Positions 1 to 47,579 of a stretch of 47,579 nucleotides of DNA are shown one piece after another. The position numbers and the translations under genes were made by a program. This DNA is from Aneurinibacillus sp. (GTDB lineage Bacteria; Bacillota; UBA5301; DYFA01), in NCBI GenBank assembly GCA_020725425.1, contig DYFA01000043.1, positions 1-47,579 on the forward strand, given 5' to 3'. Position 1 is the first letter of the stretch. Each line of letters begins with the position of its first letter. The notes beneath the pieces were generated by a model. It had not been told where the DNA came from and did no database searches. It saw only the letters and a list, made by a program, of their open reading frames with translations.

Positions 1-149
1 AGGTAGGCTACAAACGAATGGTACCGTTTGCGCCGACGCCAGATCGAAGCTGTTTCCATTCCTCATAGGTAGGCTACAAACTTCTCAACTCGGGCGTCCA
101 GGGCCGCCATGTTGTTGCTGTTTCCATTCCTCATAGGTAGGCTACAAAC
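1..149 (-). CRISPR. CRISPR array, leader-proximal end (cut by window edge)
   Basis: Two complete identical 30-base repeats lie at 52-81 and 120-149, and the last 15 bases of a third at 1-15. The spacers are 36 bases (16-51) and 38 bases (82-119). Read on the minus strand the repeat begins GTTTGTAGCCTACC and ends GGAATGGAAAC, close to the common I-B/III repeat class whose 3' part leaves an 8-base 5' tag on the crRNA (here ATGGAAAC). The cas operon reads leftward into the array and the 195 bases between cas2 and the first repeat are the expected leader, so the array is probably transcribed on the minus strand and 82-119 is the youngest spacer. The array continues beyond the left edge, so its size is unknown. 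Confidence 0.95.
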
Positions 150-344
150 CCTTCTCAGCAGGCATTTCCCTCCCGGATCATCCCTGCCTCGGGAGGCGGC
201 GAGGATGTACCTCCGGGCCGAGACCAGGCTGTAGAGAGTCAGATTCAGCCGGGACCGCCCCGCGTCGACCTCCCGGCGTTTAGCGCTTACCGGTGGTCGA
301 CGACGCCTTTAGGTTTCGCCAACCAACACGAGACTCCTTCCACC
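150..344 (-). promoter_or_regulatory. CRISPR leader with a long inverted repeat
   Basis: This non-coding stretch lies between the cas2 stop and the first repeat, where the leader of the minus-strand array should be. It contains an 8-base perfect inverted repeat, CGTCGACC at 263-270 and GGTCGACG at 295-302, with further CCGG pairing inside the arms. A weaker dyad (CTCCCG/CGGGAG) lies around 171-196, near the array-proximal end. No convincing sigma-70 promoter was found. Leaders normally carry the array promoter and sites that guide Cas1-Cas2 integration. Assigning either job to these dyads is inference. Confidence 0.6.
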
Positions 345-608
345 CTAGAGGACCTGCGTCTGTCCGCCTTTGACCTGGCCGAGTATTTCCCGTGAAGAAT
401 ACTTCGTTGTCCGAAACTGATAGATCACAACGGAATCCTCTTCTTTGTCGATCATCCCTTGAAGCTCAAGCTTCAGCCTGCGCAGGCTCGCCTCAGAAAT
501 CTCTCCCTCAAACACCGAGTTCTGGATCCAGTAAAGATACTGCCGACACTTCTTTAGAACCTTCGCCACCCGCTCGACCCGCACGTCATACACGAGGATA
601 ACGAACAT
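345..608 (-). CDS. cas2: CRISPR-associated endonuclease Cas2
   Basis: This 87-residue protein has the size and fold signature of Cas2. It opens with a hydrophobic beta strand ending in VYDV, whose Asp8 is the conserved metal-site residue, and continues with the basic helix and the QNSVFEGEIS segment typical of the family. Cas2 dimerises and bridges two Cas1 dimers to form the spacer-integration complex. The gene is the last of the cas operon, starts 9 bases after the cas1 stop, and is followed directly by the leader and array. This is the usual I-B adaptation-module order cas4-cas1-cas2-array. Confidence 0.96.
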   Translation of the reverse strand: MFVILVYDVRVERVAKVLKKCRQYLYWIQNSVFEGEISEASLRRLKLELQGMIDKEEDSVVIYQFRTTKYSSREILGQVKGGQTQVL

Positions 609-617
609 GGTTCCGCT

Positions 618-1613
618 TCACCACCGAGCCACAAACGGTTCGTAGGTACGTTCCCCAAGGATGTGTTTCTCGAGCTTATACAGTTCGAGCCGGATCAGGC
701 GCCGGTAGGACACATTGCGGCCCAGAGCTTGATGACGTAGGGTCGTTTGCAGCTTCTCTTCGAGCTCAGCAACGAAGGTCTTACGGCCCTGCTCGGTCAG
801 CACGATTCCCTCGGTTCCTGCCTCGAACTCCTTCTCGGTCAACTGCCTTCGCCCTACCACTGCAAAGATGGCCCGGTCCACGATGATCGGCTTAAACACT
901 TCCGCGACGTCCAGGTTGAGGGAGAACCGACGGAAGTTCGTAGCGTGGAGGTAACCGATGCGCGGGTCGAGATGGGTCTTGTAGATTTCACTGAGAACTA
1001 CTGTGTACAGGAAAGTGTTACCAAAGCTGATCAGGCAATTCAGATGGTTCTGCGGCGGCCTCCGCGAACGCACCTCGAACTTGAAGACGGGGTCCTCCGT
1101 TATGGTATCAAAGGCAGCGTAGTAGGTGTTCCTGATGTTCCCTTCCACCGCCATCAATTCGTCGGTGGCCGTGCAACCCTCTATCTGCTGGCCCAGGTCC
1201 ACTATGGCCTGGAGGGGCTCGTCGAGCAGTCGCCCGCGCCGGTTATAGTAGCGGAGAACCTGCAGCATGTTTTTTTGCGCTCCACGGACAAAACCCCGTG
1301 CCAGCTCTACCCTTTTCCCAGCGTCAAGGTAGTGCTCAGCTTGCTTAAGGATGACAAGGCCAGCATTAAGGTGTTCCCTGGGGTAAAAGGTGCCCATGTA
1401 GTATCCGTAGTGGCTGAAGTAGTGAAGCAGAATTTCGTTCTGCGAAAGAAACTCCAGGCACTTCTTGTTGAAGGACAGCTCGCCAAAGGCCATGATCTCG
1501 GCTACCTCGCCCACCGGTACATACTTCGTCTGGCCGTCTTCGGCCTCAAAACAGAGGGTGTTTCCCTTTCGCTTCAACTCACCGTTAGAAAAGATATAGA
1601 CGGTCTTTGCCAT
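618..1613 (-). CDS. cas1: CRISPR-associated integrase Cas1
   Basis: Cas1 (331 aa) is the metal-dependent integrase that inserts new spacers at the leader-repeat junction. The catalytic triad of the family is present: Glu157 in MAVEGNIRNTYY, His223 in GYLHATNFRRF, and Asp235/Glu238 in the following NLDVAEVFKP helix. The N-terminal part is the beta-sandwich dimerisation domain and the C-terminal part the all-helical catalytic domain. Length matches the I-B form. A purine-rich Shine-Dalgarno (GGGGGGAAGG) precedes the ATG at 1613, and the gene follows cas4 after 15 bases. It should be active as it stands. Confidence 0.97.
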   Translation of the reverse strand: MAKTVYIFSNGELKRKGNTLCFEAEDGQTKYVPVGEVAEIMAFGELSFNKKCLEFLSQNEILLHYFSHYGYYMGTFYPREHLNAGLVILKQAEHYLDAGKRVELARGFVRGAQKNMLQVLRYYNRRGRLLDEPLQAIVDLGQQIEGCTATDELMAVEGNIRNTYYAAFDTITEDPVFKFEVRSRRPPQNHLNCLISFGNTFLYTVVLSEIYKTHLDPRIGYLHATNFRRFSLNLDVAEVFKPIIVDRAIFAVVGRRQLTEKEFEAGTEGIVLTEQGRKTFVAELEEKLQTTLRHQALGRNVSYRRLIRLELYKLEKHILGERTYEPFVARW

Positions 1614-1628
1614 GTCCTTCCCCCCTGG

Positions 1629-2138
1629 TCAGGCCCAGCAGTACTCGGCATAGCCACATCCCGGGCAAAACCGGCTCTTGATCGGGCCCGGTGGCTTCTC
1701 CTGGTACAGCAACCGGAGTATCTCCCGCTTCGCCTTGTCAAGCTCCCTGAGGGCGTCCTCGCTCAGGGCGACCTTCTGCCGTCGCCGCTCCTCGGGGAAG
1801 AGCAGCACTCCCTCCGCTTCCACTCCTCGCCGCCGCAGTTCCTCAAGGTAGAAAAGGAGCTGCATCCGCGCCGCTTGAGGATGGCGGGAGCTCTTCTTCA
1901 CCTCTCCCACTACCAGCCGACCATTCTTGGTCCCCAGCACGTCGATCTTGCAGTGACCCACGGTGACCTCTTTCTTTTCTCCCTGATACGCGTGTTCGTG
2001 GATGACGCGGCCGAGTTCAATTGAAGGATGTTTCTCGTCAGGCAGGATTTGGCGCCCCATGAGCCAGACCTGCCGCGGGCAGACGTAATAGTACCAGATC
2101 AGCGTACCGTTGACGTGTATGTCCTCCGTCTCTTTCAT
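1629..2138 (-). CDS. cas4: CRISPR-associated exonuclease Cas4
   Basis: At 169 aa this is a short Cas4 of the RecB-like nuclease family, which trims prespacers and helps select those with a correct PAM. The iron-sulfur cysteines are visible: one near the N terminus (YYVCPRQVW) and three at the extreme C terminus (FCPGCGYAEYCWA). Between them lie the nuclease motifs, with GxxxH in the ELGRVIHEHAY segment and the D...GEVKKSS strand. The start ATG at 2138 has GGAGG nine bases upstream. The gene sits between cas3 and cas1, as in most I-B loci. Confidence 0.95.
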   Translation of the reverse strand: MKETEDIHVNGTLIWYYYVCPRQVWLMGRQILPDEKHPSIELGRVIHEHAYQGEKKEVTVGHCKIDVLGTKNGRLVVGEVKKSSRHPQAARMQLLFYLEELRRRGVEAEGVLLFPEERRRQKVALSEDALRELDKAKREILRLLYQEKPPGPIKSRFCPGCGYAEYCWA

Positions 2139-2182
2139 GCTGCTTCGCCTCCGGGTCCGCCGGATTCGCCAGGGAACTGGGG

Positions 2183-4576
2183 TTACAGGACGAGGGCGTT
2201 ATCCGGTCCCCGCCCGGCAGCCACGACGTGAGCCAGCCCGGTCTCGTCCGAGTACAGGCCCGAATCCACGATTCTTCCGATGGCCACGTCGGAAGGAAAG
2301 AGAGCAAGTGTCCTAGCGACCTCCTCATCTAGGGAGACGAGAAAGTGCTGCAAAAGGGCGGTGAGCTGGCGCCGCTCCAGAAGCGAGAGGCGAGCCTTGA
2401 AGGTGCGGTCTAGGTAGCGTTCGTAGAGCACCTCGCATCCCCCGCCCACCAGTCTCCGCAGGAGCGAGCGCGCGGCCTCCCCAAGCTCCTCCTCCCCATA
2501 AGGAACAAAGACGTCCCACTGGGGATACTCGGCCTCGAAGGGAGTCATGTGTTCTAAAGCCTTCCAGCGCCCACTGGCTGCCTCGAGGAGCGACTGCAAT
2601 TCGGCAGTGCTTGTATCCCTGGCCAGCAGTTCCCGGTAGTAATCGGCGAGCACAGCGGGGGTCTCGGTTTCGCTCCACCGGGGGTGGGTCTCCAGGCAGG
2701 CATCCGTTGCCTCGCGGACAGCGGCACCGCGGTAGACCCAGGGCCGGCTGTCAGCCCCATCTTCTCGCAGGAAGCGGAAGGCGAGCACCTTACCCGTACG
2801 GCCCTCGGCGTGGCGGTTGGCTCTGCCGGCGGCCTGTACAATGGATGGAACGGTCGGTACAGCGCGTAGGACCCGTTCGAAGCTCAGATCAACGCCGCAT
2901 TCGAGTATCTGGGTGGAGACCACGAGTGTCTTCCGACCGCTGGCGAGAGAAGCATCAATCTCCCGAATGCGCCGGGCTTTGTGGAGCGGGGTCATGCATC
3001 CAGTGAGGTTGAAGAGGGCCACCTCACCCGGGGCCTGTTCGCGCACCAGGTCATAGACCATCTCGGCGTCCCGGACTGTGTTCAGGATGACCACCGCAGA
3101 CCTTACCTCACGCAACAAGCTGAGGGCGGCTTCGGCCACGGCGGCCTCGGAGAAGACCTCAGGTAAGACGCCGACCTCATATCGCCGGGGGCTCTGAACC
3201 TGCGGAGCCAGAGGAACCAGCTCTTCCTCAAGGCCGTACTCGACAGGGGGCAGGGTGGCCGTGCTGAGCAGTGCCCGTCCGCCGCATTGGCCCATGATGG
3301 CCTCGAGGATGGCGAGAAACGCGTTCCAGCACTTCCCGCTAATCACTTGAGGCTCGTCGATGATGAGGAAGGCACCGTCCAGGGCCTCAAGGCGCATGGT
3401 GTGCTGCGCCCGCTTCGGGAAGAGGGCTCGGAAGAGCTGGTTGAAGGTGGTGACCACCACCGGCGCCTGCCACGACTCAAGGAGCAGGCTGTCCTCGGGC
3501 TCCGGAAGTTCCCCCTCTGCAGCCGCCCGTAGCAACGCCAGGTGATGGTGCTCGAGCACAGGAAGGCCGGTGGCAGTGGAGATTTCGCGGGCCGCCTGGG
3601 AGAGGATGGAAAGATACGGAGCAACGTAGATGATTCGCCGGCTTTTGCCGAGGCCGCAGGCCCGCAGGGCGAGGCGAGTGGCGGTCAGGGTCTTGCCAAG
3701 TCCGGTAGGCAAGAGAAGGGAGTACAGCTGGCGATCTGGGGCAGCCAGGTAGGTCTTCACCGCCTGCTCCTGAACCCACTGCCTCTGCCGCACCAGCTCG
3801 GCCGCTCGGCCCGCGCTACGTGTTGTACCTGCCCGCAGAGCGCAGTATTCCACAAGGCGCTTCTCCCCTTCCCGAGCGGCCTCCTGCCCCAGATCAGAGC
3901 CTTCCACCTGCCCCGCTTCGAACCGGTCACCTCGGATGAGGGCAGCCGTGTAGCGCCGGACGCAGAGCCTGGCTGCTTCCCCGTACTGGCTTTTGGCCTG
4001 CAGCAGTTGCCGGGCAAGACTCACGCGGTCGTTCTTTACCCACGTGGCCCAGAGCTCGGGGGACTTCTCAAGCCAAGCGAAAATTTCGTCTGGGTCCAGC
4101 TCGGCCTCGGGGAAGTGACGGCGCACGAAAGCAAAGAGGCCTGCAAGGTCACACTCGGCCAGAGAGGCCTGGTCCACCGTGTATTCCCACGGGACATCTG
4201 CGCTCAAGTCACCGAGGTCGCTGTGGTGGTCGTAGACGTCCCGGGCGAAGCGGAGGAGAAGTCTCCGGCCAAGCTTGAGTTCAGCAGATGTCAGCCGCCA
4301 GGTCTGGAGCAGCTTGCTTGCGGCGTAGGCAAAGAGGCAGGCTCCCTGCGGGGCGTGGTTGGTCCGCCCCCGTCCGGTCCTGATATACTCCTGCCAAGAG
4401 GAGCGGGCCTTGCCGGCATCATGGAGCAGGCCAGCGAGGAACCCGAGCCTCTGCGTCAGGTCCCCCCCCGCATCTCCGCAGGCGCAAGCTACCCTTTCGA
4501 GGTGGTCGGAGAGGTAGCACCGCACCCCGGGGAGGGGATCAGGGCGGGCCAAACACTCAGCGAACGGGACGATCAT
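2183..4576 (-). CDS. cas3: CRISPR-associated helicase-nuclease Cas3
   Basis: This 797-residue protein fuses an N-terminal HD nuclease to an SF2 helicase and degrades the DNA strand displaced by Cascade. HD residues are seen at His25, at His52-Asp53 (LLHDAGKA), in TNHAPQGA (about 73-78) and in YDHHSD (about 115-120). Helicase motifs follow: Walker A PTGLGKT (290-296), motif II LIIDEPQ (DEPQ in place of DEAH/DEAD), motif III LSTATLP and motif VI QAAGRANRH. Length is normal for a fused Cas3. The gene starts 6 bases after the cas5 stop, so the two are translated together. Confidence 0.97.
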   Translation of the reverse strand: MIVPFAECLARPDPLPGVRCYLSDHLERVACACGDAGGDLTQRLGFLAGLLHDAGKARSSWQEYIRTGRGRTNHAPQGACLFAYAASKLLQTWRLTSAELKLGRRLLLRFARDVYDHHSDLGDLSADVPWEYTVDQASLAECDLAGLFAFVRRHFPEAELDPDEIFAWLEKSPELWATWVKNDRVSLARQLLQAKSQYGEAARLCVRRYTAALIRGDRFEAGQVEGSDLGQEAAREGEKRLVEYCALRAGTTRSAGRAAELVRQRQWVQEQAVKTYLAAPDRQLYSLLLPTGLGKTLTATRLALRACGLGKSRRIIYVAPYLSILSQAAREISTATGLPVLEHHHLALLRAAAEGELPEPEDSLLLESWQAPVVVTTFNQLFRALFPKRAQHTMRLEALDGAFLIIDEPQVISGKCWNAFLAILEAIMGQCGGRALLSTATLPPVEYGLEEELVPLAPQVQSPRRYEVGVLPEVFSEAAVAEAALSLLREVRSAVVILNTVRDAEMVYDLVREQAPGEVALFNLTGCMTPLHKARRIREIDASLASGRKTLVVSTQILECGVDLSFERVLRAVPTVPSIVQAAGRANRHAEGRTGKVLAFRFLREDGADSRPWVYRGAAVREATDACLETHPRWSETETPAVLADYYRELLARDTSTAELQSLLEAASGRWKALEHMTPFEAEYPQWDVFVPYGEEELGEAARSLLRRLVGGGCEVLYERYLDRTFKARLSLLERRQLTALLQHFLVSLDEEVARTLALFPSDVAIGRIVDSGLYSDETGLAHVVAAGRGPDNALVL

Positions 4577-4582
4577 CGGACC

Positions 4583-5296
4583 TCACCACAAGCAGATCAC
4601 AATACCGCCAGACTGCGGCAGCCGCAGGAACCGGCAGGGGGGACCTTGCCACTCCGTCGGGCTGGCTGCCTCGAAGGCCAGCCGCCCGCCTCGCCTCTCG
4701 TAGATGACGTTCACCGTGCCGGCAAACTCCCGGTTCCCCAGATACTGGTAATGCATGCCCCCCACTCGCCCGTAGGTTGCGCCTGGCCGGGGAATAAGCC
4801 GGGAGATGGCATGGCTCGGTACCACAGTTACAGTTTCGATCGCTTCTCCCGTCTCCGGGGAGAGTTCTTCGCCCTCCATTGTCGCGACTGATTTCGGGAA
4901 AGCCAGGCAGAAGGCGCTCCCTAGGTACGTGTGGTAACAAGCCCGGCCGGCTTGGATGAACTCAATCAGCTCGGCAAGGTGGTGGCCGGAGTAGTAAACG
5001 CGATAGTGGGGGTTGACCACGAGTTCAATCGCGGTTGGCCGGTTGAACTGCAGGTTGCCGCCGGAAACCCACCCTTTGCCCAGCATTGACATCTGCTGTG
5101 TGATCGTCCTGACGGGGCTTAGGAGCTGCAGGCCGAGCCAGTTCTCCCCGTCTAGCACCCTCAGGCCGAGGATAGACCCGAGCAGCCCACTGAGCACTGT
5201 GCGGGTGATGAACGGGTAGGTGGCGTGGGTTACCGTGGTGTCTGGCCGTCGGAACTGGCCAAGGCTGCTGCGCAGGTCAAAGGCGAGGACTTCCAA
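4583..5296 (-). CDS. cas5: Cascade subunit Cas5 (type I-B, Cas5h/Cas5b)
   Basis: Cas5 (237 aa) is the RAMP protein that caps the 5' handle of the crRNA in the I-B Cascade. The N terminus has the family strand and turn (LAFDLRSSLGQFRRPDT) followed by the ITRTVLSGLLGSILGL helix typical of Cas5h. The start is most likely a TTG at 5296 because an AGGTGG Shine-Dalgarno lies six bases upstream and the conserved strand begins at once. It lies 15 bases after cas7 and 6 before cas3. Confidence 0.93.
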   Translation of the reverse strand: MEVLAFDLRSSLGQFRRPDTTVTHATYPFITRTVLSGLLGSILGLRVLDGENWLGLQLLSPVRTITQQMSMLGKGWVSGGNLQFNRPTAIELVVNPHYRVYYSGHHLAELIEFIQAGRACYHTYLGSAFCLAFPKSVATMEGEELSPETGEAIETVTVVPSHAISRLIPRPGATYGRVGGMHYQYLGNREFAGTVNVIYERRGGRLAFEAASPTEWQGPPCRFLRLPQSGGIVICLW

Positions 5297-5311
5297 GGCA
5301 GGCCACCTGCC

Positions 5312-6271
5312 TCACCACAACGGCTGCGGCGTCCCGGGCAGCTCTCCAACCAGCTTCAGGACAGGATTATGCCAGTACCGCACCCGGGCAATCCTGTCGG
5401 AAGCCCCCCCTAGGACGGATGCCAGCCGGGTAACGTTCACCGACACCTCGTCGAGGTATGTAGGCGGAGCCCCACCAAGCCAGGCCTCCCGGCCAGGAGT
5501 AAGCTCCAAGCCTTCCTCGAGGTAACCGAGGCGGAAGAAGTCGTCCTGGTACTCGACGTGGATCAAGAGCAGAGGCTGCTGAAGGCCACGGCCTCTGGCC
5601 TGCCGGTGCTGTGTTCCCCGCCATAGAGCCTCCAGGAGAAGCTCTAGATCGTTCTCGTCCATCCCGGCCTCTTTGGCCAGCGTGGCGTTGATCACCCCGG
5701 GCATGGCAAAGACGGCCAAAGGCAGGATATAGGTGCTCCAGATGGTCCCTTGCTCCTTGCCCGTGTCGCGCCCTTCGCTGTCGCTCCGCACGTCTTGGCT
5801 AGGCATTACTACCGTCCCCTGGACGTACTTGGTTTCGACGGGGTGAAGGGAGTGGGCCCACCCGAACTGCACCGGGCCGGTCAGGTGAAAGCTTTCTCCT
5901 TCTACGCTGTAGACTGCCCCAAAGACCCGCACGTCGAAGGCAGCCTTGGGTAGATCCTCGCGCACCTGTTCTACGCTAAGCCCTGCCCGCTCGACCACCG
6001 TCTTCGCCAGCGACTCCCGGCCGAGGAGCTTGCCGTCTTCCCGCCGTTCCTCCCGGCAGTAGACGAAGCGCCGGCGGTCAGGGCCACCGTCCCTGTATTT
6101 GGCGGAGACATAGTCCCGGACGTCCCGCTTGATGCTCACGTCCGACAGGGACACGCGCCCGTCGTCCTCGCCGAAGATGCGTCGGGCATCGCTGTCATTG
6201 AGTGGGTCCCTGTTCGGGATGCCGTCCTTCACGCACTTAACAAAGACAATTTCTCCGCTCCGCACGCTCAT
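5312..6271 (-). CDS. cas7: Cascade backbone subunit Cas7 (Csh2-like)
   Basis: This 319-aa protein matches the Csh2/DevR type of Cas7, which polymerises along the crRNA spacer as the Cascade backbone. The N-terminal pattern GIPNRDPLNDSDARR corresponds to the nGDPL...R loop of this family, and the SVKRDVRDY-like helix (here SIKRDVRDYV) follows it. The ATG at 6271 overlaps the cas8 stop by four bases, so translational coupling is likely and fits the high Cas7 copy number per complex. The C-terminal region looks complete. Confidence 0.94.
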   Translation of the reverse strand: MSVRSGEIVFVKCVKDGIPNRDPLNDSDARRIFGEDDGRVSLSDVSIKRDVRDYVSAKYRDGGPDRRRFVYCREERREDGKLLGRESLAKTVVERAGLSVEQVREDLPKAAFDVRVFGAVYSVEGESFHLTGPVQFGWAHSLHPVETKYVQGTVVMPSQDVRSDSEGRDTGKEQGTIWSTYILPLAVFAMPGVINATLAKEAGMDENDLELLLEALWRGTQHRQARGRGLQQPLLLIHVEYQDDFFRLGYLEEGLELTPGREAWLGGAPPTYLDEVSVNVTRLASVLGGASDRIARVRYWHNPVLKLVGELPGTPQPLW

Positions 6272-8427
6272 GACACCATCGCTCCCTCCTGCACCAATTC
6301 AGCTGGACTCTCTGCCTGACCGACAGCCTTTCTGGCCCGAGCCAGGTTGTGCCCGGACCAGAATCCAGCCATGAAGTCGTACCGGTTACGCCTGATCTCC
6401 TCCTTGCGCTGCCCGAACTCCCATAGCACCACCGCCAACCGCTGTCGGTAATCCTCACTGAGGTGGATGCCACGCCGCCGGGCCACCTCCTCCAGGCGAA
6501 CGAGGGCGCGCCGGTAGATGGCTTCCGGGGTAAGGTCTGTGCCGAACGTCATCACCCGGTGGGCGAGGTAGTCCTTGCCCTCGCGGCCAGCCTTCGTGGC
6601 CTGCCAGTATTGACGGGAGAAGAGACCCGTCAAGAAACCGCAGGCGAACCCCACCTCCTCCGCACTGTTCAGGTTCATCTCCCTCGGCGACACGGCACTG
6701 AGTGCCTCCTCCAACTCTTGCCAGCTCCTCATCGTTCTCCCCCCTTCTCCTTCGGTCGCGAATTGTTTGCGGCAGGCTCTCAGAAACTCCCTGAAGGTCA
6801 GGTAGAAAAGAACCTCTTCATTGAGTCGCCAGTAAACTTCGTCCTCCGCCAGACAATGACCGAGTTCCGTCATGCGGATGGCGCTGTTGCGGACAAATCT
6901 CTCCCAGGATATGTCCTCGTGATGTAGCACGGATGCAAGGGTGGTCCAAAGGTAAGGAGCACCGTAAGCCGCAGTGAGCAGGTACGGAAGCGAGGAGTAC
7001 CGGGCTCGCGTGACCGCGGCGACTCTCTCGTCCGTCTGCTTGCCTCGCAAGCGCTCGTCTATCGCCACCGCCTGTTCGCCCAAATGACGAGCCAGTTTGG
7101 TCAGCTGAGTTACCGTTGAGGGGAGGACGTCTTCGATAATGGCCCGCAGGTATATATCACCCCGTTCCACCTTGCCGGTGAAGTATACCAGTTGCAGGCG
7201 AAAGTCCTCCCGGTCCATCTCCTCCGGCAGCCACCGGTCCAGGCCAGTGATAAATTTGAGGTGTGTGTCAAGCCGCCGGTCGTCCCGGTGGTCGCTTAGC
7301 ATAGTCAAGGTGCTCGCCGCAAACTCAGCCTTTTGTTCCGGGTCTGTCAGAAAACCGTCGAGTACGGGCAATACCAAAGCGGTGCCAAGGATGGCCTCCA
7401 CAGAGCCCCGCTTTGCTTTCTCCTTACCTGGGGCGCTGGCCACCGGGGAGAAGATTTCCCTGGTTAACCAGTGGTCAAAGGAGGAGGCCAGCTTGAGAAA
7501 GACGTTAGCGCCATAATACAGGCCCTTGTAGCAGTCAGGACAGAGGGCGATGCCCCGGACCATGTCTTCGTCTTGCCAGTCCAGCGGGCGAGGGCAGGTC
7601 CAGGTCTTCAGGAACCACGGCCAGGCCTTGCAGTAGGCCGATACCACCCGCCCCCGGGCTCCGCAGAAGAAGCAGACCGCCGATGAGCCGGTCCGCTCTC
7701 CCCCTTCCGCCCCCTCGGCAATCTTGGCCTCCCAGTACGCCTCCAGCACCCGGTCAAGGCGGGCCACGACGCGTTTCCCAGGCTCCAAGGCGCTGGCCCC
7801 CACGTCCGCCATCCTGTGATTTCCTTTTACCCCGGGCTCTCCCCAACTGTACAGACCGCTAGAAACGTCAGCCAGCAGAATGAGCGCTACAGTCCTTCCT
7901 GTGGCCCCCGCCAGCGCGGATCGCATGGCCGGCTGGAGTTCGGAGATCACCCTAGCCAGCTCATCCTCGCGCAGGCTGAACCCGACAGTTCTGTCAATCC
8001 GCCCGGAGAGGAAGGCGCTCAGTTCCGCTGCGCCCCGCTCGCCGATGAACGCTTTGACATCCCCCTCGTATACGGGGTAGGCGGGCACCCCGTATCTCCC
8101 CTGCGGCTGCCTGGGATTGCCCCCCTTAGTGAGGGCAAAAGGCGCACCGACTGCCTTGTCCACTTCCACCACAAACCTCTGCCTCTTTCCCTTGCCAAGG
8201 AGGTCCTCAAAACTACCCCAGGTCTGCACAGGCAAAACCTTCGCTTGGAATCCGCCCCCGCCGAGCTGCGCTTCACCTCCCCGCTTGATCTCGACCACAA
8301 ACACGCGAGCAAAGAAGTCGCGGGCACCCTCCTCCGCCACATCCGAGATCTGCAGCAGCACTTCCCGCGGTGGCAGGTCCCCTTCAATCAGCGGCTTCCC
8401 CAGGCGAATCAGGCTTTCGATGAGCAT
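6268..8427 (-). CDS. cas8b: Cascade large subunit Cas8b (TM1802/Csh1-like)
   Basis: This 719-aa protein is the large subunit of the I-B Cascade, which recognises the PAM and, in this subtype, carries a fused small-subunit region at its C terminus. The mark of the TM1802/Csh1 family is a central zinc-finger pair, CFFC and CPDC, about 60 residues apart near residue 280, followed by a long helical C-terminal half. GGGGG lies seven bases before the ATG at 8427. Position between cas6 and cas7 agrees. Large subunits diverge fast, so family assignment rests on the zinc finger, length and context. Confidence 0.92.
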   Translation of the reverse strand: MLIESLIRLGKPLIEGDLPPREVLLQISDVAEEGARDFFARVFVVEIKRGGEAQLGGGGFQAKVLPVQTWGSFEDLLGKGKRQRFVVEVDKAVGAPFALTKGGNPRQPQGRYGVPAYPVYEGDVKAFIGERGAAELSAFLSGRIDRTVGFSLREDELARVISELQPAMRSALAGATGRTVALILLADVSSGLYSWGEPGVKGNHRMADVGASALEPGKRVVARLDRVLEAYWEAKIAEGAEGGERTGSSAVCFFCGARGRVVSAYCKAWPWFLKTWTCPRPLDWQDEDMVRGIALCPDCYKGLYYGANVFLKLASSFDHWLTREIFSPVASAPGKEKAKRGSVEAILGTALVLPVLDGFLTDPEQKAEFAASTLTMLSDHRDDRRLDTHLKFITGLDRWLPEEMDREDFRLQLVYFTGKVERGDIYLRAIIEDVLPSTVTQLTKLARHLGEQAVAIDERLRGKQTDERVAAVTRARYSSLPYLLTAAYGAPYLWTTLASVLHHEDISWERFVRNSAIRMTELGHCLAEDEVYWRLNEEVLFYLTFREFLRACRKQFATEGEGGRTMRSWQELEEALSAVSPREMNLNSAEEVGFACGFLTGLFSRQYWQATKAGREGKDYLAHRVMTFGTDLTPEAIYRRALVRLEEVARRRGIHLSEDYRQRLAVVLWEFGQRKEEIRRNRYDFMAGFWSGHNLARARKAVGQAESPAELVQEGAMVS

Positions 8428-8470
8428 CGGCGCACCCCCTCACACTTCCTGCTGGCTTTCGCGCACCGAT

Positions 8471-9226
8471 TCATTCCTTGATTTCCGCTTTCTGCTCCTC
8501 TAGCTCCACGCACCCGAAACCTTGGCTGTTCTTGGCCCCCACCCCCGCGTCCAACCCAATTTGCAGGAGCTTGACAGGACCCTCAATACTTATCCGCCCC
8601 GAGTAACCCTTGATTACCGTACCAGCGTACTTGACGATACTGAGCCGCGGTTGGCCCAGCGGTCGGACCCTGACCGTTCCCTCTGGCGGTTCCCCAAAGA
8701 CCACTTTGAATTTCTTTTTCAGGTTTTCGGTGAGCAAAGCAGCAAACTCAGGCTCCCCGGGCTGAAAGTAGCAGGTGTACTTGGTTCCGTCTCCCTTGAT
8801 CACCGTGCTGTAAACCACCACGGGGGAAAGGGTACGGAAGACTGCGGTTTCCCGCGTGACCCGAGGTTGGCTGGTCTGTACCTCTTCCACCACCACCTCT
8901 TGGCCTCCCAGCTCCAAGTTGCCTTGCGTTAGAAGGGAGGTAAGGAGCGATGAACAGAAGTCCGGCATCGGTGAGGAGATTACCAATCTCAACGGCCCGC
9001 TGAACCGCATGATGCCCGCTTCCCTGTCCATGTCGTAGCGGCCCATGAGGCGGGAAAAGGTGAACATCTTGAAACCCCGTCCCTCGTCACCGTAGCCGCG
9101 GTCGTGCACCAGCTTCGCCGTTTCCCGATCCAACCGGGAGTAGATGGCAGCTTGCAGGAGGCGATTGTGATGAACTGGCAGGCGAAGCGGCTCCGCCTTG
9201 GTCAAAAGTCTGACACAAAAACGCAT
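8471..9226 (-). CDS. cas6: CRISPR RNA endoribonuclease Cas6
   Basis: Cas6 (251 aa) cuts the precursor transcript within each repeat. The sequence has the two-RRM RAMP layout, beginning MRFCVRLL, and ends with the glycine-rich loop GVGAKNSQGFGCVEL typical of Cas6. A His is visible early (LPVHHNRLLQAAIY, about residues 18-31), where many Cas6 proteins keep the catalytic general base. It is the first gene of the minus-strand cas operon. The intergenic region upstream (9227-9499) should therefore contain the operon promoter. Confidence 0.93.
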   Translation of the reverse strand: MRFCVRLLTKAEPLRLPVHHNRLLQAAIYSRLDRETAKLVHDRGYGDEGRGFKMFTFSRLMGRYDMDREAGIMRFSGPLRLVISSPMPDFCSSLLTSLLTQGNLELGGQEVVVEEVQTSQPRVTRETAVFRTLSPVVVYSTVIKGDGTKYTCYFQPGEPEFAALLTENLKKKFKVVFGEPPEGTVRVRPLGQPRLSIVKYAGTVIKGYSGRISIEGPVKLLQIGLDAGVGAKNSQGFGCVELEEQKAEIKE

Positions 9227-9499
9227 CGTGGCCTCTTCCCCACTAGCCTAGGTGGCGATGTAAGTTATGGCACTTTCTGTCATTCGCCGCAGCCAACACC
9301 GTTTCCTCTGAGCGTGATTGTATGTGTTGGCTACGACAAGTTTTGTCGCTCATACGCCGTGAGGTTCGGGGCGAGGCACCACGTGTACTTGTGCGCGGCG
9401 TCTTGAAGACTCTCGGTTATCCGCCTATGCCCGGGGACTGAAGGTCCCGTTTTTCCTGCGTAATCTGGACTGTGAGGAGGAAAGTTGCAGAGCCCCCAT
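9227..9499. other. Intergenic region upstream of cas6, rich in inverted repeats
   Basis: This 273-base non-coding stretch lies between cas6 and the toxin gene and must hold the cas operon promoter. It contains several dyads: a perfect 9-base inverted repeat AGCCAACAC (9291-9299) / GTGTTGGCT (9324-9332); CGACAA (9334-9339) / TTGTCG (9343-9348) immediately beside it; the near-palindrome GTCTTGAAGAC (9400-9410); and a short terminator-like hairpin near 9434. I found no clear -35/-10 pair for cas6. The dyads could be operators of a cas regulator or stems of a structured RNA. Confidence 0.5.
9434..9454 (+). terminator. Weak plus-strand terminator-like hairpin
   Basis: GGGAC (9434-9438) pairs with GTCCC (9444-9448) across a 5-base loop and is followed by a GTTTTT tract. 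The stem is only five base pairs. No plus-strand protein gene lies upstream, so it is either fortuitous or the end of a short plus-strand RNA from the structured region at 9290-9430. Confidence 0.3.
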
Positions 9500-9739
9500 T
9501 CAATCATCCTGGGCTTCTTCGAGCAAGTGCCGGTACATCCTGGCGCCGTGCAGGATGTTCCGCAAGACCTCATCCCGGGAAAGCGGCCCCAGCTCCGGGA
9601 AGTCAACGAGACGCCCGATCCGGCCGACGATCTCGTCCTTCACCCGTTGGGCGGCGGCCGGGTTGCCGAGGGCGATGGTCTGAGCTATTTCCAGGAGATC
9701 CTGGCGGGCGCCAGCCTCAAGTACGAGTCTTGCGCTCAT
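9500..9739 (-). CDS. ParE/RelE-like toxin, apparently internally deleted
   Basis: This 79-residue protein starts like a ParE/RelE-family toxin (ARLVLEAGARQDLLEIAQ, then NPAAAQRVKDEI and a FPELG turn) and ends with the characteristic LHGAR segment plus a short helix. The middle beta strands normally found between the FPELG turn and the LHGAR strand, about 25 residues holding much of the active face, are absent. FPELGPLSRDE runs almost directly into VLRNILHGAR. The ATG at 9739 lies inside the last codons of the antitoxin gene (23-base overlap), the usual arrangement for such pairs. Activity is doubtful. It may be a decayed module kept by its antitoxin partner or a shortened variant. Confidence 0.75.
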   Translation of the reverse strand: MSARLVLEAGARQDLLEIAQTIALGNPAAAQRVKDEIVGRIGRLVDFPELGPLSRDEVLRNILHGARMYRHLLEEAQDD

Positions 9740-9995
9740 CGATAATTCTCTGCATCTCCTGTGAGACTTCATCGAGGGTGTAAGTCCTGGCGCCGCTGGC
9801 CTTGGCGAACTCGGCCTCGACCAACTTGCGGTACACTTCGAGCGTGGCGAGTTGCCGTTCGTAATGCTCCTGGCTCATGATGACCAGGTCACCCCGGCCG
9901 TTCTTGGTGATGTACACCGGCTGACCTTCCCGGCAGATCTCGGCGATTTCCGGAAGCCTGTTTTTCAGGTCAGAAGTTGGACGGATTTCAGGCAT
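9717..9995 (-). CDS. Phd/YefM-family antitoxin
   Basis: This 92-residue protein shows the Phd/YefM pattern: MPEIRPTSDLKNRLPEIAEICREG (DNA-binding N-terminal domain), QPVYITKNGRGDLVIMSQEHYE (the conserved strand and helix), and a disordered charged C-terminal tail that would bind the toxin. The ATG at 9995 was chosen because it starts the conserved domain and leaves room for the promoter upstream. Longer in-frame starts would overlap that promoter. Such antitoxins usually repress their own operon. It overlaps the toxin gene downstream. Confidence 0.88.
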   Translation of the reverse strand: MPEIRPTSDLKNRLPEIAEICREGQPVYITKNGRGDLVIMSQEHYERQLATLEVYRKLVEAEFAKASGARTYTLDEVSQEMQRIIDERKTRT

Positions 9996-10019
9996 CGAAT
10001 GGCCTACTTTAAGGAGATA

Positions 10020-10048
10020 ATTCTGGTTAGATTCTACCCGCATTTCAA
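10020..10048 (-). promoter_or_regulatory. Putative sigma-70 promoter of the toxin-antitoxin pair
   Basis: On the minus strand TTGAAA (10043-10048) is followed after 17 bases by CAGAAT (10020-10025), 25 bases before the antitoxin ATG. The -35 matches five of six consensus bases and the -10 four of six. Position and spacing are good. It is not confirmed by any other signal. Confidence 0.45.
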
Positions 10049-10199
10049 CCTTTCTTCCAGCTGAATTGTGAGGGCATGCCCCCACCCGGGAGAACCAGCC
10101 GTCCGCGCCCGTGTATACTTGGCCGGTGGTGGGAGGATAGGGTCCGGACGAATGAGAAAAAGTCCTGGAACAGACTGTTCTCGAAAGCAGGTGGCACTC

Positions 10200-11975
10200 G
10201 TGGAATCATCCGTTCACGGCTCGGTGGTGATTATCGGCGAGCCCTGCCAGACCCCCGTGCAGCTCTTCCGGAGCGAGGTCTTCGGGAGGATGTTGGCGGC
10301 GTTTCTGGCCCGGTTGGAGCGGCGGGGCTCGCCGCTGCTCGGGGCGGTCGAGGCGTTCCGGCGTACGGCTGACGGAGGAGCTGAAGGCGCAGCGACTGGG
10401 TACGATTTGGCCGGCATCGCTGACCTCCTGGTGCTCCTCGCCAGCCGGCGCCTGGAGAACGTCAAGAAGCTGCCGCCCCTTTTCGAACAGGCGCTGGCCG
10501 ACCGGCTCCTCTGGCACAGCTTCGTCGAGGAGTTCTACAACTTCTGGCGGTCCCACGAGCGGTTCGTAATCGTGGAGGGAAGGGAGAACCTGCCGGGGGT
10601 GATGCTCCCCCGCCACCAGAGCCTGATCGGGATCAACGACACGATCAAGAGCCTGATCCTCGAGACCTACCGCCAGATTTCCGCCAACCTCACCGGCGCC
10701 TTCCCCCGGGTCTGCCGCCAGTTGCCGGCCGGCGCCGGGGTGGGGCTCCTGGTGGAGCAGGTGGAGTGGCGGATCCCGGGGGAGGCGTACCGAGCGCTGG
10801 AGGGTGTCCCCTTCATCCAGCAGGTGGTCATCGAGCCGCCGCTCATCTACTATCCCAAGCGCAACTTCCGCAAGGGCGCCTTCGTGCCGGTGGAGGAGAA
10901 CCCCTTGAGCCGGGTGATGCTTGACCCGGCGGAGTGGCTCTGCTACCCGGCCAAGGTGGGGGAGCTCTTGACCTTCATCTACTTCCACCGCCGTTACCTG
11001 GCGATGGGAGTCTCTCTCGCCAACCTGTTCGAGGTCGCCGAGACCAAGGAGTTCGCCGGGCGGACCCCCGACGCCGTCCTGGTCTTCGGCGTGGACCCTC
11101 AGGCTTTGGGCGAGGAGACGACGGTCTACCACGAGGACCAGGAAGCCGGAGTGACGGTCGGCGCTATCGCCCACCGCGAGGACGTGGACTACTTCGGCTA
11201 CTTCAAGAAGATGGCCCTGACGCTCCACAACGTGATCATGATCGGGCGGGGGCGTCTCCCGGTCCACGGAGCGATGGCCTCGATCGAGCTGCGCACCGGA
11301 CAGGCGGCCAACATCGTCCTGGTCGGCGACAGCGGGGCCGGGAAGTCCGAGACGCTGGAGGCCTTCCGGGTGCTGGCCGACGAGTACATCCGCCGCTTGA
11401 CGGTGGTCTTCGACGACATGGGGTCGCTGCGGATCGCTCCCGACGGCGCGGTGGTGGGATACGGCACCGAGATCGGAGCCTTCGTCCGCCTCGACGACCT
11501 GCAGCCGGGCTTCGCCTACACCGAGGTGGAGCGGGCGATCTTCATGAACCCCCACAAGACCAACGCCCGCCTGGTCATTCCCCTCACGCCCTACCGGGAC
11601 GTCATGGCCGGCCACCGGGTGGACTACTTCCTCTACGCCAACAACTACGAGCGGGTCGGGGAGGGCCGGCCCTATCTCGAGTTCTTCCCGAGCGCCCAGG
11701 CCGCCTTCCGGGTCTTCTCCGAGGGAACCCGGATGGCCAAGGGTACCACCGACGAGCACGGCCTCACCGGCTCCTACTTCGCCAACCCCTTCGGGGCGCC
11801 TCAGAAGCGGGCGCAACACGACGAGTTGGCCCGGCGGTACCTCGAAGCCATGCTGGCGGCGGGAGTCAGGGTGGGGCAGCTCCGCACCCAGCTCGGCCTC
11901 GCCGGATATGAGCTGGGCGGACCGGAACTGGCCGCCCGGGCCCTCTTCGACCACCTCAAGGCCAGCAGGCCATAA
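10200..11975 (+). CDS. HPr kinase/PEP-carboxykinase-like P-loop protein of unknown substrate
   Basis: About 591 aa. Roughly 375 residues in, it carries RLPVHGAMA, a spacer, then ANIVLVGDSGAGKSETLEAF. The GDSGAGKSE P-loop resembles HPr kinase (GDSGVGKSE), while the upstream His-containing strand resembles PEP carboxykinase, which shares that fold. A DDMGS segment follows at about the Walker B position. The N-terminal 370 residues have no motif I recognise. The frame is open from 10068, but a GTG at 10200 has AGGTGG five bases upstream and avoids overlapping the divergent promoter; an ATG at 10152 is the alternative. The gene stands alone, so the substrate (a protein Ser, a small acid or a nucleotide pathway) cannot be read from context. 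Confidence 0.75.
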   Translation: MESSVHGSVVIIGEPCQTPVQLFRSEVFGRMLAAFLARLERRGSPLLGAVEAFRRTADGGAEGAATGYDLAGIADLLVLLASRRLENVKKLPPLFEQALADRLLWHSFVEEFYNFWRSHERFVIVEGRENLPGVMLPRHQSLIGINDTIKSLILETYRQISANLTGAFPRVCRQLPAGAGVGLLVEQVEWRIPGEAYRALEGVPFIQQVVIEPPLIYYPKRNFRKGAFVPVEENPLSRVMLDPAEWLCYPAKVGELLTFIYFHRRYLAMGVSLANLFEVAETKEFAGRTPDAVLVFGVDPQALGEETTVYHEDQEAGVTVGAIAHREDVDYFGYFKKMALTLHNVIMIGRGRLPVHGAMASIELRTGQAANIVLVGDSGAGKSETLEAFRVLADEYIRRLTVVFDDMGSLRIAPDGAVVGYGTEIGAFVRLDDLQPGFAYTEVERAIFMNPHKTNARLVIPLTPYRDVMAGHRVDYFLYANNYERVGEGRPYLEFFPSAQAAFRVFSEGTRMAKGTTDEHGLTGSYFANPFGAPQKRAQHDELARRYLEAMLAAGVRVGQLRTQLGLAGYELGGPELAARALFDHLKASRP

Positions 11976-12070
11976 CACACCGGGCTTTCCTCCCGCTGGC
12001 CCAAAAGGCCCGGCGCAAAGCCTTCCACCTGCCGTTATGATGTGGTGAGTCCGCGGCGGGAGGGAACGGC

Positions 12071-12655
12071 ATGGTGCGGTACTACGTGGCTCTGGGGGAT
12101 TCGGTCGCGGCCGGTTTCCGGGCTGCCCCGGGGTACGGCTATGTGGATCAGCTCTACCGGCATCTCCGGGAGAGGAGTCCCGATTGGCGGCTGGCCAACC
12201 TGGCTTTGCCAGGGGCAACCACCTGGAACCTGGGAAGCCAGGTGCGGCGGGCGATCACCTACCGCCCCCACCTGATCACGCTCGACATCGGCGGCAACGA
12301 CCTGCGCCGCGCCGGTCCGGACCCGTCCCGCATCATCCCCTACAGCATGCAGAACCTGGAGGCCGCCCTCGGTGCGCTGCGCCGGCACACCCGGGCCGCG
12401 ATCTTCATCGCCGACGTGTACAACCCGTTGCCGCCCGGCAGCCGCCTTTACGAGCAGGCCCGCGTCTGGATCGGCCGGTTCAACGCGGCGCTGGCCAGGG
12501 TGGCCGCCCGCCACCGCTGCCGGGTCGTGCCCATCGGGGCGGTTCTGGCGCACAGCCGGGGCATGATCGCCCTGGACCGCCTGCACCCGTCCACCGCCGG
12601 CCACTCGGCCATCGCCGCGGCTTTCCTGCGGGCGGGGGTCGGGAGTCTCAGATAG
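12071..12655 (+). CDS. SGNH/GDSL-family hydrolase (esterase or lipase)
   Basis: This 194-aa protein has all four blocks of the SGNH hydrolase family. GDS near the start holds nucleophile Ser11 (ALGDSVAAG). Block II glycine lies in LPGATTWN (about 47-54). Block III is GGND (74-77). Block V is DRLHPSTAGH, with catalytic Asp169 and His172. No signal peptide is present, so it is probably cytoplasmic. Substrates of this family range over acyl esters, lysophospholipids and acetylated sugars and cannot be deduced. A GGGAGGGAA Shine-Dalgarno precedes the ATG. It ends 12 bases from the convergent RidA gene. Confidence 0.9.
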   Translation: MVRYYVALGDSVAAGFRAAPGYGYVDQLYRHLRERSPDWRLANLALPGATTWNLGSQVRRAITYRPHLITLDIGGNDLRRAGPDPSRIIPYSMQNLEAALGALRRHTRAAIFIADVYNPLPPGSRLYEQARVWIGRFNAALARVAARHRCRVVPIGAVLAHSRGMIALDRLHPSTAGHSAIAAAFLRAGVGSLR

Positions 12656-12667
12656 TCCGCACCCGGC

Positions 12668-13045
12668 CTACCTGGCGGCGATCGCCTCGATCTCCACCCG
12701 GGCGTCCTTCGGGAGCCGGGCCACCTGGACCGTCGAGCGGGCCGGCGGGGCCTCCGGGAAGAAGCCGGCGTAGACCTCGTTGACCGCCGCGAAGTCGGCC
12801 AGGTCCAAAAGGAAGATAGTCGTCTTGACGACGTCCTCCAGGCTGAACCCCGCCTCCGCCAGGATGGCCTTTAGGTTTTCCAGGGCCCGCCGCGCCTGGG
12901 AGAGAGTGTCCGGTTCCAGTTGGCCGGTCGCCGGGTCCATCCCCAGTTGCCCCGAGACGAAGAGCAGGTTGCCCCAGACGATGCCTTGCGAATACGGGCC
13001 GATGGCCGCCGGCGCCGCCTTGGTCGCGACCGGTATGCGAGCCAT
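12668..13045 (-). CDS. ridA: RidA family enamine/imine deaminase
   Basis: This 125-aa protein has the RidA (YjgF/UK114) length and trimeric chorismate-mutase-like fold signature. RidA hydrolyses reactive 2-aminoacrylate and related enamines released by PLP enzymes. The diagnostic C-terminal motif [22 protein letters not shown] is present, with Arg103 and Glu120 at the positions that bind and activate the substrate, as is the IGPYSQG loop near residue 15. The ATG at 13045 begins the conserved domain and follows GGAGGGG. An in-frame start 21 bases earlier is possible. Confidence 0.94.
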
Positions 13046-13186
13046 TACGCTTTGCCCCTCCTTCACTCACTGGCACTTCGCTGCAGGTGGCAGTTTCATG
13101 GTAATGGAGTAAGGAGTGAAACCTACGGAAGTCCAGAAGCGGTATCCCTTCGAGTTCGTGGACAGAACATCAATCACGACGTGCTA

Positions 13187-13702
13187 TCAGACGTTGTGGC
13201 AGGTCACGCAGAGGGCGTCGTTCTCGCCGTGCAGGCGGAGGAAGGAGGGGTAGCCCTTGCCGTTGTGGGTGTCGTGGCAGGTGGTGCAGCCCATCAGCCG
13301 CTCTTCGCCGTAAAAGATCAACCCCGGCATCTCCTCGGGCTTCCGGAACTTCGGGTTGTTCGGGAGAGGAACGTCCACCGGATGCATGGCCGCGAAGCTG
13401 CACTTGACCTTCTTCGGCACTTCCGGCCGGCCGGGCTCGCCGTGACAGGAGAGGCAGACCGCCGTGCCCCGCAGGCGGACCGTGATGCCCCCGATTCTGG
13501 TCGGCAAGGGGATCTTCAAATACTGGTGGCATGGATCGCAAGAGTTTTTAGCCTGCTTGAAGGGGTTCTTGGGGTTGGCTCGGGAGAAGTCATGTTTGGT
13601 GCCGCCTAACCCGGCCGCCCCCACCTGCGCCCCCGCAACCAGGAGAAACGCTATCCCCGCCGCCAGCCCGGCGAGGAAACGCCGCCTCATATCGGTTGAC
13701 AT
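13187..13702 (-). CDS. Secreted tetraheme c-type cytochrome
   Basis: This 171-aa protein has an N-terminal basic and hydrophobic signal sequence (RRRFLAGLAAGIAFLLVAG) and four CXXCH heme-attachment motifs at 55-59, 83-87, 139-143 and 165-169. Extra histidines (HPVDV, HDTHNG, RLHGEN) could be distal ligands for bis-His hemes. It resembles the doubled-CXXCH/cytochrome c3-type periplasmic carriers. The ATG at 13702 follows a GGGGGG tract, and a GTG 12 bases earlier is possible. It is divergent from the tetraheme gene at 13870, which suggests a shared control region. Confidence 0.9.
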   Translation of the reverse strand: MSTDMRRRFLAGLAAGIAFLLVAGAQVGAAGLGGTKHDFSRANPKNPFKQAKNSCDPCHQYLKIPLPTRIGGITVRLRGTAVCLSCHGEPGRPEVPKKVKCSFAAMHPVDVPLPNNPKFRKPEEMPGLIFYGEERLMGCTTCHDTHNGKGYPSFLRLHGENDALCVTCHNV

Positions 13703-13869
13703 GCCCGCAAACACCCCCCATTGTCACATCCTAGTTGAGTAGCGGCGCCGATATGCTTCGGGATAAAAGTCAAAAAGACCTGCCACAATAAACATAATTA
13801 GGAAAGGATTTTCGCTCGGACGGTAGAAGTACTGTGTTACCTACTTTAGGTCATAGGGAGGAGTAAAGT

Positions 13870-14481
13870 GTGAGGCGAGAGGGATTAGTGCTGGGAGTAC
13901 TGGTATGTGCGGGCATTCTGCTCTTGGCATCCGTGGGCGCTCTGGCTGCGGGATCCCACGACATGCTGAACTGCTCGGGCTGCCATAGCATCCACTACGC
14001 CAAGGCGTACAAGGCCTTCGCCGTAGTGAACGAGAAGGCGCAGAACCCGCGGGGGGCCGGCGCCATCGACGGCGTTTCGGCGTTGTGCCTTGGGTGCCAC
14101 GAGAACCCGGAGAACGGCGGCGCGGGGCTGAAGCCGATCGCCCTGCACACGACCCACCCGGTCAACCTGACGCCCAACGGCAAGATCGCCAAGGTTCCGG
14201 CGTCAGCCCTGATGAACGGCAAGCTGCAGTGCACGAGCTGCCACGATCCTCACCCGTCCAACCCGTCCTACCAGTACCTGCGGGTGGACACGAAGGGCGG
14301 CGGCGAGATGGCGACCTTCTGCGCCATGTGCCATCCGGCCAAGGTCGACCTCAGCGCCATCAAGGGACCCATTCAGGCGTTCACCTCGATGGACGAGACC
14401 AAGGGCGCCATGTTCGGGCCGGTCGACGGGATCACCTACACCAACCCGACCAAGGACTACTACGGCAAGGCCGCCAAGTAA
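13870..14481 (+). CDS. Secreted tetraheme c-type cytochrome
   Basis: This 203-aa protein has a clear signal peptide (hydrophobic stretch to about residue 27, cleavage near ALAAG) and four CXXCH motifs at 35-39, 73-77, 121-125 and 151-155. Additional histidines (HDM, IHYAK, LHTTHPV, HDPHPS) could provide bis-His ligation. It belongs to the cytochrome c3/doubled-CXXCH group of extracytoplasmic electron carriers. The GTG start at 13870 has a strong GGGAGGAG Shine-Dalgarno. The gene is monocistronic: a strong terminator follows 31 bases after the stop. Redox partner unknown. Confidence 0.92.
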   Translation: MRREGLVLGVLVCAGILLLASVGALAAGSHDMLNCSGCHSIHYAKAYKAFAVVNEKAQNPRGAGAIDGVSALCLGCHENPENGGAGLKPIALHTTHPVNLTPNGKIAKVPASALMNGKLQCTSCHDPHPSNPSYQYLRVDTKGGGEMATFCAMCHPAKVDLSAIKGPIQAFTSMDETKGAMFGPVDGITYTNPTKDYYGKAAK

Positions 14482-14512
14482 GGCCGCCGGGAAGAAAGCA
14501 AGCGATAGAGCA

Positions 14513-14546
14513 GGCCGGATGGGGTTCGACCCCGCCCGGCCTTTTT
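14513..14546 (+). terminator. Intrinsic terminator of the tetraheme cytochrome gene
   Basis: GGCCGG-AT-GGGGT pairs with ACCCC-GC-CCGGCC around a TCG loop, followed by TTTTT (14542-14546). It is the right distance after the cytochrome stop at 14481. The opposite strand has no U-tract, so it does not serve the convergent sucD-like gene. Confidence 0.9.
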
Positions 14547-14588
14547 CTGGCCAGCCCGTCTCGGTGGTGGAGGCCGTTCCGGGGAGGC

Positions 14589-15485
14589 TCAGCCCAGCGC
14601 CTCCCGGAGGAGCGGGATCACGTCGTCGAACCGCTCGGCCACCAGCGCCCCGGCCTCCCGGAGCCTCGCCATCTTCTGGCTCGGCTTGCCGATGCCGCCG
14701 GAGATCATCGCTCCGGCGTGGCCGAAGACGGTCCCTTCCGGCAGCCGCTCGGTGAACCGCCCGGCGACGAAGGAGATGAGCGGCTTCGGGAAGTGCCCGG
14801 CCGCTTTGAACTCGGCCATCTCCTCCTCGAACCGGGTCCCCGGCTCGGAGAAGGTCACCACCGCCCGCGTCCCCGGGTCTTGGGCGAAGAGGGCCAGGAG
14901 GTCCTTCGGGGTCGTGCCGATGAGCGGGTCGCCGCCGATGGAGACGCAGGTGGAGACGCCGTACCCGGCCCGCTTCACCATCCAGGCCGTTTCGGCGGTC
15001 ATCCCGCCGGAGCGGGAGATGACTCCCACCTCGCCGGGAACAAAGACCCGCTCCACGTTGTCGCCGCCGATCGCCCCGAGCTTCATCCGCTCGGCCGGCG
15101 AGATCATCCCGACGGAGTTGGGCCCGACCACCCGCGCTCCCGCCCGCTCGGCCAGGGCGAGGAGCTTCATCACGTCCTGGCGGGGGATGTTCTCCGTGGC
15201 CACCAGGATCAGCTTGAGCCCGTTCTCCACCGCCTCGGCCACCGCGTCCAGGGCGAAGGCCGGCGGGACGTAGACCAGCGAGGTGTCCACCGCGTGGGCC
15301 GCCACCGCCTGGCGGACCGAGTCGTAGACGGGGATGCCGTGCACCTCCTGCCCGCCTTTGCCGGGAGTGACGCCGGCCAAGACGGGCGTGCCGTAGTCCA
15401 GAGTGTGCTTGGCCACCATGGCGCCTTCCCGCCCGGTGATGCCCTGGATGACGATGCGGTTCGTCCGGAAAAGGAGGATGGCCAT
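14589..15485 (-). CDS. Acyl-CoA synthetase (NDP-forming) alpha subunit, SucD-like
   Basis: This 298-aa protein is a complete SucD homologue. It has the N-terminal CoA-binding Rossmann domain (VIQGITGREGAMVAKHTLDYGTP), the GPNSVGMISP segment and the phosphorylated histidine His256 in FGHAGAMISGG, the counterpart of the E. coli SucD active-site His. With the beta subunit upstream it would join an organic acid to CoA using ATP or GTP. Succinate, malate and citrate are all possible in this family. The neighbouring citryl-CoA-lyase homologue favours citrate, by inference. It is the last gene of the long minus-strand operon. Confidence 0.9.
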   Translation of the reverse strand: MAILLFRTNRIVIQGITGREGAMVAKHTLDYGTPVLAGVTPGKGGQEVHGIPVYDSVRQAVAAHAVDTSLVYVPPAFALDAVAEAVENGLKLILVATENIPRQDVMKLLALAERAGARVVGPNSVGMISPAERMKLGAIGGDNVERVFVPGEVGVISRSGGMTAETAWMVKRAGYGVSTCVSIGGDPLIGTTPKDLLALFAQDPGTRAVVTFSEPGTRFEEEMAEFKAAGHFPKPLISFVAGRFTERLPEGTVFGHAGAMISGGIGKPSQKMARLREAGALVAERFDDVIPLLREALG

Positions 15486-16737
15486 CAGTGACGCCCCCCT
15501 TGTCGCCGGCGCCGGCGGCCAGCACCCGCTGGACGATCAGGTCGGCTGCCTCCGTGAGCGTGAGGTCGTCCCCGTGGTACTCGATCCCGGCTTCCTCGTA
15601 GAGCCGCCGCGCCTCGGCCTCGTTGACGCCGGCCTGCCGGATCACGACGGGGAAGGTCCGGGGATCGATCTTCAGCTCCTTGAGCGCCCGGATGATGCCT
15701 CGGGCCTGGACATCGGTCTGCGAGTTGTTGGTGATGTTCTGCGCCACGATCAGTCCCTTCAGGCCGGGCTTGGAGAGGATCACCCTGGCCAGGCCGTAGC
15801 ACTTCTCCTCCGACGGGTTCCCGCCGAACTCAGAGTAGTTGGCGGGCCGGCCGCCGGCGGCCACGATGGCGTCGAAGACCAGGAGGCTGCCTCCTCCCCC
15901 GCCGCACATGAACCCGATGTCCCCCTGGTCCATCTCGGTGTAGCGGGCTGTGCCCCGGTACGGGTCGACCTCGTTCACCTCGATCGCCGCCCGCTCCCGC
16001 TCGGTCAGGGGGTGCCAGGCTCGCTCCTGTCCGGCTTGTACCCAGCCCCGCAGGTCCGGTTGGCGGTACAGGGCGGCGTCGTCCACCGCCATCACTGCCG
16101 CCACCGGCATGATCTCGCCGTTGACCGTCTCGACCAGCGGGTTGGTTTCGAGGAGGTAGGCGTCGTACTGGGTAAACGCCTGGTACAGCCGCTGGGTCAG
16201 GGAGGCGGCCTGCAGCAGCGCTCTACCCGAGAGTCCCGCCACCGCCCAAACCTCCCGCGCCTTGAACTCCCGCAGCCCCTCCAGGGGATCGACCTCCACC
16301 CGGTGCACCTGCTCGGGGTGGAGCCGGGCCAGCTCCTCGACCTCCACCCCGCCGAGGGCGGAGACGATGATCACCGGGCGGCGGCGGGACGGGTCGATGG
16401 TGAGAGAGAGGTACATCTCCCGGGCCACGTCGATCTTCTCCGCCACCAGCACCCGCTCCACGGTGTAGTAGCCCACCTTCATCCCGAAGAGCTCCTTGGC
16501 CCGGGCGCGGGCCTCGGCCGGCGTGGCGGCGAACTTCACCGCCCCCGCCTTGCCCCGCTTCCCCGCCGGCACCAGCGCTTTCAGGACCACTTCCTTCTCG
16601 AGCACCGCGGCGGCGGTCTCGGCCTCGCCGGGGTTTGCCGCCACCGTGTAGGCTGGCACGGGGATCCCCAGTTCGCTCAGAAGCTCCAGGGTCTGGTCTT
16701 CCAGGAGCCTGGCCACATCACTTCCCTCCCCGCTCAC
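15485..16737 (-). CDS. Acyl-CoA synthetase (NDP-forming) beta subunit, SucC-like; stop codon displaced
   Basis: ATP-grasp beta subunit related to SucC. Family marks include GKRGKAGAVKF near residue 60, the IDVAREMYLSLTID segment, GGVEVEE, and QGDIGFMCGGGGG near the C-terminal domain. Homology ends near residue 412, at the sucD start. The frame then has no stop and stays open to 14203, across sucD in the wrong register. One more base in the G6 run at 15494-15499 would place a TGA at 15485-15487, overlapping the sucD ATG. I therefore end the gene there and suspect an indel. The start overlaps the lyase gene by 20 bases. At about 416 residues it is longer than E. coli SucC (388). Confidence 0.8.
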
Positions 16738-17563
16738 CGAGCTCCGCCGGCAACGGCTGCTCCGGCGGGCCGACGTATCGGGTCACAAGGCGCGCCGTCC
16801 GCATGGGCCGCTCCTCGGTCAGCTCCTCGTAGACGTGGGCCACCAGGCCGGGGACCCGCCCGATGATGAAGAGCCCCCGCCCGAGTCGCCAGTCGAACCC
16901 CATGTCCGAGATGATAGCGGCCACCGCCCCGTCCACGTTGATGGGCAGCGCTTTGCCCAGGATCTCCGGAATGGCCTGTTCCATCTCCCTCGCCAGGGCC
17001 ACGTGGTCTGCCCCGAAGCGGTGCTGTTCCGCCAGTTGGAAGAGGCGCTTGGTGCGGGGGTCATCGGTGTGGATAGGGTGGCCGAACCCCGGAATGCGCC
17101 GGCCGGCCTCCTGATGCTCGTGAACGATCCGCCTCGCCGTTTCGGCCAGGGTCCGCTCCTCCGCCCGGGCCCGGGCCACGCCCTCCTGGAAGACCTCGGC
17201 GGCGTCCTCGATGGCCCCGCCGTGGATGTTGCCGAGCGTCAGGACCCCGGCGGCCACCGCCCCCTGAACGGACTCGCGGGCGCCGGAAATGGCGATGCGC
17301 GCCGCCTGCGCCGACGGGGCGAGCAGCCCGTGGTCGATCTCGGCCAAGAGCATCGCGTTCATCAGGTCCGACTCAGCGGGCGACGGCAGCCGCCCCCGGA
17401 GGATCAGGAACACCCCGTCGGCAAAGGAGAGCCGGCCGATCAGTTCATCCAGCCGGTATCCCCGCACCACCAGCTTGTTCGGTTCGTAGTAGGTGATGGC
17501 GCTCTTCCACTCCCCGTCGTTAGACACGTTCTCACTCCCCGGCAATAGCGTTGTCCGCGCCAT
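16718..17563 (-). CDS. Citryl-CoA lyase / citrate synthase family protein
   Basis: This 281-aa protein belongs to the short citrate-synthase family that includes citryl-CoA lyase. The three catalytic residues of citrate synthase are conserved: His114 in GNIHGGA, His162 in PGFGHPIHTDDPR, and Asp211 in LPINVDGAVAAI. It is much shorter than true citrate synthase (about 370-430 aa) and lacks the N-terminal region. The GFGHPIH-DPR form is typical of proteins annotated as citryl-CoA lyase. With the following SucC/SucD-like pair it could cleave citrate in two steps (activation to citryl-CoA, then acetyl-CoA plus oxaloacetate) or run the reverse. Malyl- or methylcitryl-type substrates are not excluded. 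Confidence 0.82.
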   Translation of the reverse strand: MARTTLLPGSENVSNDGEWKSAITYYEPNKLVVRGYRLDELIGRLSFADGVFLILRGRLPSPAESDLMNAMLLAEIDHGLLAPSAQAARIAISGARESVQGAVAAGVLTLGNIHGGAIEDAAEVFQEGVARARAEERTLAETARRIVHEHQEAGRRIPGFGHPIHTDDPRTKRLFQLAEQHRFGADHVALAREMEQAIPEILGKALPINVDGAVAAIISDMGFDWRLGRGLFIIGRVPGLVAHVYEELTEERPMRTARLVTRYVGPPEQPLPAELGERGGK

Positions 17564-18044
17564 ATTTCCCCATACCGCCGCCGGGCCCCTGCTTCAGGCA
17601 GGTTCGGAGGTTCGCCAGGGAACGGCGGGCCAGGCGGTCGGCGGCCCACCGCACGAGCCGGAGCGCCAGCCGGGTGAGAAGCGACGGGGGGGCGTGCGCC
17701 GGACGCACTTCCATGTTCCAAACGAGGGAGGTGTGCTCCCCGCCCAGCTCGCTCAGGGTGAAGGTCAAGAGGTAGGACGCCGGACCGGTCTCCCCGTGGA
17801 AGGCCACCATCGTCCCGGGCCAGACCGCCGTCACCTTCTCCCGGGCGGTAAAGCGCCAGAGGCCGGCCCACCCCTCGAGGGTGAACCGTTGCTCAGCCAG
17901 GCAGGGCTTGGCCGGCGGGGGTTCCCCGTGGACGCCCGTCACCCCCGCCATCCACTCCGGCCTCCGGAAGGGGTCAGCCACCACCTCCCAGACGACCGGG
18001 ACGGGGGCGGGGATGCGGCTGCGGTGGGAGACGAGCAGCGCCAC
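17532..18044 (-). CDS. SRPBCC (START/polyketide-cyclase-like) protein
   Basis: About 170 aa. It shows the SRPBCC helix-grip pattern: an opening strand with SHRSRIPAPVPVVWEVVAD, then FRRPEWMAGV, a ligand-lining WAGLWRFTAREKV strand, SYLLTFTLSEL, and a long C-terminal helix ending LANLRTCLKQG. These proteins bind hydrophobic ligands or act as cyclases or aromatases. No catalytic residue can be assigned here. The GTG at 18044 was chosen because AAGGAGGGG lies just upstream. The gene begins 2 bases after the permease stop and overlaps the lyase gene by 32 bases, so it is firmly within the operon. Confidence 0.75.
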   Translation of the reverse strand: MALLVSHRSRIPAPVPVVWEVVADPFRRPEWMAGVTGVHGEPPPAKPCLAEQRFTLEGWAGLWRFTAREKVTAVWPGTMVAFHGETGPASYLLTFTLSELGGEHTSLVWNMEVRPAHAPPSLLTRLALRLVRWAADRLARRSLANLRTCLKQGPGGGMGKYGADNAIAGE

Positions 18045-18046
18045 TT

Positions 18047-18862
18047 CTACCCCTCCTTGGCCCGGCCTGCCGCCCGGGTCACGAGGGTCCACCGGCAGAA
18101 CCGCTGCTCGGCCGCCTCGAAGATCAGGTAGAGGACAAGCCCCAGCCCGCTCATGGCCATGATGGCAGCGAACATGACCGGGTAGGCGGTGCGCCCCCAG
18201 GCGTCCATGATGAGATACCCCAGGCCGGAAGTGGTGGCGAACGACTCAGCGAAGAACAGGACGGCGATGGCCGTTCCGGAGGAGATCCGGAGGGCGGTGA
18301 AGACCTTCGGCAGGACGTAGGGGAAGAGGACGTGGCGATACACGTCGAACTCGGTGGCTCCGAGCGACCGGATGGAGTAGATGGCCGTCATGGGCAGCGC
18401 CCGGGCGGCGTCCCGGGCGGTCACCAGGATCTGGTAGGTCACCGTCAGGACGATGAGCAGGATGCGGGAGAGGTCGCCCAGGCCGAAGAGGACCATCACC
18501 ACCGGCAAGAGGACGATCTTGGGCAGCGGGTAGGTGAGGTAGAGGAAGGGCGCCACCACGGCGTCGATCCGGTGATTCCGCCCGAGGTACAGGCCGAGCG
18601 GGAGCCCGAGAAAGAGCGCCAGGAGCAGCGCCAGGACGATCCGCCGGGCGCTCACGAGGAAATGGATCAGGATCCCGTTCTCCCGGGTGAACAGGGCCCG
18701 CAGCGCTTCCAGGGGAGGGGGGAAGGTCGGGGTGCGGAGCCAGAGCGAAAGGAGCCACCAGGCCAGAGCGATGGCCAGCGCCGACACCAGGTCGGCCAGA
18801 AGCAGCCGCGGGTCCCACCAAGGGCGCGACGGCCGGGGGACAATCGAGTCGGTATCAGCCAC
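18047..18862 (-). CDS. ABC importer permease, SsuC/TauC type
   Basis: Membrane protein of about 271 aa with six hydrophobic segments and the cytoplasmic coupling motif of binding-protein-dependent permeases (RSLGATEFDVYRHVLFPYVLPKVF, the EAA loop, near residues 165-190). Family members import sulfonates, nitrate, thiamin precursors or similar small organic compounds. The frame extends to 18871, but GGAGG is eight bases before the GTG at 18862, which is the better start. It overlaps the ATPase stop by 8 bases. Confidence 0.9.
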   Translation of the reverse strand: MADTDSIVPRPSRPWWDPRLLLADLVSALAIALAWWLLSLWLRTPTFPPPLEALRALFTRENGILIHFLVSARRIVLALLLALFLGLPLGLYLGRNHRIDAVVAPFLYLTYPLPKIVLLPVVMVLFGLGDLSRILLIVLTVTYQILVTARDAARALPMTAIYSIRSLGATEFDVYRHVLFPYVLPKVFTALRISSGTAIAVLFFAESFATTSGLGYLIMDAWGRTAYPVMFAAIMAMSGLGLVLYLIFEAAEQRFCRWTLVTRAAGRAKEG

Positions 18863-19646
18863 CGGCGTCACCTCCCGAATCGCCGAGCTCCTCCCCGCCC
18901 ATCTCCGGGTCGCGGAACAGTTCCCGCAGCCGGGTGGTCCGGGCGAGGAAGGCGGCCGAGGCGCGGTAGCCTTCCTGCCCCATGTCCGGGTTGTCCACGA
19001 TCGCCGCCACCCGGCCGGGCCGCCGGGTCATGACGAGGATCCTCCGCCCCAGGAAGACTGCCTCCTCGATGTTATGCGTCACCAGCACCGTCCCCATCTC
19101 CCGGGAGAGGCAGAGGGAGAGCAGCAGGTTCTGCAGCCGCTCCCGGGTGAGGGCGTCGAGGGCGGAGAAGGGCTCGTCCATCAGGAGCAGCGCCGGCTCC
19201 AGGACGAAGGACCGGGCGATCGCCACCCGCTGCTTCTGGCCGCCGGAGAGCTCCTCCGGGTAGAAGTCGCCGTACTCGGCCAGCCCCACCGTGGCCAGGA
19301 TCTCCTCCGTCCGCCGCCGGCTCTCCGCCGGCGGGACGCCGCGGATCTGAAGCCCTAAGGCGACGTTGTCCCGCACCGTCTTCCAGGGGAAGAGCCCGTA
19401 TCCCTGCAGGATGAGGGCGATCTCCCGCTGGTGGGCCAGGGGCGGCCCGCCGCGGAAGCGGATCTCCCCCCTCGTCGGGCGCAACAACCCCGCCAGGAGA
19501 TACAGGAGTGTGCTCTTCCCGCAGCCCGACGGGCCGATGACCGCCCAGATCTCCCCCGGTGCCAGGGTGAAATCGACGCCGGTGAGGGCCGGAACGCGCC
19601 GACCCCCCGTCCGGTAGGTGAATTCAACCCCCCGTACCTCGAGCAT
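18855..19646 (-). CDS. ABC importer ATPase, SsuB/TauB type
   Basis: This 263-aa ATPase has Walker A GPSGCGKST (38-46), the Q-loop (LILQGYGLFPW, about 78-88), signature LSGGQKQR (133-140) and Walker B LLLMDEPF (153-160), followed by VTHNIEEAV. The SsuB/TauB/nitrate-type subfamily is indicated by the downstream MTRRPGR element. The ATG overlaps the stop of the binding-protein gene by one base (TGATG), implying coupled translation. Confidence 0.94.
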   Translation of the reverse strand: MLEVRGVEFTYRTGGRRVPALTGVDFTLAPGEIWAVIGPSGCGKSTLLYLLAGLLRPTRGEIRFRGGPPLAHQREIALILQGYGLFPWKTVRDNVALGLQIRGVPPAESRRRTEEILATVGLAEYGDFYPEELSGGQKQRVAIARSFVLEPALLLMDEPFSALDALTRERLQNLLLSLCLSREMGTVLVTHNIEEAVFLGRRILVMTRRPGRVAAIVDNPDMGQEGYRASAAFLARTTRLRELFRDPEMGGEELGDSGGDAGG

Positions 19647-20590
19647 CAGCGGGTGAACCGGTCCTCCATGAAGTCCTCATACCGGTAGGGTCCCTCGATC
19701 AGCTTCTTCGCCATCATCCATTCGACCACGTCCTGCCACTCCGCCTTGGTGGGGAGGGCGGGCATCGGATAGCGCAGCATCGGGTAGGTGTCCTTGATCT
19801 GCTCCGGTATCCGCGCTTTCTCCACCAGGAGCGGGCGGTATTTCTCCGGGTCGGCGTTGATCCGCTTCACCGCCTCCCGATAGGCCCGGTAGAACTTGTC
19901 GAAGGCCTCGCTCTTCTCCTTGAGCGCCTTCCTGGTGAAGAAGTAGACGATCGGCGAGAGGTTCCGCCTGGCCTCGGTGTCGCTGGCCACCAGGTGCGCC
20001 CCCTGGGCCTCCGCCAGCGCCCCCATGGGATCCGGCAGCGCCGCCGCCTGGATCTGCCCGTTCATCAGCATCTGGAATCGGATTGGGACCTTGGGCACCC
20101 CGACCTTCCTGATCTCCCGCGGCTTGAGCCCGCCGTCCAGGAGGAGCTGGTCGGTCACGTAGTCCTGAATGGTGTTGAAGGAAACCCCGATCTCGACCCC
20201 TTTCAGGTCCGCCACAGTCCGGATCGGGCTCTTGGGGGCGGAGAAGATGGCGAACCGCCCCTCTCTCGGGGTGACCCCCAGGGAGATGGAGGTGACGGCC
20301 GCCTTGACCCCGGCCCGGGCGTTCAGGATGATCGCCACCAGGTCGCCGTTGACCCCGTCGACCTGCCCAGCCTGCAGGGCGGTGTCCCGCTCGATGGCGC
20401 TGGCGAAATTGACGAGCTCCACCTTGACCCCTTCCCGGGCGAAGAGACCTTCCTTCTCGGCCACCCAGAGCGGCAGCTCGTCTTCGGCCGGCATGAAGCC
20501 GACGCGGATCGTCTGGTCCGCCGCCAGGGCCGGAACCGCCGCCAGCAACACCAGCAAGCACGCGGCGCCCGCCATGCGCCGGATGTTCAT
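19646..20590 (-). CDS. ABC importer substrate-binding protein, SsuA/NMT1 type
   Basis: This 314-aa periplasmic protein has a signal sequence (MNIRRMAGAACLLVLLAAVPALAA) followed by the SsuA/ThiY/NMT1-like pattern: IRVGFMPAEDELPLWVAEKEGLFAREG, the LQAGQVDGVNGDL loop and the VADLKGVEIGVS hinge. The signal peptide lacks a lipobox Cys. The ATG at 20590 is fixed by AGGAGGGGGAAC. Ligands of this family include sulfonates, thiamin precursors and other small organics, so the substrate is not predictable. Its place between a cytochrome and SRPBCC/citrate genes hints at an organic acid or aromatic compound. Confidence 0.9.
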   Translation of the reverse strand: MNIRRMAGAACLLVLLAAVPALAADQTIRVGFMPAEDELPLWVAEKEGLFAREGVKVELVNFASAIERDTALQAGQVDGVNGDLVAIILNARAGVKAAVTSISLGVTPREGRFAIFSAPKSPIRTVADLKGVEIGVSFNTIQDYVTDQLLLDGGLKPREIRKVGVPKVPIRFQMLMNGQIQAAALPDPMGALAEAQGAHLVASDTEARRNLSPIVYFFTRKALKEKSEAFDKFYRAYREAVKRINADPEKYRPLLVEKARIPEQIKDTYPMLRYPMPALPTKAEWQDVVEWMMAKKLIEGPYRYEDFMEDRFTR

Positions 20591-20637
20591 CTTGTTCCCC
20601 CTCCTCACAGTTCCTGTTCTCAACGTTCCCCAACACT

Positions 20638-21486
20638 CTACAGCGCCGCCAGCTTCGCCTTGGCGACCTCCAGGAGCTTCATGGCGAACGGGAAGTTGTG
20701 CACCCCCTGCGACCGGTCGCTCTCGACGAACTGGCAGTTGAAGAGCGCTACCTTGTACGCCTCGCTCTGGCTCTTGGCCTTCTTTGCCTCAAGGAGAGCC
20801 TTCACCTCGGCCAGGGCCTTGGCGGTCTGGGCCCGCCAGTCCCGGGCCAGCTTGGTGTATTTCGCCCCCTGGCCTTCGTGGCACCCTCTGATCCCGCAGG
20901 AGTAGTCCTGCTTGTCCGGCATCAGCACTGAGAAGTCGTGGTACCGCTTGCCGTCAATCACCGGCATGTGGCAGCCGTTGCAGTCCTTCTTCCCGAACAT
21001 GCTCGGCATCTTGGGGACGCCAGTCACGGGGGGACTCGTCCCCAGCATCATCTCATTCTGGGGGTGGTGGGGCGCTTGGCCGAGCTGCATCTGGCCGCCG
21101 GAGTGGCAATCCTCGCAGAGCGGCGGGCGCCGGTCGTCGATTCCCTCCTTGGCCTGGTGGTCGAAGTGGCAGGCGGTGCAGGTCACGCCGAACCTGGCCG
21201 TCTTGACGGACGGCTTCCTGCCCTCGGGCGCCAGGAGGTAGTCGGTCGAGTGGCACTTCAGGCAGGCGTCGCCGGCGCCGGCCGTCTTTTGGACGCTTTG
21301 GAGGGCTGTCTCGTGCTTGGTGGGGGCCACCTCCTTCGCTGCCCGGGGGTGACACTTCGCGCAGGCCGCCGGGTCCGCCGAGGGAGCCTTGAGCGCCGTC
21401 GCCGCGGCCGGACCGCCGCCCACCAAGGCGCCGGCGATGGCTCCGAGCGCCAGGAGAGCGGAAACTCGGACGATACGTCCCGTCAT
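20638..21486 (-). CDS. Secreted six-heme cytochrome c with one CX4CH site
   Basis: This 282-aa protein has a signal peptide (to about residue 30) and five CXXCH motifs at 42-46, 75-79, 103-107, 124-128 and 169-173. A sixth site, at 197-203, has four residues between the cysteines (CGIRGCH). The C-terminal helical part with VHNFPFAMKLLEVAKAKL resembles the ending of NrfA/octaheme-type multiheme cytochromes, but the NrfA CXXCK catalytic heme is not present. It is probably an electron-transfer protein or an unusual reductase. The ATG overlaps the ubiX stop by four bases, which ties it to the quinone genes and suggests that it takes electrons from the menaquinone pool. Confidence 0.88.
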   Translation of the reverse strand: MTGRIVRVSALLALGAIAGALVGGGPAAATALKAPSADPAACAKCHPRAAKEVAPTKHETALQSVQKTAGAGDACLKCHSTDYLLAPEGRKPSVKTARFGVTCTACHFDHQAKEGIDDRRPPLCEDCHSGGQMQLGQAPHHPQNEMMLGTSPPVTGVPKMPSMFGKKDCNGCHMPVIDGKRYHDFSVLMPDKQDYSCGIRGCHEGQGAKYTKLARDWRAQTAKALAEVKALLEAKKAKSQSEAYKVALFNCQFVESDRSQGVHNFPFAMKLLEVAKAKLAAL

Positions 21487-22106
21487 CGCTCGTTCTCACC
21501 TCCTTCCCAAGGCGGCACCAGACCGCCGCTCCGGCCGAGCGCCCGCAGGATCCGGTCGACGACAAAGGCGACGAGGTCCTCCAGGCGCTCCGGCCGGTGG
21601 TAGAAACCCGGCGCGGCCGGCAGGACGACCGCCCCCGCCCGGGCCAGGCTCAAGAGGTTCTCCAGGTGGATGAGGGAGAGCGGAGTCTCCCGGGGCACTA
21701 CCACCAGCGGGCGGCGCTCCTTGAGGCAGACGTCGGCGGCCCGTTCCAGGAGGTTGCCGGAGAGGCCGTGGGCGATCCGGCCGGCCGTCCCCATGGAGCA
21801 GGGGACGACCACCATCCCCTCCCAGACCGCCGAACCCGAGGCAATGGGCGCCCCCCAGTCGTCCGGGGCATAGTAGACCAACCGCCCGACCCGGCCCTCG
21901 GGAGGGAAGACCTGCTCCAGGACAGCCCGGACGCCCGCCGCGTCCCGCGGGTCCTCCGGCACACGCCACCCCAGCTCGTGGCGGAGCACCCTGCAGGCCG
22001 CCGGGGTCAGACAGAGGGCCACGTCAGTCCCGGAGGCCAGAAAGTGCTCCAAGAGGCGCTCGGCGTAGACCGACCCGCTCGCTCCGGTGATCCCGACCAC
22101 CAACAC
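21483..22106 (-). CDS. ubiX: Flavin prenyltransferase, UbiX family
   Basis: About 207 aa. UbiX joins a dimethylallyl group to FMN to make prenyl-FMN, the cofactor of UbiD. The family glycine-rich start (GITGASGSVYAERLLE), the PCSMGTAGRIAHGLSGNLLERAADVCLKERRPLVVVPRETPLS block and the AGAVVLPAAPGFYHRP block are all present, and the length is normal. GGAGG lies eight bases before a GTG at 22106. A GTG at 22115 is in frame but too close to that Shine-Dalgarno. The gene lies between ubiA and the cytochrome. Confidence 0.95.
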   Translation of the reverse strand: MLVVGITGASGSVYAERLLEHFLASGTDVALCLTPAACRVLRHELGWRVPEDPRDAAGVRAVLEQVFPPEGRVGRLVYYAPDDWGAPIASGSAVWEGMVVVPCSMGTAGRIAHGLSGNLLERAADVCLKERRPLVVVPRETPLSLIHLENLLSLARAGAVVLPAAPGFYHRPERLEDLVAFVVDRILRALGRSGGLVPPWEGGENER

Positions 22107-22122
22107 TCCCGCCACCTCCCCG

Positions 22123-23040
22123 CTACCGGAGGCGCAGAGCCGCCCAGGTGACGAGGAAGAAAACCGTGCTCACCAGCCCGTTCACCCTGAAGTAGGCCGA
22201 ATGCAGCCGGGAAAGGTCGTCCTCCGACACCATGGCATGTTCGACGAGGAGCAGGACACCGATCGCGGCCACGCCCACCCAGTACGGCCAGGACAATCCC
22301 GCCGCCAGGCCGCTCGCGACAAAGAAGGCCACCGCCAGGAGGTGGCTCGCCGCGGAGAGGCGCAGAGCGCCCCCGATCCCGAACCGGACCGGGATGGAGT
22401 AGAGCCCCTCCTGCGCGTCGGCGTCCCGGTCCTGCAGGGCGAAGATGATGTCAAACCCGGTCACCCAGAAGGTGACCGCCAGCCCCAGAAAGACCGGTGG
22501 CCAGGTGAGGCGGCCGGCCAGCGCCAGCCATGCCGCCACCGGCGCCAAACCGAGAGAGAGGCCGAGCCAGAGGTGGACCAGCCAGGTGAACCGCTTGGCG
22601 TAGGAGTAGACAGTGATCCAGGCCAGGGCCAGCGGGGAGAGCCAGAAGCAGAGCGGGTTGAACTGCCACGCCGCGAACAGGAACACTGCCCCGAAGAAGG
22701 CGACGAAGGCCCAGACCTCGCCAGCGGCCAGAAGCCCCCGGGGAAAGATGGCCCGGGCGGTCCGGGGGTTGCGCCGGTCGTACTCCACGTCCACCACCCG
22801 GTTGGTGGCCAGGGCGATCGAGCGGGCCGCCACCATCGCCACCACCACCCAGAAGAGCTCCCGCAGCGTGACCCCCCGTCCCCGCCAGGCCGCAGCCAGA
22901 ATGGCCGCCGACAGGGCGAAAGGCAGGGAGAAGACCGACTCGTGGAAGTCGATCATCTTCAGGAAGAGGCGGATCCTTCCTATCAGGGAGCGGTCCTGCG
23001 CCACCTCCGGCGGGACGTACTGGTAGTGGGTTTCGCTCAC
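22123..23040 (-). CDS. UbiA-family polyprenyltransferase (MqnP-like)
   Basis: This 305-aa integral membrane prenyltransferase has the first Mg-diphosphate motif NRVVDVEYDRRN (NxxxDxxxD), the second aspartate motif LQDRDADAQEG, and eight or nine hydrophobic helices. UbiA enzymes attach an isoprenoid tail to an aromatic ring. Together with adjacent UbiX and UbiD this matches the MqnP/MqnL/MqnM set of the futalosine menaquinone pathway (established knowledge), although mqnA-E are not in the window. The GTG start at 23040 overlaps the ubiD stop (GTGA) and has AAGGAG upstream. Confidence 0.92.
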   Translation of the reverse strand: MSETHYQYVPPEVAQDRSLIGRIRLFLKMIDFHESVFSLPFALSAAILAAAWRGRGVTLRELFWVVVAMVAARSIALATNRVVDVEYDRRNPRTARAIFPRGLLAAGEVWAFVAFFGAVFLFAAWQFNPLCFWLSPLALAWITVYSYAKRFTWLVHLWLGLSLGLAPVAAWLALAGRLTWPPVFLGLAVTFWVTGFDIIFALQDRDADAQEGLYSIPVRFGIGGALRLSAASHLLAVAFFVASGLAAGLSWPYWVGVAAIGVLLLVEHAMVSEDDLSRLHSAYFRVNGLVSTVFFLVTWAALRLR

Positions 23041-24491
23041 AGCCCGTACTCCTTCCACCGGCGGGTGACCAGGTCCTTGACCTCCGGCGACATGACGATC
23101 TCCCCGGGCCACTCCCGGGTGAAGCCCTCCTCCGGCCACTTGCGGGTGGCGTCGACCCCCATCTTGGTCCCGTAGCGGGGCAGGGGGGAGGCGTGGTCCA
23201 GGGTCTCGATGGGCCCCTTGACGATCGTGATGTCCCGCCCGGGGTCCACGTGGTTCATCACCTTCCAGACCACCTCGTACGGGTCGTGGACGTTCACGTC
23301 TTCGTCCACCACGATCACGAACTTGGTGTACATCATCTGTCCCATGCCCCAGACGGCGTGCATGACCTTGTTGGCGTGGCCGGGGAACGCCTTCTTGATG
23401 CTGATGACGGCGCAGTTGTGGAAGACTCCCGCCACCGGCAGGGTGTAGTCCACCACCTCAGGGAGCTGGAGTTGGAGCAGGGGCAGGAAGATGCGCTCGG
23501 TGGCGACGCCGAACCAGGCGTCCTCCATCGGCGGGCGGCCCACCACCGTGGCCGGGTAGATGGGATCGCGGCGATGGGTGAGACAGGTCAGGTGGAAGAC
23601 CGGGTACTCGTCGGCCAGGGAGTAGTAACCGGTATGATCGCCGAAGGGGCCCTCGACCCGCCGCTCCCGGGGATCGACGTAACCCTCCAGCACGATCTCG
23701 GCGTCGGCCGGCACCTCCAGGTCCACTGTCCTGCACTTCACCAGCTCCACCGGCTTCTTGCGCAGGAACCCGGCGAAGAGCAGCTCGTCCACGCCCCGGG
23801 GCAGCGGGGCGGTGGCGGCGTAAGTCAGGGCCGGGTCGCCCCCCAAAGCCACGGCCACCTCCAGCCGGTTCCCCTGCTGTTCCGCCCGGCGGTAGTTGGC
23901 GGCGCCGTCCTTGTGGATGTGCCAGTGCATGCCGGTGGTCCGCTCGTCGTAAACCTGCAGGCGGTACATCCCGACGTTCCGCCGGCCGGTGGCCGGGTCA
24001 CGGGTGAAGACCAGGGGAAGGGTGATGAAGCGGCCGGCGTCCTCCGGCCAGCACTGAAGGACCGGCAGAAGCGACAGGTCCGGCGGGTCGACCACCACGT
24101 CCTGACAGGGGCCGCTCGAGACACGGCGCGGGAAGAGGTTGGCCAGCTCCGTGAGTTTCGGCAGGGCCTTCAGCTTCCCCAGGAGCCCGCGGGACTCCGG
24201 TCCGGCCAGGTCGGCCAGGTCGAGCATCCCCCTGACCTCCTCGGCAATGTCGTCCAGCTTCTCCACGCCGAGAGCCAGGGCCATGCGGCGCTGCGAGCCG
24301 AAGGCGTTGGTCAGAACCGGCATCGCCGACCCCTTGACCCGCTCAAAAAGAAGGGCCGGGCCCCCGCTCTTTGAGACCCGGTCCGTGATCTCGGTGATCT
24401 CCAGGACCGGATCGACCTCAGCCTTCACCCGACGGAGCTCTCCCTGTTCTTCCAGGACGGTGAGAAAGTGGCGCAAGTCCCGATAGGCCAA
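23037..24491 (-). CDS. ubiD: UbiD-family prenyl-FMN decarboxylase
   Basis: This 484-aa protein matches UbiD (E. coli 497 aa). Landmarks are ITEITDRVSKSGGPALLFE near the N terminus, NVGMYRLQVYDERTTGMHWHIHKDGA (prenyl-FMN and metal site) and RRVEGPFGDHTGYYS. It removes a carboxyl group from an aromatic or polyprenylated intermediate, most simply in menaquinone synthesis given UbiX and UbiA next door. Catabolic decarboxylases share the fold. The start is probably TTG at 24491: GGGGAGGG lies just upstream and the conserved LAYRDLRHFLTVLEE follows directly. It is the first gene of the operon. Confidence 0.93.
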   Translation of the reverse strand: MAYRDLRHFLTVLEEQGELRRVKAEVDPVLEITEITDRVSKSGGPALLFERVKGSAMPVLTNAFGSQRRMALALGVEKLDDIAEEVRGMLDLADLAGPESRGLLGKLKALPKLTELANLFPRRVSSGPCQDVVVDPPDLSLLPVLQCWPEDAGRFITLPLVFTRDPATGRRNVGMYRLQVYDERTTGMHWHIHKDGAANYRRAEQQGNRLEVAVALGGDPALTYAATAPLPRGVDELLFAGFLRKKPVELVKCRTVDLEVPADAEIVLEGYVDPRERRVEGPFGDHTGYYSLADEYPVFHLTCLTHRRDPIYPATVVGRPPMEDAWFGVATERIFLPLLQLQLPEVVDYTLPVAGVFHNCAVISIKKAFPGHANKVMHAVWGMGQMMYTKFVIVVDEDVNVHDPYEVVWKVMNHVDPGRDITIVKGPIETLDHASPLPRYGTKMGVDATRKWPEEGFTREWPGEIVMSPEVKDLVTRRWKEYGL

Positions 24492-24533
24492 CCCCGGTCC
24501 CTCCCCACAGCGGTAACATGCAATATATTTGCG

Positions 24534-24568
24534 GGGCGGGAGGTAAATCCTCCCCGCCCGAAGGGCGG
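24534..24568 (-). promoter_or_regulatory. Paired GC hairpins in the ubiD upstream region
   Basis: The 127-base gap between ubiD and the glycosyltransferase holds two mutually exclusive stems. GGGCGGGAGG (24534-24543) pairs with CCTCCCCGCCC (24549-24559) with one bulge, and CCGCCC (24554-24559) pairs with GGGCGG (24563-24568) around GAA. An AT-rich block (AATATATTTG, about 24522-24531) on the gene side could hold a -10. No convincing -35 was found. An attenuator-like role is inference. Confidence 0.35.
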
Positions 24569-24618
24569 AGACCCATGGAGAGTGGGGGTGGGGGTGAGGG
24601 GTCGGTCCTGCCACCGGC

Positions 24619-25629
24619 TCAGGATGGCGGGGAGCCGAGGAGCGCCTCGTAGGCCCGGAGGGTCTCGATAGCGGCCCGCTCCCAGGTGTATTCAAGCAGG
24701 CGGGAGCGGAGGGCGCCGGAGCGCGGGGCCTCCCAGGCGGCCAGGACGGCGGCGCGGATGGAGCCGAGGTCCGCCGGGTCGCAGTACCACGCTTCGTCTC
24801 CCAGGTACTCCCGGAGGAAGGGCCGGTCGGCGGTGACCACGTTGCACCCTGCCAGGCCGGCCGCCAGGCTCGGCTGGCCCAGAGCGTCGTCCCAGCTAGG
24901 CAGGGCGTGAACGCGGGCGGCGGCGCAGGCGTCGGCCACTTCGAGCGGCGGCAAGGGCGGGTAGAAGACGGCGTTGTCCGCCCGGCGCTGGCAGGCGACG
25001 AAGTACTCGGGGTCGGCCGGCGGGCCGAGGAAGACCAGCGGCAAGTCGGCCCCGGCCAGGGCCTCGATCAGTCCCAACTGGTTCTTCTGCGGTTCGATGC
25101 GGCCCACGCAGAGAATGAAGTCCGTCTGCCCGTGGCGAGCGGTAAACCGGCGGGCGTCGCCGTGCTGGTAGAGGCGGTCGACTCCCATCGGCACCAGGTG
25201 AACAGGGGGGGTTAGCCCGAAGTCACGCCGGATGAGGTCCGCCTCCGTCCGGGTTGCTGGCGCCAGGAGGTCCGCTTCGGACAGGACTTCCCGGCGCAGG
25301 CTGTTGGTCACGTCCCACCAGGCCTGCAGCCGCTCCCGCTCCTCGACCGGACGCCACTCGTCGTGGTCCAGGGGGTTCCAGTAGAACGGCGAGAGCAATA
25401 CCGGCCTCCCCCATGACTTGGCGTTCTTGAACTGGACGTAGGTCGGGGCGGCGGACCAGGTGCCGTACAAGTGGACTAGGTCGAAGGGGGAGGGGTCCAT
25501 TTCGTAGTCCGTGGAGACCTCAAGGTCCACCCCGAAGCGCTCCAGGTGGCCCCTGGTTCCAAGGAGCTGGGTCGTCTCGGCTCCAGGAAAGTCGAGAAAG
25601 TCAGGGCGGATCTGGCAAAGCACGCGCAC
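24619..25629 (-). CDS. Glycosyltransferase, GT4-like (GT-B fold)
   Basis: This 336-aa protein ends with a GT-B family-4 donor domain: FILCVGRIEPQKNQLGLIEAL (about 171-191), VHALPSWDDALGQPSLAAGLAGCNVVT (about 233-259) and YCDPADLGSIRAAV. The N-terminal half (CQIRPDFLDFPGAETTQLLGTRGHLERFG) is the acceptor domain. It is cytoplasmic, with no transmembrane segment. GT4 enzymes build envelope polysaccharides, and acceptor and sugar are unknown. The GTG at 25629 has GGGGAG six bases before it. It belongs to the same broad functional class as the glycosyltransferases at 31886-33844 but is not adjacent to them. Confidence 0.88.
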   Translation of the reverse strand: MRVLCQIRPDFLDFPGAETTQLLGTRGHLERFGVDLEVSTDYEMDPSPFDLVHLYGTWSAAPTYVQFKNAKSWGRPVLLSPFYWNPLDHDEWRPVEERERLQAWWDVTNSLRREVLSEADLLAPATRTEADLIRRDFGLTPPVHLVPMGVDRLYQHGDARRFTARHGQTDFILCVGRIEPQKNQLGLIEALAGADLPLVFLGPPADPEYFVACQRRADNAVFYPPLPPLEVADACAAARVHALPSWDDALGQPSLAAGLAGCNVVTADRPFLREYLGDEAWYCDPADLGSIRAAVLAAWEAPRSGALRSRLLEYTWERAAIETLRAYEALLGSPPS

Positions 25630-25722
25630 GGTACTCTCCCCTCTCGTGGCTGCAGCCAGTACACCATATGCGTCCTCCGCTCCCCCATGTAGCGGCCAAA
25701 GTCCCGATTGGACGATACGGCT

Positions 25723-25757
25723 GAGGGGCGCCTCCTTCGCGGGGGCGCCCCTCTTTT
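25723..25757 (+). terminator. Strong plus-strand terminator without an obvious gene
   Basis: GAGGGGCGCC (25723-25732) and GGCGCCCCTC (25744-25753) form a perfect 10-bp stem, followed by TTTTA on the plus strand. Flanking genes are both on the minus strand, where the hairpin has no U-tract. It is therefore an orphan terminator, possibly of a small plus-strand RNA or a relic. Confidence 0.65.
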
Positions 25758-25768
25758 AGTTGGGAAGG

Positions 25769-26008
25769 TCATTCAGTTTTCAGGCTCACTATCCCCCGAC
25801 GAAGCGCGTAGAGCGCAACCTGGGTACGGTTACTCACGCCGAGCTTCTTGCGGACCTTGGTGACGTAGTTCTTGACCGTCTTCTCCGAAATGAAGAGCCT
25901 CTTACCGATGTCTTGGTTGGTCATCCCCTCCGCCACCAGCAGGAAAACCTCGTATTCCCGCGGGCTCAAGGTCGCAAGAGGTTCGGGCCGCACTGCGGGC
26001 GCGGTCAT
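25769..26008 (-). CDS. GerE-like stand-alone LuxR-type HTH regulator
   Basis: This 79-residue protein consists almost only of the LuxR-family HTH domain: LSPREYEVFLLVAEGMTNQDIGKRLFISEKTVKNYVTKVRKKLGVSNRTQVALYALRRGI. It has no receiver or ligand domain, so its size resembles Bacillus GerE (74 aa). It would bind DNA as a dimer. Activity would be set by its level or by a partner, since there is no phosphorylation site. A promoter candidate lies at 26078-26106. It is monocistronic and separated from the alcohol dehydrogenase gene by 138 bases. Confidence 0.9.
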   Translation of the reverse strand: MTAPAVRPEPLATLSPREYEVFLLVAEGMTNQDIGKRLFISEKTVKNYVTKVRKKLGVSNRTQVALYALRRGIVSLKTE

Positions 26009-26077
26009 TCGGCCTCACCCCTTCGCCCTTGGGTGGCCGGGCATTGTCAACCCGCCCGGTCTCCCTACGCTGGTACT

Positions 26078-26106
26078 ATGATATGAGCCCGCAGAGGCTT
26101 GGTTAA
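26078..26106 (-). promoter_or_regulatory. Putative sigma-70 promoter of the GerE-like gene
   Basis: TTAACC (26101-26106 read on the minus strand) is followed after exactly 17 bases by TATCAT (26078-26083), about 70 bases before the ATG. The -10 matches five of six and the -35 four of six consensus bases. Confidence 0.4.
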
Positions 26107-26146
26107 TTGCCCAGGCCGGGCCGAAGGCCCAAATTGTCAGGCCCGC

Positions 26147-27316
26147 TCAGAGCGCTCTGCGGTACAGCTCCACGATCTCCTCGGCCGCGGCCTGGCGCGG
26201 GTTGTTCGCCGGCGACCCGGAGGCCAGGGCGTCCCGGGCCATCCGGGGCGCCGCCTCCATGACTTCGGCCGGGTCCAGCCCGTAGCCCGTGAGCGACGGG
26301 ATCCGCAGGTCGGCGCAGAGGTCGCGCACCGCCTTCACCGCCTTCCGCCCGGCTTCCATGACGGCGCACCCCTCCACCGGCAGGCCCATCGCTTCAGCCA
26401 GAGCGGCAAAGCGTCTCGGCGCCCCGAGGAGCGAGAATTCCATGACCACCGGCAGGAGCATGGCGTTGGCGATGCCGTGCGGGACGTGGAAATAGGCCCC
26501 GATAGGCCGGGACATCCCGTGGACCAAGGCGACGGAGGAGTTGGAGAAGGCCATCCCCGCCTCGAGCTGTCCGAGGAGCATCTCCCGCCGGGCCTCGGCG
26601 TTTCCCCCGTCGGCCCAGGCCACCCTGAGCCAGGTGAAGATGCGCCGGACCGCCGCCAGGGCCAGAATGTCGGTGAGCGGCGTCGCCTTCTTGGAGACGT
26701 GCGCCTCGATGGCGTGGGTGAGGGCGTCGAGGCCGGTCGAGGCGGTCACCTGGGGCGGCATGGAGTAGGTCAGCGTGGGGTCGTCGATCGCCGCCGCCGG
26801 CACCAGGTAAGGGCTTGAAATGAGCATCTTCACGTTCTTGGCAGAGTCGGTGACGACGGTGTGGCGCGTCACCTCGGACCCGGTCCCGGCCGTCGTGGGG
26901 ATGGCGATCAACGGCAGGATGGGCCGCTTCACCTTGTTGGCGCCCATATACTCCGTGATGTCCCCGCCGTTGGTGGCAAGCAGCGCGATGGCCTTGGCGG
27001 CGTCGATCGGGCTGCCGCCGCCCACCGCCACCACTGCGTCGCACCCAGCCTCCTTGAGCCGGGCGAGGCCGGCGTCGACCTGAGCGACGGTCGGCTCGGT
27101 GTCCACCTCGGGAAAAAGGGTGAAGGCGACACCCGCCGCCTGCAGGCTGTCGGTGACCTTGGCGACGATGCCGCTCCGGGCCGCGTTCGGACCGGAGACC
27201 ACCAGAGCGTGGCGGCCGCCGGCCTCCTTCACTTTCTCGCCGGCCAGCTTGTGGGTCTCCGGGCCGAAGGCGATCGACCGCGGCACCCGGAACTCCCAGT
27301 CGAGCAAAGCTGTCAT
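26147..27316 (-). CDS. Iron-containing alcohol dehydrogenase
   Basis: This 389-aa group III alcohol dehydrogenase has the NAD(P)-binding VGGGSPIDAAKAIA segment (about residues 98-111), the PTTAGTGSEVTRH loop, and metal-ligand regions TGLDALTHAIEAHVS and VHGMSRPIGAYFHVPHG, where the Asp and three His residues sit. It interconverts an alcohol and an aldehyde or ketone. Family members act on ethanol, butanol, propanediol or methanol. The ATG at 27316 has AAAGGAG eight bases upstream. It follows the P-ATPase gene by 36 bases on the same strand, so cotranscription is possible although no functional link is evident. Confidence 0.94.
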   Translation of the reverse strand: MTALLDWEFRVPRSIAFGPETHKLAGEKVKEAGGRHALVVSGPNAARSGIVAKVTDSLQAAGVAFTLFPEVDTEPTVAQVDAGLARLKEAGCDAVVAVGGGSPIDAAKAIALLATNGGDITEYMGANKVKRPILPLIAIPTTAGTGSEVTRHTVVTDSAKNVKMLISSPYLVPAAAIDDPTLTYSMPPQVTASTGLDALTHAIEAHVSKKATPLTDILALAAVRRIFTWLRVAWADGGNAEARREMLLGQLEAGMAFSNSSVALVHGMSRPIGAYFHVPHGIANAMLLPVVMEFSLLGAPRRFAALAEAMGLPVEGCAVMEAGRKAVKAVRDLCADLRIPSLTGYGLDPAEVMEAAPRMARDALASGSPANNPRQAAAEEIVELYRRAL

Positions 27317-27352
27317 GTCCAGCACTCCTTTCCTGCGCGCATCCCGCGGCCC

Positions 27353-30100
27353 CTAGGCTCGCGCCTCGTCGGGCGCCGCGATGCGGAAGATCTTCAGCGC
27401 CTCGGCTCCGATGAAGGGAATGAGGCTCATGGACAGCACGACTTCCCATTCGGCCAGCGGGGGCAGGACCAGCTCGAAGACGTGGTCCCGCAGGTAGGGC
27501 ACGAAGATGACCGCCGCCGTCGCGGCGATCGACGCTCCGATGGCCAGGATCAACTTGGGGTTGGAGAAGAGCGGCATGTGGAAGGAGCTGATCCGCTCCG
27601 ACCGGTTCGAGAGCGCCCGCCAGAGCTGGCTCAGGGACATCGTGAGGAAGGCCGCCGTCCGGGCCATGGGCAGGCTTTCCGGGTTCCGCGGGTCATGGAA
27701 GGCGAGGAAGGCGACGAGCGCACCCACGGCCACCAGCACGCCCACGACTATCAACCGGATCATGGTGTTCCGCGAGATGATCCCCGCCTTGGTGTCCCGG
27801 GGCGGGATCTTCATCAGGCCCGGCTCCGCGGGATCGACGCCCAGCGCAAGCGCCGGAAAGCCGTCAGTCACCAGGTTGACCATCAGGATCTGCACGGCCG
27901 TCAGGGGCGCCGGCAACCGCATCAGGATGGCGATGAAGAAAAGAAGCAGTTCACCCACATTGCACGAAAGGAGGTAGATGATGGCCTTGCGGATGTTCTC
28001 GAAGATCGCCCGGCCTTCCCCGACGGCCGCCACGATCGAGGCGAAGTTGTCGTCGGTCAGGACCATGTCGGCCGCCTCCTTGGCTACGTCGGTGCCGGTG
28101 ATGCCCATCGCCACACCGATGTCGGCCATCCGCAGCGCCGGGGCGTCGTTCACCCCGTCGCCGGTCATCGCCACCACCTTCTCCTGGCGCTTGAGCGCCT
28201 CGACGATGCGCAGCTTGTGCTCGGGGGAGACCCGGGCGAAGACACGCGCTTCCCGGACCGCCACGTCGAGCTCGGCGTCGGTCATCTTCTCAAGTTCGAC
28301 TCCGGTGACCACGCGGCCGTCCTCCGCCATCATCCCCAGCTCAGCCCCGATGGCCCGGGCGGTCTGCGGGTAGTCGCCGGTGACCATGATCGGCGTGATC
28401 CCGGCTTCGCGGCAGGTCTGAACCGCCTCCTTGACCTCTGGCCGGATGGGATCGAGCATCCCGGCCAGGCCGACGAAGACGAGGTCCCGCTCCAGCTCCT
28501 CCGCCTCAGTCGGGATGGCCTTGCCGAGTGGCCGGTAGGCCAGGCCCAGCACTCGCAGACCTTCGCCCGCCATCTCCCCGATGCGCGCCGCGATCTCAGC
28601 CCGCTTCCCCTCGCCGAGCGGCTTTACCGCCTCGCCGTCGAGATAGGAGGAGCAGAGGGCCAGAAGCATATCGGGCGCCCCCTTGGCCAGGGCGAAGACC
28701 CCCTCCGGCAGGCGGTGGACAGTAGTCATCCGCTTGCGGACCGAGTCGAAGGGCACCTCGTCGATCCGGGGCGCCTCGACGTCGAACTCCTCCTTGAGCA
28801 GCCCTCCCTTGGCGGCGAGGGCGACCAGCGCCCCCTCGGTGGGGTCGCCGACGATCGTGCTGACCTCCCCCCGATCCGTCACCTTGGTGATCAGGGAGGC
28901 GTCGTTGCATCCGGCGGCGATGCGGAAGAGCCAGCGCAGGTCGGACCGGTCCGGGGCAATCGGCCGGTCGTCGCTGAGAAACTCCCCATGGGGCTCGTAC
29001 CCCTGGCCGGTCACGGAGAGCAATGTCCCGTCGCCGAGGTAGACACGGCGGACGGTCATCTTGTTCTCGGTGAGGGTGCCGGTCTTGTCGGAGCAGATGT
29101 GGGTCGCCGCGCCCAGAGTCTCCACCGCCGGCAGTCGCCGGATGATGGCGTGGCGGGAGACCATGCGCTGCATGCCCAGGGCGAGGACGATCGTGACCAC
29201 CGCCGGCAGACCCTCCGGGATGGCGGCCACGGCCAGCGCCACCGCGGTCATGAAGGTGTCGACCACCACCCGCGGGTCGCGCAGGGCCTGGGAGAGCACT
29301 CCGGGTTCGGTGAAGGTCAGGATGAAGACCAGGGCAGAGATCAACAGGCAGGCGATGCCGAGCCACTTGCCGAATTGTTCGAGTTTCTCCTGGAGCGGGG
29401 TCGCCTCTTCGCCCACCGATGAGACCAGCTCGGCGATCTTGCCCAGCTCCGTCTTCATCCCCGTGGCCGTCACGACTCCCAGGCCCCGGCCGTAGGTCAC
29501 CGTAGTCCCGAGGTGGGCGGAGTTGACCCGGTCACCGACCGCGGCTCCCGGCTCCACCAGGGTCTCGGCGTGCTTGTCGACCGGCACCGACTCCCCGGTC
29601 AGCGCCGACTCGTCGACCTTCAGGTTGACGGTCTCCAGGAGCCGGAGGTCGGCCGGGACGAGGTCGCCGGCGTTCAGAACCACGATGTCGCCCGGCACCA
29701 GCTCCGGCGAGGGGACGCGCACGGTCTCCCCCTCCCGGACCACCGTGGTGACCGGCACGGAGAGCTTCTTCAAGGCGGCCAGCGCCCGCTCGGCCCGCCC
29801 TTCCTGAATCAGCCCCATGACGGCGTTGAGGACGACGATGGCGAGAATCGCCACGGCGTCGATCACTTCGCCCAGGAGGCCCGCGATCGCCGCCGACCCG
29901 AGAAGGATCAGCACCAGGAAGTCCTTGAACTGGTCCAGGAACCTCCGCCACAGGGGGGTGGGCGGCTGCCCCGCCAGCTCGTTGGGCCCGTGTTCCCGTC
30001 TCCGGGCTTCCACCTCCGCCGCCGTAAGCCCGCGATGAAGGTCGGTCCTTAGCCGTTGCAGCGTTTCCTCGCGGCTGAAAGTATACCACTCTTGGCTCAC
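27353..30100 (-). CDS. P-type Ca2+-transporting ATPase (type IIA, SERCA/PMR1-like)
   Basis: This 915-aa ion pump has the cation ATPase N-terminal domain ([20 protein letters not shown]), actuator motif TGES (168-171), PEGLP in helix 4 (295-299), phosphorylation site Asp338 in [12 protein letters not shown], and the hinge [17 protein letters not shown]. The C-terminal helices include [41 protein letters not shown], typical of type II pumps. It probably expels Ca2+ (or Mn2+) from the cytoplasm. The GTG at 30100 has GGAGGAG upstream. Confidence 0.95.
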
Positions 30101-30434
30101 TCTCTGCTCCTCCCTCGTTCTTGGAAGTTGGCCATCCTTGTCCAGGTTGCAGTCGCATCTTGATGCCGAGCCTGTCTATTAGTTGTTTGTAGTCTTCTTG
30201 GCCATATCCAGCCCGGCGACCTCGTCCGGGGTGCCTCCGGAGAAGAATTTCGAGTCTTGTGGGAGCATTTCGATCTTCCCAAACCATAACCTGCCCCCCA
30301 GATCAACAGGACCTGGCGAAGGTTGCCTGATCTTCTCCGTGACCAGGTTCGCTTCAGCAGTCGATGGGGCCAAGGTCGACGAGGCCAAAGACTTCGTGAC
30401 ATCTGTTCCTCACTATTGTTGGTGGGGACCGGAG
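30101..30434. other. Intergenic stretch without a recognised gene
   Basis: A short frame on the minus strand (30179-30388, 69 codons, start TTG, no Shine-Dalgarno) could encode a peptide ending MAKKTTNN, but it matches no family I know and has no other support. No promoter for the P-ATPase gene could be assigned with confidence. No RNA gene or repeat was seen. Confidence 0.4.
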
Positions 30435-30464
30435 TTGACTACCGAACATATGTTCGGTTATAAT
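30435..30464 (+). promoter_or_regulatory. Promoter with a LexA (SOS) operator filling its spacer
   Basis: TTGACT (30435-30440) and TATAAT (30459-30464) are separated by 18 bases. Those 18 bases, ACCGAACATATGTTCGGT (30441-30458), form a perfect palindrome whose core CGAAC-N4-GTTCG is the known LexA/DinR box of Gram-positive bacteria. LexA bound there would block RNA polymerase, so the transcript should be induced by DNA damage. The downstream frame begins at 30506. Confidence 0.85.
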
Positions 30465-30505
30465 GGGCCTGCCTGGATTATCCTGGAAAGGAAGCGTGCT
30501 CCCTC

Positions 30506-31480
30506 ATGTCCCTCAGTTCCGCCCTCGTCCAATATGCCGAGCCCCATAACCTCTGGTTCAGCCTGGAACCCCCTGCGGATCGACCCGCATCCGGCTCACC
30601 CTGTCCCCACTGTCACTCGCTCCGGACGCAGAAATGGGGGTGGTTCGGAAAACGGCAACGGTACCGGTGCAAGGACTGCGCCAGGACCTACAACGACCTG
30701 ACCGGGACCGTGTTGGCCCGGTTGAAGCAGCGGGAAAAGTGGGCCGAGCTGGGCCTTTGTCTGATCGAAGGGCTGTCGGTCCGGGGGAGCGCCCGGGCGC
30801 TCGGCGTGTGCCCTTCCACCGCCTTCCGCTGGCGGCACCGCTTCGTGGCCGCCCTCCGGGCATACGAGAAACCCCGTCTGACGGGCGTGCCCGAACTGAC
30901 CGCGGCTAACCTTGTCGCCTACCGCCGGCGGTTGATGGCCTGGGCGAAACCGTTCCGTGGGGTCTCCGCCAAGTATTACTCCAACTACCTGGCCTGGTTC
31001 TCGTTCGTGGACGAACGGCGCGACCTGGGACCGGACGCGGCGTTGGCGAGCTTCCTGTCGAAGATCCTCCCCGGCCTGTCCCTCACCCACCGGCTGCTTG
31101 AGCCCTTCACCGCCAACCGCGGCCGCCCGCTCGCGTCGCTGCACGCCCAAGGCTGCGGACGTCTGTTCATATCCACCAACAACGGTTGCGAACAGTCGCC
31201 ACGGAGTGGGAAAAAGACCTGTCGGCAGAGCGGCTCAGTCGAGCGGGAGTTCGAGGTCGAGGAGCGGGGCGCGCTGCTGGGCGCCGTAGACGTCGCTCTC
31301 GCCCAGCGCCCCCCAAAAGATCGGATCGAAGGTCAACTCGTACGGCCCCGGGTTCTTGCTCCGGATGACCTCGGCAACCTCGGTGCGCCTCACGGTTTTC
31401 GCCACGGTATGCCCCTCCCTCGCTCCATGACCTCGACCGGGAACAGACCGGCCGGATCGTCCGCCTCGACCAGGTGGTAG
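30506..31480 (+). pseudogene. IS1595-type transposase remnant without catalytic domain
   Basis: The first 128 residues match the N terminus of IS1595-family transposases: a zinc ribbon with CPHC (33-36) and CKDC (55-58), the YNDLTGT motif, and the HTH region ending WRHRF (109-113). At about residue 126 the sequence jumps from the LTG motif directly to the C-terminal block (AYRRRLMAWAKPFRGVSAKYYSNYLAWF, about 138-165). The entire DDE domain, normally about 130-150 residues, is missing without loss of frame. Codons after about 185 run antisense over the DUF4387 and AtuA remnants and are probably not meaningful. What remains could still bind DNA. The SOS promoter lies 42 bases upstream. Confidence 0.7.
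31235..31405 (-). pseudogene. DUF4387 protein with internal deletion
   Basis: This 56-codon frame starts with GTG after GGGAGGGGC. The start resembles the N terminus of DUF4387 (EVAEVIRSKNPGPYELTFDPIF) and the end resembles its C terminus (SDVYGAQQRAPLLDLEL). The roughly 45 residues usually between these blocks are absent, in frame. DUF4387 genes commonly follow acyclic-terpene-utilisation AtuA-like genes, as here: the start overlaps the AtuA remnant stop by 16 bases. It is short enough to be missed by gene finders. Function of the intact family is not established. Confidence 0.65.
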
Positions 31481-31773
31481 ACGGAGAACTCGTAGACCTC
31501 GCCGACCTTGAAGTCGGACGGCGAGTAGGGGAAGGCCAGGTTCCCGGCGGTCGAGAGGCGCCCCTGGTAGCCGTAGCGGAGCATGGCCGAGCGAGCGAAG
31601 GCGCAGATGGTGTTGGCCAACTCCTGTGTCTCGGCGACCGCCTCGATGACCAGCCCCACTTCGTGGGTGGAGATCTGCGGGGTCGGCTCCAGCTCGGCCA
31701 TGACCCCGTCCTTACCGTACACCCGGACCCGCCAAGCATGCAGTCGGAGCCGGAGCCGGGGGTGGCGAGACAT
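31390..31773 (-). pseudogene. C-terminal fragment of an AtuA-like (DUF1446) protein
   Basis: The translated end (RVRVYGKDGVMAELEP, then EVGLVIEAVAETQELANTICAFARSAMLRYGYQGRLSTAGNLAFPYSPSDFKVGEVYEFSVYHLVE) is the C-terminal region of AtuA-like proteins, which are normally about 450 residues. Only the last 120 or so are left. The upstream sequence has no similarity to the family and runs into the G11 tract before the glycosyltransferase gene. It is paired with the DUF4387 remnant as in intact loci, so this was once a two-gene operon. Confidence 0.7.
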
Positions 31774-31885
31774 GCCCTTCGCTGCCCAAGCCAGCAACAC
31801 GCGCCCCACCGAAGGCCGTTCGCCTGGAAGAGTGGGTCGAGGGCAAGGTTCTGCCGTTCTAGACGGGGGGGGGGGAAGGACGAAG

Positions 31886-33136
31886 ATGAGGCACGGCACG
31901 GTCGGTATCCTGACCACCAACCATTACGACCCGGACGGCCAGCGGATGGTCTACGGCGGCGCCGAGCGCTACGGGATCGAACTGTCGAAGCTCCTGGTCG
32001 AGTTGGGGTTCAAGGTGAAATGGTGGCAGATCGGGTCCGGTTGGATCAGGGAGATCATCCCCGGGGTGCCGATCGTCAGCGTTCCGGTCCAGGAGTCGCC
32101 CCTGCAGACCTTTCCTCAGCTCAACCAGATCTTCTACCAGCAGGCGATGGACTGTGACTATGCCATCTACTTCGTGACCTTCCTCGCCTACCCCCAGGCC
32201 CTGCCCAAGTCCATCTCCATCTCCCACGGCGTCTTCTGGGACTACCCGGACTTCGACAACCTCCTGCCCACGGAGGAAGCGCGTCAGGAGTGGCGCCGCC
32301 GCCTCTGGATCGCCCTGACCGGGGTGGAACGGGTCGTCTCGGTGGACACCGCCACCATCAACTGGGCGACGGCCACCTGGCCGGGCCTCTTGCACAAGTT
32401 CGTCTACCTCCCCAACTTCGTGGACCTGGGGCAGTTCAAGGAGAGAGTTCAGCGGCCAGCGTCCGGCCGGTTGAGGGTGCTCTTCCCCCGCCGGTTGACC
32501 TCGGTCCGCGGGGTCAACGAGGCCGTCCGGGCGGCGGAAGTGCTCACCCGGCGCTACCCGGACCTCGAATTCCACTTCGTGGGGCGCGGCCACGAGGAGC
32601 GGGCCGAACAGGAACTTTGGCAGTGGGCCGCAAGCCGCGACCGCGTCTACTACTACTGGGTGCCGCCCCACCGGATGCCTCACCTCTACCGTAACGTGGA
32701 CATCGTCCTCATCCCCTCCAAGTCGACGGAGGGCACGTCCCTCTCCTGCCTCGAGGCGATGGCGGCCGGGACGGCGGTGGTCGCCACTTGGGTGGGGGGG
32801 CTCGGCAACCTCATCCTCGACGGGTTCAACGGGCTCCTCATCGAACCGACCGCCAAGGACCTCATCCGGGCCATCGAACGGCTCCGGGCCCACCCCGCCT
32901 TGCGCCGGAGGCTCGGGGCGAACGCCCGCAAGGTGGCCCGGCACTTCGGGCTGGCGGAGTGGAAGAGGCGGTGGAAGAGCTTACTGGACGAGGTTTTGTG
33001 GGATGAAACAGGTGCATGTCTCGCTGCTCGTCCCGAACCTCCTGACCTGGGACGGCGAACGGCTGGTCACCGGTGGACTGGAACGGTACGTCTGGCAGCT
33101 CCTCCGACTGATGCGCCGACTGGGGTACGAGGTTGA
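31886..33136 (+). CDS. Glycosyltransferase, GT4-like
   Basis: GT-B family-4 enzyme with an acceptor domain (GGAERYGIELSKLLVELGFKV) and a complete donor domain: VLFPRRLTSVRGVNEAVRAAEVL, LEFHFVGRGHEE and STEGTSLSCLEAMAAGTAVVATWVGG with the EX7E-like pattern. The ATG at 31886 follows a run of 11 G and GGAAGGA. Family similarity ends near 32999 (LLDEVLW), exactly at the next gene's ATG. The frame then continues 45 codons out of register to 33136. A one-base shift would use the TGA at 33004-33006, so an indel near the end is likely. It is followed by a related but broken glycosyltransferase. Confidence 0.85.
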   Translation: MRHGTVGILTTNHYDPDGQRMVYGGAERYGIELSKLLVELGFKVKWWQIGSGWIREIIPGVPIVSVPVQESPLQTFPQLNQIFYQQAMDCDYAIYFVTFLAYPQALPKSISISHGVFWDYPDFDNLLPTEEARQEWRRRLWIALTGVERVVSVDTATINWATATWPGLLHKFVYLPNFVDLGQFKERVQRPASGRLRVLFPRRLTSVRGVNEAVRAAEVLTRRYPDLEFHFVGRGHEERAEQELWQWAASRDRVYYYWVPPHRMPHLYRNVDIVLIPSKSTEGTSLSCLEAMAAGTAVVATWVGGLGNLILDGFNGLLIEPTAKDLIRAIERLRAHPALRRRLGANARKVARHFGLAEWKRRWKSLLDEVLWDETGACLAARPEPPDLGRRTAGHRWTGTVRLAAPPTDAPTGVRG

Positions 33137-33844
33137 CGTCCACCAGAACGGGGGTACCGACTGGATCAGGGAGGTCGACGGCTTCCGGATCCGCGGGCAC
33201 GGGGTGGCTGCCCTCAGTCTCGAGGCGAGCGTCCAGGCGATGAACCGCGCCACCGGCCGGGTGCTCTACGCCACCCCCTATTATCGTGGCACGTTCTACA
33301 AGCCCGGGTCCCTCGTCATCGCTCGTGGTCGCCTGCGACTACAACTTCCTCAACGTCGCCCGGGCCACGGTTCCCTGGCAAGCGCACAAGATCCGGGGCA
33401 GCCCCCGGGACCCGGCGACGCCCCCGCCGCCGGCCCGCTCGAACTGCTCTATCCCCGGCGGATCGCCCGCGACCGGGGGTACGACCTGCGGTTTTGGTTC
33501 GCGGTCGACCGGAACCTGCCGGAGGAAAACGCCAAGCTCGAACGGGGCGTGGCGGAGGAAGGGCTCTCCTCCAGGACGGTGATCGCCTCCTACGGCTTTG
33601 ACGAGATGCCGGAGGTCTACCGCCGGGCGGACATCGTGGCCATTCCCAGCCCGTACAGCGAGGGGACGTCCTTCTCCTGCGTGGAAGCCCTGGCTAGCGG
33701 TTGTGCCGTGGTGGCCACCAACGTGGGCGGACCCGCCGGAGGCTCGGGGTGAACGCCCGGCAGACGGCCTTCGCCTTCGACCTTCCCCGCTGGGAGAAGG
33801 CCTGGGAGAAGGCGCTCGCCGACGTCTACGGCCCCCCGGGCTGA
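33003..33844 (+). pseudogene. Broken GT4-like glycosyltransferase (several deletions)
   Basis: The start is sound (VSLLVPNLLTWDGERLVTGGLERYVWQLLRLMRRLGYEV). After SLVIA, near 33325, similarity jumps to another frame (VACDYNFLNVARATVPWQAHKIR), then after about 33395 returns to the first frame at LELLYPRRIARDRGYDL, where RFWF follows too soon. After CAVVATNVGG (about 33729) it continues in a third register as RRLGVNARQTAFAFDLPRWEKAWEKALADVYG, stopping at 33842-33844. At least four pieces of a normal enzyme of about 400 residues are present, with the intervening parts missing. It is not translatable as one protein. Confidence 0.8.
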
Positions 33845-34545
33845 CGCCCGACCGTCACCAGGAGGTATCCGGGGAAGAACGCCCGTTCCTCCGGCGGGAG
33901 CTGCCCGTACCACTCGGCGATGAGCCGCGCCAGGGGCGCCGCGCCGGGAAGCCCCGCAAAGAAGATGGTGGACGAAACGAAGGCCGCGGGGTACTCGGCC
34001 GTCACCTCCAGGCCGAGCCTGGACAGCTCCTCGCGCAGGGAGACCGCCGGCACCTCGAGGATTCCCGCCCCGCCGCTCTGCGCGGCGTGATACATCGTCA
34101 CGCGATAGAGGAGGCAGCGGGCGTTGGGGTTGATGGTGACGAAGTGACCGCCGGGTTTCACCAGCCTGATCACCCCGGAGTTCCAGACCAGGTCAAACGC
34201 AGCCGACTCGAACGGCAACGAGGCCATGTCGGCCTGGACGAACTCCCCCGTGAGGCCCAGCGAATGGAAAAGCCGCCGTCCCAGGGTGAGGGCGGACGGC
34301 GCGGCGTCGACCATCGTGACCCGGGCGCCCTTTTTGGCCAGGCAGGAGGAGACCTTCGCCGTGCCGCTGCCTACCTCCAGGATCCTCAGACCTGCAATGT
34401 CCGGCCCGGCTGCCGCCAGCAAGGCCTCCAGCACCGCGTCGTCCGTCGGGCTCCAGTCCCACTTCGTAGCGGTGTTCTGCTCCGGGTCGGCCAGGTAGTC
34501 TCGCCACCGCTTCTCCCAGAAGGCGAGTTCGTCCGAGTCGGGCAT
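33826..34545 (-). CDS. Class I SAM-dependent methyltransferase with shortened core
   Basis: This 239-aa protein has motif I ILEVGSGTAKVSSCLAKKG (about 53-71), the DAAPSAL acidic loop, FVQADMASLPF and FDLVWNSGV. In normal enzymes the last motif is followed by EHF and a helix of about 17 residues before LKPGG. Here FDLVWNSGVI joins RLVKPGGHFVTINPNA directly, so that helix is deleted in frame. It may be inactive. The ATG has GGGGGAGG upstream. It overlaps the end of the broken glycosyltransferase tail to tail, and the FkbM fragment is upstream on the same strand. Confidence 0.7.
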   Translation of the reverse strand: MPDSDELAFWEKRWRDYLADPEQNTATKWDWSPTDDAVLEALLAAAGPDIAGLRILEVGSGTAKVSSCLAKKGARVTMVDAAPSALTLGRRLFHSLGLTGEFVQADMASLPFESAAFDLVWNSGVIRLVKPGGHFVTINPNARCLLYRVTMYHAAQSGGAGILEVPAVSLREELSRLGLEVTAEYPAAFVSSTIFFAGLPGAAPLARLIAEWYGQLPPEERAFFPGYLLVTVGRQPGGP

Positions 34546-34672
34546 GCTGCCGCCTCCCCCTGTGCGCCGTCACCAGCCCGGCGCGGGCGTACTACGGGAA
34601 CATCACGACGTGCGACTCGAGCCCCCGGGCGACCAGGGCCGGGACATCCGTCGGGACTAGGTCCCCTTCGGG
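34546..34672 (-). other. Gene debris between methyltransferase fragments
   Basis: Minus-strand translation gives short protein-like stretches (GDLVPTDVPALVARGLESHVVMFP, then a stop) that look like the end of another lost gene, perhaps a transferase. There is no start codon or Shine-Dalgarno for them. The methyltransferase Shine-Dalgarno lies at the low-numbered end. Confidence 0.35.
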
Positions 34673-34987
34673 CTAGAGGTAGTTGGACGCTACGTTAGCC
34701 CGGAGAAACGGCAGAAGATGCGGGTTCGGCTCGTAAGCGAAGACCCGGCCCTGAGGTCCCACGAGGGTGCCGAGCAGGATGGTGTGATAGCCGAGGTTGG
34801 CCCCCACATCAACCGCCGTCTGTCCGGGCCGCACGGTCCGTTGCAGGAAGCGCGTCAGCGCGGGCTCGATCTCGCCCGCCGTAATCAGGTCGAAGCCGAT
34901 GCTGTAATCGTCGGCCGGGACAATCAGCCTGCCTCCCCAGGTCGGCTCGACCAGCACCCGGTTCTGGCCGATGTACGTGCCCCTCAT
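34673..34987 (-). pseudogene. FkbM-family methyltransferase, N-terminal fragment
   Basis: The 104 codons include the FkbM SAM-binding core (QTAVDVGANLGYHTILLGTLVGPQGRVFAYEPNPHLLPFLRANV) after a short N-terminal region, and then stop with ASNYL. Intact FkbM proteins need a further 120 or more residues. The ATG and its GGGGAGG Shine-Dalgarno are intact, so a truncated product could be made but should not be active. Confidence 0.75.
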
Positions 34988-35111
34988 GCTCCCGCCTCCC
35001 CGTGGCCCGGGCGAAGAAACCCGTCCGGAAGCCGGTCACTCTTCATCATAAGCCCCGGCGTTCTGGTTGGGTCCCGTACCTCCGTCCGGTTTCAGGGGAG
35101 CGCCACCTCAC

Positions 35112-35141
35112 TTGATGGTGCGGCTTCCCCGATGGCATAAT
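35112..35141 (+). promoter_or_regulatory. Putative promoter of the export locus
   Basis: TTGATG (35112-35117) and CATAAT (35136-35141) are 18 bases apart, 25 bases before the permease start. The ATG at 35140 lies within the -10, which supports the ATG at 35167 as the true start. Confidence 0.5.
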
Positions 35142-35166
35142 GAAGATGTCCGCAGGGGGTGGGGAC

Positions 35167-36402
35167 ATGTTCGAATTCCGCCTGGCGGTGAAAAACCTCT
35201 GGCGGCACAAGCGCCGGACCCTGCTCACGGTGGTGGTCATCGCCTTCGGCGTGATGCTTCACGCCACGACGGATTCGCTGCTGGCGGGGTTCGAGGAGGA
35301 TTCGTTCCGCGCCATGGTGCGGTACGAGACCGGCGAGGTCATCCTCACCGCCGCCGGTTACTGGGCCGACCGCAAGGAACTGCCGAAAGGGCCGGCGATC
35401 CCCGAGGCCGGGCAGGTCGCGGCGCGGGTGCGCCGGATGACCGGCGTGCGGGGCGCCACCCCCCAGCTCGTGTTCGCCGCGGCCCTGAACAACGGGGTGG
35501 AGGAATTGCCGGTCAAGGCCATCGGAGCGGATCCGCGGACGGATGGAGACGTCCTGGGCCTGCACCAAGTCGTGAAGGCCGGGCGCTACCTAAGGCCCGG
35601 CCGCAACGAGGCGCTGCTCGGGCAGGACTTGACAGACCTCATGGACCTGAAAGTGGGCGATACGTTCACCCTCGTCCTGCGGACCAAGGCTTCCGCCTTC
35701 GAGGCGACCGATCTGACGGTAGCCGGACTCCTCAAATCCCCCGACCCGGCGGTGAACGACGGTACGGTCTACCTCCCCCTCGACGTGGCGCAAGGGGCCA
35801 CCGGTCTCGGCACGGCGGCTACCCACATCCTCGTGGCCGGCCAGGCCGGATACCGGAACGTTCGCCCCTTGCGGGAGGAACTGCGGCAGGGATTGAGCGG
35901 CCTCGGCCCTGCGCTCGACCTGCACACCTGGGAGGACGCGGCGGCCGACCTGTTGGCCGTGAGCCGGTCGAAGCGCTCTTTCTTTTCCGTGACCCTCGGA
36001 CTGATCGCCGTCCTGGCCGGCCTGGGGGTAGCCAACAGCATCCTCCTGGCCGGCATCGAGCGGACGCGGGAGGTCGGCACCTTGAAAGCCCTGGGCCTGA
36101 CGGAGGGGCAGGTGACCAGGTTGTTCATGCTGGAGGGGTTGGGGCTCGGCCTCTTCGGCGGTCTCCTGGGCGCTCTGGCGGCGACCGGGACCGTGGCCTA
36201 CCTGGCGCTGGTGGGGCTCGATTACTCCATGTTCTCCGGCTACAACCTCGGCCTGCCGATCGAGTTGGCATTCCGGGGAGCCTGGAACTTCCCGACCATC
36301 CTCAGCGCCTGGGCGACCTCGGCCGTCTTCGCCTTCCTCGTGAGCTACGTTCCGGCCAGACGGGCGGCCCGTCTGGACCCCGCCGCCGCTCTCCACGACT
36401 GA
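35167..36402 (+). CDS. ABC transporter permease A, FtsX/MacB/LolC-type
   Basis: This 411-aa protein has one N-terminal helix ([24 protein letters not shown]), a large extracytoplasmic domain, and three C-terminal helices with the [36 protein letters not shown] coupling region of the FtsX/MacB fold. Such permeases move lipoproteins, lipids or peptides by mechanotransmission. The start at 35167 follows GGGGGTGGGG and mirrors that of permease B, to which it is closely similar throughout, so the two are duplicates. It is separated from the rest of the locus by the regulator's own promoter. Confidence 0.9.
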   Translation: MFEFRLAVKNLWRHKRRTLLTVVVIAFGVMLHATTDSLLAGFEEDSFRAMVRYETGEVILTAAGYWADRKELPKGPAIPEAGQVAARVRRMTGVRGATPQLVFAAALNNGVEELPVKAIGADPRTDGDVLGLHQVVKAGRYLRPGRNEALLGQDLTDLMDLKVGDTFTLVLRTKASAFEATDLTVAGLLKSPDPAVNDGTVYLPLDVAQGATGLGTAATHILVAGQAGYRNVRPLREELRQGLSGLGPALDLHTWEDAAADLLAVSRSKRSFFSVTLGLIAVLAGLGVANSILLAGIERTREVGTLKALGLTEGQVTRLFMLEGLGLGLFGGLLGALAATGTVAYLALVGLDYSMFSGYNLGLPIELAFRGAWNFPTILSAWATSAVFAFLVSYVPARRAARLDPAAALHD

Positions 36403-36443
36403 CTCCTCACCCGCCGCCGCCGTGCCACAGCCACAGTAAGTCT

Positions 36444-36495
36444 AGTTTGTCCAGTTCGTTTAGTATTGACTGAACAAACTGCTCGGGAATATAAT
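36444..36495 (+). promoter_or_regulatory. Promoter and palindromic operator of the GbsR/MarR regulator
   Basis: TTGACT (36466-36471) and TATAAT (36490-36495), 18 bases apart, form a strong sigma-70 promoter. Overlapping it is a long inverted repeat: AGTTTGTCCAGT (36444-36455) and ACTGAACAAACT (36469-36480), 11 of 12 bases matching. The right arm covers the end of the -35 box, so a bound repressor would block transcription. The regulator encoded next is the likely ligand. Confidence 0.8.
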
Positions 36496-36524
36496 GTCGC
36501 CGTGTGGCGAAGGGGGGAGCGCGC

Positions 36525-37031
36525 GTGGAGTCGGATGCTGAACGTACACAGGCCGCGGCGGACACCGCCCACCTGCGGGAGCGGATGACGTCTCTCCTCT
36601 GCCAGGAGGGGCTGCCCCGGGCGACGGCGCTGATCGTCAGCCTGCTCATCTTTACCCCGGGCGCCTGGTCCATCGCTGAGCTGGCGGAGGAGCTCCGGGT
36701 GAGCAAGGCCTCGGTGAGCCTCGGCACCCGCTTCATGGAGCAGCAGGGGCTGATTGAGCGGGTCTTCGTCCCGGGCGAGCGCAAAGTCCGCTTCCGGGTG
36801 GCTCCGGACGCTCTGGAGAAGGCCTGGCAACAGGAGATGAATCTGCTGAAGGCCTTCAGCACCTTGCTTCGGGAAGGGGCGACCACCGTCTCCCCGGCCC
36901 AGGTGGCAGTAAGGCGGCGGCTCACCGAATTCGCCGACTTCTACGACTTCCTCGTGGAGCACATCCCGGAACTGATCGCCCACTGGAAGGGTGAGAAAGA
37001 CACCGTATTCACCGACGGTGAGGAGGGCTGA
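36525..37031 (+). CDS. GbsR/MarR-family transcriptional regulator
   Basis: This 168-aa winged-helix regulator contains an HTH in the segment APGAWSI-like (here [49 protein letters not shown]), followed by a long helical dimerisation tail as in GbsR. The GTG at 36525 follows GGGGGGAG. A GTG at 36504 is in frame. The gene is immediately followed by the ABC ATPase (2-base gap) and preceded by an operator-bearing promoter, so it probably represses its own operon and responds to a compound or envelope signal. Confidence 0.88.
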
Positions 37032-37033
37032 CC

Positions 37034-37789
37034 ATGACTGGAACCGACCTCGTAGTGCTGCAAGGCATCCGCAAGGACTATCCCCAGGGAAAGCTCACGG
37101 TCCCCGCCCTGCGGGGGATCGACCTCACGGTGAAAAGCGGCGAGTTCACGGCGATCGCCGGGCCCTCGGGTTCCGGCAAGACCACCATGCTCAACCTGAT
37201 CGGCTGCCTCGACCGCCCCACCGCCGGGCGCATCCTCCTGGACGGCCAGGAGCTCACCAGCCTCAGCAAGAATCAACTGGCGGCCGTGCGGCGGCAGTCC
37301 ATCGGCTTCATCTTCCAGACCTTCAACCTGATCCCCGTGCTTACCGCCCTGGAGAACGTCGAGCTGGCCTTGACTCTCTTGCGCGAGGTCCCGGCCGCTG
37401 AGGTTCGGGATAGAGCAATGAAGGTTCTGGCGGAAGTGGGTCTTGCGGGACTCGAGGGGCGGCGCCCTGGCGAGCTCTCCGGCGGCCAGCAACAGAGAGT
37501 GGCCATCGCCCGCGCCCTGGTGAAAGAGCCGAAGGTGGTCCTGGCCGACGAGCCCACCGCCAACCTCGACTCCGAGAACGGTGAGGCCGTCCTCCACCTG
37601 ATGCTCGAGATGAACCAGACCAAGGGGACGACTTTCATCTTCTCCACCCACGACCCCCGGGTGATGCGCCACGCCCGCCGGCTCGTAACCATGCGGGACG
37701 GCCAGATCGTCGGGGACGAGCGGCGGAACGGCCAGACCGCCGAGGAAGAGCGGTATCACGCCGCCGAAGGAGGTGGGGCCGATGCTTGA
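37034..37789 (+). CDS. ABC transporter ATPase, LolD/MacB-type
   Basis: This 251-aa ATPase has Walker A GPSGSGKT (43-50), the Q-loop [21 protein letters not shown] (90-110), signature LSGGQQQR (148-155) and Walker [13 protein letters not shown] (168-179). The [15 protein letters not shown] pattern is characteristic of the LolD/MacB/FtsE subfamily that drives FtsX-type permeases. It would energise permeases A to C. The stop overlaps the next permease start by 8 bases. Confidence 0.95.
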
Positions 37790-39014
37790 GTTCCGCCTCG
37801 CTCTCCGCAACCTCTGGCGGCACAAGCGGCGCACGATCCTGACCGGCGTCGTAGTGGCCTTCGGTGTGCTGCTCTTCAGCGCCTTCGACTCACTCCTCCT
37901 GGGGTTTGAGGAGGATTCCCTCCGCAACCTGGTGCAGTACGAAAGCGGCGAGGTCAGTGTTCACGCCCGGGGCCACTGGGAAAAGCGCGAGGAGCTGCTC
38001 CTCGACCGCACGATCCCCGGGGCGCAGCAACTGGCCGGCCGCCTCCGCAGACTGGAGGGCGTGCGCGGCGTCACTCCGCAGCTCGTCTTCAACGCTGCAG
38101 TGAACACCGGGGCTGAGGAGTCTCCAGTCAAGGCGATCGGCACCGACCCTGCCAGCGACGAAACCGTTCTCAACCTGCGACAGGCCGTGAAGGCCGGGCG
38201 GTATCTCCGGGCCGGCGAGAACGAGGCGCTGCTCGGGCGGGAGCTGGCAAAGCTCATGGATCTGAAGGTGGGCGACACCTTCACCCTGGTCCTCCGGACT
38301 CAGCGGACCACCTTCGAGGCGCTCGACCTGGAGGTGGTGGGCCTGCTCGGCTCGAGCAGCCCGGCGGTGAATCAAGGCGTCTACCTGCCGCTCGACGTGG
38401 CTCAGGAGGCCACCGGCCTGCCCGGAGCGGCGACGCAGGTTCTGGTGAGGGGGGAACACGGCTTCCATCGTCTGGGCGGACTCCCCGCCCGCCTCCGGGA
38501 GGAGACGCAGCACATCGGGGACCTCGAGGTGAAGACCTGGGTCGACTGGTCCGGCGACTACCTGGCCCATGCCCAGGCCGACCGGCAAAACATGAAAGTC
38601 ATCCTGGGAATCGTGGGAGTCATCGCCGCGCTAGGGGTCGTCAACAGCGTTCTTTTGGCAGGCATGGAGCGCAGCCGCGAGATCGGCACCCTGAAGGCGC
38701 TGGGCATGACGGAACGCCAGATCACGCGCCTCTTCATGCTGGAGGGGATGGGTATCGGCCTCTTCGGCGGGCTGCTCGGGGTCATCCTCAGCCTCGGGGC
38801 CGTGGCTTACCTGACTCTGGTCGGCATCGACTACTCGCAGCTCACCACCGAGTACGACTTCGGCATGGCGGTGGAGGGGCTCATGCGGGGAGTCTGGAAC
38901 TGGCCCTCAATCTTCGGCGCCTGGGTGTTCGGCGCAGCCTTCAGCTTCCTCGTGAGCTACTGGCCGTCTCGGCGGTCGGCGCGGCTGGACCCGGCGGTCG
39001 TCCTGCGCGGTTAA
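37782..39014 (+). CDS. ABC transporter permease B, FtsX/MacB/LolC-type
   Basis: This 410-aa paralogue of permease A has the same opening ([26 protein letters not shown]), the same periplasmic blocks ([28 protein letters not shown]) and the same C-terminal [32 protein letters not shown]. Four transmembrane segments are visible, one N-terminal and three C-terminal. The ATG at 37782 has GGAGGT upstream. The frame could start 9 bases earlier, but that would be closer to the Shine-Dalgarno. It should pair with permease C or A. Confidence 0.92.
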
Positions 39015-39022
39015 GGAGGGGT

Positions 39023-40288
39023 ATGCGAATGACGTATCTCGTGCGGATGGCTTTCCGCAACCTGACCCGCAACCGCCTGCGGAGCGCCGTGAGCGTCCTG
39101 GCCATCACCGTGGCCGTGGCCGTCGTCATCTTCGCCAAGGGCTTCGTGAACGGGATGATCGACACCTTCCTCGAGAACACCATCCGCTTCACCACCGGCC
39201 ACGTGCGAATCGTGGACGAGGGTTACCCGAAGAAAGAGCGATTGCTCTCCCTTGCCCACCCGGTCGACGGTCTGAAGGGTGAAGGGGCTGAGGCCTTCGC
39301 TCGCCGCCTCTCCCAACTGCCCGGTGTGGCAGTCGCCACGCCCCGCCTCAAGTTCGGGGCGCTGGTCTCAAAGGGAGACAAGCTGGAGGGCGTCCTCGGA
39401 ATGGGACTGGACCTGCAGGCCGAAGAGCGGGCGGCCCACCTCAGCCGTTACCTTCACCGCGGCCGCTTCCCCCGGGAAGGGGTGGCGGAGGTCCTCGCCG
39501 GGCAGAAGCTCCTGAACAAGTTGGGCCTGGAGGTGGGAAGCAAGGTCACGCTGGTCGCCAACACCTCCTTCGGTTCGCTCAACGGGCGCACCTTCACGGT
39601 GGTGGGGAGCCTGGCCAGCGGGCTGGCCCAGTTGGACGAGGCCTCGGTCTTCCTACCGCTCGCCACCGCCCAGCGCTTCGTGGACCTGGAGGGGGCCGCC
39701 ACAGAGGTCATCGTGATGGCCAGGGATTCCAACAGGGTCCCGGCGCTGACCAGGGAAATTGCTGAAGTGGTGAAGTCCGGCGACCCGGAGGGCCGCTACA
39801 AGGTGATCCCCTGGTATCAGGCAAACAGCCTGATGGGCTATATGGTCACCGCCAAGCAGATCTACAACCTGATCTACGTGCTGATCGTGCTCTTCGCCAG
39901 CTTCGTGGTGATCAACACGATGCTGATGATCGTGAACGAGCGGACCCGGGAGATCGGGATGCTGGGCGCCATGGGCTTCACCGGGGTTCAGACCGTGACC
40001 CTGCTCGTCCTGGAGGGGGCGATCCTGGGCTTTCTGGGCAGCACAATCGGCACGGTCGCCGGATCCGTCATAACCAGAATGCTCTCGGTGACCGGAATCG
40101 ACTTCGCCAAGGCGGTGCAGAGCCTCGGGAAGGAACTGCTCTTCCCCACCCGGATCTACCCGACCTTCGACCTGGGGATCGCCGCCTTCGCTTTCGTGCT
40201 CGGCATCCTGGTCCCCGCCCTCGGGACGCTGATGCCGGCCCGCCGCGCCCAGAAACTCGATCCCAGCACGGCGCTCCGGGCCATTTGA
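39023..40288 (+). CDS. ABC transporter permease C, FtsX/MacB/LolE-type
   Basis: This 421-aa permease of the same fold is more distant from A and B: RMAFRNLTRNRLRSAVSVLAITVAVAVVIFAKGF at the N terminus, then a periplasmic domain and three C-terminal helices with ERTREIGMLGAMGFTGVQTVTLLVLEGAILGFLGSTIGTVAGS. The difference from A and B fits a heterodimer such as LolC-LolE. AAGGAGGGG lies upstream. Either ATG at 39023 or 39029 could start it. It follows permease B by 8 bases. Confidence 0.92.
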   Translation: MRMTYLVRMAFRNLTRNRLRSAVSVLAITVAVAVVIFAKGFVNGMIDTFLENTIRFTTGHVRIVDEGYPKKERLLSLAHPVDGLKGEGAEAFARRLSQLPGVAVATPRLKFGALVSKGDKLEGVLGMGLDLQAEERAAHLSRYLHRGRFPREGVAEVLAGQKLLNKLGLEVGSKVTLVANTSFGSLNGRTFTVVGSLASGLAQLDEASVFLPLATAQRFVDLEGAATEVIVMARDSNRVPALTREIAEVVKSGDPEGRYKVIPWYQANSLMGYMVTAKQIYNLIYVLIVLFASFVVINTMLMIVNERTREIGMLGAMGFTGVQTVTLLVLEGAILGFLGSTIGTVAGSVITRMLSVTGIDFAKAVQSLGKELLFPTRIYPTFDLGIAAFAFVLGILVPALGTLMPARRAQKLDPSTALRAI

Positions 40289-40313
40289 CGCTGGTGTAAA
40301 GGAGGAGAAAACC

Positions 40314-41066
40314 ATGCCCCGCACCCGCCTGCACCTCATCGCGCTCGCTCTGGTCCTTGCTTTGCTGAGCTGGGCGGCAGCCGCCCAGGCTTTGACCGCC
40401 GAGGAGATCCTGAAGAAGGTGGACGACAACGAGTACCTCGAGGCTGCCCGCCTCAAAGCCACGCTCGTGATCTCCTCCGGCGGCCGGGACGTGACCAAGA
40501 CGTTCGTCGCCCTGATCGACGGGGACCGGTCGTTCGCCGAGTTCACCAACGCCCGGGACCGCGGGACCAAGTACCTCAAGCTCGGCGATGAGCTGTGGAT
40601 GTTCTTTCCCGACGCCGAGGACGTGGTGAAGATCTCCGGCCACCTCCTCCGCCAGGGGATGATGGGCAGCGATTTCTCCTACGAGGACGCCCTCGAGAGC
40701 AAGAAACTCACCGCCCTCTACCAGGTCAAGCTGGCTGGCGAGGAGAAGGTGGGCGACCGGGAGTGCTACGTCCTGGAGCTCACGGCCAAGCCGGGGGTGG
40801 AGGTGGCCTACGCCCGCCGCAAGCAGTGGATTGCCAAGGCCGAGTTCGTCCCGGTGAAGGAGGAACTCTACGCCAAGAGCGGCAAGCTGATGAAGGTCGC
40901 CACGGCGGGTAACCTGAGGCGCGTCGGCGGCCGCTGGTTCGCCATGGAGGCCACCATGGAGAACAGGCTCAAGAAGGGCTCCTGCACTCGGATGGTAATC
41001 GAGGAGCTGGAGCTGGGCGTGAACATCCCGCCCCAAACCTTCAGCCGGGAGGCACTCCACCGCTGA
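40314..41066 (+). CDS. LolA-like outer-membrane lipoprotein-sorting protein
   Basis: This 250-aa exported protein has a signal peptide (LIALALVLALLSWAAAAQA) with cleavage near residue 26. The mature part begins LTAEEILKKVDDNEYLEAARLKATLVI and shows the half-barrel pattern of outer-membrane lipoprotein-sorting (LolA/LolB-like) proteins, including the KYLKLGDELWMFFPDAEDVVKISGHLLRQGMMGSDFSYED block characteristic of the subgroup linked to FtsX-type exporters. It would shuttle a lipid or lipoprotein across the periplasm. AAAGGAGGAG precedes the ATG. Confidence 0.9.
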   Translation: MPRTRLHLIALALVLALLSWAAAAQALTAEEILKKVDDNEYLEAARLKATLVISSGGRDVTKTFVALIDGDRSFAEFTNARDRGTKYLKLGDELWMFFPDAEDVVKISGHLLRQGMMGSDFSYEDALESKKLTALYQVKLAGEEKVGDRECYVLELTAKPGVEVAYARRKQWIAKAEFVPVKEELYAKSGKLMKVATAGNLRRVGGRWFAMEATMENRLKKGSCTRMVIEELELGVNIPPQTFSREALHR

Positions 41067-41080
41067 GGAGGTCGGACAGC

Positions 41081-42256
41081 ATGACGAAGACTGCGCTCAT
41101 CGGGAGCGGGCGGGCCGGCGCCGGTCGGGCCTCCGGTGCGCTGGCGGCCCTGCTCGCCCTCTCCCTGGCGGTTCCCGCCGCCGCAGGCGGGCTTGACCTG
41201 GGTCTGCCCGCGGTCAGCGGCTACCTTGAAGAATCTCTGGCCGGCCAGGCCACCGCCGAGCAGAACATCTACTACCTTCTCAGCCACCTGCGCCTGAGGG
41301 TGGACTTCCCGGAGCAGGAGGGACTCTCCGCCCGGGGTGAATTCGACCTCTACGGCCTCGGCACCCAGCCGTTCTCTCTGTCGGTTTCGGGCGGCAACCG
41401 GGTCAACATCCCTGCCACCAGCACCGCGGCCGCCGTCGACCGTCTCTACTTCCGCCTGGCCGGCGGCGACACCCAGGCGACCATCGGGCGGCAGCGGATC
41501 CCCTGGGGCAACGGGACCGCCTTCGCCCCGGCCGACTTCTTCAACCCGCCCAACCCGGTGGACCCTAAAGGGCCGCGCCAGGGTGCCGACGGCGTCATGG
41601 TCCGCCGGGCCCTCGGCCCGCTGGGCTACGTCGCCGCGGCGGCCGCCTACGTCAACCCCGGCGCCGCCTCCCTCCCCGGGATGGCCTCCGCGTTGCTCAC
41701 CGCCGGGGGCTCCGGCTCTTCGGCGGGCGGGCTCAGCGGGAGCGTGAAGGCCGCCACCCACCTCGGCCAAACCGACCTGGGGCTGGGGTGGGGCTACGAC
41801 GCCGCCAACGCCCGCCACGTCGCCTTCGCCGAAGCCCAGGGCGACCTGGGTGTAGGGTGGCATGCCGCCCTCGCCCGCCTCTGGAGCGACGCTGACGGGG
41901 AGAAGTGGTCCGGCGCCGCCGGCGTGGACTACAGCTTCGGCGGGAAATACGTGGGAATGCTCGAGTATGCCGCCGGACCGCTGCCAGGTGACGTCGGTCT
42001 CGACGGCCAGCCCCGGGAGAACCCCCGCTGGGCGGTGGGCGCCAACTACCTTGCGAGCGAGGTGGCTAGCCTGGGGGCGCACGTCCTGCTCGACACGGCC
42101 CCTGGGGCCCCCTCCACGGCGGTCGTCACCTTTACCCAGACCTTGACGAGCGCCCTCGACCTCTCCCTCCGTCTCGCCTATCCGTTCGGGGAGGCGTCGG
42201 GAGCCGCCGCGCTCTGGGGGGGCGCTGGCGAGGTGAAAGTGCGTTACAGCTTCTGA
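41081..42256 (+). CDS. Outer-membrane beta-barrel protein, DUF1302-like
   Basis: This 391-aa exported protein has a signal sequence (ALLALSLAVPAAAGG). The mature chain alternates short polar and aromatic strands and ends VKVRYSF, a C-terminal Phe as in outer-membrane barrels recognised by BamA. The block ATIGRQRIPWGNGTAFAPADFFNPPNPVDPKGPRQGADGVMV resembles DUF1302 proteins. A GAGGAGG Shine-Dalgarno is present. Being last in an operon with a LolA-like protein and an ABC exporter, it may be the outer-membrane end of the route. Its stop overlaps the convergent kinase gene by 13 bases. Confidence 0.82.
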   Translation: MTKTALIGSGRAGAGRASGALAALLALSLAVPAAAGGLDLGLPAVSGYLEESLAGQATAEQNIYYLLSHLRLRVDFPEQEGLSARGEFDLYGLGTQPFSLSVSGGNRVNIPATSTAAAVDRLYFRLAGGDTQATIGRQRIPWGNGTAFAPADFFNPPNPVDPKGPRQGADGVMVRRALGPLGYVAAAAAYVNPGAASLPGMASALLTAGGSGSSAGGLSGSVKAATHLGQTDLGLGWGYDAANARHVAFAEAQGDLGVGWHAALARLWSDADGEKWSGAAGVDYSFGGKYVGMLEYAAGPLPGDVGLDGQPRENPRWAVGANYLASEVASLGAHVLLDTAPGAPSTAVVTFTQTLTSALDLSLRLAYPFGEASGAAALWGGAGEVKVRYSF

Positions 42257-43737
42257 ACCATCCTGGACGGGGTGCGGCCGGAGCGCTTGTTGTTGTCGCC
42301 GGCCGCGGGGACCAAGGGGAAGGAGATGTGGAAGGCGGTGCCCTGGCCGACCTTGCTCTCGACCCAGATCCGCCCCGAAAGCAGCTCCACCAGGCGGGAA
42401 GTGATGTAGAGGCCCAGGCCGAGCCCGGAAACGCCGGAGGCGGCTGCTTTCCGGGACCGGTAGAACTTCTCGAAGATCATCGGGAGTTCTTCCTCCGGGA
42501 TACCGCTGCCGTAGTCGATGACCGAGACCACCGCCCGCCCTTTGGCCGTGGAGAGCTTCACCACCACCGGGCTCGTCGGCGGCGAGTACTTGAGGGCGTT
42601 GGAGATGAGGTTCACCAGGATCTGGTGGTAGGCTATGCGGTCCAGGTAGCAGAAGAGCGGGCCGGTGGCCTCCTCGAGATCCAACACCACCCGGGCGTAA
42701 TCCGGCGCGGCGGACAGGAGTCCTACCTCCGCCACGGTCAATTCGTACAGGTCGTGTTCCGTGGCGTTGACCGGAAGCCGGCCGGCGTCGAGGCGGGCGA
42801 TCTGCAGCATCTGATCGAGCAGGCCGGTCATCTGGTCGACCTCAGCCATGATGCGCGGCAGGACCAAGGCAGGCGATTCCTCTTCGCTCTTGCCTTTGCT
42901 TTCCTGCCGGGTTTTGAGGTCAGGAAGCTGCGCCAGGGCCGTCGCCCGCCTGCCCTTGCCGGGGGTAAGGCCAAGCTCCGCATAGGCCCGGATGACCGCC
43001 AACGGGGTCCGCAACTCGTGGGAGGCGGTGAAGAGGAATTCATCTTTGACTTGTTCAAGGCGCTTGATCGTGGAGATATCCCGGAGGAGGGTGACCGACC
43101 CGGTGATCTCCTTGGTCCCCGTATCCCGGATTGGCGAGGCGCTCACCAGGTAGAAGATTTCCTGTCCCTCCTTCCGGAAGACGATCGTCTCGTTCTCGAC
43201 CGCTTCCCCGGCCAGCGCCCGCTCGTGGGGGAAACCGCCTTTGGCCAGGGGAGTGCCGTCTTCGCGGAAAAACAAGGGGGTTCCGTCCTCCCGGCGCATC
43301 GCCTCCAGGCTGTGGCCCCGCCACTCCCGCCAGAGCCCCTCCTCGAAAGCCCGGTTGACCCGGACGAGGCGGCCATCCCTGTTGGTGACGTACAAAAGCG
43401 AGGTGATGTTTTCCAGGATCGTCTCCAACTCCGACACCAGGTCAGCCGCCGCACGCTGGGCTTCGATGAGCTTGGCGTTTTGCTCGGCCAACGCTTTGTT
43501 GGCCCGGCTTAGCATAAGAGCAAGCACGCCAATACCAATCGCCATGGGCGCGGTCATTATGATTTGAGCCATGATGGTGATGGGCACGCTGCGTAGCATA
43601 CTGGTCTCAAGTAGACTAACGACTATCATCCAGAGTATGGCGAGAACCACTCCCAAGGAAAGACGGCCACGCCAAGTCGCCTGACGGGACATGGGCAAAC
43701 TATTCTCTTGGTTATGGATCGATGGTTGGGTCGTCAT
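42244..43737 (-). CDS. Sensor histidine kinase with PAS domain, in agr operon
   Basis: This 497-aa kinase has two N-terminal transmembrane segments (about 27-49 and 53-76), a coiled segment, a PAS domain (about 103-222, LYVTNRDGRLVRVNRAFEE), the HisKA domain with phospho-acceptor His240 (FTASHELRTPLAVIRAY), N-box NLISNALKYSPP, G1 DYGSGIPEEEL and G2 GLGLGLY. About 40 extra polar residues separate the two HisKA helices (LTPGKGRRATALAQLP to EEESPAL). It is not an AgrC/HPK10-type kinase. The ATG overlaps the stop of the membrane-protein gene by four bases, so the two are coupled. No response regulator gene is adjacent. Confidence 0.92.
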   Translation of the reverse strand: MTTQPSIHNQENSLPMSRQATWRGRLSLGVVLAILWMIVVSLLETSMLRSVPITIMAQIIMTAPMAIGIGVLALMLSRANKALAEQNAKLIEAQRAAADLVSELETILENITSLLYVTNRDGRLVRVNRAFEEGLWREWRGHSLEAMRREDGTPLFFREDGTPLAKGGFPHERALAGEAVENETIVFRKEGQEIFYLVSASPIRDTGTKEITGSVTLLRDISTIKRLEQVKDEFLFTASHELRTPLAVIRAYAELGLTPGKGRRATALAQLPDLKTRQESKGKSEEESPALVLPRIMAEVDQMTGLLDQMLQIARLDAGRLPVNATEHDLYELTVAEVGLLSAAPDYARVVLDLEEATGPLFCYLDRIAYHQILVNLISNALKYSPPTSPVVVKLSTAKGRAVVSVIDYGSGIPEEELPMIFEKFYRSRKAAASGVSGLGLGLYITSRLVELLSGRIWVESKVGQGTAFHISFPLVPAAGDNNKRSGRTPSRMVQKL

Positions 43738-44237
43738 TTCTTAATACTAGTCTGGTCGCTCGGCGTTCTTGGCCACGCTTCAGGGGCACTAATCAGCTTA
43801 AATCGGAATAAACCGATCAAGCCGGCAACCAGAATCAAAATGGATGCAGAAAGGTAGCCCCCAAAGAGATAGCCCGGTAAAGATTGGACCAAGTCAGACA
43901 CAGCCATCCGCCTCGCCGTGAGCACAGGGGCAAGGACCAAAGCATGCCCCATGGACAAAAGGAAATTGGTGATGGTCGCGGCAGTGATAGCCGTCTGAAC
44001 TGATACTCGGAAGAACAACATGGTGATGAGCACGTACGCGATGAAAAGGACTAGAGTGTGAAAGCCGAAGGGAAAGGGCAATAGACGTGCCAACGGAACG
44101 GATATGGCAAAGACAAATACAGCCCGCCAGAACTGTCGGGATGGGGGCCGTAGACCTAACAGTCGGGTTCCGCAGTACATCATCAAGACTGCCTCTGGTA
44201 TTTGATAAAGCAACCACGGGAGAACTATCTGCTTCAC
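43734..44237 (-). CDS. Five-helix membrane protein in agr operon, possible separate receptor
   Basis: About 167 aa, mostly hydrophobic, with five predicted transmembrane segments: about 4-28, 38-55, 60-78, 84-106 and 122-146. A short basic and polar tail ends SDQTSIKK. I recognise no family motif. Size and helix number resemble the detached N-terminal sensor part of AgrC-type receptors. The GTG at 44237 was chosen because GGGGTGG lies six bases upstream; a TTG at 44243 is in frame. It lies 54 bases after agrD and overlaps the kinase gene. A role as pheromone receptor passing the signal to the kinase is inference. Confidence 0.75.
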   Translation of the reverse strand: MKQIVLPWLLYQIPEAVLMMYCGTRLLGLRPPSRQFWRAVFVFAISVPLARLLPFPFGFHTLVLFIAYVLITMLFFRVSVQTAITAATITNFLLSMGHALVLAPVLTARRMAVSDLVQSLPGYLFGGYLSASILILVAGLIGLFRFKLISAPEAWPRTPSDQTSIKK

Positions 44238-44291
44238 TCGCAACCACCCCGCCTGCAGCGACCAAGATAGGCCCCGGGAAGAGCCTTCGGC

Positions 44292-44414
44292 CTACTTAAT
44301 CAGCGACTTGGGAACCTCCGGTTGATAGCCGAAGAGCCAGCACGCGGAGGCGACGCCACTCGCGACCAACGTGGTCAGCATTGCCATTATGGCGATACCA
44401 ATCAGCTTCTTCAC
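44292..44414 (-). CDS. agrD: AgrD-like cyclic lactone autoinducer precursor
   Basis: This is a 40-residue peptide with the three parts of AgrD: an amphipathic and hydrophobic leader (VKKLIGIAIMAMLTTLVAS), a core with a single cysteine (SACWLFGY), and an acidic proline-rich tail (QPEVPKSLIK). Aligned with known AgrD peptides, the thiolactone ring would be Cys-Trp-Leu-Phe-Gly, cut before YQPEVPKSL. The GTG start at 44414 has GGGGAGGG six bases upstream. The gene follows agrB by 20 bases. It is too short for most gene finders unless a longer, wrong start is taken. Confidence 0.9.
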   Translation of the reverse strand: MKKLIGIAIMAMLTTLVASGVASACWLFGYQPEVPKSLIK

Positions 44415-44434
44415 CGATAACCCTCCCCTTTTTT

Positions 44435-45052
44435 CTAAGTCTTTCGAGGTGCGCCCAGCGCTCGGTTGACCAGGTGGTAGAACCGCGCTCCTCCCGGGGT
44501 CAAAGTCCCAACTTGCCAAATGAGGCCAAGAGCACTAGCAGCAACCAAGCTGGACCCTCCTCGGTAAAGCACACATCCCATGATGATTACCCAGCCGGCC
44601 AACGCAACCCAGGACACCCTCCTGAGCTTAGCTTTCTGAGGCGGAGAAATAGGCTTAGCAGGCGAATCCACCGGAGCGTACCTGTGAATGGTTACGCCCG
44701 CAAGTCCAGCCACTACCAGAACGATCCCCATAAGCCAAAAGGGCACTATGTCGGTCAGAGCAGCCGCCAAAGAACCTAAGCCTGCCGCAATTACAGCAGA
44801 GGCGATTGCACATGTCCAGGGATCACTGAAATGGGCGCCACCAGTAAGGGAGCGGAAAACGGCAGAAGTTAGGGCCACTACCAGGGTCAAGCCAAAGGCA
44901 CCAACCAGAATTCCGGCTAGAACTACAGTCAGGGTGTCGATGACGAAAAGTAGAATATAAGTAACCCCAAACGCCAGCAGATCCCGGCGCTCTTCTGAAA
45001 AGCCAAAATACCTGATCATCCGGTCAGTGAGGGCCTTGGCTACGACCTCCAT
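44435..45052 (-). CDS. agrB: AgrB-like peptide-processing membrane protease
   Basis: This 205-aa integral membrane cysteine protease removes the AgrD tail and forms the thiolactone. The catalytic pair has the AgrB spacing: His74 in LTGGAHFSD and Cys81, seven residues later (PWTCAIAS). Five or six hydrophobic segments follow the short N-terminal amphipathic region (ALTDRMIRYFGFSEERRDLLAFGVTYI), which matches AgrB. It is the first gene of the agr operon. The DNA here is visibly less GC-rich than its neighbours, which may mean horizontal acquisition. Confidence 0.93.
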   Translation of the reverse strand: MEVVAKALTDRMIRYFGFSEERRDLLAFGVTYILLFVIDTLTVVLAGILVGAFGLTLVVALTSAVFRSLTGGAHFSDPWTCAIASAVIAAGLGSLAAALTDIVPFWLMGIVLVVAGLAGVTIHRYAPVDSPAKPISPPQKAKLRRVSWVALAGWVIIMGCVLYRGGSSLVAASALGLIWQVGTLTPGGARFYHLVNRALGAPRKT

Positions 45053-45131
45053 GTAGGCTCATCCTGCCTGCCATATTGTTCCTGACACTTACTCCTTCGG
45101 TGGAATTTGTCACATTCCTGCCGCACAACCC

Positions 45132-45160
45132 ATTATTCTAGCCAATACGGCAAAATGCAA
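45132..45160 (-). promoter_or_regulatory. Putative promoter of the agr operon
   Basis: On the minus strand TTGCAT (45155-45160) and AATAAT (45132-45137) are 17 bases apart, about 80 bases before agrB. The -10 matches five of six bases and the -35 only three. Between it and agrB lies the dyad GGAAT-N7-ATTCC (45102-45118), a possible regulator site. Confidence 0.35.
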
Positions 45161-45162
45161 GG

Positions 45163-46242
45163 TCACTCGTTCCGGGTCGGAGTTGCGGTCGAGCTTCGCC
45201 GGAGGTTGAGCGAGGTTAGCACGGCGAGCAGCTTGCTGCCGCGGCGGGCTGCCGCGGCGATGGCCTGCTTCGTGGCCAGGTCCAGGCCTTGCCACGGCGG
45301 CACGAGGTGCAGGTTGGAGTGGGTGAAGGAGGGGCCGGGCGCCGAATCATGGCCCTTCACAGGGAAGAAGGCGCCGGACCACTCGAAGAAGATCTCGTTG
45401 CGGGTGGGAAAGACCCTGACGGACAGCGCCAGGCGCCCGCCAGCCTCAAGCCGGCAAGGTTCCGCCACGGGAAGGAACATCTGCCCCCAGTGGGTCGAGG
45501 GTCGGTCGGGGGAGTTCGACACCAGCAGCTCGTTCCCGTCGTAGGCCGAAAACCACGCCGCCACGCCGTGACAGACGCCCTCGCGGTCGGCGGGAAGTTC
45601 CAGGGACGTGCGTTCCGGCAGGCGGTCGGCCGTCCCCAGGTCCAGGTCGTAGAGCGAGACAGGCGGGCCCAGCAGGGCGGAGGGGGAGAGCCAGACGCGG
45701 TGGGGCGTGTTGAGGGAGAGATGGCGCATCAGGCTGAACCGGACCCCGCACCGTTCCGCCGATGGCCAGGTGAGACGGGCATAGGTCTCCTCCACGCTGG
45801 CCGGCGCCACGAAGACCTGCACCCGGGAGGGGATGAGGCGCCCGCCGGGCTTGAGGAACCGCCGCCGGGCGTCGGCCATGATCTCCACGATGTTCTCCTC
45901 GACCCCCATCCCGCCGAGAGTCTCCGAGACCACCACGTCGGCCCGCTCCGGCACTTCGACCCGCCGGGAGTCGCGGGGCAGGAAGGTCACCCGGTCGGCC
46001 CAGCCGTTCTCCGCCACCGTCGCCCGAGCCATCTCCACGATCTGGCCCACCTCGATGGCGTAGACCCGCCGGGCCCCGGCGGCGCAGGCGAAGCAGGCGA
46101 GGATGCCGGTGCCGGTGCCGACGTCCACCACCGCGTCGCCGGGACGGACCACCGCCGCGATGGCCCGGCGAAAGGCCTCCGTCCGGACGGCGTCGTCGAG
46201 CATGCGGCGGTGGTAGTCCAACAGGATCTTGGTGCTCTCCAC
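45163..46242 (-). CDS. Protein arginine methyltransferase (PRMT)-like protein
   Basis: This 359-aa protein has the PRMT layout. The pre-motif helix is YHRRMLDDAVRTEAFRRAI (10-28) and SAM motif I is VVDVGTGTGILACFA (38-52), followed by the acidic end YAIEVG. The double-E loop SETLGGMGVEENIVEIM has Glu107 and Glu116, nine residues apart as in PRMT1, and the THW loop STHWGQMFLPV is at 249-259. The C-terminal half forms the beta-barrel part. PRMTs are mainly eukaryotic, with scattered bacterial homologues of unknown target. The GTG start is 13 bases after the transketolase stop, so cotranscription is likely. The substrate, protein or small molecule, is unknown. Confidence 0.8.
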   Translation of the reverse strand: MESTKILLDYHRRMLDDAVRTEAFRRAIAAVVRPGDAVVDVGTGTGILACFACAAGARRVYAIEVGQIVEMARATVAENGWADRVTFLPRDSRRVEVPERADVVVSETLGGMGVEENIVEIMADARRRFLKPGGRLIPSRVQVFVAPASVEETYARLTWPSAERCGVRFSLMRHLSLNTPHRVWLSPSALLGPPVSLYDLDLGTADRLPERTSLELPADREGVCHGVAAWFSAYDGNELLVSNSPDRPSTHWGQMFLPVAEPCRLEAGGRLALSVRVFPTRNEIFFEWSGAFFPVKGHDSAPGPSFTHSNLHLVPPWQGLDLATKQAIAAAARRGSKLLAVLTSLNLRRSSTATPTRNE

Positions 46243-46255
46243 AGCCCCGTACCTG

Positions 46256-47212
46256 CTACCGGCCCTTCTTGCGGGCCAGCAACTTCCGGGCGGTCTGCGC
46301 CACGTTCCCGGCGGTCAGGCCGTGGAGCTTCAAGAGCTCCTCGGGGCTGCCGGACTCGCCGAACTGGTCCCGGATACCGATCATGGCCATGGGCACCGGG
46401 CACTCCTCCGCCACCACCTCGGCCACCGCGGCGCCCAGTCCGCCGATAAGCTGGTGCTCCTCCGCCGTGACGATGGCCCCTGTCTCCTGGGCGGCTTTCA
46501 CGATCGCCTCCCGGTCCAGGGGCTTCAGGGTGTGCAAGTTGATTACCCGGGCCGAAATGCCTTCCTTCGCCAGCTCATCGGCAGCGAGCAGGCACTGGCT
46601 CACCATGTACCCGTTGGCGATGAGGCTGATGTCCGACCCTTCCCGGAAGACCGCCGCCTTCCCCAGCTCGAACGGGGTGTCGGGAGCGGTGATGACCGGC
46701 GTCTTCTCCCGCCCGAAGCGGACATAGGCCGGACCGAACATCTTTCCGACGGCGATGGTCGCCTTTTTCGTCTCGTAGTAGTCGCAGGGAACCACCAGGG
46801 TCATGTTGGGCAACACCCGGATCAGGGCGCAGTCCTCCAGCGCCTGGTGGGTGGCGCCGTCCGGGCCGACAGAGATCCCGCCGTGGGCGCCGCCCATCTT
46901 GACGTTGAGGTTGGAGTAGCAGATGGTGGTTCGAATCTGGTCCCACGCCCGGCCGGACAGGAACACGCCGTAGGTGCAGACGAAGGGGATCTTGCCGGCG
47001 AGCGAGAGCCCGCCCGCCGCTCCCAGCATGTTCTGCTCGGCGATCCCGAAGCTGAAGAAGCGGTCGGGGAATTTCTCCTTGAACCAGAGGGCGCGGGTCG
47101 AGTCGGAGAGGTCGGCCCCGAGCACCACCACCCGGGGGTCGGCCTGCCCCAGCTCTATCATCCCTTCGCCAAATCCGTCACGGGACAGTTTCCACTCGAA
47201 CAATCCTCGCAC
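46256..47212 (-). CDS. Transketolase, C-terminal subunit
   Basis: This 318-aa protein contains the pyrimidine-binding domain of transketolase (VVLGADLSDSTRALWFKEKFPDRFFSFGIAEQNMLGAAGGLSLAG, with the catalytic Glu in GIAEQNM) and the C-terminal domain (ALEDCALIRVLPNMTLVVPCDYYETKKA to EEHQLIGGLGAAVAEVV). Split transketolases of this size are common in archaea and in Clostridia. Together with the upstream N-terminal subunit it interconverts pentose-phosphate-pathway sugars using thiamine diphosphate. It is separated by nine bases from that gene. Confidence 0.94.
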   Translation of the reverse strand: MRGLFEWKLSRDGFGEGMIELGQADPRVVVLGADLSDSTRALWFKEKFPDRFFSFGIAEQNMLGAAGGLSLAGKIPFVCTYGVFLSGRAWDQIRTTICYSNLNVKMGGAHGGISVGPDGATHQALEDCALIRVLPNMTLVVPCDYYETKKATIAVGKMFGPAYVRFGREKTPVITAPDTPFELGKAAVFREGSDISLIANGYMVSQCLLAADELAKEGISARVINLHTLKPLDREAIVKAAQETGAIVTAEEHQLIGGLGAAVAEVVAEECPVPMAMIGIRDQFGESGSPEELLKLHGLTAGNVAQTARKLLARKKGR

Positions 47213-47221
47213 CCCTTTCGC

Positions 47222-47579
47222 CTACAGTACCGTCAGGTGTTTCAGCGCCTCTTCCAGCTCGTCGCGCTTGGGCGCCTTGCCGTGCCAGCCGGCCTGATTC
47301 TCCATGAAGGGCACCCCCTTGCCCTTGACGGTCCGGGCGATGATCACGGTGGGTCTCCCTTTCATCTGTTCGGCCTGGTTATAGGCCTCAATGACCTCGT
47401 CCAGCTTGTGGCCGTTGATCTGGAGGACGTTCCAGTTGAAGGCCCTCCACTTGTCGGCGTACGGGTCGAGGGTCATCACCTCTTCGGTGTTGCCGTCGAT
47501 CTGCAGGTAGTTGCGGTCCACGATGGCGCACAGGTTATCCAGGCGGTAGTGGCCGGCGCTCATCGCCGCCTCCCAGACC
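47222..47579 (-). CDS. Transketolase, N-terminal subunit (partial, runs off right edge)
   Basis: The frame is open from the stop at 47222 to the window edge with no start codon needed inside (VWEAAMSAGHYRLDN). The visible 119 codons are the end of the thiamine-diphosphate-binding domain: DNLCAIVDRNYLQIDGNTEEVM, the ING-H loop (LQINGHKLDEVIEAYNQA) and TVKGKGVPFMENQAGWHGKAP. Usual length of this subunit is about 270 residues, so the first half is missing. Confidence 0.93.
   Translation of the reverse strand, partial: VWEAAMSAGHYRLDNLCAIVDRNYLQIDGNTEEVMTLDPYADKWRAFNWNVLQINGHKLDEVIEAYNQAEQMKGRPTVIIARTVKGKGVPFMENQAGWHGKAPKRDELEEALKHLTVL

Follow-up and report, generated by a model that had tools for sequence, protein, structure and literature searches.

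The four-gene operon on the minus strand at positions 45052–42244 of Aneurinibacillus sp. contig DYFA01000043.1 is best explained, with good though not complete confidence, as an Agr pheromone system whose receptor is split between two proteins. The genes, found in the 47,579-nucleotide stretch analysed here (the window), run agrB, agrD, memP and kinase, where memP is a stand-alone membrane protein and the kinase a two-helix PAS/HisKA protein. An earlier note on this DNA had read the layout as a division of pheromone sensing and phosphotransfer between two coupled proteins, and the homology of memP, its fusion and fission with kinases, and its co-occurrence with agrBD all support that reading.

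The agrB gene (44435–45052, minus strand) encodes a 205-residue AIP-processing membrane peptidase (PF04647, 111 bits against a cut-off of 23) and is the only AgrB copy in the genome. It is followed by agrD (44292–44414, minus strand), which starts at a GTG codon with GGAGG upstream and encodes a 40-residue pheromone precursor, MKKLIGIAIMAMLTTLVASGVASACWLFGYQPEVPKSLIK (TIGR04223, 41 bits against a cut-off of 19). The third gene, memP (43734–44243, minus strand), is the proposed pheromone receptor subunit, a 169-residue protein that AlphaFold2 models as five helices (pLDDT 92.5); its start is a TTG, and an alternative GTG two codons in (44237) has better ribosome-site spacing. The proposed output subunit, the kinase (42244–43737, minus strand), consists of 497 residues with two hydrophobic segments (~res. 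27–45 and 60–78) and a PAS_4/PAS_9-HisKA-HATPase_c architecture (PF08448/PF13426, PF00512, PF02518). Gaps of ~20 and 48 bases separate agrB from agrD and agrD from memP, and the start codon of the kinase shares an ATGA with the stop codon of memP. No response regulator gene adjoins the operon in the window. The earlier note had made the same gene calls, including the five-helix protein, the overlap and the missing regulator, and they are confirmed. A 0A-box-like sequence, TTTGTCACA, lies ~54 bases upstream of agrB on the plus strand (45106–45114), with one mismatch to TTTGTCRAA. Its position is suggestive, but we set it aside as evidence for Spo0A because matches of this kind are not above chance across the whole window (94 versus 86 expected).

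Neither Pfam nor NCBIfam contains a match to memP, and PDB fold and sequence searches returned nothing significant, with no membrane-domain structure matched. Among viral folds, one phage protein matched at a probability of 1.00 and a TM-score of 0.62, but with an E-value of 0.083, and we take it as a hint only. A single-sequence search of the window memP against the genome contigs found no relatives, and profile searches were needed. In 41 related genomes there are 13 matches besides the window's own copy, nearly all adjoining agrB or agrD, and three of them constitute the N-terminus of a larger GHKL kinase. An alignment of these first relatives served as the profile for 399 sampled genomes of the phylum, where the family is present in 150, AgrB in 165 and both in 140 (odds ratio ~125). 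Judged by these profile matches, memP is a member of an undescribed family, one member of which matches SpoIIGA weakly (E = 0.001). The near-invariant residues of the family, Pro16, Glu17, Arg53, Gly60 and His62, are all present in the window protein.

We annotated the neighborhoods of 105 memP copies with local profile models; the sample consists of top-scoring matches, which leaves weaker members of the family under-represented. For 96 of the 105, a same-strand agrB or agrD is no more than 2.5 kb away. Stand-alone proteins account for 86 copies, and the nearest same-strand output gene to these encodes a GHKL kinase in 47 cases, a GGDEF and/or HD-GYP protein in 21 and a HisKA kinase in 14, including the window, with none seen in four. 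Two or three memP genes stand in tandem upstream of agrB in L120, L096, L110, L114 and L156–L162, except L158, which has one. Such tandem genes could encode heteromeric receptors. Tandem copies or two candidate outputs in L120, L162 and L166 mean that pairing is not always one to one.

The remaining 19 copies are N-terminal fusions of memP to a GHKL kinase. Among solved structures, these fusions match the kinase module of Staphylococcus aureus AgrC best (6e52, E = 1.3e-21), in a match that covers the kinase part alone. A model of the separate GHKL partner kinases (39 sequences, 287 positions) aligns with each of the 19 fusions over almost its whole length, from position 3–11 to position 280–285, starting just past the memP part. 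Exactly two N-terminal helices are found in 39 of 41 separate GHKL partner kinases, and the fused proteins mostly display a 5+2 helix pattern. A predicted one-piece relative likewise has the five helices of memP followed by two more, in a model of moderate quality (pLDDT 72.5, pTM 0.43) that served for helix positions alone. Because the partner-kinase model is collinear with the fused remainder and includes the two helices, a separate memP together with a two-helix GHKL kinase corresponds to an AgrC divided after its fifth helix, before the sixth. Rather than coming from an unrelated family, as the earlier note had allowed, memP is on this collinearity a homologue of helices 1–5 of one-piece AgrC-type kinases. 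The same note had described canonical AgrC as a six-helix sensor fused to a kinase; the one-piece sensor-kinase form stands, but the helix count does not hold in the memP family, where the one-piece receptor has 5+2 helices and the split therefore falls between helices 5 and 6.

Fusion or fission accounts for seven changes on the memP tree, at least four of them forced by supported branches, and on this tree the event is a repeated one in evolution. At L021 (6510–8053), an insertion-sequence transposase sits between memP and the GHKL kinase, and at L058 the kinase is in two pieces. By these counts split receptors are common across the phylum, and the window is thus one variant among many.

The gene order of the window recurs in its closest relative, genome G006 of the same class, where agrD is followed by memP and then by a PAS/HisKA kinase, while part of an AgrB stands at the end of the contig. 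The G006 kinase, an orthologue of the window kinase, occupies the same position and is 32% identical to it, and the recurrence argues that the order is beyond chance. Both the window kinase (res. 231–319) and its G006 relative at L015 (res. 218–303) carry an insertion of ~20–25 residues in the HisKA hairpin. On a quick memP tree, in which the window row is a long branch, the window protein falls within a nine-row clade with a support of 95. The loci of this clade share the order agrB-agrD-memP-output, and the occupant of the last slot changes: a GHKL kinase in L022, L130, L132 and L135, a HisKA kinase in the window and L015, a GGDEF/HD-GYP protein in L126 and none shown in L018.

This clade bears on whether the two proteins work together. 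The memP protein might be a receptor while the HisKA kinase answers its own PAS signal, with memP modulating it weakly or signaling to another membrane protein, and the operon simply co-expressing two sensors. The HisKA kinases of other memP loci are indeed very diverse, several having extracytoplasmic loops of their own (L105, L106, L125 and L134), and memP stands beside agrBD with no output seen at L018, L097 and L110. We nonetheless consider two independent sensors unlikely. The reading frames of memP and the kinase overlap, and G006 retains the pair; a membrane signaling enzyme follows memP in every locus of the window's clade but L018; and partner class clusters strongly on the memP tree, requiring 16 changes versus 46 in shuffles. 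Within the favored split receptor, the PAS domain of the window kinase could still sense something else.

The predicted pheromone offers a second view of memP. From the AgrD motif, the AIP ring would be C-W-L-F-G (44328–44342, minus strand), followed by a YQPEVP recognition tail. A Cys or Ser plus four residues precedes [YFHW]xPxxP in 100 of 111 AgrD matches around the relatives; L130 and L132 have a Thr at the ring-closing site where Cys or Ser is expected. Four loci of the window's clade have a predicted CxxFG ring, namely CWLFG, CLFFG, CAIFG and CFLFG, paired with HisKA, HisKA, GHKL and GGDEF outputs, respectively, and the exceptions in the clade are L018 (CLYVY) and L135 (CTFSL). Since the CxxFG ring is shared across three output types, the peptide in those four loci follows memP and not the output enzyme. 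In Mantel tests, which still contain shared ancestry, memP identity correlates with ring identity over 74 loci with an r of 0.39, falling to 0.10 when AgrB is controlled and to 0.32 when output class is controlled. After thinning to 49 loci, the corresponding values are 0.25, 0.13 and 0.21, and the partial correlations were reached in none of 2000 permutations. The earlier note had proposed a test for coevolution of memP with agrD types; memP does co-occur with agrBD and tracks the ring even where the output enzyme differs, with kinship retained in the statistic. The ring-closing residue also follows output class, being Cys in 29 of 32 HisKA and GGDEF rows and Ser in 40 of 52 GHKL and fused rows.

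The ring correlates slightly more closely with AgrB than with memP. Together with the near-constant adjacency of memP to agrB, this could be taken to mean that memP is an accessory factor of AgrB in AIP processing, export or immunity, and no receptor. We regard this as very improbable, because 19 memPs are covalently joined to a GHKL kinase in the place of the AgrC sensor, three of them with neither agrB nor agrD within 2.5 kb, and because 25 of the 165 AgrB genomes have no memP match, so that AgrB does not require memP.

The target of the split receptor was sought in a regulator census, made by family searches of the genome (assembly 97% complete). No GHKL (HATPase_c_5) kinase was found by this search, and both LytTR regulators adjoin kinases of their own; an ordinary agrC/agrA pair elsewhere in the genome, which would have weakened the case, is thus not found there. 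Among the 15 receiver domains, all DNA-binding regulators of the PhoB/OmpR (2/2), NarL (3/3) and LytTR (2/2) types adjoin a kinase. The only two DNA-binding regulators without a neighboring kinase are Spo0A paralogues at L144 and L150 (PF08769, 98 and 114 bits), one of which adjoins a SpoIVB-like gene. A LytTR regulator is near none of the 14 HisKA-type memP loci versus 15 of 19 fused loci. Clostridial orphan kinases act on Spo0A (PMC11210211). By elimination, Spo0A is the likeliest target of the window kinase, an assignment to which we give just short of an even chance.

The receptor may also be split as proposed and yet signal to something other than Spo0A: a REC-only protein, a LytTR regulator reached by cross-talk, or a phosphorelay. 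Orphan REC-only proteins are present in the genome (L152), and phosphotransfer proteins can take part in clostridial sporulation (PMC11210211); against this, the only DNA-binding regulators that lack a neighboring kinase are the two Spo0A proteins. We rate a different output as a serious possibility, somewhat below even.

In the mechanism that we favor, AgrB would process AgrD into a five-residue cyclic peptide, probably the CWLFG thiolactone. The memP protein, as the equivalent of AgrC helices 1–5, would bind this peptide in the cytoplasmic membrane and signal by touching the helix pair of the neighboring PAS/HisKA kinase. The kinase would replace AgrC helices 6–7 and the GHKL kinase, a role assigned by position and not by helix homology. 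It would then phosphorylate an unlinked regulator, most likely one of the two orphan Spo0A proteins, which may link cell density to sporulation or to stationary-phase entry.

The profile and neighborhood data also support a wider finding, that the sensor half of AgrC is detachable and is used with at least three output classes. A bolder form, to which we give slightly less than an even chance, is that AgrC helices 1–5 constitute a free-standing, exchangeable receptor subunit throughout the phylum, plugged into GHKL/LytTR pathways, into HisKA kinases feeding Spo0A, and into GGDEF/HD-GYP proteins setting c-di-GMP. If so, one peptide language would serve three output pathways, and the window would hold a direct route from an Agr pheromone to sporulation control. 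Some Firmicutes, C. difficile with its agr1 locus among them, have agrBD with no recognizable adjacent receptor (PMC3901668). In the same species the AgrD1 peptide promotes early sporulation, by a route that PMC11210211 describes as unknown. Detachable receptors of this family are a concrete candidate beside, or away from, such receptor-less loci, and the HisKA variant suggests a wiring to Spo0A that can be tested. Loci L019, L020, L024, L070, L096, L099, L108, L111, L119, L123, L124, L126 and L127 combine agrB/agrD and memP with a membrane GGDEF/HD-GYP protein, suggesting Agr-to-c-di-GMP signaling; this variant would tie cyclic-peptide quorum sensing directly to c-di-GMP. We found neither a split AgrC nor agr operons containing GGDEF/HD-GYP genes described in the literature searched (open-licence papers).

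A beta-barrel-like protein is encoded beside the agr operon (41081–42256), and the genome also encodes an Omp85 protein (L154, 163.7 bits). From its gene content the organism appears to be diderm, with Spo0A as well, in which case a cyclic Agr peptide would need to cross the outer membrane.

Compared with the canonical agrBDCA system of S. aureus, the window shares AgrB and an AgrD with a Cys ring and a P-x-x-P tail (CWLFG-YQPEVP). The memP family equals the first five helices of the one-piece AgrC-type kinases of the phylum, and the kinase part of these proteins has S. aureus AgrC as its best match. Unlike the one-piece GHKL/HPK10 AgrC of S. aureus, however, the window receptor occupies two genes and its kinase is of the PAS/HisKA type, with no linked LytTR AgrA; the two LytTR regulators of the genome lie elsewhere, beside other kinases. 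A separate membrane sensor that controls a membrane-bound kinase is also known from UhpB/UhpC, where the ligand is a sugar phosphate; the two-protein arrangement is the same, but the families are unrelated and UhpC is no pheromone receptor.

A free-standing memP accompanied by agrBD and an orphan HisKA kinase, as in the window, is found in Desulfosporosinus (nitroreducens, metallidurans, fructosivorans and HMP52) and Paradesulfitobacterium. In these genomes, unlike the window, memP lies ahead of agrB and is often doubled, and the kinase has ~600 residues; in those related loci that were read, the HisKA kinase has an extracytoplasmic loop. Candidatus Dichloromethanomonas and Gracilibacter have both an upstream HisKA kinase and a downstream GGDEF/HD-GYP protein. 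Next to agrB and agrD, phages Davies, Emery and Abouo encode one or two membrane proteins, described in 2014 as possible AgrC homologues without an ATPase domain (PMC3901668), a paper in which the split receptor was not recognized. The two Davies proteins, gp44 and gp45, score 35.9 and 25.4 bits against the memP model but differ from the window protein in their length of ~220 residues and in having no neighboring output enzyme. Finally, as with the clostridial orphan Spo0A kinases (PMC11210211), the HisKA kinase of the window lacks a dedicated regulator, and its genome contains orphan Spo0A. Unlike those kinases, it belongs to a pheromone operon that also supplies a putative membrane receptor subunit, and its action on Spo0A is proposed here.
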